DNA of 64,000 nt from Lichenihabitans psoromatis (GTDB taxonomy: Bacteria; Pseudomonadota; Alphaproteobacteria; Rhizobiales; Beijerinckiaceae): NCBI RefSeq assembly GCF_004323635.1, contig NZ_CP036515.1, positions 2,295,501 to 2,359,500 on the forward strand. The letters are read 5' to 3'. The notes below the pieces were generated by a model, which searched no databases, was not told where the DNA came from, and saw only the letters and a list, made by a program, of their open reading frames with translations. Position 1 is the first letter of the stretch, and the number at the start of each line of letters is the position of its first letter. The position numbers and the translations under genes are program-made. Below, piece after piece: positions 1 through 64,000 of this stretch.

Positions 1-25
1 CGACGAAAATCGGCGGTCGTCGACA

Positions 26-271
26 TCACGACTGCCCGCCCGCACCTGAAGATGACGTGCTGCGCCGCGCCTTGGAGAAGGCCCGATCGGTAGCGATGAA
101 GCGCTCCAGCATCGGCACGATCAGGCGAATGGGATCGGCTGGCGGATGACCGGCCTCGCGGCCGAGGATTTCGGCGTAGGCGGCAAGATCGCGGTGTAGC
201 GTCGCCGGAAGATCAACCGTGACCTTCACGGGCTTGTCGTCGGCAATGGGGCCAAGTTTCAGCTTGGTCAT
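26..271 (-). CDS. DUF2274 family protein, last gene of the trb operon in view
   Basis: This 81-residue protein has the size and sequence character of DUF2274 proteins (recognised by eye), which almost always sit directly downstream of trbI in alphaproteobacterial conjugation operons. The N-terminus (MTKLKLGPIADDKPVK) and a following strand-helix pattern (VTVDLPATLHRDLAAYAEIL) suggest a ribbon-helix-helix-like DNA-binding fold, so a regulatory role is plausible but unproven. The start overlaps the trbI stop by four bases (ATGA), showing translational coupling at the end of the operon. No enzymatic motif is visible. Twenty-five bases remain to the window edge and cannot be assigned. Confidence 0.8.
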   Translation of the reverse strand: MTKLKLGPIADDKPVKVTVDLPATLHRDLAAYAEILGREAGHPPADPIRLIVPMLERFIATDRAFSKARRSTSSSGAGGQS

Positions 272-1506
272 GGCGTAGCTCCGTATGCTTCAAGTACGAG
301 ATCGCGCGTAACAAGGACTCGGACAGGAAAGCCTGGCCGGATGGTCAGTGTCGGCGCGATGTTGAGCTGACGGCTGACGATCTGCTGGCCGGTCTGGCTG
401 ACGCTTTGCGACGCGCCCTGTCGCAGCGCCTGAACGATATCGCTGTCGTTGCCAGATGATCCTGCCTGCGCGCCGACACTGAGCAGCGTCGAGAGTGCGG
501 CGGCCTTGAAGAGTTCACCCCAGTGATAATCGACCCTATCCTCCAGCCCGGCATAACCTTCGGCGTCCGCACCCGGCTGGCGCTCCAGCACGATGGAACG
601 GCCGTTGGGCATGATGAGGCGGTTCCAGACCAGCAGGATACGACGCTGGCCGAAACCGACGCCATTGTCGTACTGACCGATGATCCGCGTGCCCTGCGGC
701 ACGAGCAGGATGCGGCCTGTCGGGCTGTCATAGATGTTTTCCGTGACCTGCGCCGTGATCTGGCCGGGCAGATCGGAACGGATGCCGGTGATGAGCGCCG
801 CCGGGATGACAGCGCCGGCTTGAAGCACGTTCGCCGAGGCGGGCGCGGCAACGCGATCGGTCGAGACGGTGCGCTTGTCGGGCGTCTGGTTGAGGAAGGC
901 GAGCTGGCGGTCCTGCGCCGATGGCGTCGCCGGCTGCGGCGCGAGGCCGAGCGTGGTCAGATCCGGCATGGGCGTGGTGGCGTTCGTCGTGGTAGCCGCC
1001 GGTATTGTGGCATTGCGCGTCTCGGTCGAAGCGAACAGACGAGCTGTTCTCGCCGCCTCCCGTTCCTGCACGCGCCGCTGCTCCTCGGCGCTAAGGCCTG
1101 GTTGCTGCGTGGCGATACCCGGCGTCGGTACGCCCTGTCCTCGGTTCTGCGCGGCAAGCATCGGACGGCCGAGATCGCCGGGCAGTGCTGGGCCGAGAAC
1201 CGGACCGGTATAGTCCTTCGGTAGACTGTTGAGACCGTCCGGGGTCGAGCGATTGTCGGTCGAATACAGTTCCTCGTTCGGCTTGCCGCCGTGCTGGCTC
1301 TGGAGCGCATAGATGAACGCGCCGCCTACGCCCGCGCTGGTGACAAGCCCCAGCGCCAGCAGCGCCTTGCGCGACAGGCGAGTGACGCGCGGCGGTTCGG
1401 CGCGCAAACGCATGGGGGCTGCCGGCTCGCCGGTCAGCGCACGGGCGTCGTCATCGCCGGAGGCTTCCGGCTGGCTCCCTTTCTTATCGGGCTCAATGTC
1501 GCTCAC
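268..1506 (-). CDS. trbI: TrbI/VirB10 family conjugal transfer protein
   Basis: A 412-residue VirB10-type protein that links inner and outer membrane parts of the type IV secretion channel. It shows a short cytoplasmic Arg-rich N-terminus, a single transmembrane segment near residues 48-68 (ALLALGLVTSAGVGGAFIYA), a Pro/Gln/Thr-rich periplasmic linker, and a C-terminal VirB10 domain with the family signatures VLQAGAVIPAALITGIRSDL and LLVPQGTRIIGQYD. Length is normal for TrbI. It overlaps trbG upstream and the DUF2274 gene downstream by four bases each, so it is translated in series with them. Nothing suggests inactivation. Confidence 0.95.
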   Translation of the reverse strand: MSDIEPDKKGSQPEASGDDDARALTGEPAAPMRLRAEPPRVTRLSRKALLALGLVTSAGVGGAFIYALQSQHGGKPNEELYSTDNRSTPDGLNSLPKDYTGPVLGPALPGDLGRPMLAAQNRGQGVPTPGIATQQPGLSAEEQRRVQEREAARTARLFASTETRNATIPAATTTNATTPMPDLTTLGLAPQPATPSAQDRQLAFLNQTPDKRTVSTDRVAAPASANVLQAGAVIPAALITGIRSDLPGQITAQVTENIYDSPTGRILLVPQGTRIIGQYDNGVGFGQRRILLVWNRLIMPNGRSIVLERQPGADAEGYAGLEDRVDYHWGELFKAAALSTLLSVGAQAGSSGNDSDIVQALRQGASQSVSQTGQQIVSRQLNIAPTLTIRPGFPVRVLVTRDLVLEAYGATP

Positions 1507-2546
1507 GATGCCGGCCTCCCATCGGTCCGGGTGACGCGAACGCGCTTTTGATCCTTGGCGGAACCGAAGCGCAGCTCGGCGGCAGCGAAGAGCCGATCAA
1601 CGATCATGTAGTTCCCGCGCACGCGGTAGTTCACCAGTTCGGAGGTGTCGCCCTCGGGGCCGACGACGAAGAGCGGCGGCATCTCGCCCTGCGCGATGCC
1701 GCTCGGGAACTCGATGAACACCTGCCTTCCGTCGTCGAAGGCGCGCAAAGGACGCCACGGCGCACGATCGCCCGCGATCTCATAGCGGAAATTGACATTG
1801 GCGAGATCCACGCCCGACGCGACGGGCTGTATTGCTTCGGCCTGGGCATTCTGGCGACGCAGCGCGATCAATTGGTCCTGCGGATACTGCCAGGATACCG
1901 AGGCCATGTATGTCTTCTCGGTCGAACGAAGCTCGATATGGTAGGTGCGCAGATTGGTGTTGATGACGAGATTGGTCATCAATTCCGCCCGCGTCGGCTT
2001 GACCAGGATATGCACCTGTTTGGTTGCGCCCGTGCCACTCTCGGTGTCGCCGATGATCCAGCGTACCGTGTCCCCGGCGGCGACCGGGCCGGAGCCGACC
2101 AGCGTCTCGCCGGGCTGAAGCGTGACGTCGGTGATCTGACCCGGTGAGGTATAGACCTGATAGAGCGCGCCATCGACGAACGGGTAGATCTGGATGGCGT
2201 TGATGAAGCCGTTCCTGACCGGCTGCATCCGTGCGGCGGCATTGGCCTCGTTCACACGGGCCGCCGGGTCCGGCAGTTCGGGCGTCGGCTTGTCGCCCTT
2301 ACCGATTGGCTTCAACTGGCCGGGCAGCGGCAGTAGCTTCGGCAGCTCCACCACCCTGACCGGCGCCGGCGGATCGACCGTCTGCACGGCGGGCACGGCA
2401 TTGTCGTATGAGATTTCCGGCGGTTTCACCGCTGTCGCGCAACCGGCCAGCGCGGAGGTGCAAACGAGGAGAAGCGGGAAAGCGGATTTACGGAAAGCCG
2501 GTCTTCCATTTCTGTCGAGGGCGACGTTGCGGAAGATGGGCGTCAT
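1503..2546 (-). CDS. trbG: P-type conjugative transfer protein TrbG (VirB9-like)
   Basis: VirB9/TrbG forms the outer-membrane core complex with TrbI and the lipoprotein partner. The ATG at 2546 is preferred: it overlaps the trbF stop in an ATGA arrangement and has GGAG upstream, whereas the longer reading starts with TTG. The N-terminus carries a lipoprotein-like signal (LLLVCTSALAGC, lipobox LAGC). Then comes a Pro-rich spacer and the VirB9 fold, seen in LYQVYTSPGQITDVTLQPGE, a WIIGD box and, near the C-terminus, FVVGPEGDTSELVNYRVRGN. The protein is about 347 residues and complete. Confidence 0.95.
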   Translation of the reverse strand: MTPIFRNVALDRNGRPAFRKSAFPLLLVCTSALAGCATAVKPPEISYDNAVPAVQTVDPPAPVRVVELPKLLPLPGQLKPIGKGDKPTPELPDPAARVNEANAAARMQPVRNGFINAIQIYPFVDGALYQVYTSPGQITDVTLQPGETLVGSGPVAAGDTVRWIIGDTESGTGATKQVHILVKPTRAELMTNLVINTNLRTYHIELRSTEKTYMASVSWQYPQDQLIALRRQNAQAEAIQPVASGVDLANVNFRYEIAGDRAPWRPLRAFDDGRQVFIEFPSGIAQGEMPPLFVVGPEGDTSELVNYRVRGNYMIVDRLFAAAELRFGSAKDQKRVRVTRTDGRPAS

Positions 2547-3232
2547 TGTCCTAGCTCCTTCGACCAATTGATGGCGTTGACGTAGATTCCGAGCGGATTG
2601 GCGCGGAGTTTTTCAGCGTCGCGCGGCGGCTGCACGACGATGGTGAGGATCGCGGTCCAGCGCTCGGTCGATGCGAGCGAACCGTCCTGATAGGTCCGCT
2701 GAACCCAGGCGACCCGGAAACTGTCGGGCGATGCGCGGATCACGCTGGAGACATCGACGGCGACCTGCGTCTTGCCGACCTTGGTGAACGGGTCATTGGC
2801 GCGGGCGTAGTCGTTGAGCGCCAGTGCGCCGCCTTGCGTGGTGAAGTCGTAGGCCCGCAGCCAGTTTTGGCGGACGATGATCGCGTCGGCCGGAATGCTT
2901 CGGACCTCCTCGATGAAGCGCGCGAGGTGGAAGGCGATCTGCGGATCGGTCGGCCGATAGTCGGCGGTCGCCGGGGCGACAGCCTGCGACGCCCCGAGCT
3001 TGTCCACCTGCACCACCCACGGCACGATTGAACCATTGGCGGATTGCCAGACGAGTGCGGCGGACAGTCCTGCCGACAAGGCGAGAGAACCGAAGGCCAT
3101 CAGCCGCCAGTTCTTCGCCTGCACGCGGGCGGAGCCGATCCGGTCGTCCCAGACCTGGGCGGCGCGCTGGTAGGGCGTCTCCGGCTCGGGCGTCTTGCCG
3201 TAATGGGTCGCGGGTCGTTTGAAGAGATTCAT
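2543..3232 (-). CDS. trbF: Conjugal transfer protein TrbF (VirB8-like)
   Basis: A 229-residue bitopic inner-membrane assembly factor of the type IV secretion system. The N-terminal FKRPATHYGKTPEPETPYQR block is typical of TrbF. One transmembrane segment lies at about residues 45-65 (LMAFGSLALSAGLSAALVWQ), followed by a periplasmic NTF2-like VirB8 domain with WVVQVDKLG and VAWVQRTYQDG. The start overlaps the trbL stop by one base (TGATG) and the stop overlaps the trbG start, so it is embedded in the operon. No truncation is seen. Confidence 0.95.
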   Translation of the reverse strand: MNLFKRPATHYGKTPEPETPYQRAAQVWDDRIGSARVQAKNWRLMAFGSLALSAGLSAALVWQSANGSIVPWVVQVDKLGASQAVAPATADYRPTDPQIAFHLARFIEEVRSIPADAIIVRQNWLRAYDFTTQGGALALNDYARANDPFTKVGKTQVAVDVSSVIRASPDSFRVAWVQRTYQDGSLASTERWTAILTIVVQPPRDAEKLRANPLGIYVNAINWSKELGQ

Positions 3233-4590
3233 CAGAGGTCGCTTTCGGAGAGGTTGACGGAGGAGCCCCCGCCATGGGCGTCACCGGACCGGACGGCGTG
3301 GGCGGCGGCCTCGACGCCGTGCGACACGGCTCGCGAGCGATTCATGCGCTTGGCCCAATCGGGCGGCTGGTCTGGGGCGGACGATGCCGTGCCGGTCGCG
3401 GCGGCAGCTTCGCCCTCGGCGGCATCACCACCGACCGCGCCGCCTGTGGTCTCGACGGCCGCACGGGCGCCCGACTGGAAGCTCGACGTCATGCTGTCGG
3501 CGGCTTTGGAAGCCGCGCGCTTAAGCGGCGACACCGCAGCCTGCGCGCCCGTGCTGGCGACATTGCCGAAGCCGGACGCGACACCTGCGGCGCCGGATTG
3601 CCCGGCCGCGCCGAGGCTGTAGGCGGTAGACGCACCGCCCGCGAGGGCAGCGCCACCACGGGCGGCGGCACCCGCACCAGCGGCCAGGGCTGCACCGCCC
3701 GATGCCACCGCGCCAACGGTTGCCGCACCTGCCGCGACCATTCCGCCAGCCGCAAGCCCCGTGCCAATCGCTGCGCCCGCACCAAGCTGCGGGCCGCCGG
3801 CGACGAGGCCGTTGGCGATGCCCGGGCCGAAGATGCCGAGGCCGAGCAGCGACAGCGCCGCCAGCACGATTGCCATGGCATCATCGATCGATGGTGTGGC
3901 CCCGCCGAACCCGGCGGTGAACTCGGAGAACAAGGTCGAGCCGATGCCGATGATGACGGCGAGCACCATCACCTTGATGCCGGACGATATGACATTGCCG
4001 AGCACCCGTTCGGCCATGAAGGCGGATTTTCCGAACAGGCCGAACGGTATAAGCACGAAGCCGGCAAGCGTCGTCAGCTTGAACTCGATCAGGGTGACGA
4101 AGAGCTGGATCGCCAGTACGAAGAAGGCCAGCAGCACGAGCGCCCAGGCGAACAACATGCAGGCGATCTGAATGAAGTTCTCGAAGAAAGACCAATAGCC
4201 CATCAAGTTCGAGATGGAATCGAGCAGCGGCCGGCCGGCATCGAGACCGGTCTGCGCCACCTTGCCGGGGCGCAGCAGATTGGCCGTCGTGAAGCCGGTG
4301 CCTGACGCCTTCAGTCCGAGGCCGGCAAAGCTCTCGAATATGATACGCGCGAGGTTGTTCCAGTTGCCGATAATATAAGCGAAGACGCCGACGAACAGCG
4401 TCTTCTTGATAAGCCGCCCGATAATGTCGTTGTCGCCGCCCATCGACCAGAACAGTGCTGCCAGCGTCACATCGATGACGATCAGCGTCGTGGCGATGAA
4501 GGCCACTTCGCCGTGCAGCAGGCCGAAGCCGCCGTCGATGTAGCGTGTGAAGACCTCAAGGAAATGGTCGATGACCCCGGTGCCCTGCAT
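3232..4590 (-). CDS. trbL: P-type conjugative transfer protein TrbL (VirB6-like)
   Basis: A polytopic inner-membrane channel component of 452 residues. The N-terminal half has several hydrophobic segments (for example VAFIATTLIVIDVTLAALFW and IACMLFAWALVLLAFFVLAI). The C-terminal third is a long Ala/Gly-rich tail (AAGGMVAAGAATVGAVASGG) ending in a charged low-complexity stretch; both are usual for TrbL. The region LTTLAGFVLIPFGLFGKSAF matches the family core. It lies between trbK and trbF with a two-base gap and a one-base overlap respectively. Confidence 0.95.
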   Translation of the reverse strand: MQGTGVIDHFLEVFTRYIDGGFGLLHGEVAFIATTLIVIDVTLAALFWSMGGDNDIIGRLIKKTLFVGVFAYIIGNWNNLARIIFESFAGLGLKASGTGFTTANLLRPGKVAQTGLDAGRPLLDSISNLMGYWSFFENFIQIACMLFAWALVLLAFFVLAIQLFVTLIEFKLTTLAGFVLIPFGLFGKSAFMAERVLGNVISSGIKVMVLAVIIGIGSTLFSEFTAGFGGATPSIDDAMAIVLAALSLLGLGIFGPGIANGLVAGGPQLGAGAAIGTGLAAGGMVAAGAATVGAVASGGAALAAGAGAAARGGAALAGGASTAYSLGAAGQSGAAGVASGFGNVASTGAQAAVSPLKRAASKAADSMTSSFQSGARAAVETTGGAVGGDAAEGEAAAATGTASSAPDQPPDWAKRMNRSRAVSHGVEAAAHAVRSGDAHGGGSSVNLSESDL

Positions 4591-4592
4591 GG

Positions 4593-4982
4593 TCAGTGGC
4601 TCCCATTCTGCAATGGGGTGCCTTGGGCAGGTTCAGGCTGGACCGCGGGCGTTCCCTGATCGGCAGGAGCCGGTCCGTTCGGGAATAGCGTCGTGGGTGT
4701 CGCCGTCTCAGGAGATACAGACGGAGCCGGTTCGCGAAGGAAGCGACGGCGGTTGTCGGCCCATGCCCTCAGGCAGGCCGGATCGCGTGGCCCGGCTTCG
4801 CCAAGTCCGCTGCACCGCGCCAGTTCCGCGTCCAGCGGATATCGCTCCGTGACTGTGCGTGCCTGCGTCGCAACGCTGTTCTGCCGGTCGTCATGGCGGT
4901 TCATCTCGATCGCTGTTGCGGTGATCGCCACCGCGACAAAGATGACGGCGCCGATGCGCGCGAGGGTCTTGCCGTCCATCAC
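4593..4982 (-). CDS. trbK: Putative entry-exclusion protein TrbK-alt
   Basis: A 129-residue protein with one N-terminal transmembrane helix (IGAVIFVAVAITATAIEM) and the TrbK-alt signature around residues 47-85 (YPLDAELARCSGLGEAGPRD, then PACLRAWADNRRRFL). The two Cys residues in the motif are conserved in this variant, which replaces the lipoprotein TrbK of RP4. By position, between trbJ and trbL, it is expected to block redundant entry of a sibling element; that role is inferred from the family and not visible in the sequence. The C-terminus is Pro-rich and disordered. Confidence 0.88.
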   Translation of the reverse strand: MMDGKTLARIGAVIFVAVAITATAIEMNRHDDRQNSVATQARTVTERYPLDAELARCSGLGEAGPRDPACLRAWADNRRRFLREPAPSVSPETATPTTLFPNGPAPADQGTPAVQPEPAQGTPLQNGSH

Positions 4983-4989
4983 GCCGCCC

Positions 4990-5748
4990 TCAGTTTCCGT
5001 AGAACATCTGGGCGTTGCCGGCCTGATAGCCGGTCCCCGGCGTCAGGAAGCGGCGACGTTGCTCGCGGCCCTGTTCGGCGGCGGCGGCTTGTTCGGCTGA
5101 TTGCAGCGCCTGCGCCCGCCCGTTGGCGGCGACGACGGCGGTGAGATCGGCGAGTTGCTGCGCCTGAAGGGCGAGAAGCTGGTTGCCGGCCTGCGTCGCC
5201 TGAAGCGCCCCGGTCGCCGACTGGCTCGATCCGACCAGTGCCGACATCTGCGCACGGTTGGTGTCGATATTGCCGACGACGCCGGCCTGCACCTTCATCG
5301 CGTCCTGAAGGCCAGAAACCGAGTTCTGCCAGCGGGATTTGGCGTCTGCGATCAGCGATGCGCTGGAAGCCGTGGTCGAGGCTGCGCCATAGGTGGTCTG
5401 GAAGGCCCGGTCGATCTGCTGAACGTCATAGGCGATGTTCTGCGCCTGTTGCAGAAGCGCTTGCGTTTTCTGGACCGACTGCTGAAGTTGTTGAAGCGAG
5501 GAATATGGCAGGCTGGCGAGATTGCGGGCCTGATTGATCAGCATCGTCGCCTCGTTCTGCAGCGAGGTGATCTGGTTGGTCACCTGTTGGAGCGAGCGCG
5601 CCGCCGTCAGCACGTTTTGCACATAGTTGGTGGGGTCATAGACGATCCACTGCGCGGCGGCGGGCGTCGTGGCGATCGGCGATAGCGCCAGCGGTACGGA
5701 CAGGATGGTCGCGGCGAATAGCGCCACGCGCGAACGACGAACGGTCAT
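4990..5748 (-). CDS. trbJ: P-type conjugative transfer protein TrbJ (VirB5-like)
   Basis: A 252-residue secreted pilus-tip or adhesin-like component. It has a Sec signal peptide (VALFAATILSVPLALSPIAT, cleavage probably after ATTPAAAQ), then the TrbJ motif WIVYDPTNYVQN, and a long helical region rich in Gln and Ala (QQLQQSVQKTQALLQQAQNI) that would form coiled coils. The ATG overlaps the trbE stop by four bases. The C-terminus ends in MFYGN, typical of TrbJ. Function rests on family membership and operon position. Confidence 0.95.
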   Translation of the reverse strand: MTVRRSRVALFAATILSVPLALSPIATTPAAAQWIVYDPTNYVQNVLTAARSLQQVTNQITSLQNEATMLINQARNLASLPYSSLQQLQQSVQKTQALLQQAQNIAYDVQQIDRAFQTTYGAASTTASSASLIADAKSRWQNSVSGLQDAMKVQAGVVGNIDTNRAQMSALVGSSQSATGALQATQAGNQLLALQAQQLADLTAVVAANGRAQALQSAEQAAAAEQGREQRRRFLTPGTGYQAGNAQMFYGN

Positions 5749-8183
5749 GAGGGTGTCTCCAGGTTGGTGAGGTTGGGAATGAGATCGGCGGCCCAGCCGA
5801 GACCGCGATGGCGCAGCCAGGGGCCAAGGAAACCGTCGCGGCTATGCTCGGCGACGATGCGGGCGATCTCGGCCTGATCGGTTTTTGAGGATGCGGCGCA
5901 GAGCGCCAGCGCCACGTCCGACAGGCCCAGTTCGAACAGCCGGTTGCCGCGCCGCGACTGGCAGTAATAGTCGCGCTTCGGCATGGCCCGCGCGAGGATC
6001 TCGATCTGGCGGTCGTTGAGGCCGAAGCGCCGATAAATGGCCGTGATCTGCGGCTCGATCGCCCGCTCGTTCGGGAGCAGAAGCCGGGTCTGGCAGCTTT
6101 CGATGATGGCCGGCGCGATTGAACTGCCGTCAATGTCCGACAACGACTGCGTGGCGAAGATGACGGATGCGTTCTTCTTGCGCAGCGTCTTCAGCCATTC
6201 GCGGAGCTGGCCGGCGAACCCTTCGTCGTCCAGCGCAAGCCAGCCTTCGTCGATGATAATGAGTGTCGGCTCACCATTGAGCCGGTCTTCAATGCGATGG
6301 AACAGGTAGGATAGGACGGCGGGCGCGGCATCCGTGCCGATCAGGCCCTCGGTCTCGAACGCCTGGACCGTGGCCGATCCAAGATATTCACGCTCGGCAT
6401 CGAGTAACCGGCCGTAGGGTCCGCCGACGCAATAGGGTCGCAGCGCCTGCTTGAGGTCGTTGGATTGAAGCAGGACCGCAAGGCCGGTGATCGTCCGTTC
6501 TTCGACCGGCGCGGTGCTAAGCGATGTCAGCGCCGTCCAGATATACTCTTTCACGTCAGGCGTAATGGGAACGCCTTCGCGTATCAGGATAGCGACGATC
6601 CAGTCGGCGGCCCATGCCCGCTCGGGCACGTCATCGACGCGGGCGAGCGGCTGAAGGGACACGCTATCGACCGCCCCTTCCGAAAGATTGCCGCCGAGGT
6701 CATGCCAGTCGCCGCCCATGGCGAGGGCGGCGGCGCGGATCGAGCCGCCGAAGTCGAAGGCGAACACCTGCGCGCCCGTATAGCGCCGGAACTGCAAGGC
6801 CATCAGCGCCAGCAGCACGGATTTGCCCGCACCTGTCGGACCGACGATCAGCGTATGGCCAACATCGCCGACGTGAACGGATAACCGGAACGGGGTCGAG
6901 CCTTCGGTCTTGCCGAAGAGCAGTGGGGGCGCTGCAAAATGCTCGTCCCATTCCGGCCCCGCCCATACCGCCGACAGCGGGATCATGTGGGCGAGGTTCA
7001 ATGTGGAAATCGGCGGCTGGCGGACGTTGGCGTAGACATGTCCCGGCAACGAGCCGAGCCAGGCGTCCACCGCGTTAATCGTCTCGGCCATCGCGGTGAA
7101 GTCGCGGCCCTGGATGACCTTCTCGACCAGCCGCAACTTCTCGGCGGCAAGACGCGGATCGGCATCCCACACCGTCACCGTCGCGGTGACGTAGGCCATG
7201 CCGGCATAGTCCGCGCCGAGTTCCTGCAAAGCCATGTCGGCGTCGGCCGCCTTGTTCGACGCATCGGTGTCCACGAGGACGGATGCCTCGTTGGTCATCA
7301 CCTCCTTGAGGATGGCGGCGATCGATTTGCGCTTGGCGAACCATTGCCGGCGGATCTTCGTCAGCAGCCTGGTCGCGTCCGTCTTGTCGAGCAGGATCGC
7401 GCGCGTGCTCCATCGATACGGAAAGGCCAGCCGGTTGAGTTCGTCGAGCAGGCCCGGTGTGGTCGCGGTCGGAAACCCGACGATCGTGAGCACCCGCAGA
7501 TGCTGGTCACCCAATATCGGCTCCAGGCCGCCGGTCAGCGGCTGGTCGGCCAGCAGCGCGTCGAGATAGACCGGCGTTTCAGGCACGCGGACGCGGTGGC
7601 GTTTGGTGGAGACGCAGCCATGCAGATAGGTCAGCGTCTCGGCGTCATCGAGCCAGACGCATTCGGGCATGAAGCCTTCGACCAGTTGCAGCACGCGGTC
7701 GGTGCGATCGGCAAAGCCGGTCAGCAGTTCGCGCGCATCGACGCCGGAACGCTCTCGGCCCTCATACAGCCAGGTCTCGGCACGGGCCGCGTCTTCGGCG
7801 GGCGGCAACCAGGTGAAGGTCAGGAAGTAGTCGGACTCGTAATGGGAGCCGGCTTCTTCGAAATCGGCTTTGCGCTCGGCATCGACCAGAGCCGATGCCG
7901 CATCGGGAAAGCGGCTGGCAGGATAGGTGCCGGCGGCGTGGCGCTGTGCCTCCACGAAGATTGCCCAGCCCGATCCCAATCGACGGAAGGCGTTGTTGAG
8001 GCGGCCAGCGACCGCAACCAGTTCGGCGGGCACAGCGGAATCCAGATCGGGACCACGAAACCGCGCCGTCCTCTGAAAACTGCCGTCCTTGTTGAGGACC
8101 ACACTTTCACCGACCAAGGCCACCCAGGGCAGGAAGTCGGCAAGGCGGGTGTTGCGATTGCGATACTCAGTGAGGTTCATCAT
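5745..8183 (-). CDS. trbE: Conjugal transfer ATPase TrbE (VirB4-like)
   Basis: The VirB4-class motor ATPase that energises pilus biogenesis and channel assembly; about 812 residues. The start MMNLTEYRNRNTRLADFLPW at 8183 is chosen because it fits TrbE N-termini; the longer open frame would overlap trbD. Walker A is VGPTGAGKS near residue 438, and Walker B is PTLIIIDEGWLALDDEGF. The downstream SDIDGSSIAPAIIESCQTRL block is also typical. The N-terminal third holds the CagE/TrbE/VirB domain. Complete and in frame, with trbJ starting inside its last codons. Confidence 0.96.
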   Translation of the reverse strand: MMNLTEYRNRNTRLADFLPWVALVGESVVLNKDGSFQRTARFRGPDLDSAVPAELVAVAGRLNNAFRRLGSGWAIFVEAQRHAAGTYPASRFPDAASALVDAERKADFEEAGSHYESDYFLTFTWLPPAEDAARAETWLYEGRERSGVDARELLTGFADRTDRVLQLVEGFMPECVWLDDAETLTYLHGCVSTKRHRVRVPETPVYLDALLADQPLTGGLEPILGDQHLRVLTIVGFPTATTPGLLDELNRLAFPYRWSTRAILLDKTDATRLLTKIRRQWFAKRKSIAAILKEVMTNEASVLVDTDASNKAADADMALQELGADYAGMAYVTATVTVWDADPRLAAEKLRLVEKVIQGRDFTAMAETINAVDAWLGSLPGHVYANVRQPPISTLNLAHMIPLSAVWAGPEWDEHFAAPPLLFGKTEGSTPFRLSVHVGDVGHTLIVGPTGAGKSVLLALMALQFRRYTGAQVFAFDFGGSIRAAALAMGGDWHDLGGNLSEGAVDSVSLQPLARVDDVPERAWAADWIVAILIREGVPITPDVKEYIWTALTSLSTAPVEERTITGLAVLLQSNDLKQALRPYCVGGPYGRLLDAEREYLGSATVQAFETEGLIGTDAAPAVLSYLFHRIEDRLNGEPTLIIIDEGWLALDDEGFAGQLREWLKTLRKKNASVIFATQSLSDIDGSSIAPAIIESCQTRLLLPNERAIEPQITAIYRRFGLNDRQIEILARAMPKRDYYCQSRRGNRLFELGLSDVALALCAASSKTDQAEIARIVAEHSRDGFLGPWLRHRGLGWAADLIPNLTNLETPS

Positions 8184-8193
8184 GACCGCCCCC

Positions 8194-8490
8194 TCAAACC
8201 GACAGGTGGCCGGGGATGCGCAGATGGCGGCGCACCACATCGACGAACATCGGATCGCGCTTGGCCGCCCACATCGCCGCGACATGGCCGATGGCCCAGA
8301 TGACCGCGCCGACCAGCCAGAGGCGTAGGCCTAGGCCGAGCGCGGCGGCCAGCGTGCCGTTAAGGATGGCAAGCCCACGCGGCGCGCCGCCGAGCAGGAT
8401 GTGCTCGGTCAGCGCCCGGTGGACCGGCACGGCGTAACCCGGCACGGCATGGTCCGGCATCGAGCCAGCGATCTCGGCCGCATTTACCAT
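8194..8490 (-). CDS. trbD: Conjugal transfer protein TrbD (VirB3-like)
   Basis: A 98-residue small inner-membrane protein. The family signature VPVHRALTEHILLGGAPR is followed by two close hydrophobic stretches (GLAILNGTLAAALGLGL and LWLVGAVIWAIGHVAAMW), and the C-terminus has the usual AKRDPMFVDVVRRHLR. A later Met at residue 11 is another possible start. It ends ten bases before the TrbE start and begins at the TrbC stop, as in other trb operons. VirB3 proteins assist pilus assembly alongside VirB4. Confidence 0.94.
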   Translation of the reverse strand: MVNAAEIAGSMPDHAVPGYAVPVHRALTEHILLGGAPRGLAILNGTLAAALGLGLRLWLVGAVIWAIGHVAAMWAAKRDPMFVDVVRRHLRIPGHLSV

Positions 8491-8822
8491 CAGACCAATG
8501 CCCCGCCGCCGAACGAGAAGAACGACAGGAAGAAGCTCGATGCGGCAAACGCGATCGACAGGCCGAAGACGATCTGGATCAGACGGCGGAAGCCGCCGGA
8601 TGTGTCACCGAAGGCCAGCGCCAGCCCGGTCGATATGATGACGATGACGGCGATAATCTTGGCGACGGGGCCTTCGATCGACTGGAGGATCGATTGCAGC
8701 GGCGCTTCCCATGGCATCGACGAACCGGAGGCATAAGCGGCGGGGGCGGTCATCATGGTGATGACGGCAATGGACGCCGTCATGGTCAGGCGGCGGCGAA
8801 CAAGACGAAGGGAACGGATCAT
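8490..8822 (-). CDS. trbC: Conjugal transfer pilin TrbC (VirB2-like)
   Basis: A 110-residue pilin precursor. It has a positively charged N-terminus ([12 protein letters not shown]), a signal segment (TMTASIAVITMMTAPAAYAS), then the mature pilin beginning near SGSSMPWEAPLQSILQSIEG. Two hydrophobic helices follow (VAKIIAVIVIISTGLALAF and QIVFGLSIAFAASSFFLSFF) joined by a short polar loop. Several TrbC pilins are cyclised; whether this one is cannot be read from sequence. It overlaps trbB by four bases. Confidence 0.94.
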   Translation of the reverse strand: MIRSLRLVRRRLTMTASIAVITMMTAPAAYASGSSMPWEAPLQSILQSIEGPVAKIIAVIVIISTGLALAFGDTSGGFRRLIQIVFGLSIAFAASSFFLSFFSFGGGALV

Positions 8823-9847
8823 GCGTGATCTCCTTGCGGGCTGGGGTTGAGGACAGTCGGAATGTTGTCGCCCCCGGACATCGAGATGTTGCCGGCGGGC
8901 ACGACGCGGTAATCGCCATCAGGACCGAGGCCCTCGACACGGGCGAGTTCGACAAGGCGGCGCTGCGATCCGCGACCGGCGAGCACGGCGACGAGATCGA
9001 TGGTCTCGGCGATCAGCGCGCGCGGCACGGTGACGACGGCCTCCTGGATGAGTTGCTCCATACGGCGCAGCGCGCCGATCGAGGAGCCGGCGTGGATGGT
9101 GCCGATGCCGCCGGGATGGCCGGTGCCCCAGGCTTTCAAGAGATCGAGCGCTTCCGGGCCGCGCACCTCACCGATCGGAATGCGATCGGGGCGCAGACGG
9201 AGCGACGAGCGGACCAGATCGGAGAGCGAGGCGACGCCATCCTTGGTGCGCATGGAAACGAGGTTCGGCGCGGCGCATTGCAACTCGCGCGTATCCTCAA
9301 TAATGACGACGCGATCAGCGGTCTTCGCCACTTCGGCCAGTAGCGCGTTGGTGAGCGTGGTCTTGCCGGTCGAGGTGCCGCCGGCGACGAGGATGTTGGC
9401 GCGGGATGCGACGGCCGAACGTAACGCTTCGGCCTGGCCTGCCGCCATGATCCCGGCGGCGACATAATCATCGAGCGTGAACACAGCGACAGCCGGCTTG
9501 CGGATGGCGAAGGCGGGCGCGGACACGACCGGGGGTAACAGGCCCTCGAACCGTTCGCCCGTCTCGGGCAGTTCAGCCGAGACACGCGGCGCGCCCGAAT
9601 GGACCTCGACACCGACATGGTGTGCGACCAGCCGCACGATGCGTTCGCCATCGGCCGGTGATAGCCGCTCGCCCGTGTCGGACAGTCCTTCTGACAGCCG
9701 GTCGATCCACAGCCGCCCGTCCGGGTTCAGCATTACTTCGACGACGGAAGCGTCTTCCAGAAACCGGGCAATGGCCGGGCCGAGCGCGGTGCGCAGCATC
9801 CGCGCGCCCCGTGCCAGACCTTCCGAATTGTGATGCGATGCCGCCAT
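8819..9847 (-). CDS. trbB: P-type conjugative transfer ATPase TrbB (VirB11-like)
   Basis: A 342-residue hexameric traffic ATPase of the VirB11/GspE superfamily that acts at the cytoplasmic base of the channel. The N-terminal domain carries [20 protein letters not shown]. Walker A is [12 protein letters not shown] around residue 155, the Asp box is [12 protein letters not shown], and the His/Walker B region is [18 protein letters not shown] followed by [13 protein letters not shown]. It is the first trb gene after a 141-base gap from the upstream ribbon-helix-helix gene, so a promoter probably lies in that gap. Confidence 0.96.
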
Positions 9848-9988
9848 ATGATCCCCGTTCCGTGTGGGGATGAACAGACGCTCTCCCGACGGGGATGATT
9901 AAAAGAGCCGGAAATTAGGCCTGTTCAACAAGTATCTAACATTGGGCGGCCTTAGAGAAGAAAAGGCGGAAATCGGCGGGATTGAATT

Positions 9989-10453
9989 CTAGACGTCATC
10001 CCCGTTAGACTTCGAGCGGCTGATATCAGGAACGATGCCGCGTCCCGAATCTATGTCGCGCGACAGATCCTTCAGGAACCGATCGCCTGTTGCCAGCTTC
10101 CGGCCAAGCGATTGCAGAAACCCGTCGAAGCGGTCTGCGCCCTTCGCCCGCGCCGAAGACTGGGCGCTATCTGGCAGCGGCGGCGTGACCGTCAGCCAGA
10201 AGCGGATGAACAGCGACATGGTCTCGCCGAGGATGGCGAGATCCTCGTCCAATCCCTCGACCTGACGACCGAGTTTGTCCATGCGACGTGCGAAGACGGC
10301 CTCCAGCCGTTCGGACGCATCGGCCGAGAGGAAGGACGCGACCGCCGCCTCGATGACGGCGGATTTTGAGAGGTTGCGGCGGAGCGCCAGAGCCTCGACC
10401 TTCTTCAACAGAGCCGGCTCGAAATAGACGTTCATGCGTGTTTTCGTCTGCAT
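9989..10453 (-). CDS. CopG-type ribbon-helix-helix regulator
   Basis: A 154-residue protein found between traG and trbB in many alphaproteobacterial elements. The N-terminus (KTRMNVYFEPALLKKVEALA, then LRRNLSKSAVIEAAVASFLS) is a ribbon-helix-helix DNA-binding motif: a short strand followed by two helices. The remainder is a helical region with a hydrophobic stretch (LGETMSLFIRFWLTVTPPLP). It starts 12 bases after the traG stop. It probably tunes expression of the conjugation genes, but no operator was identified. The C-terminal tail is polar and likely disordered. Confidence 0.85.
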   Translation of the reverse strand: MQTKTRMNVYFEPALLKKVEALALRRNLSKSAVIEAAVASFLSADASERLEAVFARRMDKLGRQVEGLDEDLAILGETMSLFIRFWLTVTPPLPDSAQSSARAKGADRFDGFLQSLGRKLATGDRFLKDLSRDIDSGRGIVPDISRSKSNGDDV

Positions 10454-10464
10454 GGCGGCGTCTC

Positions 10465-12459
10465 CTAAAGTTCAATGCCATCGGCGAGGTCCATGGTCGC
10501 CTGCCGAGCGTTGGACGTGACCTGCTGGCGCATGGTGCGGGCCTTGGCGGCGTCCACATCCGGTTCGTCGTCGAGCACGTCGAACTCATGCGTGGCCGGG
10601 CGTTGTTCCAGCACGACCTCCTCATGCTCGGGCAGTTCAGGCTCGCGGCGGATGCCGGCATTGGTCGGATCGACCTCGGTGATGGCCGGTGGCGTGGGCG
10701 CAGGCGATGCGGCTGCCGTGACAATCGTCAGCGCCGACCAGTCGTCAGCGGATGACGCCTTCGGCGCTCTGCCGTTGGCGGAAAGGTTTGGCGGCGGGAG
10801 CAATCGCTCCTTGAACCGGGCGTCCTCGTAATACCGTGCCTTCCTTGCCCGGATAGGCGGGACGCCCGCAACCAGCAGCAGTTCGTCGGCGGGTGGCAGT
10901 TGCATCACCTCGCCGGGGGTGAGCAGCGGACGCGCTGTCTCCTGGCGCGAGACCATGAGGTGGCCGAGCCAGGGAGACAGCCGGTGGCCTGCATAGTTGG
11001 TGGAATCACGCATCTCCGTCGCGGTACCGAGCGAATCCGACACCCGCTTGGCGGTGCGCTCGTCATTGGTGGCGAACGCGACGCGGACATGGCAGTTGTC
11101 GAGCACCGAATTGTTGGCGCCATAGGCCTTCTCGATCTGGTTGAGCGACTGTGCGATCAGAAAACTCTTGATGCCGTAGCCGGCCATGAAGGCGAGCGCG
11201 GACTCGAAGAAGTCGAGCCGGCCCAGCGCTGGAAACTCGTCGAGCATCAACAGCAGCCGGTGACGGTTGCCCGACGCCTTCAGTTCCTCTGTCAGCCGCC
11301 GCCCGACCTGGTTGAGGATCAGGCGGATCAGCGGTTTGGTGCGGGCGATGTCGGAAGGCGGCACCACAAGGTAGAGGCTGACCGGACGCTTGCCGGAAAC
11401 CAGATCCGCGATGCGCCAGTCGCAGCGTGCTGTTACCTTCGCCACGACAGGATCGCGGTAAAGGCCGAGGAATGACATGGCGGTCGAGAGTACGCCCGAT
11501 CGCTCGTTGTCGGATTTGTTCAGCAGTTCGCGCGCCGACGAGGCGATGACGGGATGGACGCCGGCGTCGCCCAGATGCGGCGTGGACATCATCGCGCGCA
11601 ACGTCGCTTCCATGGGCCGCTTCGGATCGGAGAGAAAGTTGGCGACGCCCGCCAGCGTCTTATCGGCTTCGGCATAGAGGACGTGCAGGATCACACCGAC
11701 CAGCAGCGAATGGCTGGTCTTTTCCCAATGGTTCCGCTTGTCGAGCGCCCCTTCGGGATCGACCAGGATGTCGGCGATGTTCTGAACGTCGCGGACTTCC
11801 CAATCGCCGCGCCGGACCTCCAGCAACGGATTATAGGCCGACGACTTCGCATCGGTCGGATCGAACAGCAGAACGCGGCCATGCCTTGCGCGAAACCCAG
11901 CCGTCAGACCCCAGTTCTCTCCCTTGATGTCGTGAACGATGACACTGCCCGGCCAGGTCAACAGCGTCGGCACGACGAGTCCGACGCCCTTGCCTGAACG
12001 GGTCGGCGCAAAACACAGGACATGCTCCGGTCCGTCATGCCGCAGATAGTCGCGATCGAGCCGCCCAAGCACCACGCCGTCCGGGCCGAGCAGTCCGGCG
12101 GCCTTCACCTCCTCGGGTGACGCCCAGCGCGCCGAACCATAGGTGGCGACATTTTTGGCTTCGCGCGCTCGCCAGACCGACAGGCCGATGGCAACAGCAA
12201 TGGCGAGGAAGCCGCCGGACGCGGCGATGTAGGCGCCTTCGATAAGGATCGTCGGCGCATAGGCGTCATAGGCGTACCACCACCAGAAGAAGGCCGGTGG
12301 CAGATAGAACGGGAAACCGGCCACGCTGAACCATGGCGTTCCGAGCTGGGCCTGAAAGCCAAGCCGCCATGCCGTCCATTCGGTCGCTCCCCAGGTTGTC
12401 GCCAGTACGATGGCGAAAACGATGGTGACTTGTCCCCACAGGACGCGACTTCCCGACAT
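10465..12459 (-). CDS. traG: Type IV coupling protein TraG (VirD4 family)
   Basis: A hexameric DNA-pumping ATPase that connects the relaxosome to the secretion channel. The ATG at 12459 (MSGSRVLWGQVTIVFAIVLA) matches TraG N-termini better than the ATG six codons upstream. Two or more N-terminal membrane helices precede Walker A (FAPTRSGKGVGLVVPTLL) and Walker B (LLLMLDEFPALGRLDFFESA). The C-terminus holds the motif TRPLLTPGEVMQLP and an acidic tail. About 664 residues, complete. No relaxase gene lies near it in this window, so the substrate-processing protein must be encoded elsewhere. Confidence 0.96.
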   Translation of the reverse strand: MSGSRVLWGQVTIVFAIVLATTWGATEWTAWRLGFQAQLGTPWFSVAGFPFYLPPAFFWWWYAYDAYAPTILIEGAYIAASGGFLAIAVAIGLSVWRAREAKNVATYGSARWASPEEVKAAGLLGPDGVVLGRLDRDYLRHDGPEHVLCFAPTRSGKGVGLVVPTLLTWPGSVIVHDIKGENWGLTAGFRARHGRVLLFDPTDAKSSAYNPLLEVRRGDWEVRDVQNIADILVDPEGALDKRNHWEKTSHSLLVGVILHVLYAEADKTLAGVANFLSDPKRPMEATLRAMMSTPHLGDAGVHPVIASSARELLNKSDNERSGVLSTAMSFLGLYRDPVVAKVTARCDWRIADLVSGKRPVSLYLVVPPSDIARTKPLIRLILNQVGRRLTEELKASGNRHRLLLMLDEFPALGRLDFFESALAFMAGYGIKSFLIAQSLNQIEKAYGANNSVLDNCHVRVAFATNDERTAKRVSDSLGTATEMRDSTNYAGHRLSPWLGHLMVSRQETARPLLTPGEVMQLPPADELLLVAGVPPIRARKARYYEDARFKERLLPPPNLSANGRAPKASSADDWSALTIVTAAASPAPTPPAITEVDPTNAGIRREPELPEHEEVVLEQRPATHEFDVLDDEPDVDAAKARTMRQQVTSNARQATMDLADGIEL

Positions 12460-12576
12460 AAAGACTCCAATCGGCAAAAGAGATGCAGCCGATCAGAGAA
12501 TAGGCGGTTTCGCGACAAGCAACAGGAAAGCGTGACGAGCGTGCTGCCGGATACCATGGCGTAGAAATCGGACGGG

Positions 12577-12876
12577 TCAGCGCCCCATGTTGAGGGCCTC
12601 TTCGACGGCCTGTTCCAATATCCGCCGGTAGCCGATCTTCGTCATCCACTGCGCGCGGCCGAGATGACTTTCCCAGCACGCCTTGGTCCGGTCTTGATCC
12701 GCCAGTGGATCACGATGCAGCACGATCCGCGCCACCTCCGTCCAGTCGGCACCGTCCGTCTCGGCGTCCAGCAGGCGCAGATAGGTGACGAAATGCGCCT
12801 CGTCATAGAGGGTCACGTCCGGCTCCATGGGGGCCAGGTCATTGACATCGGGATCGAGTTCGCGTCTGACGCGCAT
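12577..12876 (-). CDS. DUF2285-type small protein
   Basis: A 99-residue protein whose core (EAHFVTYLRLLDAETDGADW then EVARIVLHRDP) and end (WESHLGRAQWMTKIGYRRIL) resemble DUF2285 proteins that sit next to regulators in rhizobial and other alphaproteobacterial conjugative elements. The family name is from recognition by eye; molecular function is unknown. It is rich in acidic residues and has no membrane segment. It is divergent from the XRE regulator at 13084 across a 207-base region that contains a double operator, so the two may be co-regulated. Confidence 0.6.
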   Translation of the reverse strand: MRVRRELDPDVNDLAPMEPDVTLYDEAHFVTYLRLLDAETDGADWTEVARIVLHRDPLADQDRTKACWESHLGRAQWMTKIGYRRILEQAVEEALNMGR

Positions 12877-13033
12877 TTGCGGCCTCCTTCCGGCACCGCG
12901 GCTCGGACTGATGATTACCTCACGTTTGCTTCTGTTGTGAGACGGTTGATGTCTGGCGACTCAGTTCCGCCAAGCATCGTGACGCCGCCAATAGTCGAAG
13001 CGATGCCATGAATATCACATGTCGCGACGAATC

Positions 13034-13062
13034 GGAACTATCGTTCCTGGAACGATCATTCC
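13034..13062. promoter_or_regulatory. Tandem palindromic operator upstream of the XRE gene
   Basis: Two GGAAC-N4-(G/A)TTCC palindromes (13034-13047 and 13049-13062) repeat with a period of 15 bases. They lie 21 bases upstream of the XRE start and within the region shared with the divergent DUF2285 gene. Such paired boxes next to a small XRE gene are typical of autoregulated controllers; binding itself is inferred. Confidence 0.65.
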
Positions 13063-13083
13063 TGTTCAGGCTCCGCTCTCGCC

Positions 13084-13296
13084 ATGGATCTCAAGGAGAT
13101 CATGGCGATCAATCTGCGTCGGATACGTCATGACAAGCAACTGACGCAGGAGGAGTTGGCCGACAGCGCTGGTCTGAGCGCGCGCTATATCGGGGCGATC
13201 GAGCGCGCCGATGTATCCGCGAGCGTCACCGTCCTCGGCCAGATCGCGGAAGCGCTGGGTGTCGAACCGCGCGAGCTTGTGACGAAATCAGGTTGA
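13084..13296 (+). CDS. XRE-family helix-turn-helix regulator
   Basis: A 70-residue single-domain Cro/CI-type repressor: NLRRIRHDKQLTQEELADSA, then GLSARYIGAIERADVSASV and LGQIAEALGVEPRELV, which cover the five helices of the fold with the recognition helix at LSARYIGAIE. It is as short as restriction-modification controller proteins and element-borne regulators. It is divergent to the DUF2285 gene and to the conjugation block, so it may control transfer. Its 3' end overlaps the end of the convergent LysR remnant by nine bases. Confidence 0.88.
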   Translation: MDLKEIMAINLRRIRHDKQLTQEELADSAGLSARYIGAIERADVSASVTVLGQIAEALGVEPRELVTKSG

Positions 13297-14044
13297 GCGC
13301 CCCATCTCGGTCGCGAGGCTGAGCAAGTTCTTGAGCGCTTGGCTGCGATTGTGCGGAGACCACACGGCGCGGAATTTGGCCTGTTCCGGCTCGTCGGCGA
13401 TCGGGCGGAACACTACCCCGGGAAACGGGAAGTGCGCAGTGGCTTCGCTGGTTAGCGTTATGCCGTCGCCTGCCGCGACCATGTGCATGAGCGTGTCGCG
13501 GCCAACGTCAAGGCGATTAACATGCGGCGACCGTTCCCGTTCGACAACGCGGCGCACGACATGCTCAAATACCTGTGGGCCCGAGCCACCATGCCGGACG
13601 ATGAAAACTTCCGGCGCAAGGTCTGCCCATGCCACGGACGGACACGATGCCAAGGGGTGATCCGCTGGTAGAGCGATGACGAGCCCTTCACTCCATAATT
13701 CACGGGAATGGCAATCCGGTGCTTCCACCGGGCCCACGACAAACGCGACGTCGAGCTTGCCGTCCCGAACCAAGGCGATCGTTTCGGACGACTTCCCCTC
13801 TAGGAGGGTCTGTTCGATTTTCGGATAGGCGGCACGGTATTGGTATCGCAGATCGGCAAGAAACCCGAAGGCGATGGACGTATGCAGCCCAATAGCAAGC
13901 CGCCCTTCTGTACCATTGGAAATAGCACCCGCGGTTTGCACCGCGTGATCGAGATGTTCGATCCCCATTGTAATTTCGTCGACGAATACACGGCCAGCCT
14001 CAGTCAATCGAACACCGCGATGCCGCCTCTCGAATAGAAGCATG
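13288..14044 (-). pseudogene. LysR-type regulator, N-terminus removed by an IS3 element
   Basis: The reading frame encodes about 250 residues of a LysR-family regulator. It begins abruptly inside the DNA-binding domain (LLFERRHRGVRLTEAGRVF, the end of the winged HTH and the linker helix) and continues through the full periplasmic-binding-like effector domain to a normal stop (EMGRST). The missing first 60 or so residues would lie where the IS3 copy now starts at 14045, and they are not found on the far side of that IS. The fragment therefore cannot bind DNA in the usual way. The effector type cannot be assigned. Confidence 0.88.
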
Positions 14045-14107
14045 TGATCGTCCCCCCTTGAAGTGGTCCATCCCGATGTATGGCTTTCGAGCCTGGAGGA
14101 TGGATCG

Positions 14108-14383
14108 ATGGGAAGACGACCGAAGCCTGAAGAGATCGTGAGCAAGCTGCGTCAGGTCGACGTGTTGGTCTCACAGGGGAAGACCGTTGCGGACTCGGTT
14201 CGCTCGATCGGGGTGAACGAGGTCACCTACTACCGGTGGCGGAAGGAGTTCGGCGGCTTGAAGCTTGACCAGGTCAAGCGCCTGAAGGAGCTGGAGACGG
14301 AGAACATGCGGCTTCGCAAGGCGATCGCCGACCTCACGCTCGACAAGCTGATTCTGAAGGAGGCGGCCTCGGGAAACTTCTGA
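14108..14383 (+). CDS. IS3-family transposase OrfA, copy 1
   Basis: A 91-residue HTH protein (MGRRPKPEEIVSKLRQVDVL, then VADSVRSIGVNEVTYYRWRK) followed by a leucine-zipper-like helix (VKRLKELETENMRLRKAIAD) and the IS407-group ending LDKLILKEAASGNF. It binds the element ends. The ATG at 14108 is preferred to an in-frame GTG 45 bases upstream. One codon differs from the other two copies: AAC (Asn) at 14216-14218 where they have ACC (Thr). OrfB is normally made by -1 frameshifting near the end of this frame. Confidence 0.93.
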   Translation: MGRRPKPEEIVSKLRQVDVLVSQGKTVADSVRSIGVNEVTYYRWRKEFGGLKLDQVKRLKELETENMRLRKAIADLTLDKLILKEAASGNF

Positions 14384-14415
14384 GCCCCGCGCGCCGGCGC
14401 GTCTGCATCGAGCAT

Positions 14416-15288
14416 GTGCGACAGCATTTGCCTGTCTCCGAGCGCCGCGTCTGTGCGGCGCTCGGTCAGCACCGCTCGACGCAGCGCAAGGCGCCGCGGG
14501 GCTTTGACGACGAAGAGGCGTTGACGGGCGACATCATCGAGCTGGCGCGGCAGTACGGCCGCTACGGCTATCGCAAGATCGCGGCGTTGCTGCGCGATGC
14601 CGGGTGGCTGGTAAACGACAAGCGGGTCGAGCGCATCTGGCGATGCGAAGGGCTGAAGGTGCCGGCCAAGCAGCCGAAGAAGGGACGTCTCTGGCTCAAC
14701 GACGGCTCCTGCATTCGCCTCCGGCCCGAGCACCGCGATCACGTCTGGTCGTACGACTTTGTCGAGGATCGCACGCATGACGGCCGCAAGTTCAGGACCC
14801 TCAATGTCGTCGACGAGTTCACCCGGGAGTGCCTGGCCATCCGGGTCGCGCGCAAGCTCAACTCGACCGACGTCATTGACGTTCTGTCCGACCTGTTCAT
14901 CCTGCGCGGCGTGCCTGGTCACATCCGTTCGGACAACGGCCCCGAGTTCATCGCCCAGGCTGTGCAAGACTGGATCACGGCGGTTGGAGCAAAGACCGCC
15001 TATATTGCCCCAGGCAGCCCGTGGGAGAACGGCTACGTCGAGTCGTTCAACGCTCGCTTCCGAGACGAGCTGCTCGACGGAGAGATCTTCTACTCGCTCA
15101 AGGAAGCTCAGGTCATCATCGAAAGCTGGAGAAGGCATTACAATACTGTGCGCCCGCACGGATCAATCGGCTACAAGCCCCCGGCGCCGGAGGTCTTCGT
15201 GCCCGCCTTCGCCGCATGGCCGGCTGCGAAACCCCGACCATCTCCGCCGGCCATGCTCAGGGTGGCGCCCAGGCCGACCATGAACTAA
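14416..15288 (+). CDS. IS3-family transposase OrfB (DDE), copy 1
   Basis: A 290-residue catalytic subunit of the rve/DDE class. The HTH_21 region is at RQYGRYGYRKIAALLRDAGW, and the catalytic triad is visible as D in VWSYDFVED, D in HIRSDNGPEF and E in NGYVESFNARFRDEL. The frame is open upstream of the GTG used here, back to the OrfA stop (KLLSPARRRVCIEHVRQH), as expected for an OrfAB fusion made by frameshifting. The protein sequence is identical in all three copies, which suggests recent spread. Confidence 0.94.
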   Translation: MRQHLPVSERRVCAALGQHRSTQRKAPRGFDDEEALTGDIIELARQYGRYGYRKIAALLRDAGWLVNDKRVERIWRCEGLKVPAKQPKKGRLWLNDGSCIRLRPEHRDHVWSYDFVEDRTHDGRKFRTLNVVDEFTRECLAIRVARKLNSTDVIDVLSDLFILRGVPGHIRSDNGPEFIAQAVQDWITAVGAKTAYIAPGSPWENGYVESFNARFRDELLDGEIFYSLKEAQVIIESWRRHYNTVRPHGSIGYKPPAPEVFVPAFAAWPAAKPRPSPPAMLRVAPRPTMN

Positions 15289-15322
15289 CAATCAACCCGG
15301 ACCACCCGATGGGGGCCGATCA

Positions 15323-15382
15323 CGCGCCGGTGAAGCCAGCCGAGCCGTTTTCGTTCTTGGTGAAGGTGCCGATGGTCGCCAT
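15323..15382 (-). pseudogene. DUF736 gene, first 20 codons only, cut by IS3 copy 1
   Basis: On the minus strand an ATG at 15382 opens MATIGTFTKNENGSAGFTGA, the characteristic N-terminus of DUF736 proteins, small soluble proteins of about 100 residues that are common in alphaproteobacterial plasmids and integrative elements. The frame runs straight into the right end of the IS. The remaining roughly 80 codons are not found next to any IS copy in the window. DUF736 genes usually accompany ParB-like and antirestriction genes, which fits the ParB-like gene at 18842. Confidence 0.82.
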
Positions 15383-16158
15383 TGCCGTGTTCCTTTTCGC
15401 ATCCGGCCGCGCCTATCGCGACCTCGATGGTGGTCGTGCGACCGGGGACGATCGGCCCCGCACCAGTCAGGGCTGGAACGAAGTGGAAGGCGGACGGCGA
15501 CGGCTTTTTTGCTTCGCGATGCAAAGCCGCAGGCGGCGGGAAAAAGCTGGCGACGGGCGTTGCGGGAAGACGAGCGAGGCGGAGCCGGTCTTCGGTCAGA
15601 CCCAATCCATTCGAGGACGCTGTGGCGTGGCTGTCAGGGAAATCCGAGGAACACGACACTGGTGGCGGTCGGCCTCCGCGCCGGACATGAGAACGGTAGC
15701 AAACCTCCGGCCGCGTCAACTTACCCTGGCCTTCGACGGCAAGGGCCTTCCACCGTCCACCGTCCACGGGCAGACACGGGGGGCTTCCCGATCTTCGCCT
15801 TCTTCGCAGGGCCGGCGTCGGCGGGCCGAAGACGATCCCCCGCCGGTGCAATGTGACCGTTCTCGCCAACTGGCGATCCAAGATTCCCAGCGCGCAACCC
15901 GGCTGAAGGTGTCGATGCCGAGACTGGAGAGACCATCGTCAAGGTCCTGCCGCTGTCACTGTGAACAGACAAAGCCACGGTCTCGCTCACCCGAGCGGGG
16001 CTTCATTAGCGGAAGGGCCACCAACCGCCGCTCTTTGCGTTAGCGATTGAAGCCGAATGGCGGAAACGCGCCTTTGGCGGGGTTCCGGCGCAGCCGAGAG
16101 CGCGGCCCGGAGGGCAACGCCTTCCCCTTTTCAGACTCACCTCTACCCACGGGCCGTA
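15383..16158. other. Intergenic region without a recognised gene
   Basis: About 775 bases lie between the DUF736 remnant and the promoter of the toxin-antitoxin pair. Open frames here are Arg- and Pro-rich translations of GC-rich DNA without family resemblance. A short run of the 7-base unit CCACCGT is repeated at about 15749-15768. The segment next to 15382 is presumably the old promoter region of the DUF736 gene. No RNA gene was recognised. Confidence 0.6.
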
Positions 16159-16187
16159 TTGACAATGTGGATACGTTTCGCCATATT
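16159..16187 (+). promoter_or_regulatory. Sigma-70-like promoter of the DUF1778-GNAT pair
   Basis: TTGACA at 16159-16164 and CATATT at 16182-16187 are separated by exactly 17 bases. The antitoxin ATG at 16194 begins seven bases after the -10 box, which is about where transcription should start. The message would thus be nearly leaderless, unless translation begins at the in-frame ATG at 16227. Confidence 0.65.
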
Positions 16188-16193
16188 ACGCCC

Positions 16194-16535
16194 ATGACAA
16201 AGGCTCGCGCATCCTCTCCGGAACATATGCGTCCTGCGACCGTAGCGGTTGCGGAGCGTCCTTTGTCGGCCGAAACCAAGGGCAGCATCAATCTGCGCAT
16301 CGAGTCGCATACGCGCCGGCTCATCGACGATGCGGCGGCCATCCTGGGCAAGACGCGCACCGAGTTCATGATCGATAGCGCTCGCTCGCTGGCGATCGAC
16401 GTGCTGCTGGATCAGCGCCTGTTCGTGCTCGACTCCGAGCGGTACGACGCCTTCATCCACGCGCTCGACAATCCCCTAGCACCCGGACCCAAGCTGCGCG
16501 CGCTGTTGCGTCGAGTTCCGGCATGGGAAACGTAA
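16194..16535 (+). CDS. DUF1778 (TacA-like) antitoxin
   Basis: About 113 residues. A ribbon-helix-helix-type DUF1778 domain occupies the middle (GSINLRIESHTRRLIDDAAA then LGKTRTEFMIDSARSLAIDV), followed by the toxin-neutralising C-terminal segment (FVLDSERYDAFIHALDNPLA). It both neutralises the acetyltransferase toxin encoded next and should repress the operon. The ATG at 16194 follows the promoter directly; 16227 is an alternative. Its last 13 bases overlap the toxin gene, the normal arrangement of TacA-TacT modules. Confidence 0.9.
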   Translation: MTKARASSPEHMRPATVAVAERPLSAETKGSINLRIESHTRRLIDDAAAILGKTRTEFMIDSARSLAIDVLLDQRLFVLDSERYDAFIHALDNPLAPGPKLRALLRRVPAWET

Positions 16536-17053
16536 CGCCTGATCCCGAGCGTCCGCAAACGAAGCTCTCAGCCCCGGTTCCTTTAACGACGAACCATGAC
16601 CTGACGGACTTTGATTGCGGCGAGCCGGTCCTGAACGACTGGCTGAAGCATCGGGCGCTGAAGAACGAAAGCCGGTTCTCCCGCACCTATGTCGTCTGTG
16701 ACGGCAATGCGGTGGTCGCCTATTTCTGTATCGCCGCCGGATCGGTGGAACGGGCGGCCGCACCGGGCAAGGTCCGGCGCAATGCGCCTGACGTCATTCC
16801 CGTTTCGGTGATCGGGCGTCTGGCGGTGAGCCGCACCTATGCCGGTCGCGGCCTTGGCGCGGACATCCTGTCGGACGCCCTGCGCCGTATTGCCGTCGCG
16901 TCCCAGAGCATCGGGATTGGGGCGGTACTGGTGCAGGCCAAGGATGACAGTGCGAAGCGCTTCTACATGGCCTGTGCCGAATTCACCGAATATCCGGCGG
17001 ATAGCCGAACGCTGTTTATGCCCATTGAAACCGTGATCGCGGCCTTTAGCTAG
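16523..17053 (+). CDS. GNAT acetyltransferase toxin (TacT-like)
   Basis: A 176-residue GCN5-related N-acetyltransferase. Family members paired with DUF1778 antitoxins acetylate the amino group of charged aminoacyl-tRNAs and stop translation. Visible features are the N-terminal FDCGEPVLNDWLKHRAL block typical of these toxins, the acetyl-CoA binding loop (VSRTYAGRGLGADILSDAL) and a candidate catalytic Tyr in AKRFYMACAEFTEYP. It is likely an element-stabilising addiction module. Frame and length are intact. Confidence 0.92.
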   Translation: MGNVTPDPERPQTKLSAPVPLTTNHDLTDFDCGEPVLNDWLKHRALKNESRFSRTYVVCDGNAVVAYFCIAAGSVERAAAPGKVRRNAPDVIPVSVIGRLAVSRTYAGRGLGADILSDALRRIAVASQSIGIGAVLVQAKDDSAKRFYMACAEFTEYPADSRTLFMPIETVIAAFS

Positions 17054-17070
17054 ATTTGGAGAAAGCCGCG

Positions 17071-18036
17071 ATGGGTGAAGCCAGGCGAAAGAAAGAACAA
17101 CGTAAAGAAGCGGCTTGGCCGGACACCGACAGCTATCGTGGCGTGATCGACCTCCATGTCTTGCCATCGGTCGCCGCGATCAACGGCGCGCGTATTCGCG
17201 CGCTGACAGGCGATAGCCAGATACCCGACACCACCGAAATCTCGCTTCGAGCGTTCAGGGCTGTCGTCGGGGAGCGGACATTTCATGTCGGGTTCTGTCT
17301 CGGCAATGAAACGGGGTTCAGTGCGATTGGCATCGCGGTCATCGAGCGGCTGATGATGGAAGCGCCGGGCGCGGCGCTTCATGTCGTGCCCGTTGTTCAT
17401 GGCGAGATCGCGTGGGACATCGTGCTCCGGCATCTGCGGAGTTTCAGCGGACAAGTCCTGTTGTTCGCGTTCCCGGATTCCGACATCTATGACGCCGGCA
17501 CAGCCGATGTCTCCTACTCGACGCAAGTACGGCAGTTCGGACCGGATGGCGTTCAGTGGGATCGTCCCACGGCGGCGCAGCGGCGTAAGATACGAGAGCA
17601 GAAGGCGGCGATCCTCAACCGTCCGCCGCCGCCGATTTTCTACGCGGCATCGAGCGTCGCGCAGGAGGATTCGCCGTGGATCTTCCGTATCGCCACACCT
17701 GCCGGAAAAGTGATCCGCACCGCCGTCTGGGATGGTCGGCGCAACTATGCTCATGAGTTCCCGGCGGACATCACGCGCTGGGTCGGCGGCAATAAAATCG
17801 CCATCGTGCAGGTCGATAGCCCCGTCGGGGTCAACCGGCGATCGTCACTCGATCTGACCCATTACCTCGCCAGGGATTTCGATGGGGTCATCCACTGGGC
17901 GCGCGATACGGAGACTTTCCAGTCGATCCTCAAATCGTTCGTCCGCCTCGATCTCGATTCGGTCAGCCCGCCAGACCTTCCCGAAGGTTGGGAGCCGGAC
18001 ATCACGATCCTCGCGGCGAACGGGAGCAACCCGTGA
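17071..18036 (+). CDS. Hypothetical protein downstream of the toxin-antitoxin pair
   Basis: A protein of about 321 residues that I do not recognise. The ATG at 17071 has GGAGA nearby and gives MGEARRKKEQRK, a basic start; an upstream TTG at 17056 is less likely. It is soluble, with alternating strands and helices (GQVLLFAFPDSDIYDAGTAD, HVVPVVHGEIAWDIVLRHLR) and a basic helix in the middle (RRKIREQKAAILNR). Base composition and codon use look like the conjugation genes. Its stop overlaps the GTG of the broken gene that follows (GTGA), suggesting a two-gene unit. Confidence 0.7.
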   Translation: MGEARRKKEQRKEAAWPDTDSYRGVIDLHVLPSVAAINGARIRALTGDSQIPDTTEISLRAFRAVVGERTFHVGFCLGNETGFSAIGIAVIERLMMEAPGAALHVVPVVHGEIAWDIVLRHLRSFSGQVLLFAFPDSDIYDAGTADVSYSTQVRQFGPDGVQWDRPTAAQRRKIREQKAAILNRPPPPIFYAASSVAQEDSPWIFRIATPAGKVIRTAVWDGRRNYAHEFPADITRWVGGNKIAIVQVDSPVGVNRRSSLDLTHYLARDFDGVIHWARDTETFQSILKSFVRLDLDSVSPPDLPEGWEPDITILAANGSNP

Positions 18037-18257
18037 AGAAGGGCGAGTGTGAAACCGCGATACGGCACCTGTGTCATCAATGGCGCAAGTAAAACGGACT
18101 GGAAGGTCTGCCGCCCGATCAACTGAGCTTCTCGACCTTTCTGTCATGGGTCCGACAGAACTATTCATCCTATCTCGATTTTCGGACCACCACGTCCGTC
18201 TCCTATGATGTCGAAATGTGGTTCGATGACGAGTGCAAACAGAGCTGGCGTCGATAG
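18033..18257 (+). pseudogene. Small gene with an in-frame stop at codon 20
   Basis: A GTG at 18033 overlaps the previous stop. The frame reads MKKGECETAIRHLCHQWRK, then TAA at 18090-18092, and then continues open for 54 codons with protein-like sequence (LPPDQLSFSTFLSWVRQNY, then DFRTTTSVSYDVEMWFDDE) to a TAG at 18255. The two halves look like one 74-residue soluble protein, rich in Trp and acidic residues, that has acquired a nonsense mutation. I do not recognise a family. Readthrough or a sequencing error would restore it. Confidence 0.6.
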
Positions 18258-18278
18258 GCTCTCGTCGTGGCGCTTCGC

Positions 18279-18695
18279 TTATTCGGCGCGCATAAACGCG
18301 CCGCCTATCAGCCGCAACAGCGCCGACATGCCCACAAAACCGCCGCCGATGACGCAGAAAAACTGCCGCCAGACCTCGGAGGGCACGGCCTCGCCTGTTA
18401 CGCCATGGACAAGTGCGTAGCCCGCGACAGTGGCGGGCGCGGCGAAGACGAGCGCTACGATCAGGCGAAGGATCGGCGAGCGTAGCGAAGCGAAGACAAA
18501 TACCAACAAGCCATAGGCTGCGGCCCCGGCGACAAGGCCGACAAGGCCCGCGCTGATCAGGCCGGAGCCGGTGCCGTAGGCGAAGCGCGCCGCTTCGACC
18601 CCGAGCATGAAGGGGAGCGCATAAACGGCGAGCGTGTAGGCCAGGACGCAAAGTCCCGCGATCAAGGCCACGCTCATCAACATCACGGCGATCAT
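18279..18695 (-). CDS. Small polytopic membrane protein, unknown function
   Basis: A 138-residue protein with four predicted membrane segments: about residues 3-25 (AVMLMSVALIAGLCVLAYTL), 43-68 (GSGLISAGLVGLVAGAAAYG), 73-95 (ILRLIVALVFAAPATVAGYA) and 108-133 (FFCVIGGGFVGMSALLRLIG). It ends with a short charged tail. There is no enzymatic motif. It lies downstream of the ParB-like gene on the same strand, separated from it by a strong terminator, so it probably has its own promoter. A surface-exclusion or small transporter role would be a guess. Confidence 0.75.
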   Translation of the reverse strand: MIAVMLMSVALIAGLCVLAYTLAVYALPFMLGVEAARFAYGTGSGLISAGLVGLVAGAAAYGLLVFVFASLRSPILRLIVALVFAAPATVAGYALVHGVTGEAVPSEVWRQFFCVIGGGFVGMSALLRLIGGAFMRAE

Positions 18696-18797
18696 GACGG
18701 TTCTCCATAGCGCCGATGACGGTTTCGGTCATCGGACAGTCGAGGTCAGCCGGTCGCGTGGTGAACACCGCGCGACCGGAATTTTGCGGGTGTCAGA

Positions 18798-18835
18798 CGA
18801 AAAGGAAGGCCGGGACCGCTGATGCGATCCCGGCC
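18798..18835 (-). terminator. Rho-independent terminator of the ParB-like gene
   Basis: On the minus strand GGCCGGGA (18835-18828) pairs with TCCCGGCC (18815-18808) around a 12-base loop, followed by TTCCTTTT. It sits seven bases downstream of the ParB-like stop codon. Confidence 0.8.
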
Positions 18836-18841
18836 CGATCC

Positions 18842-20887
18842 TCACTCGGCGGCGATCTGGAAGGCGTCACCATCTTGGCCGTCCAGCCAAGCGGGCCGCA
18901 CGGTCCGCATGACAGCGGGGAGCCATCCAGTCCCGGCCAGAAGCTGTTCAGCGGCTTCCGCCATCACCGTCTTCTTCAAGCCCGCGATCCGCTCCGCCGC
19001 GTCGTTGCTGACGGCTTCGCGCACGGCGGCGAGGATATGCGCCTTGGTGACGCGGCCGAGATAGGTCCGCACGGTGGGCGTCCAATGGGCGGTCATGTCG
19101 AGGGCCACCGCCGTCGCCAGCTTGTCGGCCGTGGCATGGGCGTGGGGCTTGCGCTCCCAAGGCTGCTTGACCGCGCTGACGGTGAGCGAGGCGCAATGGG
19201 CGAACAGCGCCATGACGCTGGCATGGTCAAGACCGGCGACAAAGCCCCATAGGTCCGCCGCGTCGCGCGGCATATCCGCCGCCCATCCGGCATGACGATC
19301 CGCCAGCGCTTTGCCCGCCGCCGTGTCCTCGATACCGTCCGCGTGAGAAGCGAGATAGCTGCTGGTCGGGCGGATTTCGAGGCAGGCGGCGTCCACCCCG
19401 CGATAGAAGGTCTGCGCCGCCAGCGCATGGGTGACGGCGATCAATGCCATGTCCTGCTGCTCGCCAAGGGCAAGGCGAAGGCCCAGCGTGAGGTGCGAGG
19501 TCAAGTCACGGATGAGAAGGTCCGACAGCGGCTTGCCCGCATCCCCGGCGTCCTCGTCCTCCGTCTCGAGCGCGGAAGCCGGGTTACCGTCCTCGTCCCG
19601 CTCGCCATCCTCGATGATCTCGCCATCGCGGTTGACGCGAACGCCATCGATCACGCTTCCGCCTTCACCGTCCGCATCTTCCACGGTTGCAGGCACTTCG
19701 TCTTCGGCCCGGATAAAGCCGCGCTCGATGCGAGCTTCTCCATCATGGGAGAGGATTACGAACACACCGCCGCAAGCCATCTCGTCGGCATCATAGGCGT
19801 GACGCAAAGCGTCGATGCGCTCGATCTCGGCTTCCAACGTCCCGAACCGCTGATCCACGTCCTCAGGCAGTTCGTCGGCGCTGTCATACTGCTCGGTCAG
19901 GGCGTCATATTCTGCCTGCGCAGCGGTATAGGCTGCCTCGTCTTCCTCCGACAATTCCACCGGATGCGGATAGGTGCGGCGCAGGCCGTTGCCGTGTGGA
20001 TAGTCAATGTAAACACCCGCCCACTTCCAGCCTTCCCTGGCCTTCACGCTCTCCGCGATCCCGTCCAGCTTCTCGATGACAAGCCGGTCCAGCAACGCGG
20101 CATCTTCATAGAAACCACCGCGATCCTCGGTGAACAGGTCACGCAGGATGACGCCGCCCGCTTCGGTATAGGCTTCCGCGCCGACGAAGACCGCCCGCCG
20201 ATCCGTCGCCGGGATGTGCATACGGGTCAGGTCGCGGCGAATGGTCGAGGCGTCCTTGTTCCACGACAGGTTCTCGTAAACCTGCTCCTGCCGGGCCGGA
20301 TCGTCCACGATGGCGAAGGCCATCAACTGCTCCAAGGTCAGACCGCCATCACGATAGACCTGCATCAGCTTGGGGCTGACAGCGCCGAGACGCATCCGCT
20401 GGCGCACGACATGGGCGCTCACGCCGAACCGGGCCGCGATTTCCTCCGCACCCCATCCGCGCGTTTCCGCAAGCTCGCGAAAGCGCTCGAACTGATCGGC
20501 GGGCAAGAGGTCTTCGCGGGTGACGTTCTCGTCCAGACTGATTTCTCTGGCGTCGTTCACGGTGTCGATGACACAGCGGATCGGCTCGGTCTTCTTGATC
20601 TGCTTGCGTTTCACGCGCAGCAACTGCGCCAGCCTGCGGCCTTCACCGATGCTGACGAGATAGAAGCCGGTCGCGGCTCCCTCGGCGTCAAACTCCGGCT
20701 CCACCACGAGGTTCTGCAGGATGCCCTTGGCGTGGATGCTCGCGGCCTTCGCTTCGATAGACGCCTCGCTATGCGGGGTCTTCCGGGCGTTGTCGGGATG
20801 CTTCTTGAGCTTGTTGAGCGGGATGAACAGCACCGCGCCGTTCTCGGCGGCGGACACGGCGGTGGTTTCGATGGCAATGGTCGTCAT
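18842..20887 (-). CDS. Large ParB/RepB/Spo0J family protein
   Basis: 681 residues. The ParB N-terminal nuclease-like domain is seen at FIPLNKLKKHPDNARKTPHS and SIGEGRRLAQLL, and the HTH at WGAEEIAARFGVSAHVVRQR with LGAVSPKLMQVYRDGGLTLE. Beyond about residue 230 there is a long acidic extension with an E/D-rich part (DADGEGGSVIDGVRVNRDGE) and a helical C-terminus. Chromosomal ParB is roughly 300 residues; this longer type is a standard backbone gene of alphaproteobacterial elements and may not act in partition. No ParA gene is adjacent. SD GAGGAG precedes the ATG. Confidence 0.9.
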   Translation of the reverse strand: MTTIAIETTAVSAAENGAVLFIPLNKLKKHPDNARKTPHSEASIEAKAASIHAKGILQNLVVEPEFDAEGAATGFYLVSIGEGRRLAQLLRVKRKQIKKTEPIRCVIDTVNDAREISLDENVTREDLLPADQFERFRELAETRGWGAEEIAARFGVSAHVVRQRMRLGAVSPKLMQVYRDGGLTLEQLMAFAIVDDPARQEQVYENLSWNKDASTIRRDLTRMHIPATDRRAVFVGAEAYTEAGGVILRDLFTEDRGGFYEDAALLDRLVIEKLDGIAESVKAREGWKWAGVYIDYPHGNGLRRTYPHPVELSEEDEAAYTAAQAEYDALTEQYDSADELPEDVDQRFGTLEAEIERIDALRHAYDADEMACGGVFVILSHDGEARIERGFIRAEDEVPATVEDADGEGGSVIDGVRVNRDGEIIEDGERDEDGNPASALETEDEDAGDAGKPLSDLLIRDLTSHLTLGLRLALGEQQDMALIAVTHALAAQTFYRGVDAACLEIRPTSSYLASHADGIEDTAAGKALADRHAGWAADMPRDAADLWGFVAGLDHASVMALFAHCASLTVSAVKQPWERKPHAHATADKLATAVALDMTAHWTPTVRTYLGRVTKAHILAAVREAVSNDAAERIAGLKKTVMAEAAEQLLAGTGWLPAVMRTVRPAWLDGQDGDAFQIAAE

Positions 20888-20910
20888 GGTCTTTGCTCCT
20901 CATGGGCTTG

Positions 20911-20938
20911 GGTTGAAGCGCAGCGCTGCGCTGCAACC
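20911..20938. repeat. 28-base near-perfect palindrome upstream of the ParB-like gene
   Basis: GGTTG, then AGCGCAGC against GCTGCGCT, then CAACC: two arms of 14 bases with a single mismatched pair. It ends 24 bases upstream of the ParB-like start, between it and any promoter. It could be an operator for the protein itself or a hairpin in the leader. Confidence 0.6.
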
Positions 20939-21200
20939 CTGCCCGTCGGCGAGACCGGGGGGTGCAAGGGCCAGGGCGGCCGGGGTGGAGGGGGATCACC
21001 CGGCCTGCACAAGCGGATTTCCATGATTACGGATGTGGCGAAAATCGTATCCGCGCGGAAGGTCGGGGAGACCACCCCGGACGGCGCGGCTTGCCGCGCT
21101 TCACCCTGGCCCGCGCCAGGGGGCGGCGCCCCCAAGCAACCTGCCCGGCGTGAGCGCCAGCGGGAGCCGGGCATAAAAACCGGGTCAGGGTGCGAGGCCT
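20939..21200. other. Upstream region of the ParB-like gene, no gene seen
   Basis: About 260 bases lie between the palindrome and IS3 copy 2. The sequence is GC-rich with a short inverted repeat (GCCCGGC and GCCGGGC, about 21144-21173). No coding frame is convincing. The promoter of the ParB-like gene must lie here or inside the IS. Confidence 0.5.
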
Positions 21201-21234
21201 TGATCGGCCCCCATCGGGTGGTCCGGGTTGATTG

Positions 21235-22107
21235 TTAGTTCATGGTCGGCCTGGGCGCCACCCTGAGCATGGCCGGCGGAGATGGTCGGGGTTTCGCAGC
21301 CGGCCATGCGGCGAAGGCGGGCACGAAGACCTCCGGCGCCGGGGGCTTGTAGCCGATTGATCCGTGCGGGCGCACAGTATTGTAATGCCTTCTCCAGCTT
21401 TCGATGATGACCTGAGCTTCCTTGAGCGAGTAGAAGATCTCTCCGTCGAGCAGCTCGTCTCGGAAGCGAGCGTTGAACGACTCGACGTAGCCGTTCTCCC
21501 ACGGGCTGCCTGGGGCAATATAGGCGGTCTTTGCTCCAACCGCCGTGATCCAGTCTTGCACAGCCTGGGCGATGAACTCGGGGCCGTTGTCCGAACGGAT
21601 GTGACCAGGCACGCCGCGCAGGATGAACAGGTCGGACAGAACGTCAATGACGTCGGTCGAGTTGAGCTTGCGCGCGACCCGGATGGCCAGGCACTCCCGG
21701 GTGAACTCGTCGACGACATTGAGGGTCCTGAACTTGCGGCCGTCATGCGTGCGATCCTCGACAAAGTCGTACGACCAGACGTGATCGCGGTGCTCGGGCC
21801 GGAGGCGAATGCAGGAGCCGTCGTTGAGCCAGAGACGTCCCTTCTTCGGCTGCTTGGCCGGCACCTTCAGCCCTTCGCATCGCCAGATGCGCTCGACCCG
21901 CTTGTCGTTTACCAGCCACCCGGCATCGCGCAGCAACGCCGCGATCTTGCGATAGCCGTAGCGGCCGTACTGCCGCGCCAGCTCGATGATGTCGCCCGTC
22001 AACGCCTCTTCGTCGTCAAAGCCCCGCGGCGCCTTGCGCTGCGTCGAGCGGTGCTGACCGAGCGCCGCACAGACGCGGCGCTCGGAGACAGGCAAATGCT
22101 GTCGCAC
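21235..22107 (-). CDS. IS3-family transposase OrfB (DDE), copy 2
   Basis: The 290-residue sequence is identical to OrfB of copies 1 and 3, with the intact DDE residues (VWSYDFVED, HIRSDNGPEF, NGYVESFNARFRDEL). It is expected to be expressed as an OrfAB fusion by -1 frameshifting and to catalyse excision and integration. No disabling mutation is present, so this copy should be active. Confidence 0.94.
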   Translation of the reverse strand: MRQHLPVSERRVCAALGQHRSTQRKAPRGFDDEEALTGDIIELARQYGRYGYRKIAALLRDAGWLVNDKRVERIWRCEGLKVPAKQPKKGRLWLNDGSCIRLRPEHRDHVWSYDFVEDRTHDGRKFRTLNVVDEFTRECLAIRVARKLNSTDVIDVLSDLFILRGVPGHIRSDNGPEFIAQAVQDWITAVGAKTAYIAPGSPWENGYVESFNARFRDELLDGEIFYSLKEAQVIIESWRRHYNTVRPHGSIGYKPPAPEVFVPAFAAWPAAKPRPSPPAMLRVAPRPTMN

Positions 22108-22139
22108 ATGCTCGATGCAGACGCGCCGGCGCGCGGGGC

Positions 22140-22415
22140 TCAGAAGTTTCCCGAGGCCGCCTCCTTCAGAATCAGCTTGTCGAGCGTGAGGTCGGCGATC
22201 GCCTTGCGAAGCCGCATGTTCTCCGTCTCCAGCTCCTTCAGGCGCTTGACCTGGTCAAGCTTCAAGCCGCCGAACTCCTTCCGCCACCGGTAGTAGGTGA
22301 CCTCGGTCACCCCGATCGAGCGAACCGAGTCCGCAACGGTCTTCCCCTGTGAGACCAACACGTCGACCTGACGCAGCTTGCTCACGATCTCTTCAGGCTT
22401 CGGTCGTCTTCCCAT
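22140..22415 (-). CDS. IS3-family transposase OrfA, copy 2
   Basis: A 91-residue HTH and leucine-zipper protein that binds the element ends. It is identical to OrfA of copy 3 and differs from copy 1 by one residue (Thr instead of Asn in VRSIGVTEVTYY). The start is the ATG giving MGRRPKPEEIVSK. A longer in-frame reading from a GTG at the IS end is unlikely. Confidence 0.93.
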   Translation of the reverse strand: MGRRPKPEEIVSKLRQVDVLVSQGKTVADSVRSIGVTEVTYYRWRKEFGGLKLDQVKRLKELETENMRLRKAIADLTLDKLILKEAASGNF

Positions 22416-22537
22416 CGATCCATCCTCCAGGCTCGAAAGCCATACATCGGGATGGACCACTTCAAGGGGGGACGATCAGTCAATCTGGCTCAAGCGAGCC
22501 GACATCGGCTGAAAGACGGGCGCGTCTCTCTGGCTCA

Positions 22538-24909
22538 ATGACGCAAGAATTTAGGCTGGATGGCCATCCGGTCGGCTATGCCGGGCGCGCAACAATAGAG
22601 GTGTCTTTGGATATTAATAATGAGGAAGCGAAGCGAGTATCTGGTCTTCCAAGAGTAGACATCTCACCTTCGCCATCAGCGCAAGGGCCATTAATCAATT
22701 ACGCTCTTCATACTTTAGGCTGGAAATCGTTCCAAGACCTGTGCGTAGCAATCGCTCAGGAAGTTCTCAACCGGTCAGTTGAGACATTTCTGCCCTCAAA
22801 GGATGGCGGTCGCGATGGTGCATTTCTAGGCCGTTGGTCCAACGGAGATTCAGCCGGCCGCTCGACGATCCAATGCAAATTCACGAGCAAGCCGGACGCA
22901 CCATTAAGCCTGAGTGCAGTGAAGGGTGAATTGACCAAGGCGGGAAAGCTCGCAGCCAGAGGCTTGGCGGACGACTACATCCTTCTCACAAACCACGGCA
23001 TATCGGGTGTACAGGCGGACGCAATCGCTGCGGCATTCGAAACCGTGGGCGTCAAAAAATGTATAATTCTAGGGCGTGACTGGATAGCACAGCAAATTCG
23101 GGAATCGTCACGGCTACGGGTGATGGTGCCGAGGGTTTATGGATTGGGAGATCTTTCCCAAATCCTCGATGAGCGGGCCTACGCGCAATCTCGCGCCGTC
23201 CTGGGCGCGCTTGGGGACGATCTGGCATGTTTTGTTGTCACAGATGCGCATCGCCAGAGCGTGGACGCCCTACTCGATCATAATTTTGTCTTGCTGCTTG
23301 GGGACCCAGCCTCCGGCAAATCGACCATCGCCGCGAGCCTCGCTTTGGGGGCGCTTGATCACTGGCGCGCGCCGACGATCCGCGTGACCAGTCCAGAAGA
23401 CATTATGCGGCATTGGAATCCCGACGATCCCAAGCAGTTCTTCTGGATAGATGATGCCTTCGGCGCCACTCAGTACCAACGCCATATTGCCGATGCCTGG
23501 AATCGGCAGATGCCGCTGATGGCCGCCGCGTTGCGCAAGGGCGCCCGCTTTCTACTGACATCCCGCACCTATATCTGGCGATCAGCCCATCGCGATCTCA
23601 AGACCGGCGCGTTTCCGCTCTTCGACAAATCGCAGGTGGTCATCAACGTCCAAGGCTTGGCAACCGCCGAGAAGGCGCAAATCCTGTACAATCACATCAA
23701 GCGCGGTGATCAGCCGGCTTCGTTCAAGAAGGCCATCAAGCCACACTTGGCGACGCTTGCCGAAGATGCGTCTTTTCTTCCCGAGACCGCTCGTCGTCTC
23801 GGTTCGGCATTCTTTACGGAGAAAGTAACGCTCGACGAGGAAGGCTTGCTCGATTTTGCGCGACGGCCGGTCGACTTCCTTAAAGACGTGCTGCGCAATC
23901 TTGATCGGAGCGAAGCGGCGGCAGTTGCACTCATTTTCATGCACGGCGGGCAACTCGCGTCGCCGATCGAGAATGACGTTCGTATAGCCCTAATCACGGA
24001 ACTCCTGGGCGTCACCGCAGCCGAAATCCGGCTCGCGCTCGATTCGCTCCGTGGCAGTCTTGCCCTGCTCGTCGATACGACCGAGGGTCCAAAATGGACG
24101 TTCAAGCATCCCACTATCGGCGATGCCTATGCTGCGCTCGTCGCCAATTCACCCGAACTGACCGAAATCTACCTGCGCGGTGCGAAGTTCGAACGGCTGC
24201 TTGAAGAGGTCGTGTGTGGCGGGGTCGAGTTACGTGGCGCGAGCGTGCGCGTCGGCCCTTCGCTGTATCCAGCACTTCTCAATCGGTTGCTCATCCATCC
24301 CATTGACTACCGCATACGCTATTTTCTCGGACAGCGCTGCGACGCTGTGTTCTTGCGGCTGGTGGTAGACCAAGTGCCGGATGTTCTTAATCTCCGTCCG
24401 GGCGCGTTCATGGCGTACTCCTCCGAAAATCGACTATTGGCGAAGCTGCATCAGGCGAAACTTTTACCCGACGAAAAGCGCATTAGCCTCGTAGAGCACA
24501 TTATCGATACGACCCTCACGGTCCCCGATGGTGGTGTTTCCGCGACGAATCTTTGCGCTCGCTCATGACGGACGCCGAGTTTGAAGATCTCGTGGCACGA
24601 GTAAGGGGGGACGTTCTTGATCGAATCGACACCCATGTTTCTGATTGGAAATCGAATTGTGAGAGTAGCGATCCGGATAGTCACTTCGATGAGTTGTCGA
24701 GTTTCTTGGGTGGTTTCGAGGATGCGCTTCCGATTGACGACCCTGATCGCGCTAAAATCGACAGTGGGCGAATAGCTATCGGAAAGGCGATTGAGGACCT
24801 GAATGAGACCCGCGACCCCGATGTCGAAGATCGAGTGGAAACGCCGGTCGGCCGAGCCGCCAGCGCACGCTCGAACATCCAGTCAATCTTCGACGACGTA
24901 GACCGCTAG
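22538..24909 (+). pseudogene. Mrr-type nuclease plus STAND NTPase, defence-like, frameshifted near the 3' end
   Basis: The first frame (22538-24568, 676 residues from ATG 22538) begins with a restriction-endonuclease-like domain: SKDGGRDG (about 87-94) and IQCK (111-114) fit the Mrr-family PD-(D/E)xK core. A novel-STAND NTPase follows: Walker A GDPASGKS (255-262), Walker B FFWIDD (301-306) and the sensor-like RFLLTSRTY. The C-terminus is helical and probably senses a ligand. At 24537-24539 one T seems lost from a T run; with it restored, DGGVFRDESLRSLMTDAEF continues for another 110 residues to 24909. Nuclease-STAND fusions include antiviral Avs-like proteins. The IS3 copy sits 59 bases upstream and may have displaced the promoter. 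Confidence 0.75.
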
Positions 24910-24911
24910 TG

Positions 24912-25299
24912 ATGCTGCGGGCGGTGTTAGAGTGCTATAGCGTAGACATAGTGCTCATCTTCGTCGGGCGTGGCCCGCCACCTCTCTATGCGCAAACGGC
25001 TGATGTTATTCACGATTTGTGAAGTGACGGGGCTAGTCGCCCCACATTATAGCCCACATTCAAAAAGGATGTCGGCGGCCTTAATCGCACGGTGTCGGAC
25101 GCACATTCGACCCGCATCGACACGGTCGAATTAAGAAGCTGCTGCGCTGAGGGCCACGCTGGACGGTACGGCCAAAACCACGAAAAGATCTGAAATCGTG
25201 CCAATTTCACTCCAATTGGGCCATTTGACAGCTCTATTCGGCCATTTGCTAGCGTTGTGGCTCGCCGCTTTTCGCGGCTGATAGCATACGCACGAGCTT
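24912..25299 (+). other. Intergenic stretch with a 36-codon open frame
   Basis: Directly after the previous stop, ATG 24912 opens a 36-residue frame (MLRAVLECYSVDIVLIFVGR, ending at 25022). It may be the stub of a lost operon partner; no family is recognisable. From 25023 to 25299 there is no convincing gene. The sequence CCATTTGACAGCTCTATTCG near 25222 contains TTGACA but has no clear -10 match. Confidence 0.35.
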
Positions 25300-26310
25300 T
25301 TGGAACATCCTGCTTTCCCAAGCGTCCTCGCCCGAATCGTCGCTCTGTGCGATGTCGCAGCAGACCGGACGTCCTTGGCCGAGATGCGCCGTGACTTTGC
25401 CCGATCGGGTCTTACCGAGGCGGTGGCGCGCCATGACACTCCGGCGCTCTTCGATTGGCTAATCCGGATCCTCAGCTTGCAAGGCGTGTCGGATGCCATC
25501 GCCTGGCGCTACATGGACCAGCATGGCTCGGTGTCCTTTGCTGATTTGGAGACAACCCTCGCGGCGGCGCCAAGCTGTCCAAAGCTGACAAGCTACTGGC
25601 ACTTCGACGCCTGCCGTTTCACCAAGCAAACGTTCCTGTGCAGCGAACCAAGCCACATCGAAGCGTGTCCGCTGCCCTATCACGACCTGCGCAATGGCAG
25701 GCTCAACCAGACCGCCTATAGCTTGTTTCTATTTCTTCGCGATGTCTGCGGCGGGGATCTGGTCGGTTGGATCGATGAGCGGCTTGCCGCAGCCGATGCG
25801 GTTGAGGGCCCCCAGCGCACAGCGCGCTTTCGCCAGGCGCTGTTGGAGCCGCTCGGCTCCATCTACGGCGTATCGTCCAAAGTGTTGTCAATGGCGCTGG
25901 CCGACCTGCTGTTGCTCGGCGATTCCATGCGAGAGCGCTGGGTCGCCACCGGGGCCAGCATGATTGCCATCGATACGCTGGTGCACAATTGGCTGCATCG
26001 GTCTGGGTGCCTCAGCGAGCTTGATGCCGAACATGCCTATGGTGCGGGTTGTTATGCTTTGGGTGGATGCGCCACCATCATCGAGGCGGCCAGCCAGCAC
26101 ATCGATGCGCGGGTGTATTGTCGCGACGGTCCCGCCACCTATCCGCGACTGGTGCAGAAAGCTATTTGGTTGTTTTGCACCGAAGCCAATCTTGATATCT
26201 GCAACGGCAATCGCATCGACGATCGCTTCGCTTGCCGCGATGCCAGTTGCCCGCTCGGCGATGGTTGCGCCAGAAGACCGCTGTTTCCGGCTGCTCGGTT
26301 GAATCGGTAA
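25300..26310 (+). CDS. Uncharacterised Cys-rich protein, helix-hairpin-helix glycosylase-like
   Basis: 336 residues in the open frame. The only nearby start is a TTG at 25300 with no clear ribosome binding site, so the true N-terminus may be lost or lie further in. The middle part (LLEPLGSIYGVSSKVLSMAL, then ADLLLLGDSMRERWVATGAS and MIAIDTLVHNWLHRSG) resembles the helix-hairpin-helix core of endonuclease III-like proteins. The C-terminus has clustered Cys (CNGN, then ACRDASCPLGDGC), reminiscent of an iron-sulfur loop but with different spacing. A DNA-repair or defence role is only an inference. It follows the STAND gene on the same strand. Confidence 0.55.
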   Translation: MEHPAFPSVLARIVALCDVAADRTSLAEMRRDFARSGLTEAVARHDTPALFDWLIRILSLQGVSDAIAWRYMDQHGSVSFADLETTLAAAPSCPKLTSYWHFDACRFTKQTFLCSEPSHIEACPLPYHDLRNGRLNQTAYSLFLFLRDVCGGDLVGWIDERLAAADAVEGPQRTARFRQALLEPLGSIYGVSSKVLSMALADLLLLGDSMRERWVATGASMIAIDTLVHNWLHRSGCLSELDAEHAYGAGCYALGGCATIIEAASQHIDARVYCRDGPATYPRLVQKAIWLFCTEANLDICNGNRIDDRFACRDASCPLGDGCARRPLFPAARLNR

Positions 26311-26441
26311 TCGAGCAGGTTGTCTCACCCTCGCAAGCTAGGGCGATTAAGCTAGAGGTATTTAGATCATATTAATACTGTAGTCTAGTGGCAATTATAT
26401 ATATGGAAACCGGTTCGAAAGAGGCGCTTTTTTGCTCTATA

Positions 26442-26470
26442 TTGACATATCTACTTGTATTTTGTATGAT
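26442..26470 (+). promoter_or_regulatory. Consensus-like sigma-70 promoter in an AT-rich island
   Basis: TTGACA (26442-26447), a 17-base spacer and TATGAT (26465-26470) make a near-consensus promoter inside an unusually AT-rich stretch (about 26340-26480). It points to the gene at 26587 and would give a leader of about 110 bases. Confidence 0.7.
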
Positions 26471-26546
26471 GATTGAAGTCGACGTCGCCGTGTTTGCTTT
26501 CGGTGCGACTATATACATCGCTGCACGCCAGCATCGTCGATTGACC

Positions 26547-26566
26547 AGGGGCCCCGCGGGGCCCCT
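26547..26566. repeat. 20-base perfect GC palindrome in the mRNA leader
   Basis: AGGGGCCCCGCGGGGCCCCT reads the same on both strands. It lies between the promoter at 26442 and the ribosome binding site AGGAG (26576-26580) of the gene at 26587. As RNA it could fold into a tight hairpin; as DNA it could be an operator. It has no T run, so it is not a classical terminator. Confidence 0.65.
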
Positions 26567-26586
26567 CTGCATGTCAGGAGATCATC

Positions 26587-27246
26587 ATGAGTGTCATGGC
26601 TGTCCCACCCACCACGCCCGCCCTCGTTATTTTCGGCAAAGACCAGGCCGGCAAACCACATGCGTCCTGGTTTGATCAAGCCAGTGCCGAACTCGCCACC
26701 AAAGCCGCCGCGCTGATGAACATGCGGGCTGTACCGGTCGAAAGCGACGCGTTGCGCGAACTCGTCGGTACCCTGCCACGCGGTCGTGTGTTTTCGAGCG
26801 GCAAGGCGTTCACGCCTTTCGTCAACGGCAAGCTGTATGGTCGCTTGGTCGAGCTCACGCGCGATCTGCTGGGTCTCAGCGCGGTCGAACCCACCACCGC
26901 AACCGATGCATCGGATGAAGCGGCTGAGGATGGTGTCAGCTCGCAGGACGGTATGGCTGGTCAAGCCATCACGCCGGGTGCGGATGGCAAACCCACAAAA
27001 GTGTTCGATCCTGCGCCGGGCAAGAAAGGGGCGCCAACAAAGGCAAGCGCTCGTCCCACCCGCATCGAAGAAATCGGGCTGGGCAGCACCGTGTTGGCCA
27101 CGACGGGTGCGACCGAAGGCTGGTTCGAGGCTGACGTGATCGGCATCAATGGAACGATGTTGACCCTGAAGTGGTGCGACTACAACGAGCCGACCGTCGT
27201 GCGTCGCCGGACCGAGTTGGGGTTTCTGCCCGCGCTCCAGGGCTGA
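26587..27246 (+). CDS. Hypothetical protein with a disordered linker
   Basis: A 219-residue protein not recognised as a named family. The N-terminal 95 residues look folded (ALVIFGKDQAGKPHASWFDQ, ending in KLYGRLVELTRDLLGL). A Ser/Asp/Gly/Pro-rich linker follows (about 100-155), and the C-terminal 60 residues are predicted to be mostly beta (GLGSTVLATTGATEGWFEAD, then VIGINGTMLTLKWCDYNEPT), possibly an SH3-like or Tudor-like barrel. SD AGGAG is eight bases upstream of the ATG. It heads a plus-strand group with DUF3768 and the C39-like gene. Confidence 0.7.
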   Translation: MSVMAVPPTTPALVIFGKDQAGKPHASWFDQASAELATKAAALMNMRAVPVESDALRELVGTLPRGRVFSSGKAFTPFVNGKLYGRLVELTRDLLGLSAVEPTTATDASDEAAEDGVSSQDGMAGQAITPGADGKPTKVFDPAPGKKGAPTKASARPTRIEEIGLGSTVLATTGATEGWFEADVIGINGTMLTLKWCDYNEPTVVRRRTELGFLPALQG

Positions 27247-27581
27247 TCGACCGACCAGAGTTTGGTGTCGAACCACGCTTCGCATCGGCACCAAAGTACC
27301 GTTGGTTTGATCGATCGGTCGACCACCAGCAACTGGCCGAACTACGACACACGCTGGCCAGCAGCCATGGTTGGTGTTTTGGCCATGATCGTCAGTTTTG
27401 AGTCGTGATGGCCGCTGACGGCCGCCGTGGCTCGATTAAACGCATATCGAACCGGTCGCGTCGGTCATGCTGATCGATCGGTTCGCCATCGCCGCAGCAA
27501 TAGCTTGCAGCACACCGGCCACATCGCACCGGACAAAGCTCAAGCGAGCATCCCCAATCAACCCAGCATCAGGAGAACACC
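27247..27581 (+). other. Gene-poor gap with GATCGATCGGT-type repeats and a doubtful open frame
   Basis: The 335 bases contain an open plus-strand frame ending at 27401 (APKYRWFDRSVDHQQLAELR, then SHGWCFGHDRQF). It reads like protein but has no start of its own outside the preceding gene, so it may be a remnant. Short elements GATCGATCGGTCGAC (27309-27323) and GATCGATCGGT (27472-27482) recur. No RNA gene is recognised. Confidence 0.35.
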
Positions 27582-27917
27582 ATGTCGGTCATCGACAAGG
27601 CGGAGCGTATTCGTGCGCTCAATGACGAATGCCGGACCTCCAACACGGCTAGAACCCTGGTTTTGACACGCGGCGTCGCCGCTCTCAGTGCCAGCCTGCA
27701 CCGCCAGATCATTGCTGCGCTGGCGCGGTTCGATCGCTTCGATGCCGACAACGATCCCTACGGCGAGCACGACTTTGGAGCCTTCACGATCGACGACCAT
27801 CGGCTGTTCTTCAAGATCGACACTTACGATCGGAGTTGCCTGCACCACTCGCCCGACCCGGCCGATCCCGCTGTGACGTGCCGGGTCATCACCCTCATGC
27901 TCGCCAACGAATATTGA
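27582..27917 (+). CDS. DUF3768 domain protein
   Basis: A 111-residue protein that spans the whole DUF3768 domain. The family pattern is clear in RIRALNDECRTS, LVLTRGVAALSASLHRQIIA, FDADNDPYGEHDFGAFTIDD and the ending CRVITLMLANEY. The function is unknown; these genes are frequent on alphaproteobacterial plasmids and islands. SD AGGAG lies eight bases upstream of the ATG. It is followed after ten bases by the C39-like gene, suggesting a shared transcript. Confidence 0.88.
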   Translation: MSVIDKAERIRALNDECRTSNTARTLVLTRGVAALSASLHRQIIAALARFDRFDADNDPYGEHDFGAFTIDDHRLFFKIDTYDRSCLHHSPDPADPAVTCRVITLMLANEY

Positions 27918-27927
27918 GGGCCGGCCG

Positions 27928-28428
27928 ATGCGCAAGGCTCGAACGATGTCGACTGGCCAGCCAATCAAGCGGGTGGTTCAGAAACACGACGATGGCTGCG
28001 GCATGGCCTGCGTCGCGATGCTGGCCGGGGTTAGCTACTGGGTGGCTTGCGAGACGATCTTCGGCAGTCATCAGAGCGATGCCACCAGCCTCGCCGACGT
28101 GCGCTGCGCGCTCATGGACTTTGGTGTTCAAACGCCGGAGCACATGACGCCGTTTTGGGATGCCGATTACACGCAGCTCAGAAACCACGCGCTGCTGGCG
28201 CTCGACCCAAGGCCGAACGGCCAATGGCACTGGGCCGTATGGGACGCGATGCGGCGCCGCATCGTTGATCCCCTCAAGACGCCCTCCAAGCAGCCCGTCG
28301 TGGTGGGTTTCCTCGAGCTGAGCTGCATTGAGATCAACGGCCCTTGCGGCGACCCGGTGGCAGCGGTGAAGGCTCAAGCGCGACCTCGTCAAACCCAGGC
28401 TCCTCACGGACGAGGTCAACGTGACTGA
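27928..28428 (+). CDS. C39-peptidase-like papain-fold protein
   Basis: A 166-residue protein whose N-terminus carries the papain-like C39 signature: VVQKHDDGCGMACVAMLAGV with the candidate nucleophile in GCGMAC, and a later His in NGQWHWAVWDAM followed by an acidic turn (VDPLKTPSK). It has no transporter domains, so it is not a bacteriocin ABC exporter; free-standing copies of this fold may be proteases or inactive binders. An ATG at 27946 is an alternative start. Its last 95 bases overlap the end of the convergent XRE gene, which is unusual; a shorter true C-terminus for one of them is possible. Confidence 0.65.
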   Translation: MRKARTMSTGQPIKRVVQKHDDGCGMACVAMLAGVSYWVACETIFGSHQSDATSLADVRCALMDFGVQTPEHMTPFWDADYTQLRNHALLALDPRPNGQWHWAVWDAMRRRIVDPLKTPSKQPVVVGFLELSCIEINGPCGDPVAAVKAQARPRQTQAPHGRGQRD

Positions 28429-28612
28429 CCCCCAGAGCTTGAGCCAACTCATAAAGGGTGATCACCGTGGGATTACGCAAGCCGCGTTCGAGACCGCTCA
28501 GGTACTGCTGACTGAACCCGGACCGCGTCTCGACCTCCTCTTGAGTCAGGCTTTTTTCCCGACGCAGACGAGCAAAGTTTCTGCCGACCAATTTCCGCAC
28601 ATCCATGCGCAA
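28334..28612 (-). CDS. XRE-family helix-turn-helix regulator
   Basis: A 92-residue Cro/CI-type repressor: NFARLRREKSLTQEEVETRS, then GFSQQYLSGLERGLRNPTVI and LYELAQALGVSHVDLV. The C-terminal tail is Pro-rich (LEPSPLPPGRRKGR). An ATG two codons in (MDVRKLVG) is an equally good start. It overlaps the C39-like gene tail to tail, which can create antisense interference between the two. Its targets may be the DUF805 gene, 105 bases away and divergent, or genes elsewhere. Confidence 0.85.
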   Translation of the reverse strand: MRMDVRKLVGRNFARLRREKSLTQEEVETRSGFSQQYLSGLERGLRNPTVITLYELAQALGVSHVDLVREEPGFDEVALEPSPLPPGRRKGR

Positions 28613-28717
28613 ACCGTTGGCGGTTCTTGAGCGCTCAGTTTATCAACTTTAATATGTAATTGGAGATCAGAGGCGTCTGCGACGGCCTTTGACTCGCCTA
28701 TTTCTCAAGGAGATCTC

Positions 28718-29575
28718 ATGGGTGCTTACTTGTCCGCCATGGCGCGGTTCGGTGACTTCGACGGTCGCTCCAGCCGATCCGAGTTTTGGCTTTACATGCT
28801 AGTCGCAGCGGTGATCTCAGGCGTGGCCCGCTACGCTCAAACAGCATTGCATCTCAGCATACCCGTCGCGGAGCTCGTCATGCTGGTGCACATCATCCCT
28901 AGTACGACCGTGCAAATCCGGCGGCTTCGCGACACCGGCCGGTCTGGCTACTGGTTGTGGCTTGGCCTCACCGTGGTGGGCATCGTCCCGCTACTAGTGT
29001 GGTCATGCCAGAAGAGCGTCTCGCCGGGTGATGGCTACAACGAATTTGATCGACTCTTTCCCCTTCGACGCGACGTTACACCGTCTGCGGCTGGCGGGTA
29101 CCCCAGCGCAAAGATCGCTCAATCCAAGTCCGCTGGAACAAGGCTTGGTATAGGGGCCGTCCTTTTCGTGGTGCTGAGCGGCACCGTGGGGGTCGCCTTG
29201 ATGGCCGACGAAGACGGCTACCGCATGATGGATCTGCTCGGAGGAGCGTCACTGTGCTCGTCAGCCTCGGTCACAACCCTCGTCACGAAAGTTCTGCGGG
29301 ATAGCTTCCGACAAGACCCGACGTTTGCCGGGATCGTTGACGCCGACAAAACCGATGTCGTGCTGACGGCGATCCGGACCATGTCGTCGTCAACGACCAC
29401 CAGCGAATGTGCCGCCAACGCAACCTATAAGTACTGGCTGAAAACCGGCAACGGCACCGCCGAAGCCAAGCAGTTTGACAGCACGTTTAACAAGCCGGGC
29501 GGGATCGATATCTCGTATCAGGCTCAGAAAACCGACGATGGCCAGAAGGTGCATGTGAGTGTGCGGATCGAGTAG
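28718..29575 (+). CDS. DUF805 membrane protein with an extracytoplasmic C-terminal domain
   Basis: 285 residues. The DUF805 part (residues 1-120) shows MARFGDFDGRSSRSEFWLY, membrane helices, and the hallmark VQIRRLRDTGRSGYWLWLGL. After a linker there is a further membrane segment near 145-165 (LGIGAVLFVVLSGTVGVALM), then a Ser/Thr/Lys-rich domain of about 110 residues with two Cys (GASLCSSAS and TSECAAN) that could form a disulfide outside the cytoplasm. Function is unknown. SD AAGGAG precedes the ATG. A short hairpin (CTGGATC-TAC-GATCCAG, 29586-29602) follows the stop. Confidence 0.8.
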   Translation: MGAYLSAMARFGDFDGRSSRSEFWLYMLVAAVISGVARYAQTALHLSIPVAELVMLVHIIPSTTVQIRRLRDTGRSGYWLWLGLTVVGIVPLLVWSCQKSVSPGDGYNEFDRLFPLRRDVTPSAAGGYPSAKIAQSKSAGTRLGIGAVLFVVLSGTVGVALMADEDGYRMMDLLGGASLCSSASVTTLVTKVLRDSFRQDPTFAGIVDADKTDVVLTAIRTMSSSTTTSECAANATYKYWLKTGNGTAEAKQFDSTFNKPGGIDISYQAQKTDDGQKVHVSVRIE

Positions 29576-29585
29576 CACGTTTAGC

Positions 29586-29602
29586 TGGATCTACGATCCA
29601 GC
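29586..29602 (+). terminator. Possible weak terminator after the DUF805 gene
   Basis: CTGGATC and GATCCAG form a perfect 7-base-pair stem with a 3-base loop, 11 bases after the stop. No T run follows, so termination would be inefficient or factor-dependent. Confidence 0.35.
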
Positions 29603-29693
29603 CACTCGGGACGTAGTCGCTGACATGGCTGTCGAATCGCTTCCAAGCGCGACCCCCTTTCGCGCCCAATACCGACCCCTTGGGAAGGGTGAT

Positions 29694-29810
29694 CCGGGCT
29701 TATCCACCCGGGTGCATAGGAGGGACCCGCGCCCGGAGCGCAGCGCCCTTGCATGGCGCGGAGCGAAGGGCGTGGGAGGTCCCTGTGCGCCCGGGTGGAT
29801 AAGCCCGGGA
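29694..29810. repeat. Long nested inverted repeat inside the left end of the IS21 element
   Basis: Two arms of about 35 bases (29694-29728 and 29776-29810; CCGGGCTTATCCACCCGGG and its complement at the outside) flank a centre that itself contains CGCCCTT and AAGGGCG arms. The whole block could fold into one long hairpin between the terminal repeat and the istB stop. It may insulate the element from outside transcription or be a nested small element. Confidence 0.7.
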
Positions 29811-29817
29811 GGTGGCG

Positions 29818-30546
29818 TCAGCTTCGGTTCTTGAAGCGCCAGCTGGTGTTGCCGGTCTCGATGATGTCGCAGTGGTGGGTCAGGCGATCGAGCATGGCGG
29901 TGGTCATCTTGGCGTCACCGAACACCTGAGGCCAGTCGGCGAAGGCCAGGTTGGTCGTGATCAGCAGTGATGTGTTTTCGTAGAGCTTGCTGATGAGGTG
30001 GAACAGGAGTTGGCCGCCGGGCTGGCTGAACGGCAGATAGCCGAGTTCGTCGATGACGATGAGATCGTAGCGCAGCAGGTTCTCGGCGAGGCGGCCGCTG
30101 CGGCCTGCGGCCTTTTCCTGCTCGAGCAGGTTGACCAGATCGACGAGATTGAAGAAGCGGCCCCGCGCCCTGGTTCGGATCACCGCCGAGGCGACACCGA
30201 TGCAAAGGTGCGTCTTGCCGGTGCCGGTTCCACCGATGAAGATCGTGTTGCGCTTGGCATCCAGGAAGGCGCCGGTCGCAAGCTCGCGGACCTGACCTTC
30301 GTCGACCGGCGTCTCCGCGAACACGAACGTGTCGAGGTCCTTGAGCACCGGGAACTTGGCGCCCCCGAGACGGTAGCTGATCGATCGGGCCTGACGATGG
30401 GTCCGCTCGGCCCGGATCAGACTGGCGACCAGCGGATAGATCTCGTCTCGTCGGGCAAGGCCCTTGCCGGCGATCTCGTCGAAGCTGGCGCGCATGCCAT
30501 AGAGTTTGAGGTCGTTCATCGCCTCCAGGATATCGTGGCGTTCCAT
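29818..30546 (-). CDS. istB: IS21-family helper ATPase IstB
   Basis: 242 residues of the AAA+ IstB/DnaC-like family that assembles on target DNA and directs the transposase. Walker A is [12 protein letters not shown], Walker B is [20 protein letters not shown], and the sensor is [18 protein letters not shown]. The start at 30546 ([18 protein letters not shown]) is chosen because it overlaps the istA stop in a TGATG arrangement, as usual in IS21; the longer frame would extend into istA. Confidence 0.94.
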
Positions 30547-32099
30547 CAGGCGACCCTCCTCAGGCTGTCGTAGCGGCCACAATCGGCCGACGGTTCGATC
30601 TTCAGGCGAAGCGCATCAGGCGTCGTGATGCTGGGCGGTTCCGCTGGCTGGCGCTGTCGCGCCACCACGGTCAGAATGACGGCAGCGCTCGCAAGGCCGG
30701 CCGTCAGCGCCTCGGCGCAGGCGGCCTCGACCGCGTCCAGACCGTGGTCGAGCACGGCGGCCAGAACGGTGACGAACTGGCGGTCACCATCCGCGTGGCT
30801 CTTCAGCTTGGCGCGCACCTGGGCCAAGGCCGGTGGCAGATCCCAATCCTTGAAGGGTGCTCCGTTGCGCAAGGCGCCGGGCTTCCTCAGCAGGACGGGC
30901 AGGTAGTGCCATGGATCGTAGATGACCTGGTCGCGCCGGAAGCTGCGGGGATGGTCGGCCACGACCTCGTCGTCGAGCAGCACCGTGATGCGCTCGGCAT
31001 GGGAGCGCACAAGCACCATCCGCCCCGCGGCGCGGGCATCGACGCTGTAGCGGTTGTGATCGGCCATGATCAGGCACGTGGTGGCGGCCCGGACCGCCTT
31101 CTCGACGAAGCCGTCGAACGGTCCACGCTGTTCCATCAGGCTCGCGCACTCGTCCTGTAAAACATCCCAGATGGTGCGGTCCTTGAACTCCGGGTGCCGG
31201 GTCCGCTTGGCGTAGGCGATGCACTGATCTTCAAGCCACCCGTTCAACTCGATGAGGCTTTTCACCCGCGGCTTGGGGCGGAACAGCAGGTCGCGCAGCG
31301 TGCCGACTTGGTTCTCGACCTGCCCCTTCTCCCATCCAGCCGCCGGCGTGCATGCAACCGGCTCGATCAAATGGTGCGAGCACATCTGCAGGAAGCGACG
31401 ATTGTACTGCCGCGCCTTACCCACGAAGATCGCTTCCACCGCCGTCTTCATGTTGTCGTAGATGCCGCGCCGGCAAACCCCGCCGTAGAACGCGAACGCC
31501 TTGTCGTGGGCGAAGCGCGCCAGGGCCCCTGTCCTGCGAAGCAGGTCAGGGTGGCAAGCGGAGGGGTCGAAGACCAGCTCCTGCGTCTCGCGGAAGTAGG
31601 CCCGCACGAACGGCATGCGGCTGTGCGACAGCTTCATATGCGCCGCCTTGATCGTCAGCGGCAGGCCTTGCAGCGTGATCGTCTCGTGGCTCCAATCGAA
31701 CTGATACGCCTCGCCGGGCGCAAAGCTCATCGGCACGAACGCCCGCGCCGGAACGCGGGCCCGTTCCTCGCGCCAGAGCTTGGCAAAGCGGTGCACGCTA
31801 TCGTGGGCGCCGTCATACCCGCGGCCACGCAGTTCCTCGAACAGGCGCTGGGTCGACCGGCGCTCCCGGCGCGGAAGCTTGGCCTCGCGCTCCAGGATCG
31901 CCGTCAGGTCCTCGACCCACTCACCGAGCTTGGGAACTGGCTGGACACCACGCTCGTACTTGAACTCGGTCGCCTGAGTGCGGATCACCTTGCGCACCGT
32001 CGCACGCGACACCGACAGCGTTCGGACGATCTCCTTGATGGGCCGGTGCTGGTCGAAATACGCGCGTCGGATTCGGCCGATCATGTCCACGACGATCAT
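30546..32099 (-). CDS. istA: IS21-family transposase IstA
   Basis: About 517 residues. It has an N-terminal HTH ([20 protein letters not shown]), an rve-type DDE core with D in [11 protein letters not shown] in [13 protein letters not shown] and E in [12 protein letters not shown], and a C-terminal beta domain ([20 protein letters not shown]). The ATG at 32099 follows AGGGGG closely; ATG 32084 ([11 protein letters not shown]) is an alternative. No frameshift is seen, so the element should be functional together with istB. Confidence 0.94.
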
Positions 32100-32222
32100 C
32101 CCCCTGACATCCTTCCGGGCCGACAGGGCCACGGAAGGGACGCTGACACACAGCGTTCGAGGGGGTCACGATCGGGCGCGAAAACCGCCCCTCAGGGGGT
32201 CATTATTGCGGGCGATTTCACA

Positions 32223-32710
32223 TCCTGCGTTCGGTGTTTCAGATCGTCGAGCTTGAGCCTGAGCCGCTCCAGTTCGCTCTTGTGCGAAGTCACGTTCACG
32301 AAAGAGGCGAAGTGCTGCACGACGGCACCGGCATCGTCCCGGACCTGACTGATGAAGACGGAAACCCAGATCGTACTGCCGTCCTTGCGGTGAAAGCGAA
32401 GCGGCGTATCGAGGTCGCGACCGCCCTCGAAGGCGGTCTGGATCTGCGTCATCGCTTCGGGGTCGTTGCCGCTTTGGATCAGGAAACCGAACTTTTGGCC
32501 AAGCACCTCATGTTCGTCGTAACCCGTGAGGTCGAGGAAGGCCTGATTGACGAACACGATCGGCTTGTCCGGCGCCCTTGCGTTGCAGAATACCATCGGC
32601 ATCCTTGTCGTCTCGGCGGCTACGACGAAGGGACCGAGGTCCTCGCGGAAGCCTTCGACAACGGACTCCGCGTCCTTCTGCTGGCCTGACTTATCGGCTT
32701 GTTCCGCCAT
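32223..32710 (-). pseudogene. LOV-like PAS sensor kinase, kinase domain removed by IS21
   Basis: The remaining 162 codons encode one PAS domain with LOV features: PIVFVNQAFLDLTGYDEHEV, then FHRKDGSTIWVSVFISQVRD and a DVT-like end (NVTSHKSELERLRL). The position that holds the flavin-reactive Cys in LOV domains (NCRFL) reads KFGFL, so classical photochemistry is not expected. After the PAS a helix leads into LKHRTQ, which looks like the start of an HWE/HisKA_2 phosphoacceptor motif, where the IS begins. HWE kinases with PAS/LOV inputs often feed the alphaproteobacterial general stress response. Confidence 0.8.
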
Positions 32711-33012
32711 GAAGCTTCTCCCAACGCCCGAAAAGCACGAACCCCATCGAGCGGCTAAATCTCGTGAGATGACCGCAACCCGGCGCGGACCACCTCACTC
32801 GTCACCGATGCGCGTTGGTATCGATGGCGGCCCTTGGGATTTACCGGGTCCCTGTGGCAGACATTATCATAAGGGCCGGATCACTTGGCGAGGCGCAAAT
32901 TTAAGCATAGTCGAGATGCATATATGAAATCACGGGCGCTCTAGCATCGCAACGCTCTTTGCGTATCAACAGAATTCGATAATCAAAGTCATTGTGATAT
33001 CTTCACCCGAGC
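32711..33012. other. Intergenic region upstream of the sensor gene
   Basis: About 300 bases with no gene. The only structured element is the motif at 32907-32920, described separately. The part from about 32940 to 33005 is more AT-rich than its surroundings. Confidence 0.5.
32907..32920 (-). promoter_or_regulatory. TGCATnTCsACTAT motif, site A (upstream of the LOV-like sensor)
   Basis: Read on the minus strand, TGCATCTCGACTAT lies 197 bases upstream of the sensor start and points toward it. The same core occurs at 34738 and 36558, in each case directed at a downstream start codon. Identity as promoter or activator site is inferred. Confidence 0.55.
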
Positions 33013-33053
33013 AAAAGTCGAGACGCCCTCCTTGAGGAAGCGTCTCGTTTTAA
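33013..33053 (-). terminator. Terminator downstream of the Met-rich peptide gene
   Basis: CGAGACGC (33019-33026) pairs with GCGTCTCG (33040-33047) around a loop that holds a second small stem. On the minus strand it is followed by ACTTTTGC, on the plus strand by TTTTAAAA, so it could work in both directions. It starts three bases after the stop of the 33056 gene. Confidence 0.75.
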
Positions 33054-33055
33054 AA

Positions 33056-33250
33056 TCACATGCGATGCATCATCTTCTTGTGCATCATCATTTTCTTATT
33101 CATCATCTTGCCGTGCATCATCTTGCCGTGCATCATGGACTTATGCATCATCGGCTTCTTCATCATCTGCGCGGAGGCCGGCGCTATGGCGGCGCCGAGT
33201 GAGCAGGCGATGGCCGCGCACGCGAGGATCAGGCTCTTGGTCTTTGTCAT
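33056..33250 (-). CDS. Small exported Met/His/Lys-rich peptide (MrpX-like)
   Basis: 64 residues: a Sec signal peptide (SLILACAAIACSLGAAIAPA, cleavage likely after ASA) and a mature part of about 37 residues built of MMHGK, MMHKS and MMNKK units. Sixteen of these residues are Met, with several His and many Lys. Such peptides can serve as a methionine sink for hypochlorite or other oxidants (known from periplasmic Met-rich peptides paired with YedY-type reductases) or bind copper. It follows the ferritin-like gene by 32 bases with SD AGGAG and ends at a terminator, so it closes that operon. The function is inferred from composition and neighbours. Confidence 0.75.
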   Translation of the reverse strand: MTKTKSLILACAAIACSLGAAIAPASAQMMKKPMMHKSMMHGKMMHGKMMNKKMMMHKKMMHRM

Positions 33251-33282
33251 GGGTGTTCTCCTGTTATGCCTTCAATGCGGGA

Positions 33283-33939
33283 TCATCCCGCGATGAACGG
33301 ACCTGCGATCGCCAGTACCTGCGCCTTGCTGAGCGGCTTGTCGAAGGCGCCGGTCCAGGGCTTCTGCTTGCGCAGCAGCCGCACCGAAGCCGCATGTCGC
33401 GCCTCGACCGAATGGATCTGCAACGCCGTCGTGAGCAGCTTGCCGCCGCCGACGAGGTTGGGTGCCTGCCCCTTGTAGGCGGCGACGCCGGTGTCTTCCA
33501 ACGCCTGCGACACCGCCGCGAACGTCTTGAAGTTCTGGAACACGTCGCGGTATTTCCCGCGCGCCGTGAAGTCGAACTCCGGCTTGGCGATCGCCGCGCC
33601 CCCGAGCACGGATTGGAGCAGCGCGACGTGCGCGGTTTCGTGCTGGCTGATGACCTGGAACGTAGCTCCGGCATAGTCGGGGATGAGCCCGCCCTGGGCC
33701 AGCGCCGTCCGGTAGAACTCGTCTTCCAGGTATTCCAGTGTCAGCGCGAAGTTCAGGATGTCCGCGACCTGTTGCGGCACCTGCGCGAAGGCCTCCGACG
33801 AGACGGCGGCCAGCATCATCGGGGCGGTCGCAAGGGCGCCGAGCTTGAGGGCTGCGCCTGCGAAGAGATCGCGCCGTTTGATCAGGCGGTTGGAGAGGTC
33901 GGGATCGATCCCGTCGAGAATGGCGATGTCGGTGGACAT
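33283..33939 (-). CDS. Exported ferritin-like domain protein, second of a pair
   Basis: About 218 residues. The ATG at 33939 is chosen: the longer frame overlaps the upstream gene. The N-terminus has a twin-Arg-type or Sec signal (LIKRRDLFAGAALKLGALAT). The ferritin-like four-helix bundle shows E/H-containing helices: ILNFALTLEYLEDEFYRTAL, FQVISQHETAHVALLQSVLG and TALQIHSVEARHAASVRLLR. This is the Ferritin_2/desiccation-related type. These proteins are associated with stress survival; iron oxidation has rarely been shown. It lies 22 bases after the first ferritin-like gene. Confidence 0.85.
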   Translation of the reverse strand: MSTDIAILDGIDPDLSNRLIKRRDLFAGAALKLGALATAPMMLAAVSSEAFAQVPQQVADILNFALTLEYLEDEFYRTALAQGGLIPDYAGATFQVISQHETAHVALLQSVLGGAAIAKPEFDFTARGKYRDVFQNFKTFAAVSQALEDTGVAAYKGQAPNLVGGGKLLTTALQIHSVEARHAASVRLLRKQKPWTGAFDKPLSKAQVLAIAGPFIAG

Positions 33940-33961
33940 ACGGTGAGTCCTTTCGGAGGGA

Positions 33962-34630
33962 TCAGGGAAGTTGCGAGGCGGCGACGGGCGTCGCGATGAA
34001 GGGTGCGACCATCGGCAGGACCTGGGACGGCAGCAGCGCCCGGTCGAGGCCGTTCTGGTCGATCGGGCCGAAGTCGCCGACGATGGCGTGGATGGTTGCG
34101 GCGTGCCGCGCTTCGACCGACACAATCGAACCAGCGATCGCCAGGTACTTCGGGCTTTGGATCGCAGCGCCGCCGCCGTTGTAGGCGGCCACGCCGAGGT
34201 CCTCGAAGGTCGAAGCGGTACCGAGAACCGATTCTCGGCGGGAAAAGTCGATGGCGGCGAAGTTGGGTGTCAGGTCGGGGATGCGATTGCCGCCGAGGGC
34301 CCGGGCGAAAAACGTCCTGTGTGCGATCTCATGCGCCTTGATGTCCTGGAGGAGCGAACGTTCTCCCCGAGTCATACCTTCATAGGGAGAGGCGAGGACT
34401 TGGGTGTAGAAGGCCGCTTCGAGCTGCTCCAGGGCGTAGGCGTAGTTCAAGACGCCGAGGTCCCCGGCGCCAAGGTCGACCCCGGCCTGGGCGAACGCTT
34501 GGTTCAGTTTCAGGCCGGGCACATCGACGCCGAAGGCGACCGCTGCAACTGCTGTGACACCGGCCCATTTCAGGATGGAACGTCGGGAATTGCTCCCGTA
34601 ATCGGGTTCGTTAAGGATTGCGCTGGTCAT
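33962..34630 (-). CDS. Exported ferritin-like domain protein, first of a pair
   Basis: About 222 residues with the start at ATG 34630 (GGGAGA just upstream). A twin-arginine-type signal is seen at NSRRSILKWAGVTAVAAVAF. The bundle helices carry paired E and H residues (LNYAYALEQLEAAFYTQVLA, LLQDIKAHEIAHRTFFARAL and SIVSVEARHAATIHAIVGDF), a possible diiron site. It is a paralogue of the next gene, with modest similarity. It heads a minus-strand operon with the second ferritin-like gene and the Met-rich peptide, divergent from the cytochrome b gene. Confidence 0.87.
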   Translation of the reverse strand: MTSAILNEPDYGSNSRRSILKWAGVTAVAAVAFGVDVPGLKLNQAFAQAGVDLGAGDLGVLNYAYALEQLEAAFYTQVLASPYEGMTRGERSLLQDIKAHEIAHRTFFARALGGNRIPDLTPNFAAIDFSRRESVLGTASTFEDLGVAAYNGGGAAIQSPKYLAIAGSIVSVEARHAATIHAIVGDFGPIDQNGLDRALLPSQVLPMVAPFIATPVAASQLP

Positions 34631-34737
34631 ATCGTCTCCCATGCCCATTATTCAGGCCCAGATCGGACTCCGAATGGCTATGTACAGTAGTTACGTGAGA
34701 CGCGGCGGCACGATGCGCTGTGCGGTCCGTGCAAATA

Positions 34738-34751
34738 TGCATTTCCACTAT
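34738..34751 (+). promoter_or_regulatory. TGCATnTCsACTAT motif, site B (between the ferritin operon and cytochrome b)
   Basis: TGCATTTCCACTAT on the plus strand lies 60-133 bases upstream of the possible cytochrome b starts. It also lies 108 bases upstream of the divergent ferritin-like start, so it may control both. The flanking bases (AAATA before, GCGAATATT after) resemble site A. Confidence 0.6.
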
Positions 34752-34811
34752 GCGAATATTTATCGCCGACTTACCACGACGTTGTGCGAGGCCTCGAAGT
34801 CCGAGTGAAAT

Positions 34812-35771
34812 TTGCATCGAGCGTCGACCATACGGTCTTTGAGTGAGTTTCTCGGCTCCTCGGTAGTAGCGATCGGAACTTCAGTGTCACTGGCCGAAGC
34901 GGAGCGGAACGATCCCGTCGTGTCGAACGACGACGCCGTTCCCAAGGGCAAGAAACAGCACCTCGTCACGCTGGTGAAGCGCCATAGCGTCGTGGTTCGC
35001 GTGACTCACTGGATCACGGTGCTGTGCCTGACCATGCTGCTGATGAGCGGCCTCCAGATTTTCAACGCTCGGCCGCAACTCGACTTCGGCAACAAGACCG
35101 ATTTCGATCATCCGCCCGTCGCCATCGATTCCGACAAGGTCGACGGCAAGGCGCGGGGATACGTTCGGATCGGCGTGCATCGCTTCGACACGACAGGCGT
35201 CCTCGGGATGTCAGACTTCGAGGGCAAACCGACCGAGCGTGCCTTTCCGTCTTGGGCGACGCTGCCTGGCGAGCAGGACCTCGGCACCGGACGAGCCATT
35301 CACTTCACATTCGCTTGGCTGTTCGTCGCCAACGGCCTCGTCTACCTCGTCTGGGGTTTCGCGACCCGCCACTTCCGTCGCGACTTCGTACCGAGCCGCT
35401 TTCAATGGCGGCATATCGGCGGCGAGATTCTCGATCACGCCAGGCTTCGCTTTCCCAAGGGGGAAAAAGCGCGGCAGTACAACGCCATCCAGAAGATCAC
35501 GTACTTCCTGGTCGCCCTCGTCCTTCTGCCGCTCCTGGTCGTGGCGGGCTGGACCATGTCGCCGGGCCTCGACGCCGCGTTTCCCTTTCTCCTTCATATC
35601 TTCGGGGGCCGGCAGACCGCACGTTCGGTTCACTTCTTCGCTGCGTTCGGGGTCGTGCTGTTCGTGCTCGTCCACGTGGCCCTGGTGCTCTTGTCCGGGC
35701 TCTTCAACAACATGCGTTCGATGATCAGCGGCTGGTACGACATCGGGCAGGAGCGCGGGACCCATGGTTGA
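34812..35771 (+). CDS. Cytochrome b/b561-type membrane subunit
   Basis: Up to 319 residues; the start is uncertain (TTG 34812, or GTG 34884 giving VSLAEAERND). The membrane part has several helices with heme-ligand-type His residues: VVRVTHWITVLCLTMLLMSG, GRAIHFTFAWLFVANGLVYL and TARSVHFFAAFGVVLFVLVH. It belongs to the Ni/Fe-hydrogenase-type cytochrome b superfamily that passes quinol electrons to periplasmic partners. Its stop overlaps the following molybdoenzyme gene by eight bases, so the two form an oxidoreductase pair. Confidence 0.85.
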   Translation: MHRASTIRSLSEFLGSSVVAIGTSVSLAEAERNDPVVSNDDAVPKGKKQHLVTLVKRHSVVVRVTHWITVLCLTMLLMSGLQIFNARPQLDFGNKTDFDHPPVAIDSDKVDGKARGYVRIGVHRFDTTGVLGMSDFEGKPTERAFPSWATLPGEQDLGTGRAIHFTFAWLFVANGLVYLVWGFATRHFRRDFVPSRFQWRHIGGEILDHARLRFPKGEKARQYNAIQKITYFLVALVLLPLLVVAGWTMSPGLDAAFPFLLHIFGGRQTARSVHFFAAFGVVLFVLVHVALVLLSGLFNNMRSMISGWYDIGQERGTHG

Positions 35772-36546
35772 TCGTCCGACGACACGACGCACCATCCTGA
35801 CGAGGGGAGCGGCCGCGATCGCCGCCCTGGGCCTCGCCGGCTGCGAGAAGATCACCGACAACCCCTTCGCGAGGCAGGTCCTCGATGGTGTCGGTGGGTT
35901 GAACCGAACGGCCCAGGAAGCGATCCTCGGTTCTGAACAACTGGCCCCGGAATACGAGTTTAGCGACGTCTCGACAATGTTTTATGCCAACGGCTCCACC
36001 GATCCCGACGACGAGCACTACAAGGCGATGGCCGCCAAGAGCTTCGTTGCCTACAAGCTGGTCGTCGACGGCTTGGTCGAGCGTCCGCTGGAGCTGACGT
36101 TGGCGGAGCTTCGCGCCATGCCCGCCCGGACGCAGATCACCCGGCACGACTGCGTTGAGGGATGGAGCTGCATCGGCCAGTGGACCGGCACGCCATTGCA
36201 GGGCGTGCTGGACCGGGCCGGCGTGAAGGCGACGGCGCGTTACGTCGTCTTCTACTGCTTCGACACGATGGACGACGGGGATCCGTCCGGTCCCACTCCG
36301 TTCTACGGGAGCGTCGACCTTCTCGCCGCACGGCACCCGCAGACCATCCTCGCCTATGACATGGGCGGCAAGCCGCTGGAGGTGAAGTACGGGGCCCCGC
36401 TGCGCCTCCGCGTCGAGAGGCAGCTTGGCTACAAGATGACGAAGTACATCAAGCGCATCCAGCTCATGGAGGATTTCAAGGACATCGGCCAGGGCAAGGG
36501 CGGCTACTGGGAGGACAGCGGCTACCAGTGGTACGCGGGAATATGA
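35764..36546 (+). CDS. Exported sulfite-oxidase-fold molybdopterin oxidoreductase (MsrP/YedY-like)
   Basis: 260 residues. The N-terminus has a twin-Arg signal (TTRRTILTRGAAAIAALGLA) and a lipobox (LAGC), so it may be anchored outside the cytoplasmic membrane. The sulfite-oxidase fold is shown by ITRHDCVEGWSCIGQWTGTP, where the Cys of DCVEGW should bind molybdenum, and by KPLEVKYGAPLRLRVERQLG. There is no C-terminal dimerisation domain, as in MsrP rather than sulfite oxidase. With the cytochrome b it probably forms a quinol-driven reductase; methionine sulfoxide is a candidate substrate, given the Met-rich peptide next door. Confidence 0.82.
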   Translation: MVDRPTTRRTILTRGAAAIAALGLAGCEKITDNPFARQVLDGVGGLNRTAQEAILGSEQLAPEYEFSDVSTMFYANGSTDPDDEHYKAMAAKSFVAYKLVVDGLVERPLELTLAELRAMPARTQITRHDCVEGWSCIGQWTGTPLQGVLDRAGVKATARYVVFYCFDTMDDGDPSGPTPFYGSVDLLAARHPQTILAYDMGGKPLEVKYGAPLRLRVERQLGYKMTKYIKRIQLMEDFKDIGQGKGGYWEDSGYQWYAGI

Positions 36547-36557
36547 GAAATCAGATC

Positions 36558-36571
36558 TGCATATCCACTAT
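36558..36571 (+). promoter_or_regulatory. TGCATnTCsACTAT motif, site C
   Basis: TGCATATCCACTAT lies 12 bases after the molybdoenzyme stop and 109 bases upstream of an ATG with a strong ribosome binding site (36670-36682). Orientation relative to the next start matches sites A and B. Confidence 0.55.
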
Positions 36572-36669
36572 TTAAAAACGCCTAAAAGTTTTCCGCTTTT
36601 TGCAGTCGTCCAGATGTATTTATAGAGTGTTCGATGAGTTTTTCCGGACCTCATATGTCAATGTAATTT

Positions 36670-36700
36670 GGAGGATAAAATGCCCATCGAGCAAGCAATA
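36670..36700 (+). other. Ribosome binding site and seven codons of an ORF interrupted by IS630
   Basis: GGAGGA (36670-36675) precedes ATG 36680, giving MPIEQAI before the IS630 target TA. Removing the IS and one TA gives eight more codons and a stop (MPIEQAIALRLPCHK). So this is either a leader-sized peptide or the start of a gene already damaged before the insertion. Confidence 0.4.
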
Positions 36701-37862
36701 ATACCAAGCGGCACTAATCAGAACCCGTGTGCCCACTCTCGGCGTCCCAGGCTCATAATTCTCCACGGCTGGTCGGTGAGCTTGTTCCAGGCGTCGCAGC
36801 AATGGCCGACGATGTCGTCGTAGGAGACCAACACTCGGTTTGACAGCCAGTTGTCGCGCATGAACTGCCAGACGTTTTCGACCGGGTTCAGCTCAGGGGA
36901 GCGAGGCGGGAGTGGCAGGAGGGTGATATTGGCGGGCACGGCGAGCTTGGCCGATCCGTGCCATCCAGCTTGGTCGAGCATGAGAACGGCGTGCGCGCCA
37001 AGATCGACGGCCGCGCTGATCTCCTTGAGGTGCTCGGTCATGGCCTCGGTATCGCACCACGGCATGACGAGACCGGCTCCTTTGCCCTTGGCCGGACAGA
37101 TTGCCCCGAAGATATAGGCCCATTTGGTTCGCTGATCGTGCGGCGCACGCGGACGCGTCCCTCGCTTGGCCCAGCGCCGGCTGATGGTATTCTTCTGACC
37201 TACCCTGGCCTCGTCCTGCCACCACAACTCTATAGGGGTGTGAGCCGGGAGGGTGGCTTTGATCGCCGCCAATTGGGTCGGGAGGGTTTTTTAAAAGCCG
37301 CCATGGCGGGCTCGCTCTGCGCATAGTGCTGAGGGCGGGCCGTCAGCTTGCGGAAGCCGAGCTTGCGCACCTCGCGGCTGACCGTCGTCTCGTCCAGGCT
37401 GATGCGGAACTCCTCAAACACCCACCGGGCAAGGTCGCGCAATCGCCAGCGCACCACGCCATGGATCGCCGGGATCGGTCCGCTCTCGATGATGCGCGCC
37501 AGGGCCGGGCGCTGCGCGTCGTCCAGCTTGGAGGGGTTGCCGGGGGCCTTGCCAGCAATCAGCCCATCGGGGCCATCCGTGTTGAAGGCAAGTACCCAAT
37601 CCCGGACCGTCTGCAATCCCACCCCACCGATTCGGGCCGCGTCCGTGCGCGTGCCGCCGTCGTAGATCTCCGCCAAGGCCAGCAGACGCCGGCCTTGCGC
37701 GGCGTCCTTGGTCGCCTTCGCAGCTCTTCTCAATGCATCAGCGTCATAATCGGCGCGCAGGGCGATGGGCGTGCTCATGGCGGACACTCCTGGTCCGCCC
37801 CATTGATTCAGCCTTCAGCCGATTCGCATAGGCCGTGAGTCTCGCTCATCGAGAGTTGGTAT
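36701..37862 (-). mobile_element. IS630-family insertion sequence
   Basis: The element is 1162 bases, flanked by the TA target duplication typical of the family (36699-36700 and 37863-37864). Both ends begin ATACCAA when read inward. It encodes one transposase split by a programmed -1 frameshift. It inserted downstream of the molybdoenzyme gene. Confidence 0.9.
36718..37778 (-). CDS. IS630-family transposase, two frames joined by -1 frameshifting
   Basis: The N-terminal frame (37778-37230) has the HTH (RTDAARIGGVGLQTVRDWVL); the start ATG 37778 has AGGAG eight bases upstream. The C-terminal frame (down to 36718) has the DDE domain (LWWQDEARVGQKN, AVLMLDQAGWHGS and LPPRSPELNPVENVWQFMRD with the last acidic residue in NPVENVW). 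They overlap around an A6 run (TTTTAAAAAACCC near 37283-37295), a typical slippery site; a one-base backward slip gives a continuous protein of about 350 residues. Confidence 0.9.
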
Positions 37863-37864
37863 TA

Positions 37865-38127
37865 GCCCTGAGGCTACCTTGTCACAAATAGGCGGTGTCA
37901 ACCCAGAAGTGACGATCAGGCATCGTAGTGAGGTGACGTCACATTGGGATATACCCTGAAGTGCCTGCCGTGTTTAGCGACCTCTTCGCCGAACTGTGCC
38001 CGAAGGAAGGGACCGAAAGGCGAGAATTTGCCAGACGATTGCGTTGATGCAAGTGTATATCGAGAGGCTACCACAATGGCCCGCGCCAGTGGCTGCCCGC
38101 GCACATCGGTAGCTCTCGGGAGAGTCA
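37865..38127. other. Intergenic region between IS630 and the next gene
   Basis: 263 bases. A minus-strand frame of 70 codons (38128-37916) has no recognisable features. No promoter motif stands out except GGGAGAG before the next ATG. Confidence 0.4.
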
Positions 38128-38493
38128 ATGACCGAACGCTCAGACCTCATTGAGACCGCAAGCGGGGCCGTTCATGTCAGTTGGTCAACGTCCGACGGTG
38201 TTGTGATTCATATTACCCAGTCAGGTATCGCGCCCGTGATTGAAGCCGAGATGCATTTGACAGTGGAGCAAGCCTACGATTTCACGTCTATTCTATTGGC
38301 GGCGTGCAGAACAGCGGGTTCGGAGTTGAAAAAACTGGAGCCGGACTCCTCGGACGAGTTACTAGCCTTGGCGGAGCGGCTCCGTTCCGATCAGCAAAAT
38401 CTCACACCTGTCGATCTGCGTGTCGCGGCTGGCTATTTAGAGCTACTTCTCAAATTCGGCCCCGGAATGGCGCTTAACGCTCGCGAGGAATAA
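38128..38493 (+). CDS. Hypothetical protein
   Basis: 121 residues, not recognised. It starts with a beta-rich segment (ASGAVHVSWSTSDGVVIHIT), then a helical part (TVEQAYDFTSILLAACRTAG) and an acidic helix (DELLALAERLRSDQQ). SD GGGAGAG lies directly before the ATG. Its last 61 bases overlap the convergent 3' end of the GGDEF-EAL gene. The composition is less GC-rich than the conjugation region, suggesting a different origin. Confidence 0.6.
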   Translation: MTERSDLIETASGAVHVSWSTSDGVVIHITQSGIAPVIEAEMHLTVEQAYDFTSILLAACRTAGSELKKLEPDSSDELLALAERLRSDQQNLTPVDLRVAAGYLELLLKFGPGMALNAREE

Positions 38494-40199
38494 GGCCACT
38501 TCTTTATAAGGTTTGGGATGGCGGAAGCAGACTGTGGCTTTCCAAACAGATACCCTTGACCGTTGTCGCATCCTAGGGCAGCGACGATACCCTCGATTTC
38601 CGCATCTTCAATTCCTTCGGCTACTACGTTGAGGCCGAGTTCGTGGGCAAGGTGTGTGACGGAGCGCACGACGGACCTGGCTTGGCGGCTTGTACTCAAC
38701 TGTCTTACAAATGACATGTCGATCTTGATTTCGTCCAAAGGAAACCGCGAAAGGTGTGAAAGCGACGCATACCCGGTGCCAAAATCGTCCAGCGAAGTTT
38801 TGAACCCGGCGTCTTGCAAACGTGCAAGCGTTAATGTCAGGCGATGTTCGCTGTCGCCTATCACTACATCTTCCGTTATTTCTAGTTTGACTTGCTCCGG
38901 TTTGACCGAGTGCGCCAAAGTCTGACGGCAGAGGAAATCCACGAAGTTGGCATTTCGAAGCTGGCCAGAAGTTAGATTAACGCTCACGCAGATGGCGGGC
39001 CACACAGAAAGGTGCTGGATTACCTGAAGGAGCACCACCTGAGAAAGTTCGCGCCCAAAGTTCTCGTCTTTAAGTGCGGGGAGGAAGTCGGCCGGGGTGA
39101 GTAGTCCCCTCTCTGGATGCTGCCACCGTATCAAGGCTTCAAGTCCCAACAGGGACTTGTCTTTTAGCCGCACGATAGGCTGGAAGTACGCTACGAACTC
39201 GTTGCGGAGAATGCCGGATCGAACCTCTTTAAAAAGCGTCTGGCGCTGCTCTGCCGCCTTAAGCAACGTGTCCGTGTAGAATACGTAGCGGTTTCGCCCG
39301 CCGTTCTTAGCCTTATACAACGCGAGATCAGCAGCCTTGAGCAATAATAGCGGCGTGGCAGCGTCCGTTGGGTAGAATGCTATTCCAACTGAGGCGCTAA
39401 ACTGAACGAGTTCTCCTTGAATTGAGTAAGGCTTTCCTAGTAGGTTAAGAATTTCTTCCGCAATCGGAACCACGGCCCAAGGCCGTTTGACTTCCAGGAG
39501 CAATGCAAATTCGTCGCCTCCCATACGCCCAGCGATAAAGGAGGGAAATCGGGGGATCAACGTCGATACTCTATGTGCGACTTGCTTAATCACAAGGTCG
39601 CCAACATCGTGGCCTAACGTGTCGTTTATACTCTTGAAGTTGTCTAGATCCAGTAAAAACAACGCTAATACGCTGCCAGTCTTTAAGTCAGCAGACCTTT
39701 TGTCTATAGTATCTATGACAGAACGGCGGGACTGTAGACCAGTAAGATCATCGGTATTGGCAAGCCGTTTCAGCCTTAGCTCCAGCAGCTTTCTGTCCGT
39801 GATGTTCTGGTGCGAGATCACGGCTCCCAGAAGTTCTTCACCCGCCATAGTGTTGAGGGCTGATTTCAATGGCGTCACCCGCGCTAGGAACCAGCGTTTT
39901 TCGTTAGGTGAGTGACAGGGATACTCAGCCTCAAATCGTTCTCGCTTTCCGTTTATGACGTCTCTTATCGCTTCTGCAAATCGATGCGCATCGTCCGACG
40001 GATCATCGCTCGTCTTCATGCAATTTTCTAAGTAGTTCGCGCCAATGTAAGATTCGCCGCCTCCGTTAGTGGTGGAGAACTGCTGCCAAGCCCCATTTTC
40101 AGCGCGGATGGTCCCCTCGCGGTCAATGACGCAAATGCTCGACGTGAGAGCGTCGAGTACGGAACGCGCCAGACTGTTTTCAGAGAGCCAATCCATCAC
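38433..40199 (-). CDS. PAS-GGDEF-EAL cyclic-di-GMP protein
   Basis: 588 residues: a PAS-like sensor domain (about 8-135), a GGDEF domain with an intact GGDEF active site at 227-231 (GRMGGDEFALL) and a TDDLTGLQSRRS start, and an EAL domain from about 325 with EAL at 354-356 (LLGLEALIRWQ), the catalytic DDFGTG loop (SLDDFGTGYASLS) and VVAEGIEDAEIE. Both synthase and phosphodiesterase residues look complete, so net activity cannot be predicted. No membrane segment is seen, so it is cytosolic. An IS5 element lies 63 bases upstream and has probably replaced its promoter. Confidence 0.93.
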   Translation of the reverse strand: MMDWLSENSLARSVLDALTSSICVIDREGTIRAENGAWQQFSTTNGGGESYIGANYLENCMKTSDDPSDDAHRFAEAIRDVINGKRERFEAEYPCHSPNEKRWFLARVTPLKSALNTMAGEELLGAVISHQNITDRKLLELRLKRLANTDDLTGLQSRRSVIDTIDKRSADLKTGSVLALFLLDLDNFKSINDTLGHDVGDLVIKQVAHRVSTLIPRFPSFIAGRMGGDEFALLLEVKRPWAVVPIAEEILNLLGKPYSIQGELVQFSASVGIAFYPTDAATPLLLLKAADLALYKAKNGGRNRYVFYTDTLLKAAEQRQTLFKEVRSGILRNEFVAYFQPIVRLKDKSLLGLEALIRWQHPERGLLTPADFLPALKDENFGRELSQVVLLQVIQHLSVWPAICVSVNLTSGQLRNANFVDFLCRQTLAHSVKPEQVKLEITEDVVIGDSEHRLTLTLARLQDAGFKTSLDDFGTGYASLSHLSRFPLDEIKIDMSFVRQLSTSRQARSVVRSVTHLAHELGLNVVAEGIEDAEIEGIVAALGCDNGQGYLFGKPQSASAIPNLIKKWPYSSRALSAIPGPNLRSSSK

Positions 40200-40262
40200 C
40201 TACTGCAACCTCACGTATTTCAGGGAGCATGAAGCGCGTTTAGGATTAACATCGAGTGAAAG

Positions 40263-41552
40263 GTTGGACACCTCCAAATACCTCGCGGTTTCGACCCGGC
40301 CGTGATTCCATGGGGTTCGGCGGGTAGGAGGCAGGGCGATGCGCGGCCAGGCAGGGTTCTTCGACATTGACGAGCGGCTGAAGGCGATTTCGGCCAAGGG
40401 CGACGATCTTGAGCGGCTCACGGCGATCGTCGATTTCGAAGCTTTCCGGTCCGATTTCGCCCAGGCCGTGCCGCGCTCGGACGGCCGCAAGGGTGGGCGG
40501 CCGCCGTTCGATCATGTGTTCATGTGGAAGGTGCTTATTCTTCAGGCGAGCCACTCGCTGTCGGACGAGCGGACCGAGTTCCTGATCAAGGACCGGCTGT
40601 CGTTCATGCGGTTTCTGGGCCTCGGCCTGTCCGATCCAGTGCCGGATGCCAACACGATCTGGACCTTCCGCGAAGCCCTCACCCGAGCGATAATTGGAGA
40701 CACACCCGCCATCACGGTGCTGTTCCGCGCCTACGAGGCGGCGCTGACCAAGGCGGGTTTCCTCGCCATGGGCGGGCAGATCATCGACGCCACGATCGTG
40801 TCTGCGCCCAAGCAGCGCAACACCGATGGCGAGAAGGTCGACATCCGGGCCGGCCGGGTTCCGGCGGGCTGGGCGGACAAGCCGGCCAAGCTCGCGCAGA
40901 AGGACCGGGACGCGCGCTGGACGGTCAAGTTCTCCAAGGCGAAGCCATCGGACGATGGCTCGCCACGCAGCGACCTGGCGGTGCCTGCCTTTGGCTACAA
41001 GAACCACATCGGCATCGACCGGCGTCATGGTCTGATCCGGACCTGGACGGCCACCCACGCGGCGCGTCACGACGGGGCGCAGTTGCCCAACCTGATTTCA
41101 AAGGCGAACACCGCGAGCACCGTGTGGGCGGACACGGCCTACCGCTCGAAAGTGAACGAGCAGCATCTCACTGCGAGCGGCTTGCGCTCGGAGATCCATC
41201 GTAAGAAGCCCGCAGGGCGTCCGATGGCAAAGAACATCGCGCGAGCCAACAACGCCCGATCGAAGGTCCGTTCCGCGGTCGAGCATGTCTTCGCCCGGCA
41301 GAAGGGGCCGATGGCGCTGGTCGTGCGTACCATCGGGCTCGCACGCGCCACCGTGAAAATCGGACTGGCCAACATCGCCTACAACATGCGCCGTTCTGTC
41401 TGGTTGACAGCAAAGCACCAGGCGAAAGCCTGAAAACCCAATCTGAGAGACACCTACCGACGGATCTCGCCCCCCGATCACTCCATCTCAGCGCGCATCA
41501 ACGCCTCGACCCCAGCTTACGCCAGAGATCGTGGTTTTTGGAGGGGTCCAAC
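40263..41552 (+). mobile_element. IS5-family insertion sequence
   Basis: The element is 1290 bases. Imperfect inverted ends read GTTGGACACCTCCAAATACC on the left and GTTGGACCCCTCCAAAAACC in the reverse complement of the right. It carries a single transposase gene. No target duplication is obvious (AAAG on the left, TGAT on the right). Confidence 0.87.
40339..41433 (+). CDS. IS5-family transposase
   Basis: A 364-residue DDE transposase of the DUF4096/DDE_Tnp_1 type. It has an N-terminal domain with GRPPFDHVFMWKVLILQ and LSDERTEFLIKDRLSFMRFL. The catalytic D is seen in GGQIIDATIVSAPKQRN, the second D in TASTVWADTAYRSKVNE and the final E in RSKVRSAVEHVFARQKGPMA, within the Y-(2)-R-(3)-E-(6)-K-like motif. 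The frame is complete and probably functional. Confidence 0.93.
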   Translation: MRGQAGFFDIDERLKAISAKGDDLERLTAIVDFEAFRSDFAQAVPRSDGRKGGRPPFDHVFMWKVLILQASHSLSDERTEFLIKDRLSFMRFLGLGLSDPVPDANTIWTFREALTRAIIGDTPAITVLFRAYEAALTKAGFLAMGGQIIDATIVSAPKQRNTDGEKVDIRAGRVPAGWADKPAKLAQKDRDARWTVKFSKAKPSDDGSPRSDLAVPAFGYKNHIGIDRRHGLIRTWTATHAARHDGAQLPNLISKANTASTVWADTAYRSKVNEQHLTASGLRSEIHRKKPAGRPMAKNIARANNARSKVRSAVEHVFARQKGPMALVVRTIGLARATVKIGLANIAYNMRRSVWLTAKHQAKA

Positions 41553-41607
41553 TGATTGCTTAAGCTTTTGGAATCCTGCGCTGTTCAAGCCGAACCGGGC
41601 GCGGCTG

Positions 41608-42429
41608 CTACTGCACGGGTAGGTTCGACTTCCTCACCGCGACCTTGAACGACAGGGCGCGGTCGAAGAGCGGTGTCTTCCGGTAGCGTCGATCCAGACG
41701 CCACCTGGGCGGCAAATGGGCATCCATGTCCTTGAGTTCCATCAACCCGAACCAGGTGAGCGGTCGAAGCACTCGGGTCACCATGGCGAATCCCGGGAAG
41801 TCGGGTGCTGCGGCACTCAGCTCACCATCGGGCATGGTGCAGGTCGCCATCAGCTCCTCGGGCGTGCCCCAGTCATGGGCAGTTACCGACAGGCACCAGA
41901 GGACGACGCCGATGTGGGTTTGAGGCCAGTGTTCGGCCGGCATCCGGTCCAGGTAAGCCAGGTTGCTCCGCCAGAAAACCGTCTCGAATGCGGCCCGGAA
42001 GAGGTCTGAAGCCTTTTCAGGCTGGAGCAGCTCTTTCGCGCGTTTGGTGGGCAGGAGGCGGCCCCTGTAAGCCCGCAGGAGCCCCGCCTCCTTCGCCATC
42101 ATCCGCGTGAACAGGATCGGGAGCACGTCGTGTTCGTTCAGGACCTTGTTTATCGCCAGCACGGTTTCCCTGTCAAAGTTCGGCCACTCGGTTGCGTCAA
42201 ACAGAGCTTTGACGTCGGCGCGGGACAAGGCACCGCCTTTGGTGAGCATCAAGCCCCCGTTCGCCTGAGCCCGTTCCAGCATGAGCCGGGTAGCCCGGAT
42301 AAGGGGCACCACGGCGAGGTGCTCAGGCTCCGCGAGTTTGGCCACGTGGATATCTTCCGGCACCCAAGGCCCTCGTGTCAGTAGGGCGACGATGCTGGGC
42401 CGGTTTAAGGCCGTCCAGGCTGGGATCAA
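41608..42429 (-). CDS. Conserved hypothetical protein found on mobile DNA
   Basis: 273 residues with no named domain that I can support. The sequence is globular and rich in Trp and Arg: GGLMLTKGGALSRADVKALF, AGLLRAYRGRLLPTKRAKEL and HIGVVLWCLSVTAHDW, with FAMVTRVLRPLTWFGLMELK near the end. Proteins like this are seen on plasmids and islands, but no function is known to me. It lies between the IS5 element and a serine resolvase on the same strand, and may have been carried as cargo with that resolvase. Confidence 0.55.
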   Translation of the reverse strand: MIPAWTALNRPSIVALLTRGPWVPEDIHVAKLAEPEHLAVVPLIRATRLMLERAQANGGLMLTKGGALSRADVKALFDATEWPNFDRETVLAINKVLNEHDVLPILFTRMMAKEAGLLRAYRGRLLPTKRAKELLQPEKASDLFRAAFETVFWRSNLAYLDRMPAEHWPQTHIGVVLWCLSVTAHDWGTPEELMATCTMPDGELSAAAPDFPGFAMVTRVLRPLTWFGLMELKDMDAHLPPRWRLDRRYRKTPLFDRALSFKVAVRKSNLPVQ

Positions 42430-42561
42430 GCGAGTGGGTCCATCGAAAGCTGATAGTAGCTTGCAGCGATCCGGCGCTCAAGCTCGCCTGCTGGCAAACG
42501 GCTTCGCAAAGAAGTCGAGCGCCGAGAAGTTTCGGGTTTATGGTCGGCCGTCGACATCGAC

Positions 42562-43128
42562 TCACGACATGGCTCCTTCGCGGACAAGGCGCGAGATCGT
42601 TGCCTGGTGCACATTGAACCGACGGGCCAGGTCAGCCTGAGTGGCGGTGCCGAGACTGACCGCTTCCAGGGCCTCTTCCCTTTGATGACGAGTAAGTTTT
42701 GCTGGCCGACCCATGTGAGTGCCGCGGGCCTTGGCCCGTTGCCGCCCTTCACTCGTGCGCGAGCGAATCAACTCGCGCTCAAACTCGGCCAGACCTCCCA
42801 GGATGGTCAGCATCAAGCGACCGTGCGGCGTAGTGGTGTCGGCCCAATGATCATGGATCGAGCGAAATCCAGCGCCGGCCTTTGCTACAGCATCGAGCAC
42901 ATTCAGGAGATCACGGGTGGACCGCGCGAGTCGGTCGAGGCGGGTCACGAGCAGGGTATCGCCAGGCCCGAGCGTCTTCAGAGCTCTGGCGAGTTCCCTG
43001 CGATCGGTCCGAGCTCCGCTTGCGGTCTCCGCGAAGAGGCGTTCGGCGCCGGCCGAAGCCAACGTCTCCTTCTGAGCTTCGAGGGTCTGTCCGTCAGTGC
43101 TGACACGCGCATAGCCGATGATTGTCAT
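42562..43128 (-). CDS. Serine recombinase, Tn3-type resolvase/invertase
   Basis: A 188-residue small serine recombinase. The catalytic Ser is in the N-terminal GYARVSTDGQTLEAQ; the conserved LVTRLDRLARSTRDLLNVL and GRLMLTILGGLAEFERELIR follow, and the C-terminal HTH is QADLARRFNVHQATISRLVR. It would cut and rejoin DNA at a res or inversion site. A 14-base palindrome lies five bases upstream of the start. No Tn3 transposase gene is present, so this is a resolvase remnant of a transposon or an element's multimer-resolution system. Confidence 0.92.
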   Translation of the reverse strand: MTIIGYARVSTDGQTLEAQKETLASAGAERLFAETASGARTDRRELARALKTLGPGDTLLVTRLDRLARSTRDLLNVLDAVAKAGAGFRSIHDHWADTTTPHGRLMLTILGGLAEFERELIRSRTSEGRQRAKARGTHMGRPAKLTRHQREEALEAVSLGTATQADLARRFNVHQATISRLVREGAMS

Positions 43129-43132
43129 GCCA

Positions 43133-43146
43133 CGATCGTACGATCG
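43133..43146. repeat. Perfect 14-base palindrome upstream of the resolvase
   Basis: CGATCGTACGATCG is its own reverse complement and sits five bases before the resolvase ATG. It is a candidate crossover or regulatory subsite of a res region. Confidence 0.5.
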
Positions 43147-43582
43147 AGCGCGACTTGTGCAACTAACATCTGCATACGCTAAGCTGCTGTTTTCGTTGTG
43201 CTTGGCCGGCGTTGCGAAAGTGTTGATTTTTGCACCAAGTCGACGGGCCGCAGCTGCCTCGCCAACGGACTTTTAAAGTCGGTGCGCGACGGTCCGAAAA
43301 GAAGGCTGGGATCCACCTTTCAGCCTGGGACTGCCCGTTATCAGAAGATATCAAACTTAGGCATGTGTCGCCGATAGTCGGATGGCGGCTGTCGCCAAGT
43401 TTCGACCACTTTGTGCTTTTCGCCATTTGACAAAGGACATTCGCATCATTTGTAGAGTCCGCCTCCAGCGGATGATGTCCCGCAGTCCGCGACCGGTGTC
43501 CGGTTCGCCCGCATTAAAAAGCGTACGCCGTCGAAACAGTCGATGATCTCCTTCTTATAAAAGACGTTGGGACCGACCCCTG
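43147..43582. other. Gap between resolvase and TetR genes
   Basis: 436 bases. Open frames are short and unlike known proteins. The segment next to the resolvase may contain further res subsites. No RNA gene or terminator was recognised. Confidence 0.5.
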
Positions 43583-44242
43583 TCAGGCGAGCTCACGGCC
43601 GGTTGCGGTCGCTGTCGTAGCTACGCCGTACATCACGCCGGCTTTGAATGCGCCATCCAGGGTCGCGATCGTTGCGCGCACCATATCTTCAACGGGTGCG
43701 CCGGCGTTGACGAGCTGGGCGACAAAGGCCGGGTGGATGTATGTCGTCACCGAATCCCGCACCACGCCCGCTGCAGTAGCCACATCGTCGATCTTCCACT
43801 CGCCGCGCTGGACCGCTTGGGCGATGAGCTTGCCGATGAGCAGAGTTATGCGTTCTGCATAACCGGCGATGATGTCGGGGCGTTCGACGGCGATCCGACG
43901 ATAGAGGTCGTGGATCTCGCGGTCACCGACGAAGCGGTTGCGCTTGCGCTGGTGCAAGTCCATCACCATCGACTCCAACCGTTTGGAAGCACTTCCGCCC
44001 GCATCCAAATAAGCGGCCGCCAGTTCCTCCTCCTCGCGCATCACCGCAAGCACGAGCGCATCGAATACGTCCGCCTTGGAGCGAAAGTGTCGATAAATCG
44101 TAGTGTGCGACGTGCCAAGGGCGCGCGCGATATCCACGACGTTTGTCTTGGCTTCTCCAAAGCGACGCACTTGTAAGCGCGCAGCATCGATGATCGCTGC
44201 CGCCGAAACGGCATCATCACGGTCTGAGGTTCGTGTCTGCAT
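43583..44242 (-). CDS. TetR-family regulator next to an SDR dehydrogenase
   Basis: About 219 residues from ATG 44242 (MQTRTSDRDDAVSAAA); the longer frame adds a doubtful N-terminus. The TetR HTH is at NVVDIARALGTSHTTIYRHF with RSKADVFDALV after it, and a helical ligand-binding domain follows. It is divergent from the dehydrogenase gene at 44359 with 116 bases between them, the common repressor-target arrangement. An imperfect inverted repeat ATGT-N8-ACAT near 44297-44312 is a possible operator. Confidence 0.87.
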   Translation of the reverse strand: MQTRTSDRDDAVSAAAIIDAARLQVRRFGEAKTNVVDIARALGTSHTTIYRHFRSKADVFDALVLAVMREEEELAAAYLDAGGSASKRLESMVMDLHQRKRNRFVGDREIHDLYRRIAVERPDIIAGYAERITLLIGKLIAQAVQRGEWKIDDVATAAGVVRDSVTTYIHPAFVAQLVNAGAPVEDMVRATIATLDGAFKAGVMYGVATTATATGRELA

Positions 44243-44358
44243 CAATATGGCATAGTAGCTTTTTCGACCTTGAGCAATAATAAACACTTTACGTATTATG
44301 TTCGTTGACACATTACGGATGAGGTCCTACGCTTGGTTCTCAAACCAGCGAGGCCGTC

Positions 44359-45492
44359 ATGGACACTTCCCAGCAATCTGCCCCCCACCGCATCGCGTTC
44401 GTGACCGGAGGATCGGGATTCGTCGGAAGTCACCTGATCGCCGCACTGCGGGACCAGGGCTGGGACGTGCACGCCCTCGCGCGCAGCAGAGATGCGGCCA
44501 TCGCGGTTCGAAAGCTTGGAGCCACGCCAGTGACCGGCGACCTCGATGACAGTGCAGCGCTTCGAGGTGCGATGACGGGTGCCGAGGTCGTGTTTCACAT
44601 CGCGGCACACTTCAAGCTTTGGGGGCCTCGCGCGCTCTTCGACAAGGTGAATGTGGACGGGATGCGCACGCTGGTCGACGCCGCTGCGGCGTCACCGTCG
44701 GTGCGACGGGTTGTGGCCGTCAGTGCAGCGGCGGTCGTCATGGGCGATCCCGAGCCGATGGTCGGCGTCATTGAAAGCGCACCGCGACAGGACCGATCCT
44801 TTGCGCCCTACGGATCGTCTAAGGCGGAGGGTGAAAAAGTCCTGCTCGCGGCGAACCACAAACGTGCGGGCTTCGAAACGATCGCAATCCGACCGCCGAT
44901 GATCTGGGGCAAAGACATGCCGACGCTCGATCACATGGTGGAGACCGTCCGTGCGGGCCGGTGGCAGTGGCCGGGCGGTGGCGATCAGGCGATGTCCGCG
45001 ATCCACGTCGACAATCTGGTCGATGCACTTATTCTGGCGGCTGACCATGGCAAGGGTGGTGAAGCCTACTTCGTCGCTGACGCCGAGGACGGCACGTTGA
45101 AAAGCGTAATTGGCGGACTGCTCGCCACGCGCTGTGTCAACGGTGGCGACAAGTCGATTGGGTTCGGAACCGCATGGACGATGGCAGGGATTATGGGCGC
45201 GATCTGGCGGACCTTCCGCCTCAGGGGCGAGCCGCCCATCACGCGACAGATGCTGCGGCTTATCGGACAGCCCTTCACTATAAGCACCGACAAGGCAAAA
45301 TGTGATCTGGGCTACGCGCCGCGGGTCAGCTGGAAACAGGGGATCGAACAGATGTCCGGACGTCCAGCTACACCGTTGACCGGTGTGCGCACTGAGGCGG
45401 TAAGGCCCGCGGTCGTAGAGTCGAACAAGGGTCGACAACAGCCGTCTAGCTCCGAAAATACCGATTATCGGAAGCTATTTGTCCGAAGCTAA
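44359..45492 (+). CDS. Extended SDR / NAD-dependent epimerase-dehydratase family oxidoreductase
   Basis: 377 residues. The Rossmann glycine motif is FVTGGSGFVGSHL at residues 14-26, and the active-site YxxxK lies in YGSSKAEGEKVLL near 151. ETIAIRPPMIWGKDM and SAIHVDNLVDALILA are typical of 3-beta-hydroxysteroid dehydrogenase or dihydroflavonol-reductase-like extended SDRs. The substrate is unknown. The C-terminus has a Ser/Gln-rich tail that adds about 30 residues. It is probably controlled by the divergent TetR gene. Confidence 0.88.
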   Translation: MDTSQQSAPHRIAFVTGGSGFVGSHLIAALRDQGWDVHALARSRDAAIAVRKLGATPVTGDLDDSAALRGAMTGAEVVFHIAAHFKLWGPRALFDKVNVDGMRTLVDAAAASPSVRRVVAVSAAAVVMGDPEPMVGVIESAPRQDRSFAPYGSSKAEGEKVLLAANHKRAGFETIAIRPPMIWGKDMPTLDHMVETVRAGRWQWPGGGDQAMSAIHVDNLVDALILAADHGKGGEAYFVADAEDGTLKSVIGGLLATRCVNGGDKSIGFGTAWTMAGIMGAIWRTFRLRGEPPITRQMLRLIGQPFTISTDKAKCDLGYAPRVSWKQGIEQMSGRPATPLTGVRTEAVRPAVVESNKGRQQPSSSENTDYRKLFVRS

Positions 45493-45731
45493 TGACGCAG
45501 ACGAATGGGAAGCAGACGCTATCGAGAGTGTGGAGCGACGGCCGCTGGCTTATCCATCAGCGGACATCCGCACGAGAATGCTGCACCCGCTAAAGGGTTA
45601 ATCCCGTCTGCGCGTTCATCAGACGCACAAATCTTGAGTTTCGCACCAAATGATCGCTCCCAACCTTATCAGTTTAGAAGCATCTGCTCGCGGGCGTGGA
45701 GCAATTCGGGCCGCTCGGCCCGTCTACCGGT

Positions 45732-46529
45732 CTACCGCACAGCGCCGAAGGTGAGGCCGCGCACAAACGTGCGTTGCGTCAACCAACCGACGAGCAGGAT
45801 AGGCCCGACTGCTAGCAGGGAGGCGGCAGACAGCTTCCCCCAGAGCAGGTCGCCGGACAGCGTCGCGATGTAGGCGCTGAGGGGAACGCCCGCAGATGAG
45901 GTCAGCTGGATGCTCCAGAATGCCTCGTTCCAGCAAAGGACAGCGGACAGGAGCGCGGTCGAGCAGACGCCCGAAAGGCAGAGGGGCAACAGCACGTAGA
46001 CAAGCTGCTGTCTCGCCGTCGCACCGTCCAACCGTGCGCTTTCAAGAATGTCGCGCGGGATCTCGCGCATGTAGGAATACAGCATCCAGACCATGATCGG
46101 TAGGTTGATCATCGCAAAGACAAGGACCACCCCGAGCTCCGTGTCGATCAGCTTAACGGCCTTGAAGATCAGGTACATGGGCAGCATGACGCCAATGCCA
46201 GGCATGAAGCGCGTCATCAACATGCCGAGTAGGATCGCGTTCCGACCCCTCCCCATGTGAAACGCGAGGGCGTACGCGGCCGGAAAAGCCAACAGGAAGC
46301 AGAGCACGGTGGCCCCACTCGACTCGACGGCGCTGTTGAGGATCGGACGCAGGACATTGGCGGCAGCGAAGTTTTCGAGCGTCGGCGTGAACAAGATCTT
46401 AGGTGGAACTTGGATTGCGTCGAGGTCGGTTTTAAATGCAGTCAGCGCCATCCAGATGATCGGCAGTGACATGGAAAGCGCCACGATCCAGGCCAGTACC
46501 GTCATCGCCAGCTTTTTAAGAGTCCTCAT
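45732..46529 (-). CDS. Orphan sugar ABC transporter permease (MalG-type)
   Basis: About 265 residues from ATG 46529 (MRTLKKLAMTVLAWIVALSM). It has six hydrophobic segments and the EAA loop ESARLDGATARQQLVYVLLP that contacts the ATPase. This is the carbohydrate ABC permease type (MalG/UgpE). The matching MalF-type permease, binding protein and ATPase are not adjacent, so an operon has been broken and this gene is probably idle unless it works with subunits encoded elsewhere. It ends 239 bases from the dehydrogenase gene, tail to tail. Confidence 0.88.
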   Translation of the reverse strand: MRTLKKLAMTVLAWIVALSMSLPIIWMALTAFKTDLDAIQVPPKILFTPTLENFAAANVLRPILNSAVESSGATVLCFLLAFPAAYALAFHMGRGRNAILLGMLMTRFMPGIGVMLPMYLIFKAVKLIDTELGVVLVFAMINLPIMVWMLYSYMREIPRDILESARLDGATARQQLVYVLLPLCLSGVCSTALLSAVLCWNEAFWSIQLTSSAGVPLSAYIATLSGDLLWGKLSAASLLAVGPILLVGWLTQRTFVRGLTFGAVR

Positions 46530-46655
46530 AGTCGATACCTGGCCTGCCGGGAAAAGGCAGCGTCCCACGCCGTCGCACTTGCAGCTACGGAAATTGTTTG
46601 CTCAACTTGCATCGAGTTTGTGCGGACCGGGCTGCACGTCGCTGCTGGATCCGCA

Positions 46656-47510
46656 ATGGCCGATGTTATTTCCCCGTTTCGAATCGTCTTCGCTGAGCAC
46701 AAGGCGGATTACCGCCTGAACCTACAGTTCTGTTGTGATCACTATCGGTCTGTCTCGGAGGTGTGTCGCCGCCTGACGATTAATCGACAGCAGTTCAATC
46801 GCTACCTCATGGGATCGGCGGCCCCGTCGCGCCACAACCATAAGCTCATCAGCGACTTTTTTGGGCTTGAAGACGAGGAACTGTTCACCTCGCATGCGAC
46901 GTTTGCGGCCACCTTCAAGCGACGCTTGGCCACGCAGGACGTGCCTGCGGTGTTGCCTCGATCAGCGAGCCTTCTTCGCGCTGTGTCCAGCGCAGGCGCT
47001 GGATTGTCCGAATACCAGGGGTTCTATTTCAAATACTTCTACACCTATCTTGGTGGGAGACGGATCAAACGCGAGCTTGCACATTGGCATTACGATGGAG
47101 ACCTGCTCGTCTCCTCCGTAAAGCAGCGCTACCTGGGAGAGGACGAAACAGACGACACTACGATCGGCTTGATGACCTACCGGGGCATCGTCGGCCATTG
47201 GGGCAACCGTCTGATGGTCATCGACCATCAGCGCGGTGCGTCAAACGAGGTGTCAACCATGCTTCTCTATCCAAAGGGGCGTCGCCTCAAGCGACTACAC
47301 GGCTTGACGCTCGGCGTGAGTCACGCGTCGGCCCGTTCTATTGCCGCTGCTCGGGTCGTCATGGATTTTCTGGGAACCGAGATCGACATCCGAACGGCGC
47401 TGGCCAGCCTTGGAACGTTCGATCTCGACGAGCCGTCTGTACCAGATGGCGTCAAACGAGCCGTCAAGAACGACATGCGAGATGACGAAACGATGTTCCT
47501 CGCGCGCTGA
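46656..47510 (+). CDS. Helix-turn-helix regulator-like protein
   Basis: About 284 residues from ATG 46656 (MADVISPFRIVFAEHKADYR); an upstream in-frame GTG exists. Near residues 30-75 there is an XRE-like motif (YRSVSEVCRRLTINRQQFNR, then YLMGSAAPSRHNHKLISDFF) in which the second helix could bind DNA. The rest is a mixed alpha/beta domain (YQGFYFKYFYTYLGGRRIKR, IGLMTYRGIVGHWGNRLMVI) without a named family. It may regulate the divergent permease operon of which only the permease survives. Confidence 0.65.
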   Translation: MADVISPFRIVFAEHKADYRLNLQFCCDHYRSVSEVCRRLTINRQQFNRYLMGSAAPSRHNHKLISDFFGLEDEELFTSHATFAATFKRRLATQDVPAVLPRSASLLRAVSSAGAGLSEYQGFYFKYFYTYLGGRRIKRELAHWHYDGDLLVSSVKQRYLGEDETDDTTIGLMTYRGIVGHWGNRLMVIDHQRGASNEVSTMLLYPKGRRLKRLHGLTLGVSHASARSIAAARVVMDFLGTEIDIRTALASLGTFDLDEPSVPDGVKRAVKNDMRDDETMFLAR

Positions 47511-48177
47511 GGGGTCAGAATCGTTTGTGGCTGACGGGGAAATCGCCATTTTCTGACATCCGTTTCTGGCATCAGCGCTCAAAGCCGCTCCCCAGCCGTC
47601 TCGGTCGTGTTTTAAAAGTCTGGCGATATGCACAGTCGATCCGAGTTTGGTTGAAAGCGGGCGTTCTGCGCAGCGTGTCTACTTGAAGTTATGTTCTACT
47701 AACCCACTTCGACGTCTTATCAGAAAGGTCTAAGTATTATGCAATCTGTGTGTGGTATCTAGGTTTTTTTTTCATCGATTAAAGGAGGTGCAAAGAGATC
47801 AACGATCCGACGGCAAGAAACACGGATCGAACCTGGCCCAATGCTCTTCGTGTGCGATGGCGACAGGAGCGAAACAGCTTTAGTGAATGTCACACGCTGC
47901 ACGGATATGAAGCTCAAAAACGTAGAAAGATTCCTGCACCGCAAAACCAAATGGCCGTTCGAAGTGATGTTGAAGGGAATGCAAGAGCATTACCGTACGA
48001 TAAAAATGCACGACTTGGTTCAGGTTGTCGAACACGAGCCGCGGATTGAGAGTCCAGTTTAACTCTTCGATAGGGATCAAAAGCTGCGTCCAAACACTCA
48101 TGAAAAATTCTTGAGTTTTGCACCCCCGCCAAGTCGGTTTTAGCGTCAGGAGCGGTTTCTACCGGCCGCCTAATTCA
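47511..48177. other. Gap with no convincing gene
   Basis: About 670 bases, less GC-rich than the surroundings. Overlapping frames on both strands at 47759-48101 have no family resemblance. A T8 run (47764-47771) and an AAAGGAGGTG sequence (47780-47789) are seen, but no start codon at a proper distance follows. This looks like a recombination junction before the detoxification cluster. Confidence 0.5.
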
Positions 48178-48450
48178 ATGTCCAAGTCGGGTCCGATGGG
48201 CGACATGGGCGAGTATTGCTTCATCGATCATGCCGGCAAGCGGATCGGTGCGATGATGACCGCAGGAGCCGGATGGCCGACGCGCTCGACTTATTATTTT
48301 AATGTGCCCTCAATCGACGCCGCGGTCCCGAAGATCGCCGCCGGCGGCGGCACCGTGACGATGGGCCCGCACGAAGTGCCCGGCGGCATGCACATCGTGA
48401 TGGGCACCGATCCGCAAGGCGCCGCCTTCGCGTTGGTCGGGGGAAAGTAG
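48178..48450 (+). pseudogene. VOC-family protein, C-terminal fragment
   Basis: The frame encodes the last 90 residues of a glyoxalase/bleomycin-resistance-like (VOC) protein: FIDHAGKRIGAMMTAGAGWP, then STYYFNVPSIDAAVPKIAAG, MGPHEVPGGMHIVMGTDPQG and AAFALVGGK. A normal VOC protein of this kind has a first beta-alpha-beta module of 50 or more residues before this, which is absent; upstream sequence is unrelated. It lies 11 bases before the PhnB-like gene. Confidence 0.75.
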
Positions 48451-48461
48451 GGAGCACCATC

Positions 48462-48956
48462 ATGGCAAAGATGACCACCTGCCTGTGGTTCGACCATGGT
48501 CAGGCCCGAGAGGCCGCCGAGTTTTACGCCAGCGTGTTCCCCGATACGCATGTCGGCTCGGCGCTCAACTCGCCTGCAGACAATCCGTCGAGCAAGCGTG
48601 GCCAGGAAATCACCGTCGAGTTTACTTTGCTCTGCCAGTCGTTCGTCGGGCTGAACGGTGGCTCTCGCTTCACCCCCAACGAGGCGGTCAGCTTCCAAGT
48701 CTTCACCGACACGCAAGAACAAACAGATCGCTACTGGAACGCTCTCGTCGGCAACGGCGGTACGGAAAGCATGTGCAGTTGGTGCAAGGACCGCTGGGGC
48801 TTTTCGTGGCAGATCGTGCCCCGCGCGCTGATGGCGGGGATGGCCGATCCCGATCCGGCGGCGGCCAAACGCGTGATGGAAGCGATGATGACGATGCGGA
48901 AGATCGACATCGCCGGGATCGAAGCGGCGCGCGCCGGGGAAGCCGCCCATGCGTAA
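48462..48956 (+). CDS. PhnB-like VOC protein (3-demethylubiquinone methyltransferase-like fold)
   Basis: 164 residues of the VOC superfamily annotated PhnB or 3-dmu-9_3-mt. The N-terminus (TTCLWFDHGQAREAAEFYAS) and the stretch GQEITVEFTLLCQSFVGLNG are diagnostic, as is CSWCKDRWGFSWQIVPRALM. Despite the old name these are not proven methyltransferases. The stop overlaps the start of the DHFR-like gene by eight bases. It belongs to a four-gene set with a VOC fragment, a DHFR-like protein and a GST, common in alphaproteobacteria. Confidence 0.88.
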   Translation: MAKMTTCLWFDHGQAREAAEFYASVFPDTHVGSALNSPADNPSSKRGQEITVEFTLLCQSFVGLNGGSRFTPNEAVSFQVFTDTQEQTDRYWNALVGNGGTESMCSWCKDRWGFSWQIVPRALMAGMADPDPAAAKRVMEAMMTMRKIDIAGIEAARAGEAAHA

Positions 48957-49611
48957 GATCATCGGCGGGATGTTCGTGTCGCTTGACGGCGTCATTCAGG
49001 CGCCGGGCGGGCCATCCGAAGATGCAACCGGCGGCTTCGTGCACGGCGGCTGGATGTTTCCCTTAGCCGACGATCAGGTCGGTGCGGCAATCGGCGATTT
49101 CATCTCGCGGCTTTACGACCTGCTGCTCGGACGGCGAACCTACGACATCTTTGCTGCCTACTGGCCCTATGTGGACGGTGAGGGCACGGCGATGGGCGAA
49201 GCGTTCACCGCGGCAAACAAATATGTCCTGACGCAAGGCGCGCAACCGCTGCCCTGGGCGAACAGCCACCGAATGCGCGGCGTGGACGACGTTGCGATGC
49301 TGAAGCGGGGCGATGGACCTGATCTGTTAATCCAGGGCTCCAGCACGATCTACCCTGCGCTGCTCGCAGCGGGCCTGCTTGACCGACTGGTGCTCTACAC
49401 CTTCCCGATCATGGTTGGCAGCGGCAAGCGGCTGTTCGGCGAGGGGACGCCATCCGGCACGCTCAAGCTGGTCGATCACCAGGTATCGCCAGGGGGCACC
49501 GTGATCGCGACTTACGAACCTGCTGGGCGAGTTGAAACAGGGTCCTTCGGACCAATCCGGAGCGAGCGTGAGGACCAACGGCAAACCAAAATGAAGGACG
49601 GCACATGGTAG
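48949..49611 (+). CDS. Dihydrofolate reductase family protein (RibD C-terminal-like)
   Basis: 220 residues. The fold signature is MRKIIGGMFVSLDGVIQAPG at the N-terminus, LLLGRRTYDIFAAYWPYV in the middle and LIQGSSTIYPALLAAGLLDR with FPIMVGSGKRLFGEG later, which is the RibD_C/DHFR-like NADPH-binding family. These stand-alone proteins are of unknown substrate and are not the housekeeping folA product. The final 25 residues form a charged tail beyond the family core. It overlaps the GST start by seven bases. Confidence 0.88.
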   Translation: MRKIIGGMFVSLDGVIQAPGGPSEDATGGFVHGGWMFPLADDQVGAAIGDFISRLYDLLLGRRTYDIFAAYWPYVDGEGTAMGEAFTAANKYVLTQGAQPLPWANSHRMRGVDDVAMLKRGDGPDLLIQGSSTIYPALLAAGLLDRLVLYTFPIMVGSGKRLFGEGTPSGTLKLVDHQVSPGGTVIATYEPAGRVETGSFGPIRSEREDQRQTKMKDGTW

Positions 49612-50264
49612 TCCAGCTTTTCGGTCACCCCTTCTCATCGTACACGTGGAAGGCGAAGATCGCGCTCTACGAGAAGGACACCCCGTCTGCATTCCGGATG
49701 GTGGATCCCGATCATCCCGAGAATGGCACCGAGCTTTCCCGTCGCTCGGCGGTTGGCAAGTTCCCACTGCTCGTTGACGGCGATGTCGCGGTGTTCGAGG
49801 CGACCGCGATCATCGAGTATCTCGAAGCGTCCCGTCCCGGTCCGATACACTTGATCCCCGTCCACCCCGAGGCGGCGGTCACGGTGAGGATGATGGACCG
49901 CGTGTTCGACAACTACGTGATGAACGTGATGACAGTGATGGTCGGCGATGCGCTGCGCCCGGAGCAACACCGCGACCCCTACGGCGTCGAGCGCGCCCGC
50001 GCCGGCCTGGACAGAATCTATGCGTGGCTCGACGGCGAACTGGAGGGCCGCATCTGGGCGTGTGGGGCGGACTTCACCCTTGCCGACTGCGCCGCCTCCC
50101 CCTCGCTCTTCTACGCCGATTGGGTGCACCGCATCGGCGACAAGCACGCCACGCTAACAGCCGATCGCGCTCGCTTGCTCGCCCGCCCTTCGGTCGCGCG
50201 CTGCGTCGAGGAGGCGCGACCATACCGCGCTTATTTCCCGCTCGGCGCGCCCGACCGGGATTGA
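49605..50264 (+). CDS. Glutathione S-transferase family protein
   Basis: 219 residues. The N-terminal thioredoxin-like domain (LFGHPFSSYTWKAKIALYEK) includes the cis-Pro and glutathione-binding signature VGKFPLLVDGDVAVFEATAI with the E-A/S pair, followed by IIEYLEASRPG. The C-terminal helical domain has GADFTLADCAASPSLFYADW, the GST N-capping-box region. It ends the detoxification operon 94 bases before IS3 copy 3. The substrate is unknown. Confidence 0.92.
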   Translation: MVVQLFGHPFSSYTWKAKIALYEKDTPSAFRMVDPDHPENGTELSRRSAVGKFPLLVDGDVAVFEATAIIEYLEASRPGPIHLIPVHPEAAVTVRMMDRVFDNYVMNVMTVMVGDALRPEQHRDPYGVERARAGLDRIYAWLDGELEGRIWACGADFTLADCAASPSLFYADWVHRIGDKHATLTADRARLLARPSVARCVEEARPYRAYFPLGAPDRD

Positions 50265-50420
50265 GAGTGCTCCAGACGGCGAGGATGCGCCAGGAGCGGA
50301 CATAAGCTGACCGTCCAGGACCAGACGTTCGGCTTCGCGCCTAACCACGCCACTCAGTGATCGTCCCCCCTTGAAGTGGTCCATCCCGATGTATGGCTTT
50401 CGAGCCTGGAGGATGGATCG

Positions 50421-50696
50421 ATGGGAAGACGACCGAAGCCTGAAGAGATCGTGAGCAAGCTGCGTCAGGTCGACGTGTTGGTCTCACAGGGGAAGACCGT
50501 TGCGGACTCGGTTCGCTCGATCGGGGTGACCGAGGTCACCTACTACCGGTGGCGGAAGGAGTTCGGCGGCTTGAAGCTTGACCAGGTCAAGCGCCTGAAG
50601 GAGCTGGAGACGGAGAACATGCGGCTTCGCAAGGCGATCGCCGACCTCACGCTCGACAAGCTGATTCTGAAGGAGGCGGCCTCGGGAAACTTCTGA
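50421..50696 (+). CDS. IS3-family transposase OrfA, copy 3
   Basis: A 91-residue HTH and leucine-zipper end-binding protein, identical to that of copy 2 and one residue different from copy 1. The start is MGRRPKPEEIVSK. It supplies the N-terminal part of the OrfAB transposase after frameshifting. Confidence 0.93.
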   Translation: MGRRPKPEEIVSKLRQVDVLVSQGKTVADSVRSIGVTEVTYYRWRKEFGGLKLDQVKRLKELETENMRLRKAIADLTLDKLILKEAASGNF

Positions 50697-50728
50697 GCCC
50701 CGCGCGCCGGCGCGTCTGCATCGAGCAT

Positions 50729-51601
50729 GTGCGACAGCATTTGCCTGTCTCCGAGCGCCGCGTCTGTGCGGCGCTCGGTCAGCACCGCTCGACGCAGCGC
50801 AAGGCGCCGCGGGGCTTTGACGACGAAGAGGCGTTGACGGGCGACATCATCGAGCTGGCGCGGCAGTACGGCCGCTACGGCTATCGCAAGATCGCGGCGT
50901 TGCTGCGCGATGCCGGGTGGCTGGTAAACGACAAGCGGGTCGAGCGCATCTGGCGATGCGAAGGGCTGAAGGTGCCGGCCAAGCAGCCGAAGAAGGGACG
51001 TCTCTGGCTCAACGACGGCTCCTGCATTCGCCTCCGGCCCGAGCACCGCGATCACGTCTGGTCGTACGACTTTGTCGAGGATCGCACGCATGACGGCCGC
51101 AAGTTCAGGACCCTCAATGTCGTCGACGAGTTCACCCGGGAGTGCCTGGCCATCCGGGTCGCGCGCAAGCTCAACTCGACCGACGTCATTGACGTTCTGT
51201 CCGACCTGTTCATCCTGCGCGGCGTGCCTGGTCACATCCGTTCGGACAACGGCCCCGAGTTCATCGCCCAGGCTGTGCAAGACTGGATCACGGCGGTTGG
51301 AGCAAAGACCGCCTATATTGCCCCAGGCAGCCCGTGGGAGAACGGCTACGTCGAGTCGTTCAACGCTCGCTTCCGAGACGAGCTGCTCGACGGAGAGATC
51401 TTCTACTCGCTCAAGGAAGCTCAGGTCATCATCGAAAGCTGGAGAAGGCATTACAATACTGTGCGCCCGCACGGATCAATCGGCTACAAGCCCCCGGCGC
51501 CGGAGGTCTTCGTGCCCGCCTTCGCCGCATGGCCGGCTGCGAAACCCCGACCATCTCCGCCGGCCATGCTCAGGGTGGCGCCCAGGCCGACCATGAACTA
51601 A
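50729..51601 (+). CDS. IS3-family transposase OrfB (DDE), copy 3
   Basis: 290 residues, identical to the other copies; the DDE residues are intact (VWSYDFVED, HIRSDNGPEF, NGYVESFNARFRDEL). The frame is open upstream to the OrfA stop. It should be active. Confidence 0.94.
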   Translation: MRQHLPVSERRVCAALGQHRSTQRKAPRGFDDEEALTGDIIELARQYGRYGYRKIAALLRDAGWLVNDKRVERIWRCEGLKVPAKQPKKGRLWLNDGSCIRLRPEHRDHVWSYDFVEDRTHDGRKFRTLNVVDEFTRECLAIRVARKLNSTDVIDVLSDLFILRGVPGHIRSDNGPEFIAQAVQDWITAVGAKTAYIAPGSPWENGYVESFNARFRDELLDGEIFYSLKEAQVIIESWRRHYNTVRPHGSIGYKPPAPEVFVPAFAAWPAAKPRPSPPAMLRVAPRPTMN

Positions 51602-51635
51602 CAATCAACCCGGACCACCCGATGGGGGCCGATCA

Positions 51636-51752
51636 AGGTTCCAAGGTTCCAATGGCAGGCGCTTGAATTCTTGACGGAAGGTCTGCCGCGCCAGCTGTGC
51701 CGCTGATCGAGAGTACGGCTAATACGACAATTGATTTCAGGTGAACTGACAT
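51636..51752 (-). pseudogene. Omp25/31-type outer-membrane protein, signal peptide only, cut by IS3 copy 3
   Basis: On the minus strand ATG 51752, with AAGGA upstream, opens 39 codons that run into the IS. The encoded segment is a Sec signal peptide (MSVHLKSIVVLAVLSISGTA, cleavage likely after GAA) and a mature start ADLPSRIQAP. This AADLPSR mature end is characteristic of the small beta-barrel Omp25/Omp31-like proteins of Hyphomicrobiales. A 24-base palindrome lies 120 bases upstream of the ATG. Confidence 0.75.
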
Positions 51753-51872
51753 GGGTGATCCTTGTTCGCAGAGCACGGATGAAGCCGGGCTCGCTCGTGT
51801 GGCATCTACTGAGGCGTCATTGAGGGGCTCGTAGACGGCGAGGCAGTCTGCCAGTTCGCCCTCTCAAGACTA

Positions 51873-51896
51873 GTGATAATGAACGTTCATTATCAC
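51873..51896. promoter_or_regulatory. 24-base perfect palindrome, candidate TetR operator 1
   Basis: The half-site GTGATAATGAAC is followed by its exact inverse. It lies 120 bases upstream of the broken outer-membrane protein gene. Twenty-one of its 24 positions match the palindrome at 53443-53466, in front of the TetR gene, so both are probably bound by that regulator. Confidence 0.75.
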
Positions 51897-52041
51897 GTCA
51901 AGGCGCAATTGTGGCCAATCAAAGCGCTCCTAGTGGTTTGTTATACGTCGTGAGGCTGTTTATCGACGAGGACAGCAACCGTTTACGAAGAGAGCGTTGC
52001 CAATGCAGTTTCGTTAGCTTCGACGTGCGGGCGTCAACCGG

Positions 52042-52641
52042 TCAACGTGGTGTAGAGCCGACCGAGACTGCCTTCGTGTCTTTGCTGCTTTGTCTAGCGA
52101 CAACTGCTCGTGCCCATTCATGGTCCGCTTGCGGACCATCGGCACCGTCCGTTGCTCCTACGAGTTGGCCGGGCTTCAAGTCAGTGACGCGTTTCCAGCC
52201 CTGGGAACTGCAAAGCAGTTTGAACATGCAGCCTTTGACGGTCATCTCGGCAGGATCGTCGCTCCAGATCTGGACATCATACGATTTACCGTTGTCGGCA
52301 TTATAGATTTGACCGCGATATACATTTCCGTCATGTGCGAGGCCAAGGATCATCTGGTGGCCGAGCAGCTTGCGCCCTTGTTTCTGGGCGTCTGGATTTT
52401 CTGTGTCGACCGCGAGATGGCCCTTGTCGTCACGTGGTTGCTGCATCCAGACGACATAGCCGCAAAGATGATCCTCTTTCATACCGCAGTGCTCTGTTCG
52501 AACACGGGCCCGCCCATCTTCAGTCACCCATGTGCCGATTGGCTCGGCTGCAAAAGCGGTAGAAATTTGCGCTCCAAGGAGATAGGCGCTGCTGACGAGC
52601 GCCGCCGTGCAGATGCATTCCACGAATCTGGTCAATGTCAC
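52042..52641 (-). CDS. DUF2147 exported protein
   Basis: 199 residues. A signal peptide (ICTAALVSSAYLLGAQISTA, cleavage near AFAAEP) precedes a DUF2147 domain: GTWVTEDGRARVRTEHCG, LCGYVVWMQQPRDDKGHLAV, NADNGKSYDVQIW and VKGCMFKLLCSSQGWKRVTD. The paired Cys residues (HCG, LCG, KGC, LLC) probably form disulfides in the periplasm. Function is unknown. The Ser/Lys-rich C-terminus extends about 25 residues past the domain. It lies between the two candidate TetR operators, but no operator lies in its own upstream region. Confidence 0.85.
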   Translation of the reverse strand: MTLTRFVECICTAALVSSAYLLGAQISTAFAAEPIGTWVTEDGRARVRTEHCGMKEDHLCGYVVWMQQPRDDKGHLAVDTENPDAQKQGRKLLGHQMILGLAHDGNVYRGQIYNADNGKSYDVQIWSDDPAEMTVKGCMFKLLCSSQGWKRVTDLKPGQLVGATDGADGPQADHEWARAVVARQSSKDTKAVSVGSTPR

Positions 52642-52772
52642 ATTCTCCGGAGATTTTCTGAATTTAAGGTGCTTCTGACAACGAAGGCGCCGGGTATGGT
52701 GTGGCGCGCAAGCTCATTGCTCGATCAACCACAAGGTGGACAGCTTTTTCGGCGCCTAATGGATTTCGATGG

Positions 52773-53390
52773 TCAACCGAGCTTGCGAACGCCAGGCAGT
52801 TCGCCCGACAGGCCGGCATCTAGAATCCCAGTAAATTGGGCGAGCGCAGGTCCGTCTTCGTAGCTGGAAACAAGCGCCTTGCTCACGACGACGCCCTTCA
52901 AAAAGAAATTGATGGCTTCGTACAGCGCCTGAGGATCGCATCGCGGCGAGGTCGCGAGGGCTGAAAGCCGCTCCACAATCCAAGTACGGCGCTCCTCCTC
53001 CATCGCGATCAATGTCGTCGCAATGCTGCTATTGCGGTTGGCTTCGGACCAGATCTCGAGACGCATTATTGCAGCATCCTGCGACAGCCCAAAGTAATAC
53101 CGCTTGACGATGCCCATCAGTGCGGCATGTGGGTCGCCTTGCAAGTCGAGTTGGGATATAAACGCGCGAGCAAAAATCCGCTCCCGATGCGCGATGCCGA
53201 TGACGACCGCTTGTTTTGAGTCGAAGTAACGGTAGATGTTTGCTGGGCTCATCGCAGCAGCTTTCGCAATGTCCTGCATCGTCGTGCGGTGGAATCCTGC
53301 GTTCACAAAGCACGTTTCTGCAGCACCAAGGATCATCTCCTGCCGCGCCGTGAGGGTATCAGCGACCCCGATCGAAACAGCAAGGGACAT
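52773..53390 (-). CDS. TetR/AcrR-family regulator
   Basis: About 205 residues from ATG 53390, with AGGAG eight bases upstream; the longer frame would start inside the operator. The HTH is FHRTTMQDIAKAAAMSPANI with YRYFDSKQAVVIGIA. The C-terminal ligand domain is helical (YFGLSQDAAIMRLEIWSEAN). A near-perfect palindrome lies 53 bases upstream of the start, and a close match sits upstream of the broken outer-membrane protein gene, pointing to autoregulation plus control of an envelope gene. The inducer is unknown. Confidence 0.9.
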   Translation of the reverse strand: MSLAVSIGVADTLTARQEMILGAAETCFVNAGFHRTTMQDIAKAAAMSPANIYRYFDSKQAVVIGIAHRERIFARAFISQLDLQGDPHAALMGIVKRYYFGLSQDAAIMRLEIWSEANRNSSIATTLIAMEEERRTWIVERLSALATSPRCDPQALYEAINFFLKGVVVSKALVSSYEDGPALAQFTGILDAGLSGELPGVRKLG

Positions 53391-53442
53391 CGGAACTCCT
53401 TTGGTAAGCCGACCACAATCGGTGTTTCTAGCCCACGAAAAT

Positions 53443-53466
53443 ATGATAATGAACATTCATTATCAT
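53443..53466. promoter_or_regulatory. 24-base palindrome, candidate TetR operator 2
   Basis: ATGATAATGAAC followed by ATTCATTATCAT forms an inverted repeat that is broken only at the central two positions. It is 53 bases upstream of the TetR start, where it would overlap the promoter. It matches operator 1 at 21 of 24 positions. Confidence 0.75.
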
Positions 53467-53832
53467 GTCAACTTGGGCGTCGATCCGTCGAAGTGAAGAC
53501 TGGCTTCAAAAGCCGAGATGGATGCTGGCCTTACTGACGAATTGAGCGGACTCCCTCTCGCCACAATCTGCTCCGATGTCGTCCCTGGAGCGCGGCGATC
53601 TTGGAGGATCAAGCGGCTGTTTGGTCGAGAGCCCTCCATCATGCCCTGTGGGTCAAGACAGGTCGATGGTCAAACGGATCTTGGCCGGTCTGACGGCGTC
53701 GCGCTTTTCGCGGCAGCCTCTTTACCTCGAAACCAGACGGGGAGCCTGTCGATCAAGCGGATCGGCATGCTCGTGCGAAGCAGGAGGCGTGAGGTCGAGG
53801 TTAGGTCATCGTCGTCTTTGTGACGAGGATCA
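53467..53832. other. Gap upstream of the TetR gene, no gene recognised
   Basis: 366 bases. The plus-strand frame 53518-53823 translates to low-complexity Arg/Ser-rich sequence without family resemblance. No repeats or terminator were seen. Confidence 0.5.
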
Positions 53833-54033
53833 TCATGCGGCAGGACGGCGTCTCGCCTCGTCCAGACCCTTGCTCGGTTCAGCGGTGTCGCGGGTCCGTG
53901 CGGCTTGGAGCAAGCGCTCCGTGACCCGATCGGCCCGCGCCGCGATCGTACCGAGGCTCAGCATTCCGACCGTCATCACGCCATAGCCGGCTGCCACGAC
54001 GAGAAAGGGCGTGCTGGTCAGGAAAGCGATCAT
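53833..54033 (-). CDS. Possible small single-pass membrane protein
   Basis: 66 residues with one membrane segment (PFLVVAAGYGVMTVGMLSLG) and a basic amphipathic helix (ARADRVTERLLQAARTRD) after it. GGAG is placed eight bases before the ATG. The composition pattern looks like a translated protein, but there is no named family, and no operon partner lies nearby. A shadow frame cannot be excluded. Confidence 0.45.
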   Translation of the reverse strand: MIAFLTSTPFLVVAAGYGVMTVGMLSLGTIAARADRVTERLLQAARTRDTAEPSKGLDEARRRPAA

Positions 54034-54409
54034 GCGGCATCTCCAGCTTGGGTGACGAGCACGAGGGAGAGGCGGGATGGCGCAAGCCAGCGATCCCCAT
54101 CGCGCAGTTTCGCAGGAGATTGAGCGCTAAAATCCTTTGGATTTTCTCCCGCGATTGCTTCAATTTTGCCGAATGCCGATCTTTTCGGAGCGCAATCGAG
54201 CTGTCCGGCTGGACGTGCGGGCGTGGATTGCTTCCCGTGTTGAAGCGCATCTCGCTCAGGCGAATGCGCGTTAAGTCACAGGAAAACTGCGCCAAAGCGA
54301 TGGCCGTGCGGCCATTGATTGGTATGATGAGGCATCCCCGCAACCGGTCATCCGAGCCATGGGGCAAGAGACGCACGGGCCCGAGAGCCCGGCTTTGGGA
54401 GGAATGTTG
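54034..54409. other. Upstream region of the ABC importer operon
   Basis: 376 bases without a gene. A small perfect hairpin AAAATCC-TTT-GGATTTT lies at 54128-54144. The operon promoter should be here, but no consensus pair of boxes stands out. GGAGGA at 54398-54403 is the ribosome binding site of the next gene. Confidence 0.5.
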
Positions 54410-55432
54410 ATGCGTGTCCTAACCTATGCAGTGCTGATGACAGCGACGATGCTGTCGACCTCGCTTCCGGCCAAGGCCGATACGGCCGATATGAAGATCG
54501 CCTTTTCCAACAATTATGCCGGCAATTCCTGGCGCCAGGCGATGTTGAAGAGCTATGGCGCCGTGGTGCAAAAGGCTGTCGACGACAAGATCGTCGGGGC
54601 CGCCGACATCTTCACGACCGCCGACAAGGAAGTGCCAACCCAGGCGGCACAGATCCAGAATCTGATCCTCCAGGGCTACAACGCCATTGTGATCAACGCG
54701 GCTTCGCCGGAAGCGTTGAACGGCGCCGTCAAACAGGCCTGCGACGCCGGCATCGTCGTTGTGTCCTTCGATGGGACCGTGACCGAACCCTGCGCCTATC
54801 GGGTGACGGTCGACTATCGCGCGCTTGCGGCGCATCAGATCGACTATATGGCCGAGCGGCTGCCCAAAGGCGGCAACCTCCTCGAGATCCGCGGTGTCGC
54901 GGGAACCTCGGTGGACGATGATTTCCACAACGGCTTCCTCGATGGATTGAAGAAACATCCCGAGTTCAAAGTGGTGAATGCTGTCGAAGGCGATTGGGAC
55001 GAAACGACGGCCCAGAAGGCTGTCAGCACGGTCTTGCCGTCACTGCCGGAGATCGTCGGCGTCGTGGACCAGGGCGGCGATGGTTATGGCGCCGCACAAG
55101 CCTTCAACACGGCTGGACGGCCCACCCCGATCATCATCATGGGCAATCGGCAGGATGAACTCGCCTGGTGGGTGCAGCAGAAAAAGGCGAATGGCTACGC
55201 GACATGGTCGGCCTCCAGCGCGCCAGGGGTCTCGAGCCTCGCGTTTTGGGTCGCTCAGCAGGTGCTGAATGGCGATAAGACCATTCCGCACGATTTGACC
55301 GACCCCTATCTCGCCTTCACCCAGGACACGGTCGAAGCGGCCTTGCCGAAGATCCCTGTCGGCGGTGTCGCGACGGTCGAATATAGTCAGGCCGATGCCA
55401 AGGCGATCATCGAAGCCAGCAAGAAGAAGTAA
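54410..55432 (+). CDS. Ribose-type ABC transporter substrate-binding protein
   Basis: About 340 residues. ATG 54410 is chosen because the ATG six bases earlier directly abuts GGAGGA. A signal peptide (VLTYAVLMTATMLSTSLPAK, cleavage after AKA or KAD) precedes a Peripla_BP_4 domain: MKIAFSNNYAGNSWRQAMLK, IQNLILQGYNAIVINAASPE and VDQGGDGYGAAQAFNTAGRP. It captures a sugar in the periplasm and delivers it to the permeases encoded downstream. The ligand cannot be deduced. A strong hairpin separates it from the ATPase gene. Confidence 0.92.
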   Translation: MRVLTYAVLMTATMLSTSLPAKADTADMKIAFSNNYAGNSWRQAMLKSYGAVVQKAVDDKIVGAADIFTTADKEVPTQAAQIQNLILQGYNAIVINAASPEALNGAVKQACDAGIVVVSFDGTVTEPCAYRVTVDYRALAAHQIDYMAERLPKGGNLLEIRGVAGTSVDDDFHNGFLDGLKKHPEFKVVNAVEGDWDETTAQKAVSTVLPSLPEIVGVVDQGGDGYGAAQAFNTAGRPTPIIIMGNRQDELAWWVQQKKANGYATWSASSAPGVSSLAFWVAQQVLNGDKTIPHDLTDPYLAFTQDTVEAALPKIPVGGVATVEYSQADAKAIIEASKKK

Positions 55433-55443
55433 CCGTGCTGGTT

Positions 55444-55475
55444 CGCCGTCCTGCGCCGGAGGGCGCAGGACGGCG
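55444..55475 (+). other. Strong intercistronic hairpin between binding-protein and ATPase genes
   Basis: CGCCGTCCTGCGCC pairs perfectly with GGCGCAGGACGGCG around a GGAG loop (14 base pairs). No T run follows. It is 12 bases after the binding-protein stop, where such hairpins usually protect the upstream message and lower expression of downstream genes. Confidence 0.75.
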
Positions 55476-55510
55476 ACGTCGGGTCGATGACTGGTTTGAT
55501 TGGGTCTTTG

Positions 55511-56995
55511 ATGGTGCTGCATGCAACGACGATCGCGCTCACGGGTGCACGGAAAACCTTCGGGGCCGTTCATGCGCTCGACGGTGTCGACCTCGCGATA
55601 TCGACACATGAATGCGTGGGCCTGATCGGTCACAACGGCGCCGGCAAATCGACGTTGATGCATGTGCTTGCCGGCACGCTCACCCCCGATGAGGCCACGA
55701 TCGCGGTGAACGGCGAAACCCTGACGCGCTATGGATTGGAGCCGGCGCGACGGCTCGGTATCCGCTGCGTGTTTCAGGAATTATCGCTCTGTCCCAACCT
55801 GACCGTGGCCGAGAATGCCCGCATCATGCACCCGAGCCTGCGCGGTTTCGGATGGCGGCGCCGGGCCGGGGCCCTGATTGCGGCAGCGCTCGATGAGATT
55901 TTCCCCGGCAACGGCATCGCGGCCGATGCGATCGTCGGCGACCTATCGATCGGCAAGCGCCAGATGATCGAGATCGCGCGCGCCTTCACGGTCACGACCG
56001 TGCCGGTCTCTCTCGTGATCTTGGATGAGCCGACCTCGTCGCTTGATGGCCACACCGCTAGTCAGTTGTTCGCCTTCCTCAGGCGCTCAGTCGCGAACGG
56101 GCTGAGTAGCATTCTGATCTCGCACATGCTCGGCGAGATCATCTCGACCTCCGACCGGGTCGTCGTCATGCGCGATGGCAGGATCGTGACCAGCGGACCG
56201 ACGGCCGCCTTCGATCGCAACAAGCTGGTGGTCGCGATGGGCGGCGCGGAAGTGCATGCGTCCGTCGCTGAGACCGATGCGGATGAAGGTCGGCCCGGCG
56301 GCGTTGCCGCCCCGACCGGGCCGATTCAGGTCCGCATTCGTCCGAAGCGACAGCCGAACGATCGCGTCCTCGTGGCACACGAGGGCGAAATCGTCGGGCT
56401 GGCCGGTCTTGCCGGGCATGGTCAGACCGATCTTCTGCTAGCGGTCTTCGATGCGGCCAAACGGAGGACAGGGCGGAGCGAGATCAACCAGAAGGTGGCG
56501 CTGGTTGCCGGCGATCGGCAAACCGACGGCATCTTTCCGTTGTGGTCCATTACCGAGAACATCGGCGTGCGCTCCCTGCCGCGATTTCGCCGTGGCTTCT
56601 TGCTGTCGACCGAGGCGGAGGACGCGCTCGCGGCGGAGTGGCAGAAGCGGATCAAGATCCGCACACCGGACATGCGACATCCTATCCTGTCACTCTCGGG
56701 GGGCAACCAGCAGAAAGCGCTCTTCGCGCGCGCTCTCGGGTCGGATGCGCGGATCGTCCTCATGGATGATCCGATGCGAGGCGTCGATATCGGCACCAAG
56801 CTCGACGTTTACGATCTCATCCGGCAGGAAGCCAAAGCCGGGCGCACCTTCCTCTGGTACACGACCGAGATGGATGAATTGAGCCACTGCGACCGCGTCT
56901 ATGTGTTTCACAACGGCGCCATCGTGGCGGATCTCGCCCGTGCCGACGTCAGCGAGGACAGCATCATTAGCGCCTCTTTTTCCGAAGCCGCCTGA
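55511..56995 (+). CDS. Sugar ABC transporter ATP-binding protein (RbsA-type, two NBDs)
   Basis: About 494 residues; ATG 55511 gives [18 protein letters not shown], and ATG 55487 is an alternative. NBD1 has Walker [10 protein letters not shown], signature [14 protein letters not shown] and Walker [17 protein letters not shown]2 has a degenerate P-loop ([10 protein letters not shown]), signature [15 protein letters not shown] and [20 protein letters not shown], the usual asymmetry of RbsA/MglA proteins. It powers the two permeases that follow. Three bases separate its stop from the first permease. Confidence 0.94.
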
Positions 56996-56997
56996 TC

Positions 56998-57972
56998 GTG
57001 AGCGTCGCAGCCGACACGGCCTCGCCCACCAGCACCGCTTTGCCGTCGTTTAGCCGTCTCTTGCGAATGGCGCTGCCGGCGCTTTCGATGGCGCTGATCG
57101 TGCTCGGCATCTGGGCCATGAACTCGCGGGCCATCAGCTATTTCGGTTTCACGCTGATGCTCAATCTCGCTGTGCCGGTCGCCCTCGCCACCGTCGGTCA
57201 GATGTTCGTCATGGCGGGCAACGATCTCGATCTGTCGATCGGGACGTTCGTTGGCTTTGTGGGCTGCGTCACGGCGACGATCCTGCATGATAATCCGGTC
57301 CTCGGTGTCGCGATCCTGGTCGGCTGCATTCTTGTCTATGCCTGTCTTGGAGCGTTGATCCACCTCCGTAATCTACCCTCGATCGTGGTGACGCTCGGGA
57401 TGTTCTTCGTCTGGCAGGGACTTGCGATTCTGCTGCTACCCAAGCCGGGGGGCCACGCCCCCGATTGGCTCAAGAGCCTCATGGCTCTTAAGATCCCGTT
57501 CGTGCCGTTCCCGATCGTCGCCGCGCTGGTGATTGGCATCGTGGCTTATGTCGGCCTCATGCGGACATCGTATGGGGCGGTGTTGCGCGGCGCCGGTGGT
57601 AATCCCGTCGCGGTTGAACGCGCGGGATGGTCACTCCTCAAGGCCAAGATGGTTCTGTTCGGTCTCACCGGGTTGTGCGGCGTCTTAGCCGGCATGGCCT
57701 TGATCGGCCTGACCACCTCGGCGGACGCCAATCTCGGTAACGGCTACACGCTTCTCTCGATCGCGGGCACGATCCTCGGCGGCGGCGAGTTCGTCGGCGG
57801 ACGCGTCTCGCCGATCGGCGCCGTCATCGGCGCCATGACCCTTACGCTCGCGGGCTCGCTGCTCAATTTCATGCACATCTCGCCGGATTGGCAGGTGGCG
57901 GCACAGGGCGGCATCCTCATCGTCGTACTTGCGGCGCGCGTCATCATCAATCGAACCGGAACGACCGCGTGA
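56998..57972 (+). CDS. Sugar ABC transporter permease (RbsC-type), first
   Basis: 324 residues with a GTG start two bases after the ATPase stop. Eight or more hydrophobic helices; the BPD_transp_2 signatures are GNDLDLSIGTFVGFVGC and YGAVLRGAGGNPVAVERAGW, and the end is GGEFVGGRVSPIGAVIGAMT. It pairs with the second permease to make the membrane channel. The stop overlaps the next gene in GTGA. Confidence 0.93.
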   Translation: MSVAADTASPTSTALPSFSRLLRMALPALSMALIVLGIWAMNSRAISYFGFTLMLNLAVPVALATVGQMFVMAGNDLDLSIGTFVGFVGCVTATILHDNPVLGVAILVGCILVYACLGALIHLRNLPSIVVTLGMFFVWQGLAILLLPKPGGHAPDWLKSLMALKIPFVPFPIVAALVIGIVAYVGLMRTSYGAVLRGAGGNPVAVERAGWSLLKAKMVLFGLTGLCGVLAGMALIGLTTSADANLGNGYTLLSIAGTILGGGEFVGGRVSPIGAVIGAMTLTLAGSLLNFMHISPDWQVAAQGGILIVVLAARVIINRTGTTA

Positions 57973-58919
57973 AGATGTCCTTGAAGACCATCCTGGCTCA
58001 ACCCTGGCTCTGGTCGTTTGTCGGCGCCGTGGCGGTTTGGATCGCCGCCATCCTCTATACCGGCGGCTATGGGGCGGGCGGCATGGTGTCGGCCGGCATC
58101 GCGCTGGCGGCTTTTTCGGTGATCGTCGGCACAGCGCAGATGTTCGTCGTCACGCTCGGACCCGGCAACGTCGATCTCTCGCTGCCGGCCAATATCGGGC
58201 TCGCCAGCGCTGTCGCCATGAAGGTGATGGGCGGATCGGACGACCGGATCGTGCTGGGCCTCGCTGCCGCGATAGCGGCCGGCATGGCGATCGGCGGAGC
58301 CAATTACCTGCTGATCCGACTTCTCCGCATTCCGCCCATCATCGCGACGCTGTCGGCCAGCTTCGTCATCCAGTCGATCGGCATCAGCTATGGTCGCGGC
58401 CTGCAGGTCAAACCGCCGCCGGGCTTTGCCGATGCGATGAGTGCGGCGGTCGACGGCGTGTCGCTGGTCGCGATCGGTGCCGTCTTGTTCAGCCTCGTGA
58501 TCGCGGTCCTCCTGCACCGCACCGTCTTCGGCCGCTCCGTTGCGGCCATCGGGCAGAACGCGCGGGCGGCTCGCCTTGCCAACCTGCCGGTCGAGCGGAT
58601 CAGGCTGCTGACCTACACTCTGAGCGGCGGGCTCGGCGGCCTCAGCGGGGCGCTTTTGGCGGGCTATTTTCGTGGCTCGTCGCTCGATATTGGCAACGAA
58701 TATCTCCTCACGTCGATCGCCGTCGTGGTGATCGGCGGGACCTCGGTGGCCGGAGGCAAGGCGAACGTCACCGGCCTGTGGGGCGCCTCGCTCTTTCTCG
58801 TCATGCTGCTGACCATGCTCAACACCTACGGGGTCAGCGCCGGGGTGCGCCTGCTGGTCACCGGCCTCGTCATCATCGGCGTGATTGTGGTCGCGGGCGG
58901 CCGCCGCACGGCGCGCTAA
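57969..58919 (+). CDS. Sugar ABC transporter permease (RbsC-type), second
   Basis: About 316 residues. GTG 57969 overlaps the previous stop; ATG 57975 is an alternative. Membrane helices and the family signatures are clear (LGPGNVDLSLPANIGLASAV, VAAIGQNARAARLANLPVER and VVVIGGTSVAGGKANVTGLW). It is a paralogue of the first permease, so the importer is a heterodimer, as in the minority of RbsC-type systems with two permease genes. Closing gene of the operon. Confidence 0.93.
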   Translation: MKMSLKTILAQPWLWSFVGAVAVWIAAILYTGGYGAGGMVSAGIALAAFSVIVGTAQMFVVTLGPGNVDLSLPANIGLASAVAMKVMGGSDDRIVLGLAAAIAAGMAIGGANYLLIRLLRIPPIIATLSASFVIQSIGISYGRGLQVKPPPGFADAMSAAVDGVSLVAIGAVLFSLVIAVLLHRTVFGRSVAAIGQNARAARLANLPVERIRLLTYTLSGGLGGLSGALLAGYFRGSSLDIGNEYLLTSIAVVVIGGTSVAGGKANVTGLWGASLFLVMLLTMLNTYGVSAGVRLLVTGLVIIGVIVVAGGRRTAR

Positions 58920-59103
58920 CCCCAACTCACGTGGAAGCGGGGGTCCGACACGCTCCGTGCCGCATCGTCGGACGCTGCGTCATGCTGGCTGCGCCTTCGG
59001 TTTGGTGATGCTGCCAAGCTATGCCAGAGAGGCGGCGACCGATCGACTGAAGGCGCTCCATCGCCGACAGCGCGACGGAACGAAGCCCTCTCATGGAACC
59101 GAA

Positions 59104-59964
59104 ATGCTGACGATCGTCTGTATGAAATGGGGTCAGACCTTCCTGGCCGAACACGTCAATGGTTTGTATCGGGGCGTTACGCGACATCTCAAGGAGCCCT
59201 TCCGGTTCGTTTGCCTCACGGATGATGCGGCCGGATTATCGGCTGGGATCGATGCCCGTCCAATTCCCGACCTCGGGCTGCCGCCCGAACGCTGGACATC
59301 TGGGTGCTGGCCCAAGCTGTCGGTGTTTATGCCCGGTCTCTTCGATGATGCCAGCCTCGTGATGTATATCGATCTCGACGTGGTGATCCTCGGCTCGCTC
59401 AGCATCTTCGTCGATCGGGCGCGTACGATCCCTGGCCTTCACATCCTGAAGGAATGGAACCCGATGCTCTGGAGCATCCTGCCTGCCGCGCTCAGGCCCG
59501 ACCGGGGAGCACAGGGGTCTCTCTTCGCCTGGGTCCCGAACCAGCAGCATATCATCTTCAACCGCTTCATGGCCGATCAGGAAGCTGCCTATGCGGTCGG
59601 CCACACCGATCAGGGCTTCATCGGTCTTGCGGCGAACACCAAGCATTATTGGCCGAGCGACTGGACCGTCAGCTTCAAACGGAGTTGCGTTTGGTATTAT
59701 CCGTTGAATTTGGTCTTTCGCCGCATCCGAGAGCCGAAGCATGCGCGGATCGTGGTCTTCCACGGCTCTCCGCGTCCCTGGGATCTTCTGGGCGACCGCA
59801 CAACGCGCTGGGGCACGTCCCGGAAATTCGGATTTGGTCCCGTGCCGTGGGTCCAGCGCTATTGGGCCGCAGACGCACCGACGGAAACGCGATCATTTAT
59901 AACAAAGGCAAATGACGGCTCCGCGTCGGCAGGGTACCGGCGACTAAAGCGGAGCCGATCATGA
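59104..59964 (+). CDS. Glycosyltransferase-like protein with a DxD motif
   Basis: About 286 residues from ATG 59104 (MLTIVCMKWGQTFLAEHVNG); ATG 59008 would add 32 residues. The GT-A fold is suggested by the N-terminal strand, FRFVCLTDDAAGLSAGI, and YIDLDVVILGSLSIFVDRAR, in which DLD is the metal-binding DxD. Further on, HTDQGFIGLAANTKHYWPSD and ARIVVFHGSPRPWDL resemble nucleotide-diphospho-sugar transferases of the GT8 class. No membrane anchor is seen. It lies 184 bases downstream of the importer and overlaps the next small gene by four bases (ATGA). Confidence 0.75.
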   Translation: MLTIVCMKWGQTFLAEHVNGLYRGVTRHLKEPFRFVCLTDDAAGLSAGIDARPIPDLGLPPERWTSGCWPKLSVFMPGLFDDASLVMYIDLDVVILGSLSIFVDRARTIPGLHILKEWNPMLWSILPAALRPDRGAQGSLFAWVPNQQHIIFNRFMADQEAAYAVGHTDQGFIGLAANTKHYWPSDWTVSFKRSCVWYYPLNLVFRRIREPKHARIVVFHGSPRPWDLLGDRTTRWGTSRKFGFGPVPWVQRYWAADAPTETRSFITKANDGSASAGYRRLKRSRS

Positions 59965-60182
59965 GCCTTTCTGAAGCGGATGAACTACGTCGTCGTCGCC
60001 TATACGACGCAACCTTCGTCAAACAACAGATTGCCGCCTTGGCGCCGGCGGCGCGTCTGCGGCATGAACGCGAGATCGACTCGTACCTTCTGGCCCTGCG
60101 ATCTTTCGAAAAACAAGCGGCCGGAAGTGACTATCCCCCGCCGCCTGCATTCCTTGAAAAGCGACGGTCCGCAGTGACTTAA
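59961..60182 (+). CDS. Small hypothetical protein coupled to the glycosyltransferase
   Basis: 73 residues; mostly helical and strongly charged (MSLSEADELRRRRLYDATFV, then LRHEREIDSYLLALRSFEKQ) with a Pro-rich end. No family is recognised. The ATG overlaps the glycosyltransferase stop (ATGA), so it is translationally coupled and may assist that protein. Its end overlaps the convergent DCC gene by four bases. Confidence 0.6.
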   Translation: MSLSEADELRRRRLYDATFVKQQIAALAPAARLRHEREIDSYLLALRSFEKQAAGSDYPPPPAFLEKRRSAVT

Positions 60183-60571
60183 GTCGCGGGTGTCTGCGGC
60201 CGGTGTGCGGCTGCGGCTGCGTCGAGACGCGTGACAAGTCGTTGTAGTCGTGGCCGAACGCGGAGGAAGATCCGGTAGAGCCGCTCCAGCGCAAACAGCA
60301 CGACCGGCTGGCGTGCCGCAAGCCCGAGAAGCCTCAGCCGCGGGATGGCTCGCCACATGGCCGCGAAGGCGGCCGCACCGGACAGCAGTTGGCCGTTTTC
60401 CAAGGCATGAAAACGGGCCAGCAGATCAGCTTTGTCGAGCGGGCAAGCCGCATCTTGACTCTCAAGATCGATAAAATCGATCGCCGAGCGCGTGTCGAGC
60501 CGATGCATCAGCACGATCTCGCGCCGACATAGCGGGCAGCTGCCGTCATACCAGACTGTTACTTTTTCCAT
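60179..60571 (-). CDS. DCC-family thiol-disulfide oxidoreductase-like protein (DUF393)
   Basis: About 130 residues from ATG 60571. The family hallmark is at the N-terminus: VWYDGSCPLCRREIVLM, with the CPLC motif that gives the family its name and a thioredoxin-like start, then IDFIDLESQD. The rest is helical with a hydrophobic stretch (LGLAARQPVVLFALERLYRI). Redox activity is assumed, not shown. The longer upstream frame runs toward the autotransporter terminator and is not likely to be translated. Confidence 0.9.
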   Translation of the reverse strand: MEKVTVWYDGSCPLCRREIVLMHRLDTRSAIDFIDLESQDAACPLDKADLLARFHALENGQLLSGAAAFAAMWRAIPRLRLLGLAARQPVVLFALERLYRIFLRVRPRLQRLVTRLDAAAAAHRPQTPAT

Positions 60572-60683
60572 GGTTGGGAGATGGTGCATGGATGCTGCTC
60601 GACAATGGCGGCCTGTCGGCGCACCGGACCCGACCCGTGAGCTTACGCATCCCGTGCGGTCGCGTTTGCTGATGGGGTGACGC

Positions 60684-60708
60684 AAAAGGGCCATCCGAAG
60701 ATGGCCCC
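60684..60708 (-). terminator. Rho-independent terminator of the autotransporter gene
   Basis: On the minus strand GGGCCATC-TTCG-GATGGCCC is followed by TTTT. The perfect 8-base-pair stem has a stable TTCG loop and lies about 50 bases after the autotransporter stop. Confidence 0.88.
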
Positions 60709-60756
60709 GTTGGCTTTTGAGGTGGCGTTCCGCGAGGCGGACTTTTGCGAAGCGGA

Positions 60757-63700
60757 CTACCAGGTGATCTGGAGGCCGCCCTTGCCGCCGTAGCCGCGTT
60801 CCCGCGCCGAGAATTCGCCGTCGAAATTGGCGAAGAAGCCGACGCCGTGGCCCATATCGAGTTCGAAGCCCGCCTTGGTCTGTGCCGCATTGGAGTACGG
60901 CCGTGCTCCGGACACCAGGAAGGTCGAGCCCGGCAGCGACACGAAGCCGTTCTCGAGATTTCGCTGGGGCGCGAATTCATGCAGGTAGGCAAGGCTGACC
61001 ATCGGCCGCAGCATCATGCCGGGTCCGACCGCATAAGCCGATTCGAACCGCGCGCCGACGAAGACGGGAATGTCAGTCGTGTCCTGCCCGCGATGGTTCA
61101 ACCCGAAGATGTTGGTCGAGCCGGTGGCGTTGCGCTCGGTGAAGCCATCCGTGTGCAATTGCGCGGCCTCGACGGCCACGAAGGGCGTCACCTTCAGGGC
61201 CGTAAAGCCACCGAGGCTGCCATAGTCGAACACCCGGCCGAATTCCGCGCGAGTTCTGATGTCGAGCGAACCGAATGACGCTTTCTCGGTCGCCGCGAAG
61301 CCAGTCAGGCCGGCGATCGCACGGATTGTATGGTTGGAGAAGGACGAGACCGTCACGGAGTTCGATCCGTAATAGGGCCCGAAATTGACGAGGCTATAGA
61401 CGCCGCCATGGAAGCCGGTGACGTCGCCGGAGGTCGATCGCGAGCGGACATTGAAGCTCGAGTCGCTCCCGCCCACCGCGGCGCCGATCAGGATGTTGGG
61501 ATGGACCTGATAGTCGAGGCCCAAGACGCCGCCGCGATAATCGCCGGTTTCGCTCGCGATATTGGCATTGCCGGTGAGCGAGACGCCACCGCCGAAGCCG
61601 GTCGACCAGACCCGGTAGGTGCGCGGCGGCGGCAGTTTACGATCGAGGACGATCGGCGACGTGATCGGGCTTGCCGGCGCGTAACCGAGGACGCCGGGCG
61701 GCAGGCTCGCCCCCATGGTGATGCTGTTGACGGCCCCGAGACCGCCGGTCAGCAAGGACGTCGCCTGATCATTGATGACGCCGGAGAAGACGTGGGCGGC
61801 CTGGATCCCTGCGTTTTCTGTCGCGACCAACCCCTCGCCCGAGAGGCTGTCGAAGGCCGTGCGGGCTTCCTGTGTGCTGCGCAGGCCGAAGACCGCGTTG
61901 AGAAGGGCGCCGCCGGCCCCGCTCGTCGGCTGCCGCGAGGTGTTGCTCAGCGTCTGTGCCACGGCGAGTTGGTTGGGCGTCGCGGCCGCTGCATTGAAGC
62001 TGACGTTGTTGCGGTTCAGCGAGACGAAGACGTCATTGGCATCATAGGACAGGGCCGCCGTGAGGAACGGCAGGTTTGTGCTGGCATTCGCGAAGGTTCC
62101 GGTGACGCTCGATGCCGTGAGGATCTTGTAATTGACATAAGGCAAGAACGATCCGGTCGGCGCCGCCTGGACCGCGACCGTGCCGCCCGTGATCGTGGCC
62201 GCGCCGGTCGCGACGACCGAACTGGCTTGGCTCGGGGTCGCCGCAATCGCGAGTGTCGATCCGGAGGCGAACTGCAAGGCGCCGGCGACGTTCAGCGTGG
62301 TCGCCGCAACGGATGTCGTTCCGGCCAGCAACGCGGTCTGCGCCACAAGGCTTCCGGGTGCGAGCGTTCCGCCGGCGTTGACCTGGACCGCACCCACCGT
62401 CCCCGACCCGGCGAGCGTGCCGGTCGCGTTCACGGTCGAGGGCGAGACGATCGATCCTGCAACCTCCAATGTGCCGCCGTTGATGATTGTCGGACCCGTA
62501 TAGGTGTTCTTGCCGGTCAGCGTCAGCTGGCCCGTGCCGCCCAAGGTCAGGCCACCGGCGCCGCCGATGTCGTTGTTATAGGAGTCACTTGCGTAATAGC
62601 CGCCGAGCGACGCATCCATCGTGATGGCGGTCTGCCCGTTGAAGGCGCCATAGCCATCATAGGCCGCATAGAGGTTCAGACGCCCCCAATTGTCGTAGGT
62701 GTTGCCGCTGAGCAGCGGATAACCCGACGGCAGGCCGGTGGTGGCCAGGATCTCGATCCGCTGTGCATCGGTGAGATAGGGGAAGCGCGTCAGCAACAGG
62801 ACCTGGGCCTGAATCGGAACCTGCGAGGCCAGGAGCGGCGTGCTCGGTCCGATCGGCGTGAACCCATAGGTCAATTCCGCCGTATAAGCCGCCTTATTGG
62901 CCGCAGCATTGCCGAAGGGATCGCTGGCGTTCGCGCCCGACGCCTGGGCGGCCTGAATGCAGGCCGCGACACTCGTGGTTCCGCACGCGCTGCTGAGGTA
63001 AGCTTGGGTCGATTGCACAGCCTGATAGGTTGCATAAGCCGCGGTATTGGCCGGGTTGGTCCAATCCACACGATTGCCGTTCGCATCGTAGAGCGTCGCA
63101 TAGATGTTGGTGGCGGCCAGCGCCGTCGCCTCCATGCGGCCGCCGATCACGTCCAGCGGCGAATGCATTCCGGCCAGGATACGGTCGTTGCCGAGGTCGG
63201 CCGCGCGGGTCAGCAGTTCCTGCCCTTGTTGCGGGATCAGGAAGGCGAGGCCGAGAGCCTGCAACTCGCCCGAGTTGGTGTGGCCGCTCGGGAAAGCACC
63301 ATCGGCATAAGGGTTGGTCGAGTTGATGACCTGATAAAGCGGTGATGGAATGTTCACGGCCGTGCTGACGCGATACGGGCGCGGAGCGGTGCCGATCCCC
63401 GGCACGTAGGCGCCGACCCCAAAGGTTGCGCTGATCAGATTGCCACTGGCGTCGAAGGTGCCGAGATTGGGCGCGGTCAGCGGTTTGCCGCCATTCGCAT
63501 CGATCATGGCCTGTGTGACCGTGAAGCCTTTGACCCAATTTGCCGTGGTCCCGTACGGCGCCGGAACCGTGAACGACGAGAGATAGCTCGGCACGACGAA
63601 ATTCGCGGTGTCGGCGGTGCTCAGTCCCTTGGGATTGGTGCTGACGTTATAGTTGGCGTAACGCGCATCGAGAGGATTGATGGCCGGATTGGCGCCCTGG

Positions 63701-64000
63701 TAGCGCTCGAAGATCCGCTTCGGCGGCTCGGTCGAAGAGTTGTTCCGGACGACGTTGTTGATGAAGTTGACCGCATTGGCGAGCGGCGTCGCCGTGCCAT
63801 TGGAGAAGGTCGCTGAACCGGCGCTCGCGCCGTTCAGAAAGTTGATGTTGTTCTGATAATCCGCCAGCGTCGATGTCGCGTAGGTGGTCGATGTCAAACC
63901 GGCGGGGGTCACGCCCGAGGCGGACGCGGCTGCACCGGTCAGATAGAGGGACGTCAGTGCGCCGAGGCCATTTTGAATGCTGTAGGGCTGCGCCGTCCGG
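60757..64000 (-). CDS. Autotransporter with a PAP2-phosphatase passenger, partial (5' end outside the window)
   Basis: The frame is open to the right edge, with about 1080 codons visible; the signal peptide must lie beyond 64000. Near visible residues 205-285 there is a class-A acid phosphatase/PAP2 signature: RPY, PSGHTNSG and R-x5-H-x3-D in DRILAGMHSPLDVIGG. Then comes an autotransporter-associated strand repeat (GGLTLGGTGQLTLTGKNTYT), a Gly/Ala/Ser/Thr-rich beta-helical stretch, and a C-terminal beta-barrel of about 270 residues ending in GGLQITW, as required for outer-membrane insertion. It would expose a phosphatase on the cell surface. A terminator follows. Confidence 0.87.
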   Translation of the reverse strand, partial: RTAQPYSIQNGLGALTSLYLTGAAASASGVTPAGLTSTTYATSTLADYQNNINFLNGASAGSATFSNGTATPLANAVNFINNVVRNNSSTEPPKRIFERYQGANPAINPLDARYANYNVSTNPKGLSTADTANFVVPSYLSSFTVPAPYGTTANWVKGFTVTQAMIDANGGKPLTAPNLGTFDASGNLISATFGVGAYVPGIGTAPRPYRVSTAVNIPSPLYQVINSTNPYADGAFPSGHTNSGELQALGLAFLIPQQGQELLTRAADLGNDRILAGMHSPLDVIGGRMEATALAATNIYATLYDANGNRVDWTNPANTAAYATYQAVQSTQAYLSSACGTTSVAACIQAAQASGANASDPFGNAAANKAAYTAELTYGFTPIGPSTPLLASQVPIQAQVLLLTRFPYLTDAQRIEILATTGLPSGYPLLSGNTYDNWGRLNLYAAYDGYGAFNGQTAITMDASLGGYYASDSYNNDIGGAGGLTLGGTGQLTLTGKNTYTGPTIINGGTLEVAGSIVSPSTVNATGTLAGSGTVGAVQVNAGGTLAPGSLVAQTALLAGTTSVAATTLNVAGALQFASGSTLAIAATPSQASSVVATGAATITGGTVAVQAAPTGSFLPYVNYKILTASSVTGTFANASTNLPFLTAALSYDANDVFVSLNRNNVSFNAAAATPNQLAVAQTLSNTSRQPTSGAGGALLNAVFGLRSTQEARTAFDSLSGEGLVATENAGIQAAHVFSGVINDQATSLLTGGLGAVNSITMGASLPPGVLGYAPASPITSPIVLDRKLPPPRTYRVWSTGFGGGVSLTGNANIASETGDYRGGVLGLDYQVHPNILIGAAVGGSDSSFNVRSRSTSGDVTGFHGGVYSLVNFGPYYGSNSVTVSSFSNHTIRAIAGLTGFAATEKASFGSLDIRTRAEFGRVFDYGSLGGFTALKVTPFVAVEAAQLHTDGFTERNATGSTNIFGLNHRGQDTTDIPVFVGARFESAYAVGPGMMLRPMVSLAYLHEFAPQRNLENGFVSLPGSTFLVSGARPYSNAAQTKAGFELDMGHGVGFFANFDGEFSARERGYGGKGGLQITW

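Follow-up and report, generated by a model that had tools for sequence, protein, structure and literature searches.

The closest described relatives of the locus studied here are the sigF/nrsF-mrpX-yedYZ system of Azospira, whose gene make-up is given in the accessible text of PMC4623255, and the bcrS-abcS-bcrXQP system of Brucella, for which the accessible text of PMC8315932 describes induction by HOCl. We analyzed a five-gene cluster at positions 33056-36546 of the window, by which we mean the whole 64-kb stretch of DNA, and consider it fairly probable, judging from the sequence, that this cluster encodes a regulated periplasmic module combining a methionine-oxidation sink with its repair. 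All five ORFs were confirmed:

33056..33250, minus strand: MetX, a 64-residue Met-rich peptide with an export-type N-terminus and Met pairs with K/H/R
33283..33939, minus strand: FerB, ferritin-like (PF13668) and DRB0118-like, with a twin-Arg N-terminus
33962..34630, minus strand: FerA, ferritin-like, with a Tat-type N-terminus; the start is either 34630 or 34648
34884..35771, plus strand: CytB, a cytochrome b561-type membrane subunit (PF01292) with a presumed quinol link; start placed by alignment
35764..36546, plus strand: Mol, a sulfite-oxidase-fold Mo enzyme (PF00174) with a twin-Arg N-terminus, an LAGC lipobox (read by eye) and a Cys in CVEGW

FerA and FerB match Pfam Ferritin_2 (E 3.5e-37 and 3.7e-38), CytB matches PF01292 (E 1.1e-22; PF14358 is below cut-off), and Mol matches PF00174 (E 1.1e-32). 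The gaps are 22 bases between FerA and FerB and 32 bases between FerB and MetX, and the CytB and Mol genes overlap by 8 bases. CytB probably starts at GTG 34884 rather than at TTG 34812. The five-gene layout, the overlapping cytochrome and molybdoenzyme genes and the Met-rich peptide with its export-type N-terminus, all proposed in a preliminary description of this DNA, are thus borne out.

A second copy of the cluster lies elsewhere in the source genome (G000:C1:1844729-1848218), with a nearly identical 1280-bp repeat near both copies. Transposase-like ORFs at 29818-32132, 36718-37787 and 40339-41433, which we take to be IS21-, IS630- and IS5-like, flank the cluster region. Repeat and transposases would fit a neighbourhood that arose as an accident of insertion-sequence traffic. 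Sequence comparison with relatives largely refutes this, and we give it next to no chance: the same cluster is present in another genome (G111), Methylobacterium sp. J-070 has all five gene kinds in a different order, and two more genomes (G054 and G086) have the MetX-CytB-Mol core.

The MetX translation has 16 Met among its final 37 residues, and its hydrophobic N-terminal stretch ends in ASA; export of MetX, as of the other Met-rich ORFs below, is predicted by a hydrophobicity rule. The sequence has no MXKDX repeat and no match in Pfam or NCBIfam. MetX is not a chance ORF, because the protein is conserved in four genomes (pN/pS 0.04-0.31) and is the sole ORF of the whole window that meets the rule for Met-rich exported peptides. 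MetX-like peptides without a close Mol pair occur in G133 and as lone paralogues in G000 and G054.

Within the genus, MetX lies no more than 2 kb from a close (at least 82%) Mol/CytB pair at all six loci. At three of the six, a FerB end of 37-41 residues stands beside MetX with no FerA match (identities 54, 54 and 78%; E 6e-5, 7e-5 and 2e-15). Because these three loci keep only the FerB remnant together with MetX-CytB-Mol, the ferritin genes seem to have been lost while the other three stayed, which rules out the ferritins as core components; the ferritin-like genes are accessory to a MetX-CytB-Mol core. The co-occurrence of genes expected in the preliminary description therefore holds for the three-gene core, which is not rare, and not for the five-gene set, which is rare, with four loci located, so that one of the refuting conditions named there applies in part.

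FerA and FerB appear to resemble most closely the desiccation-type proteins DRB0118/FeMP among the families in the structure list that we used, a comparison that does not exclude families absent from the list. FerB is 36% identical to a DRB0118 segment, the ferritin-like metal ligands E, E..H, E, E..H are conserved, and the Ferritin_2 domain with the ligand set E, E..H, E, E/D, by which we recognized the DRB0118/FeMP type, is present. The suggestion that these proteins remove iron or peroxide found no direct support, and their inclusion in the cycle itself did not stand, given the remnants in the genus and the 80 ferritin loci retained from the species collection, of which 3 have a Met-rich neighbour within 2 kb. 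A reading that goes further takes the pair as the active defence, acting as ferroxidase, Mn/Fe peroxidase or iron store, with MetX serving as its reductant or metal carrier. The complete ligand set is consistent with this, and in the four Methylobacterium loci that were opened (L033, L038, L043 and L085; two further M. radiotolerans plasmid matches were left out) FerA-FerB has an ORF for a Met-rich exported peptide next to it; three of these loci showed no CytB-Mol in the stretch examined. The Met-rich match at L117, separated from the ferritins by roughly 2 kb or more, looks spurious. The 77 of 80 ferritin loci without a Met-rich ORF within 2 kb and the three genus loci that retain MetX beside a mere remnant of FerB argue against a ferritin-based defence, as does the accessible text of PMC11616004, which reports the nearest studied relatives to be weak phosphatases that act on metabolites and depend on metal; we think it quite unlikely. 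A variant in which FerA and FerB destroy peroxides with the Met of MetX as a recyclable reductant, re-reduced by Mol-CytB from the quinol pool under PAS-HWE control, seems to us very improbable, although it would, if true, amount to a respiratory-chain-driven, peptide-relayed periplasmic peroxidase. A search of the open-licence literature, with subscription papers outside its reach, yielded no report of desiccation-type ferritin-like proteins beside methionine redox defence, and the locus offers a testable setting for such proteins.

The preliminary description had placed the molybdoenzyme, an exported sulfite-oxidase-fold protein, in a version of the cycle of MsrP/YedY-type enzymes with a membrane heme partner. 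Mol scored 92.5 bits with the MsrP model NF003767, under the curated cut-off of 207, compared with 504.2 bits for the E. coli control and 414.6 bits for the source genome's own true MsrP, which is encoded elsewhere; Mol is hence not MsrP itself. CytB is not MsrQ, since it matches the cytochrome b561 family. The sulfite oxidase / SorA / SorT / SoxC models gave Mol 63.2 of 600, 42.2 of 570 and 47.2 of 420 bits, so the MsrP model scores it above the sulfite dehydrogenase models. In the alignment, the Cys of Mol stands in CVEGW, like CVEAW of MsrP, and its active-site motif is not of the CAGNRR type and differs from that of the sulfite-oxidase-like proteins. Fold and CVEGW fit an enzyme resembling MsrP, MsrP identity and an MsrQ partner do not hold, and by score Mol stands nearer to MsrP but below its cut-off. 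A score this low, next to a true MsrP in the same genome, would suit a Mol-CytB pair acting on another substrate, such as a small S- or N-oxide or sulfite, with MetX merely a co-regulated stress peptide.

The wider distribution of Mol bears on this alternative. Mol is present in 90 of 397 genomes of the order, and at all 29 loci checked CytB adjoins it. Among 60 fetched Mol loci, mainly the best-scoring ones, 15 encode a Met-rich exported peptide no more than 2 kb away (L190 is probably spurious and L222 doubtful); the 60 loci hold 16 Met-rich ORFs compared with 1.25 expected from their own distal DNA, a figure that ignores their relatedness. No such ORF was found by the exported rule within 2 kb in the other 45 loci, and Mol therefore has other work too; beside the pair in 10 of the 60 stands a different exported-looking partner without a Pfam match. 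Both observations favour another substrate. Against it, the Met-rich neighbour label switches 10 times on the Mol tree, the set of peptide, cytochrome b and sulfite-oxidase-fold enzyme recurs in several branches, and the peptides so paired are chemically unlike between loci, being mostly acidic MKxDA-like repeats at the level of the order. Together with the retention of the core where ferritins were lost, this makes another substrate rather improbable in our judgment. The pattern suggests that a cytochrome b561/Mo-lipoprotein pair widespread in the order often partners Met-rich peptides that differ greatly in chemistry, cationic or acidic.

The peptides also bear on the possibility that MetX is a Met/His peptide whose primary role is to bind Cu(I)/Ag(I), with Mol-CytB keeping its Met reduced for binding in a metal-stress module. 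Tails in the genus are Met/His-rich, one paralogue has MMHH repeats, and a Paraburkholderia CytB-Mol pair has cueR and genes for a metal P-type ATPase and a multicopper oxidase in its vicinity. According to the accessible text of PMC9302797, E. coli MsrPQ is copper-induced and repairs Met residues in CusF, a copper chaperone; that of PMC3511200 implicates Caulobacter SigF, which has a YedY target, in the heavy-metal response. The strongly cationic Met-rich tails of L033 and L043, which have no His, and the mostly acidic order-level peptides speak against a copper function, which we regard as unlikely.

Regulation differs between loci. A tblastn search with queries from two loci, followed by a Pfam check, placed ECF sigma and NrsF genes no more than 4 kb away at six of the 60 Mol loci, five of them with a peptide, and order-level homologues of the window's CytB-Mol pair are found in SigF/NrsF loci. 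With the same queries, the window, L011, L030 and L137-L139 gave no tblastn match, and NrsF is present elsewhere in all six genus genomes. Given the lack of such neighbours, we rejected SigF/NrsF control of the window cluster, which has a different candidate signal:

34732..34759, plus strand: 28-base shared element in the FerA-CytB gap, core GCATTTCCACTAT at 34739-34751
32899..32926, minus strand: another copy of this element, preceding the PAS-HWE kinase fragment
36559..36571, plus strand: match to the element core, after Mol and before a small gene that is intact in the second cluster copy; failed the longer pattern
32192..32710, minus strand: fragment of a PAS-HWE kinase gene that covers the PAS domain; the kinase part is absent in the window

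The complete kinase, with PAS and HWE kinase domains, is encoded in the second cluster copy (L011:12568-13605). The element pattern has 16 matches in five of six genomes, 12 of them not independent because the pattern had been derived by eye from the sites at the clusters, and the reversed pattern has none. Ten matches precede a PAS-HWE kinase homologue and six lie in the gap before CytB; the four new sites all precede a kinase gene. One exact core match at G000:C1:2434719, absent under the longer pattern, was taken as chance. The cluster and the PAS-HWE kinase genes are thus probably switched on together. The photoactive Cys motif of LOV domains is NCRFLQ; the PAS domain reads GQKFGFLIQ both in the window fragment and in the second copy, and the fragment scores 114.3 of 450 bits with the LOV kinase model. 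We dropped a canonical blue-light LOV sensor, since the photoactive Cys is missing.

In the sink and repair module that we favour, MetX would be secreted and its paired Met oxidized sacrificially by HOCl, peroxide-derived oxidants or similar. Lipoprotein-anchored Mol would then reduce the Met sulfoxides of MetX with electrons that CytB passes from the quinol pool. FerA and FerB, taken to be exported four-helix proteins that carry a di-metal site and belong to the DRB0118/FeMP desiccation type, would be an optional add-on that protects or cleans up under the same stress, by phosphatase activity or by metal or peroxide handling. The shared element, through a putative binder, would turn on the PAS-HWE kinase genes along with the cluster, in place of the SigF/NrsF control found in relatives; this difference suggests that the same core has been placed under different regulators. 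The sink cycle put forward earlier is partly supported, by the recurrence of peptide, cytochrome and enzyme together, in some loci with SigF/NrsF; its extension to the ferritins is not supported.

Several known systems share parts of this arrangement. E. coli MsrPQ (YedYZ) also has the Mo-binding Cys in CVE(A/G)W, a membrane partner and a periplasmic location (predicted for Mol), whereas Mol is a short (260 aa) lipoprotein whose partner is a cytochrome b561 (PF01292) rather than MsrQ. Like MetX in our reading, CusF is a periplasmic protein whose Met residues a Mo reductase repairs (accessible text of PMC9302797), but MetX is a repeat peptide rather than a folded chaperone, and its link to copper is hypothetical. 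Compared with DRB0118, tardigrade FeMP and PCC13-62, FerA and FerB are shorter and form a tandem pair in a Met-peptide operon. The Azospira SigF/NrsF-MrpX-YedYZ and Brucella BcrS/AbcS-BcrXQP systems, compared here by their published description, likewise pair a sulfite-oxidase-fold enzyme and a membrane subunit with a Met-rich peptide that is exported. The window peptide differs from MrpX and BcrX in its Met-pair/His/Lys composition, which replaces MXKDX, and the window cluster has a PAS-HWE kinase and shared element instead of SigF/NrsF and adds two ferritin-like genes. On this comparison, the predicted MetX-CytB-Mol core is a variant of the known MrpX/YedYZ and BcrXQP system.

Re-examination of the window confirmed the five ORFs of the preliminary description at their positions, as well as the 16 methionines in the last 37 residues of MetX. 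The features are as follows.

33056..33250, minus strand: MetX, Met-rich peptide
33283..33939, minus strand: FerB, ferritin-like protein
33962..34630, minus strand: FerA, ferritin-like protein
34884..35771, plus strand: CytB, cytochrome b561-type subunit
35764..36546, plus strand: Mol, molybdoenzyme with sulfite-oxidase fold
34732..34759, plus strand: shared element of 28 bases in the FerA-CytB gap
32192..32710, minus strand: PAS-HWE kinase fragment

FerA and FerB both matched Ferritin_2 in Pfam, CytB matched cytochrome b561 and Mol the oxidoreductase molybdopterin-binding domain; MetX had no match in Pfam or NCBIfam. The N-terminus of Mol, read by eye, has a twin-Arg segment with LAGC at its end, so Mol should be a lipoprotein. 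Mol scored under the MsrP cut-off and far under the sulfite dehydrogenase cut-offs, and a true MsrP is present elsewhere in the genome. In a FastTree phylogeny with few reference proteins, rooted on three sulfite-oxidase-like proteins, MsrP from E. coli and from this genome joins a 43% paralogue from the same genome, beside the other Mol sequences.

Four of the six genus genomes sampled contain Mol at ≥82% identity, at six loci. At all six, MetX is found no more than 2 kb from CytB-Mol. It is under evolutionary constraint (pN/pS 0.04-0.31, simple Nei-Gojobori counts). G111 has the complete set. In G054 and G086, FerA was not found at the two G054 loci or the G086 locus, where 37-41 residues of the FerB end are left directly before MetX (of the three matches, those with E 6e-5 and 7e-5 are weak). 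The ferritin part is an accessory of putative function. Exported-looking DUF4142 proteins occur near Methylobacterium ferritin loci (L038:1351-1860 by Pfam; L085:4374-4931 by likeness to it).

Across the order Rhizobiales, Mol was found at E 1e-50 or better in 90 of 397 genomes, and we sampled 60 loci, chiefly best-scoring. A Met-rich exported-type ORF (≥6 Met in 30 residues behind a hydrophobic N-terminus) lies within 2 kb of the adjacent CytB-Mol pair at 15 of the 60 (16 ORFs in all), against 1.25 expected from 3 in 810 kb of distal DNA. We judged the ORF at L190 spurious, and that at L222 is doubtful. Most have MKxDA or MXKDX-like repeats and stand immediately upstream of CytB. On the Mol tree, the Met-rich label (21 of 80 tips, L190 excluded) requires 10 changes (shuffled mean 18.7); it is clustered, though gained or lost several times. 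Speaking against a MetX-Mol link, however, are a MetX-like peptide in G133 of the genus that has no Mol pair close by and lone MetX-like paralogues in G054 and L. psoromatis. The genus also has seven loci with Mol paralogues of lower identity, and none of these showed a Met-rich neighbour (five checked 1.5 kb each side). No Mol-CytB was found in 15-20 kb around two MetX-like, Met/His-rich, exported-looking peptides (L141:7611-7844, L140:5070-5303) or within 1.5 kb each side of the L136 peptide. Another exported-looking protein, possibly a different partner or substrate of CytB-Mol, lies within 2.5 kb of the pair at 10 of the 60 loci (e.g. L037:5338-5964, L193:11385-12068; no Pfam match for two members checked), and 37 loci have neither. 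On a Paraburkholderia plasmid (L036:6082-14612), CytB-Mol has cueR and genes for a metal ATPase and a multicopper oxidase nearby.

A sigma factor and NrsF lie within 4 kb of the pair at six of the 60 loci (Pfam check covering two), five of which also have the peptide; one further locus has a sigma factor without NrsF. Near all six genus loci there are homologues of the PAS-HWE kinase, 70-100% identical; the one in the window is a fragment. The regulator appears to have changed between the relatives and the window's cluster. The element core GCATNTCSACTAT has six exact matches in the genome, five of them at the two clusters. A longer pattern, guided by 12 of its 16 sites, matched 16 times in five of the six genus genomes (reversed pattern: none), six times in the gap before CytB and 10 times upstream of kinase homologues; all four new sites (three in G111, one in G133) precede a kinase homologue. 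The core also occurs at 36559-36571, before a small gene without Pfam match that is truncated in the window and entire at L011:8115-8594. The kinase PAS is LOV-like but has GQKFGFLIQ in place of the LOV Cys motif, so light sensing by it is doubtful. The shared element and the apparent regulator switch were the least expected outcomes.

The second copy of the cluster (1844729-1848218 of the same chromosome, within L011) is 95% identical to the window's in Mol, 98% in CytB, 92% in FerA, 99% in FerB and 100% in MetX. Identity between window 32300-36700 and L011 is ~100% over 32600-33500 versus 73-79% in 100-base bins over 34600-34900, a mosaic that suggests recombination or gene conversion between the copies. 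In copy 2 the kinase is entire and FerA has lost its start (frame lost, TAG stop upstream; L011:10633-10660); in the window FerA is entire and the kinase part is absent, with a transposase-like ORF adjoining. The decay of the copies is thus complementary. A third Mol-CytB pair of this genome (70%) has no MetX or ferritin in the surrounding 20 kb. A 1280-bp element, 99.9-100% identical, occurs three times in the window (14045-15322, 21201-22480, 50358-51635) and near copy 2 (L011:1846-3125), which looks like recent insertion-sequence spread.

Overall, a sink-and-repair system, whose chemistry we infer, is the best-supported reading of the cluster. We found no report of this combination in the open-licence literature. 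In published work, a periplasmic methionine cycle comprises SigF/NrsF, YedYZ and MrpX (PMC4623255), bcrXQP with BcrS/AbcS is co-transcribed and induced by HOCl (PMC8315932), MsrPQ appears with CusF in a copper context (PMC9302797), Caulobacter SigF is connected with a YedY gene and the heavy-metal response (PMC3511200), and DRB0118 and tardigrade FeMP are treated (PMC11616004). The cluster is a variation on an already known type of system, and the variant itself is new.
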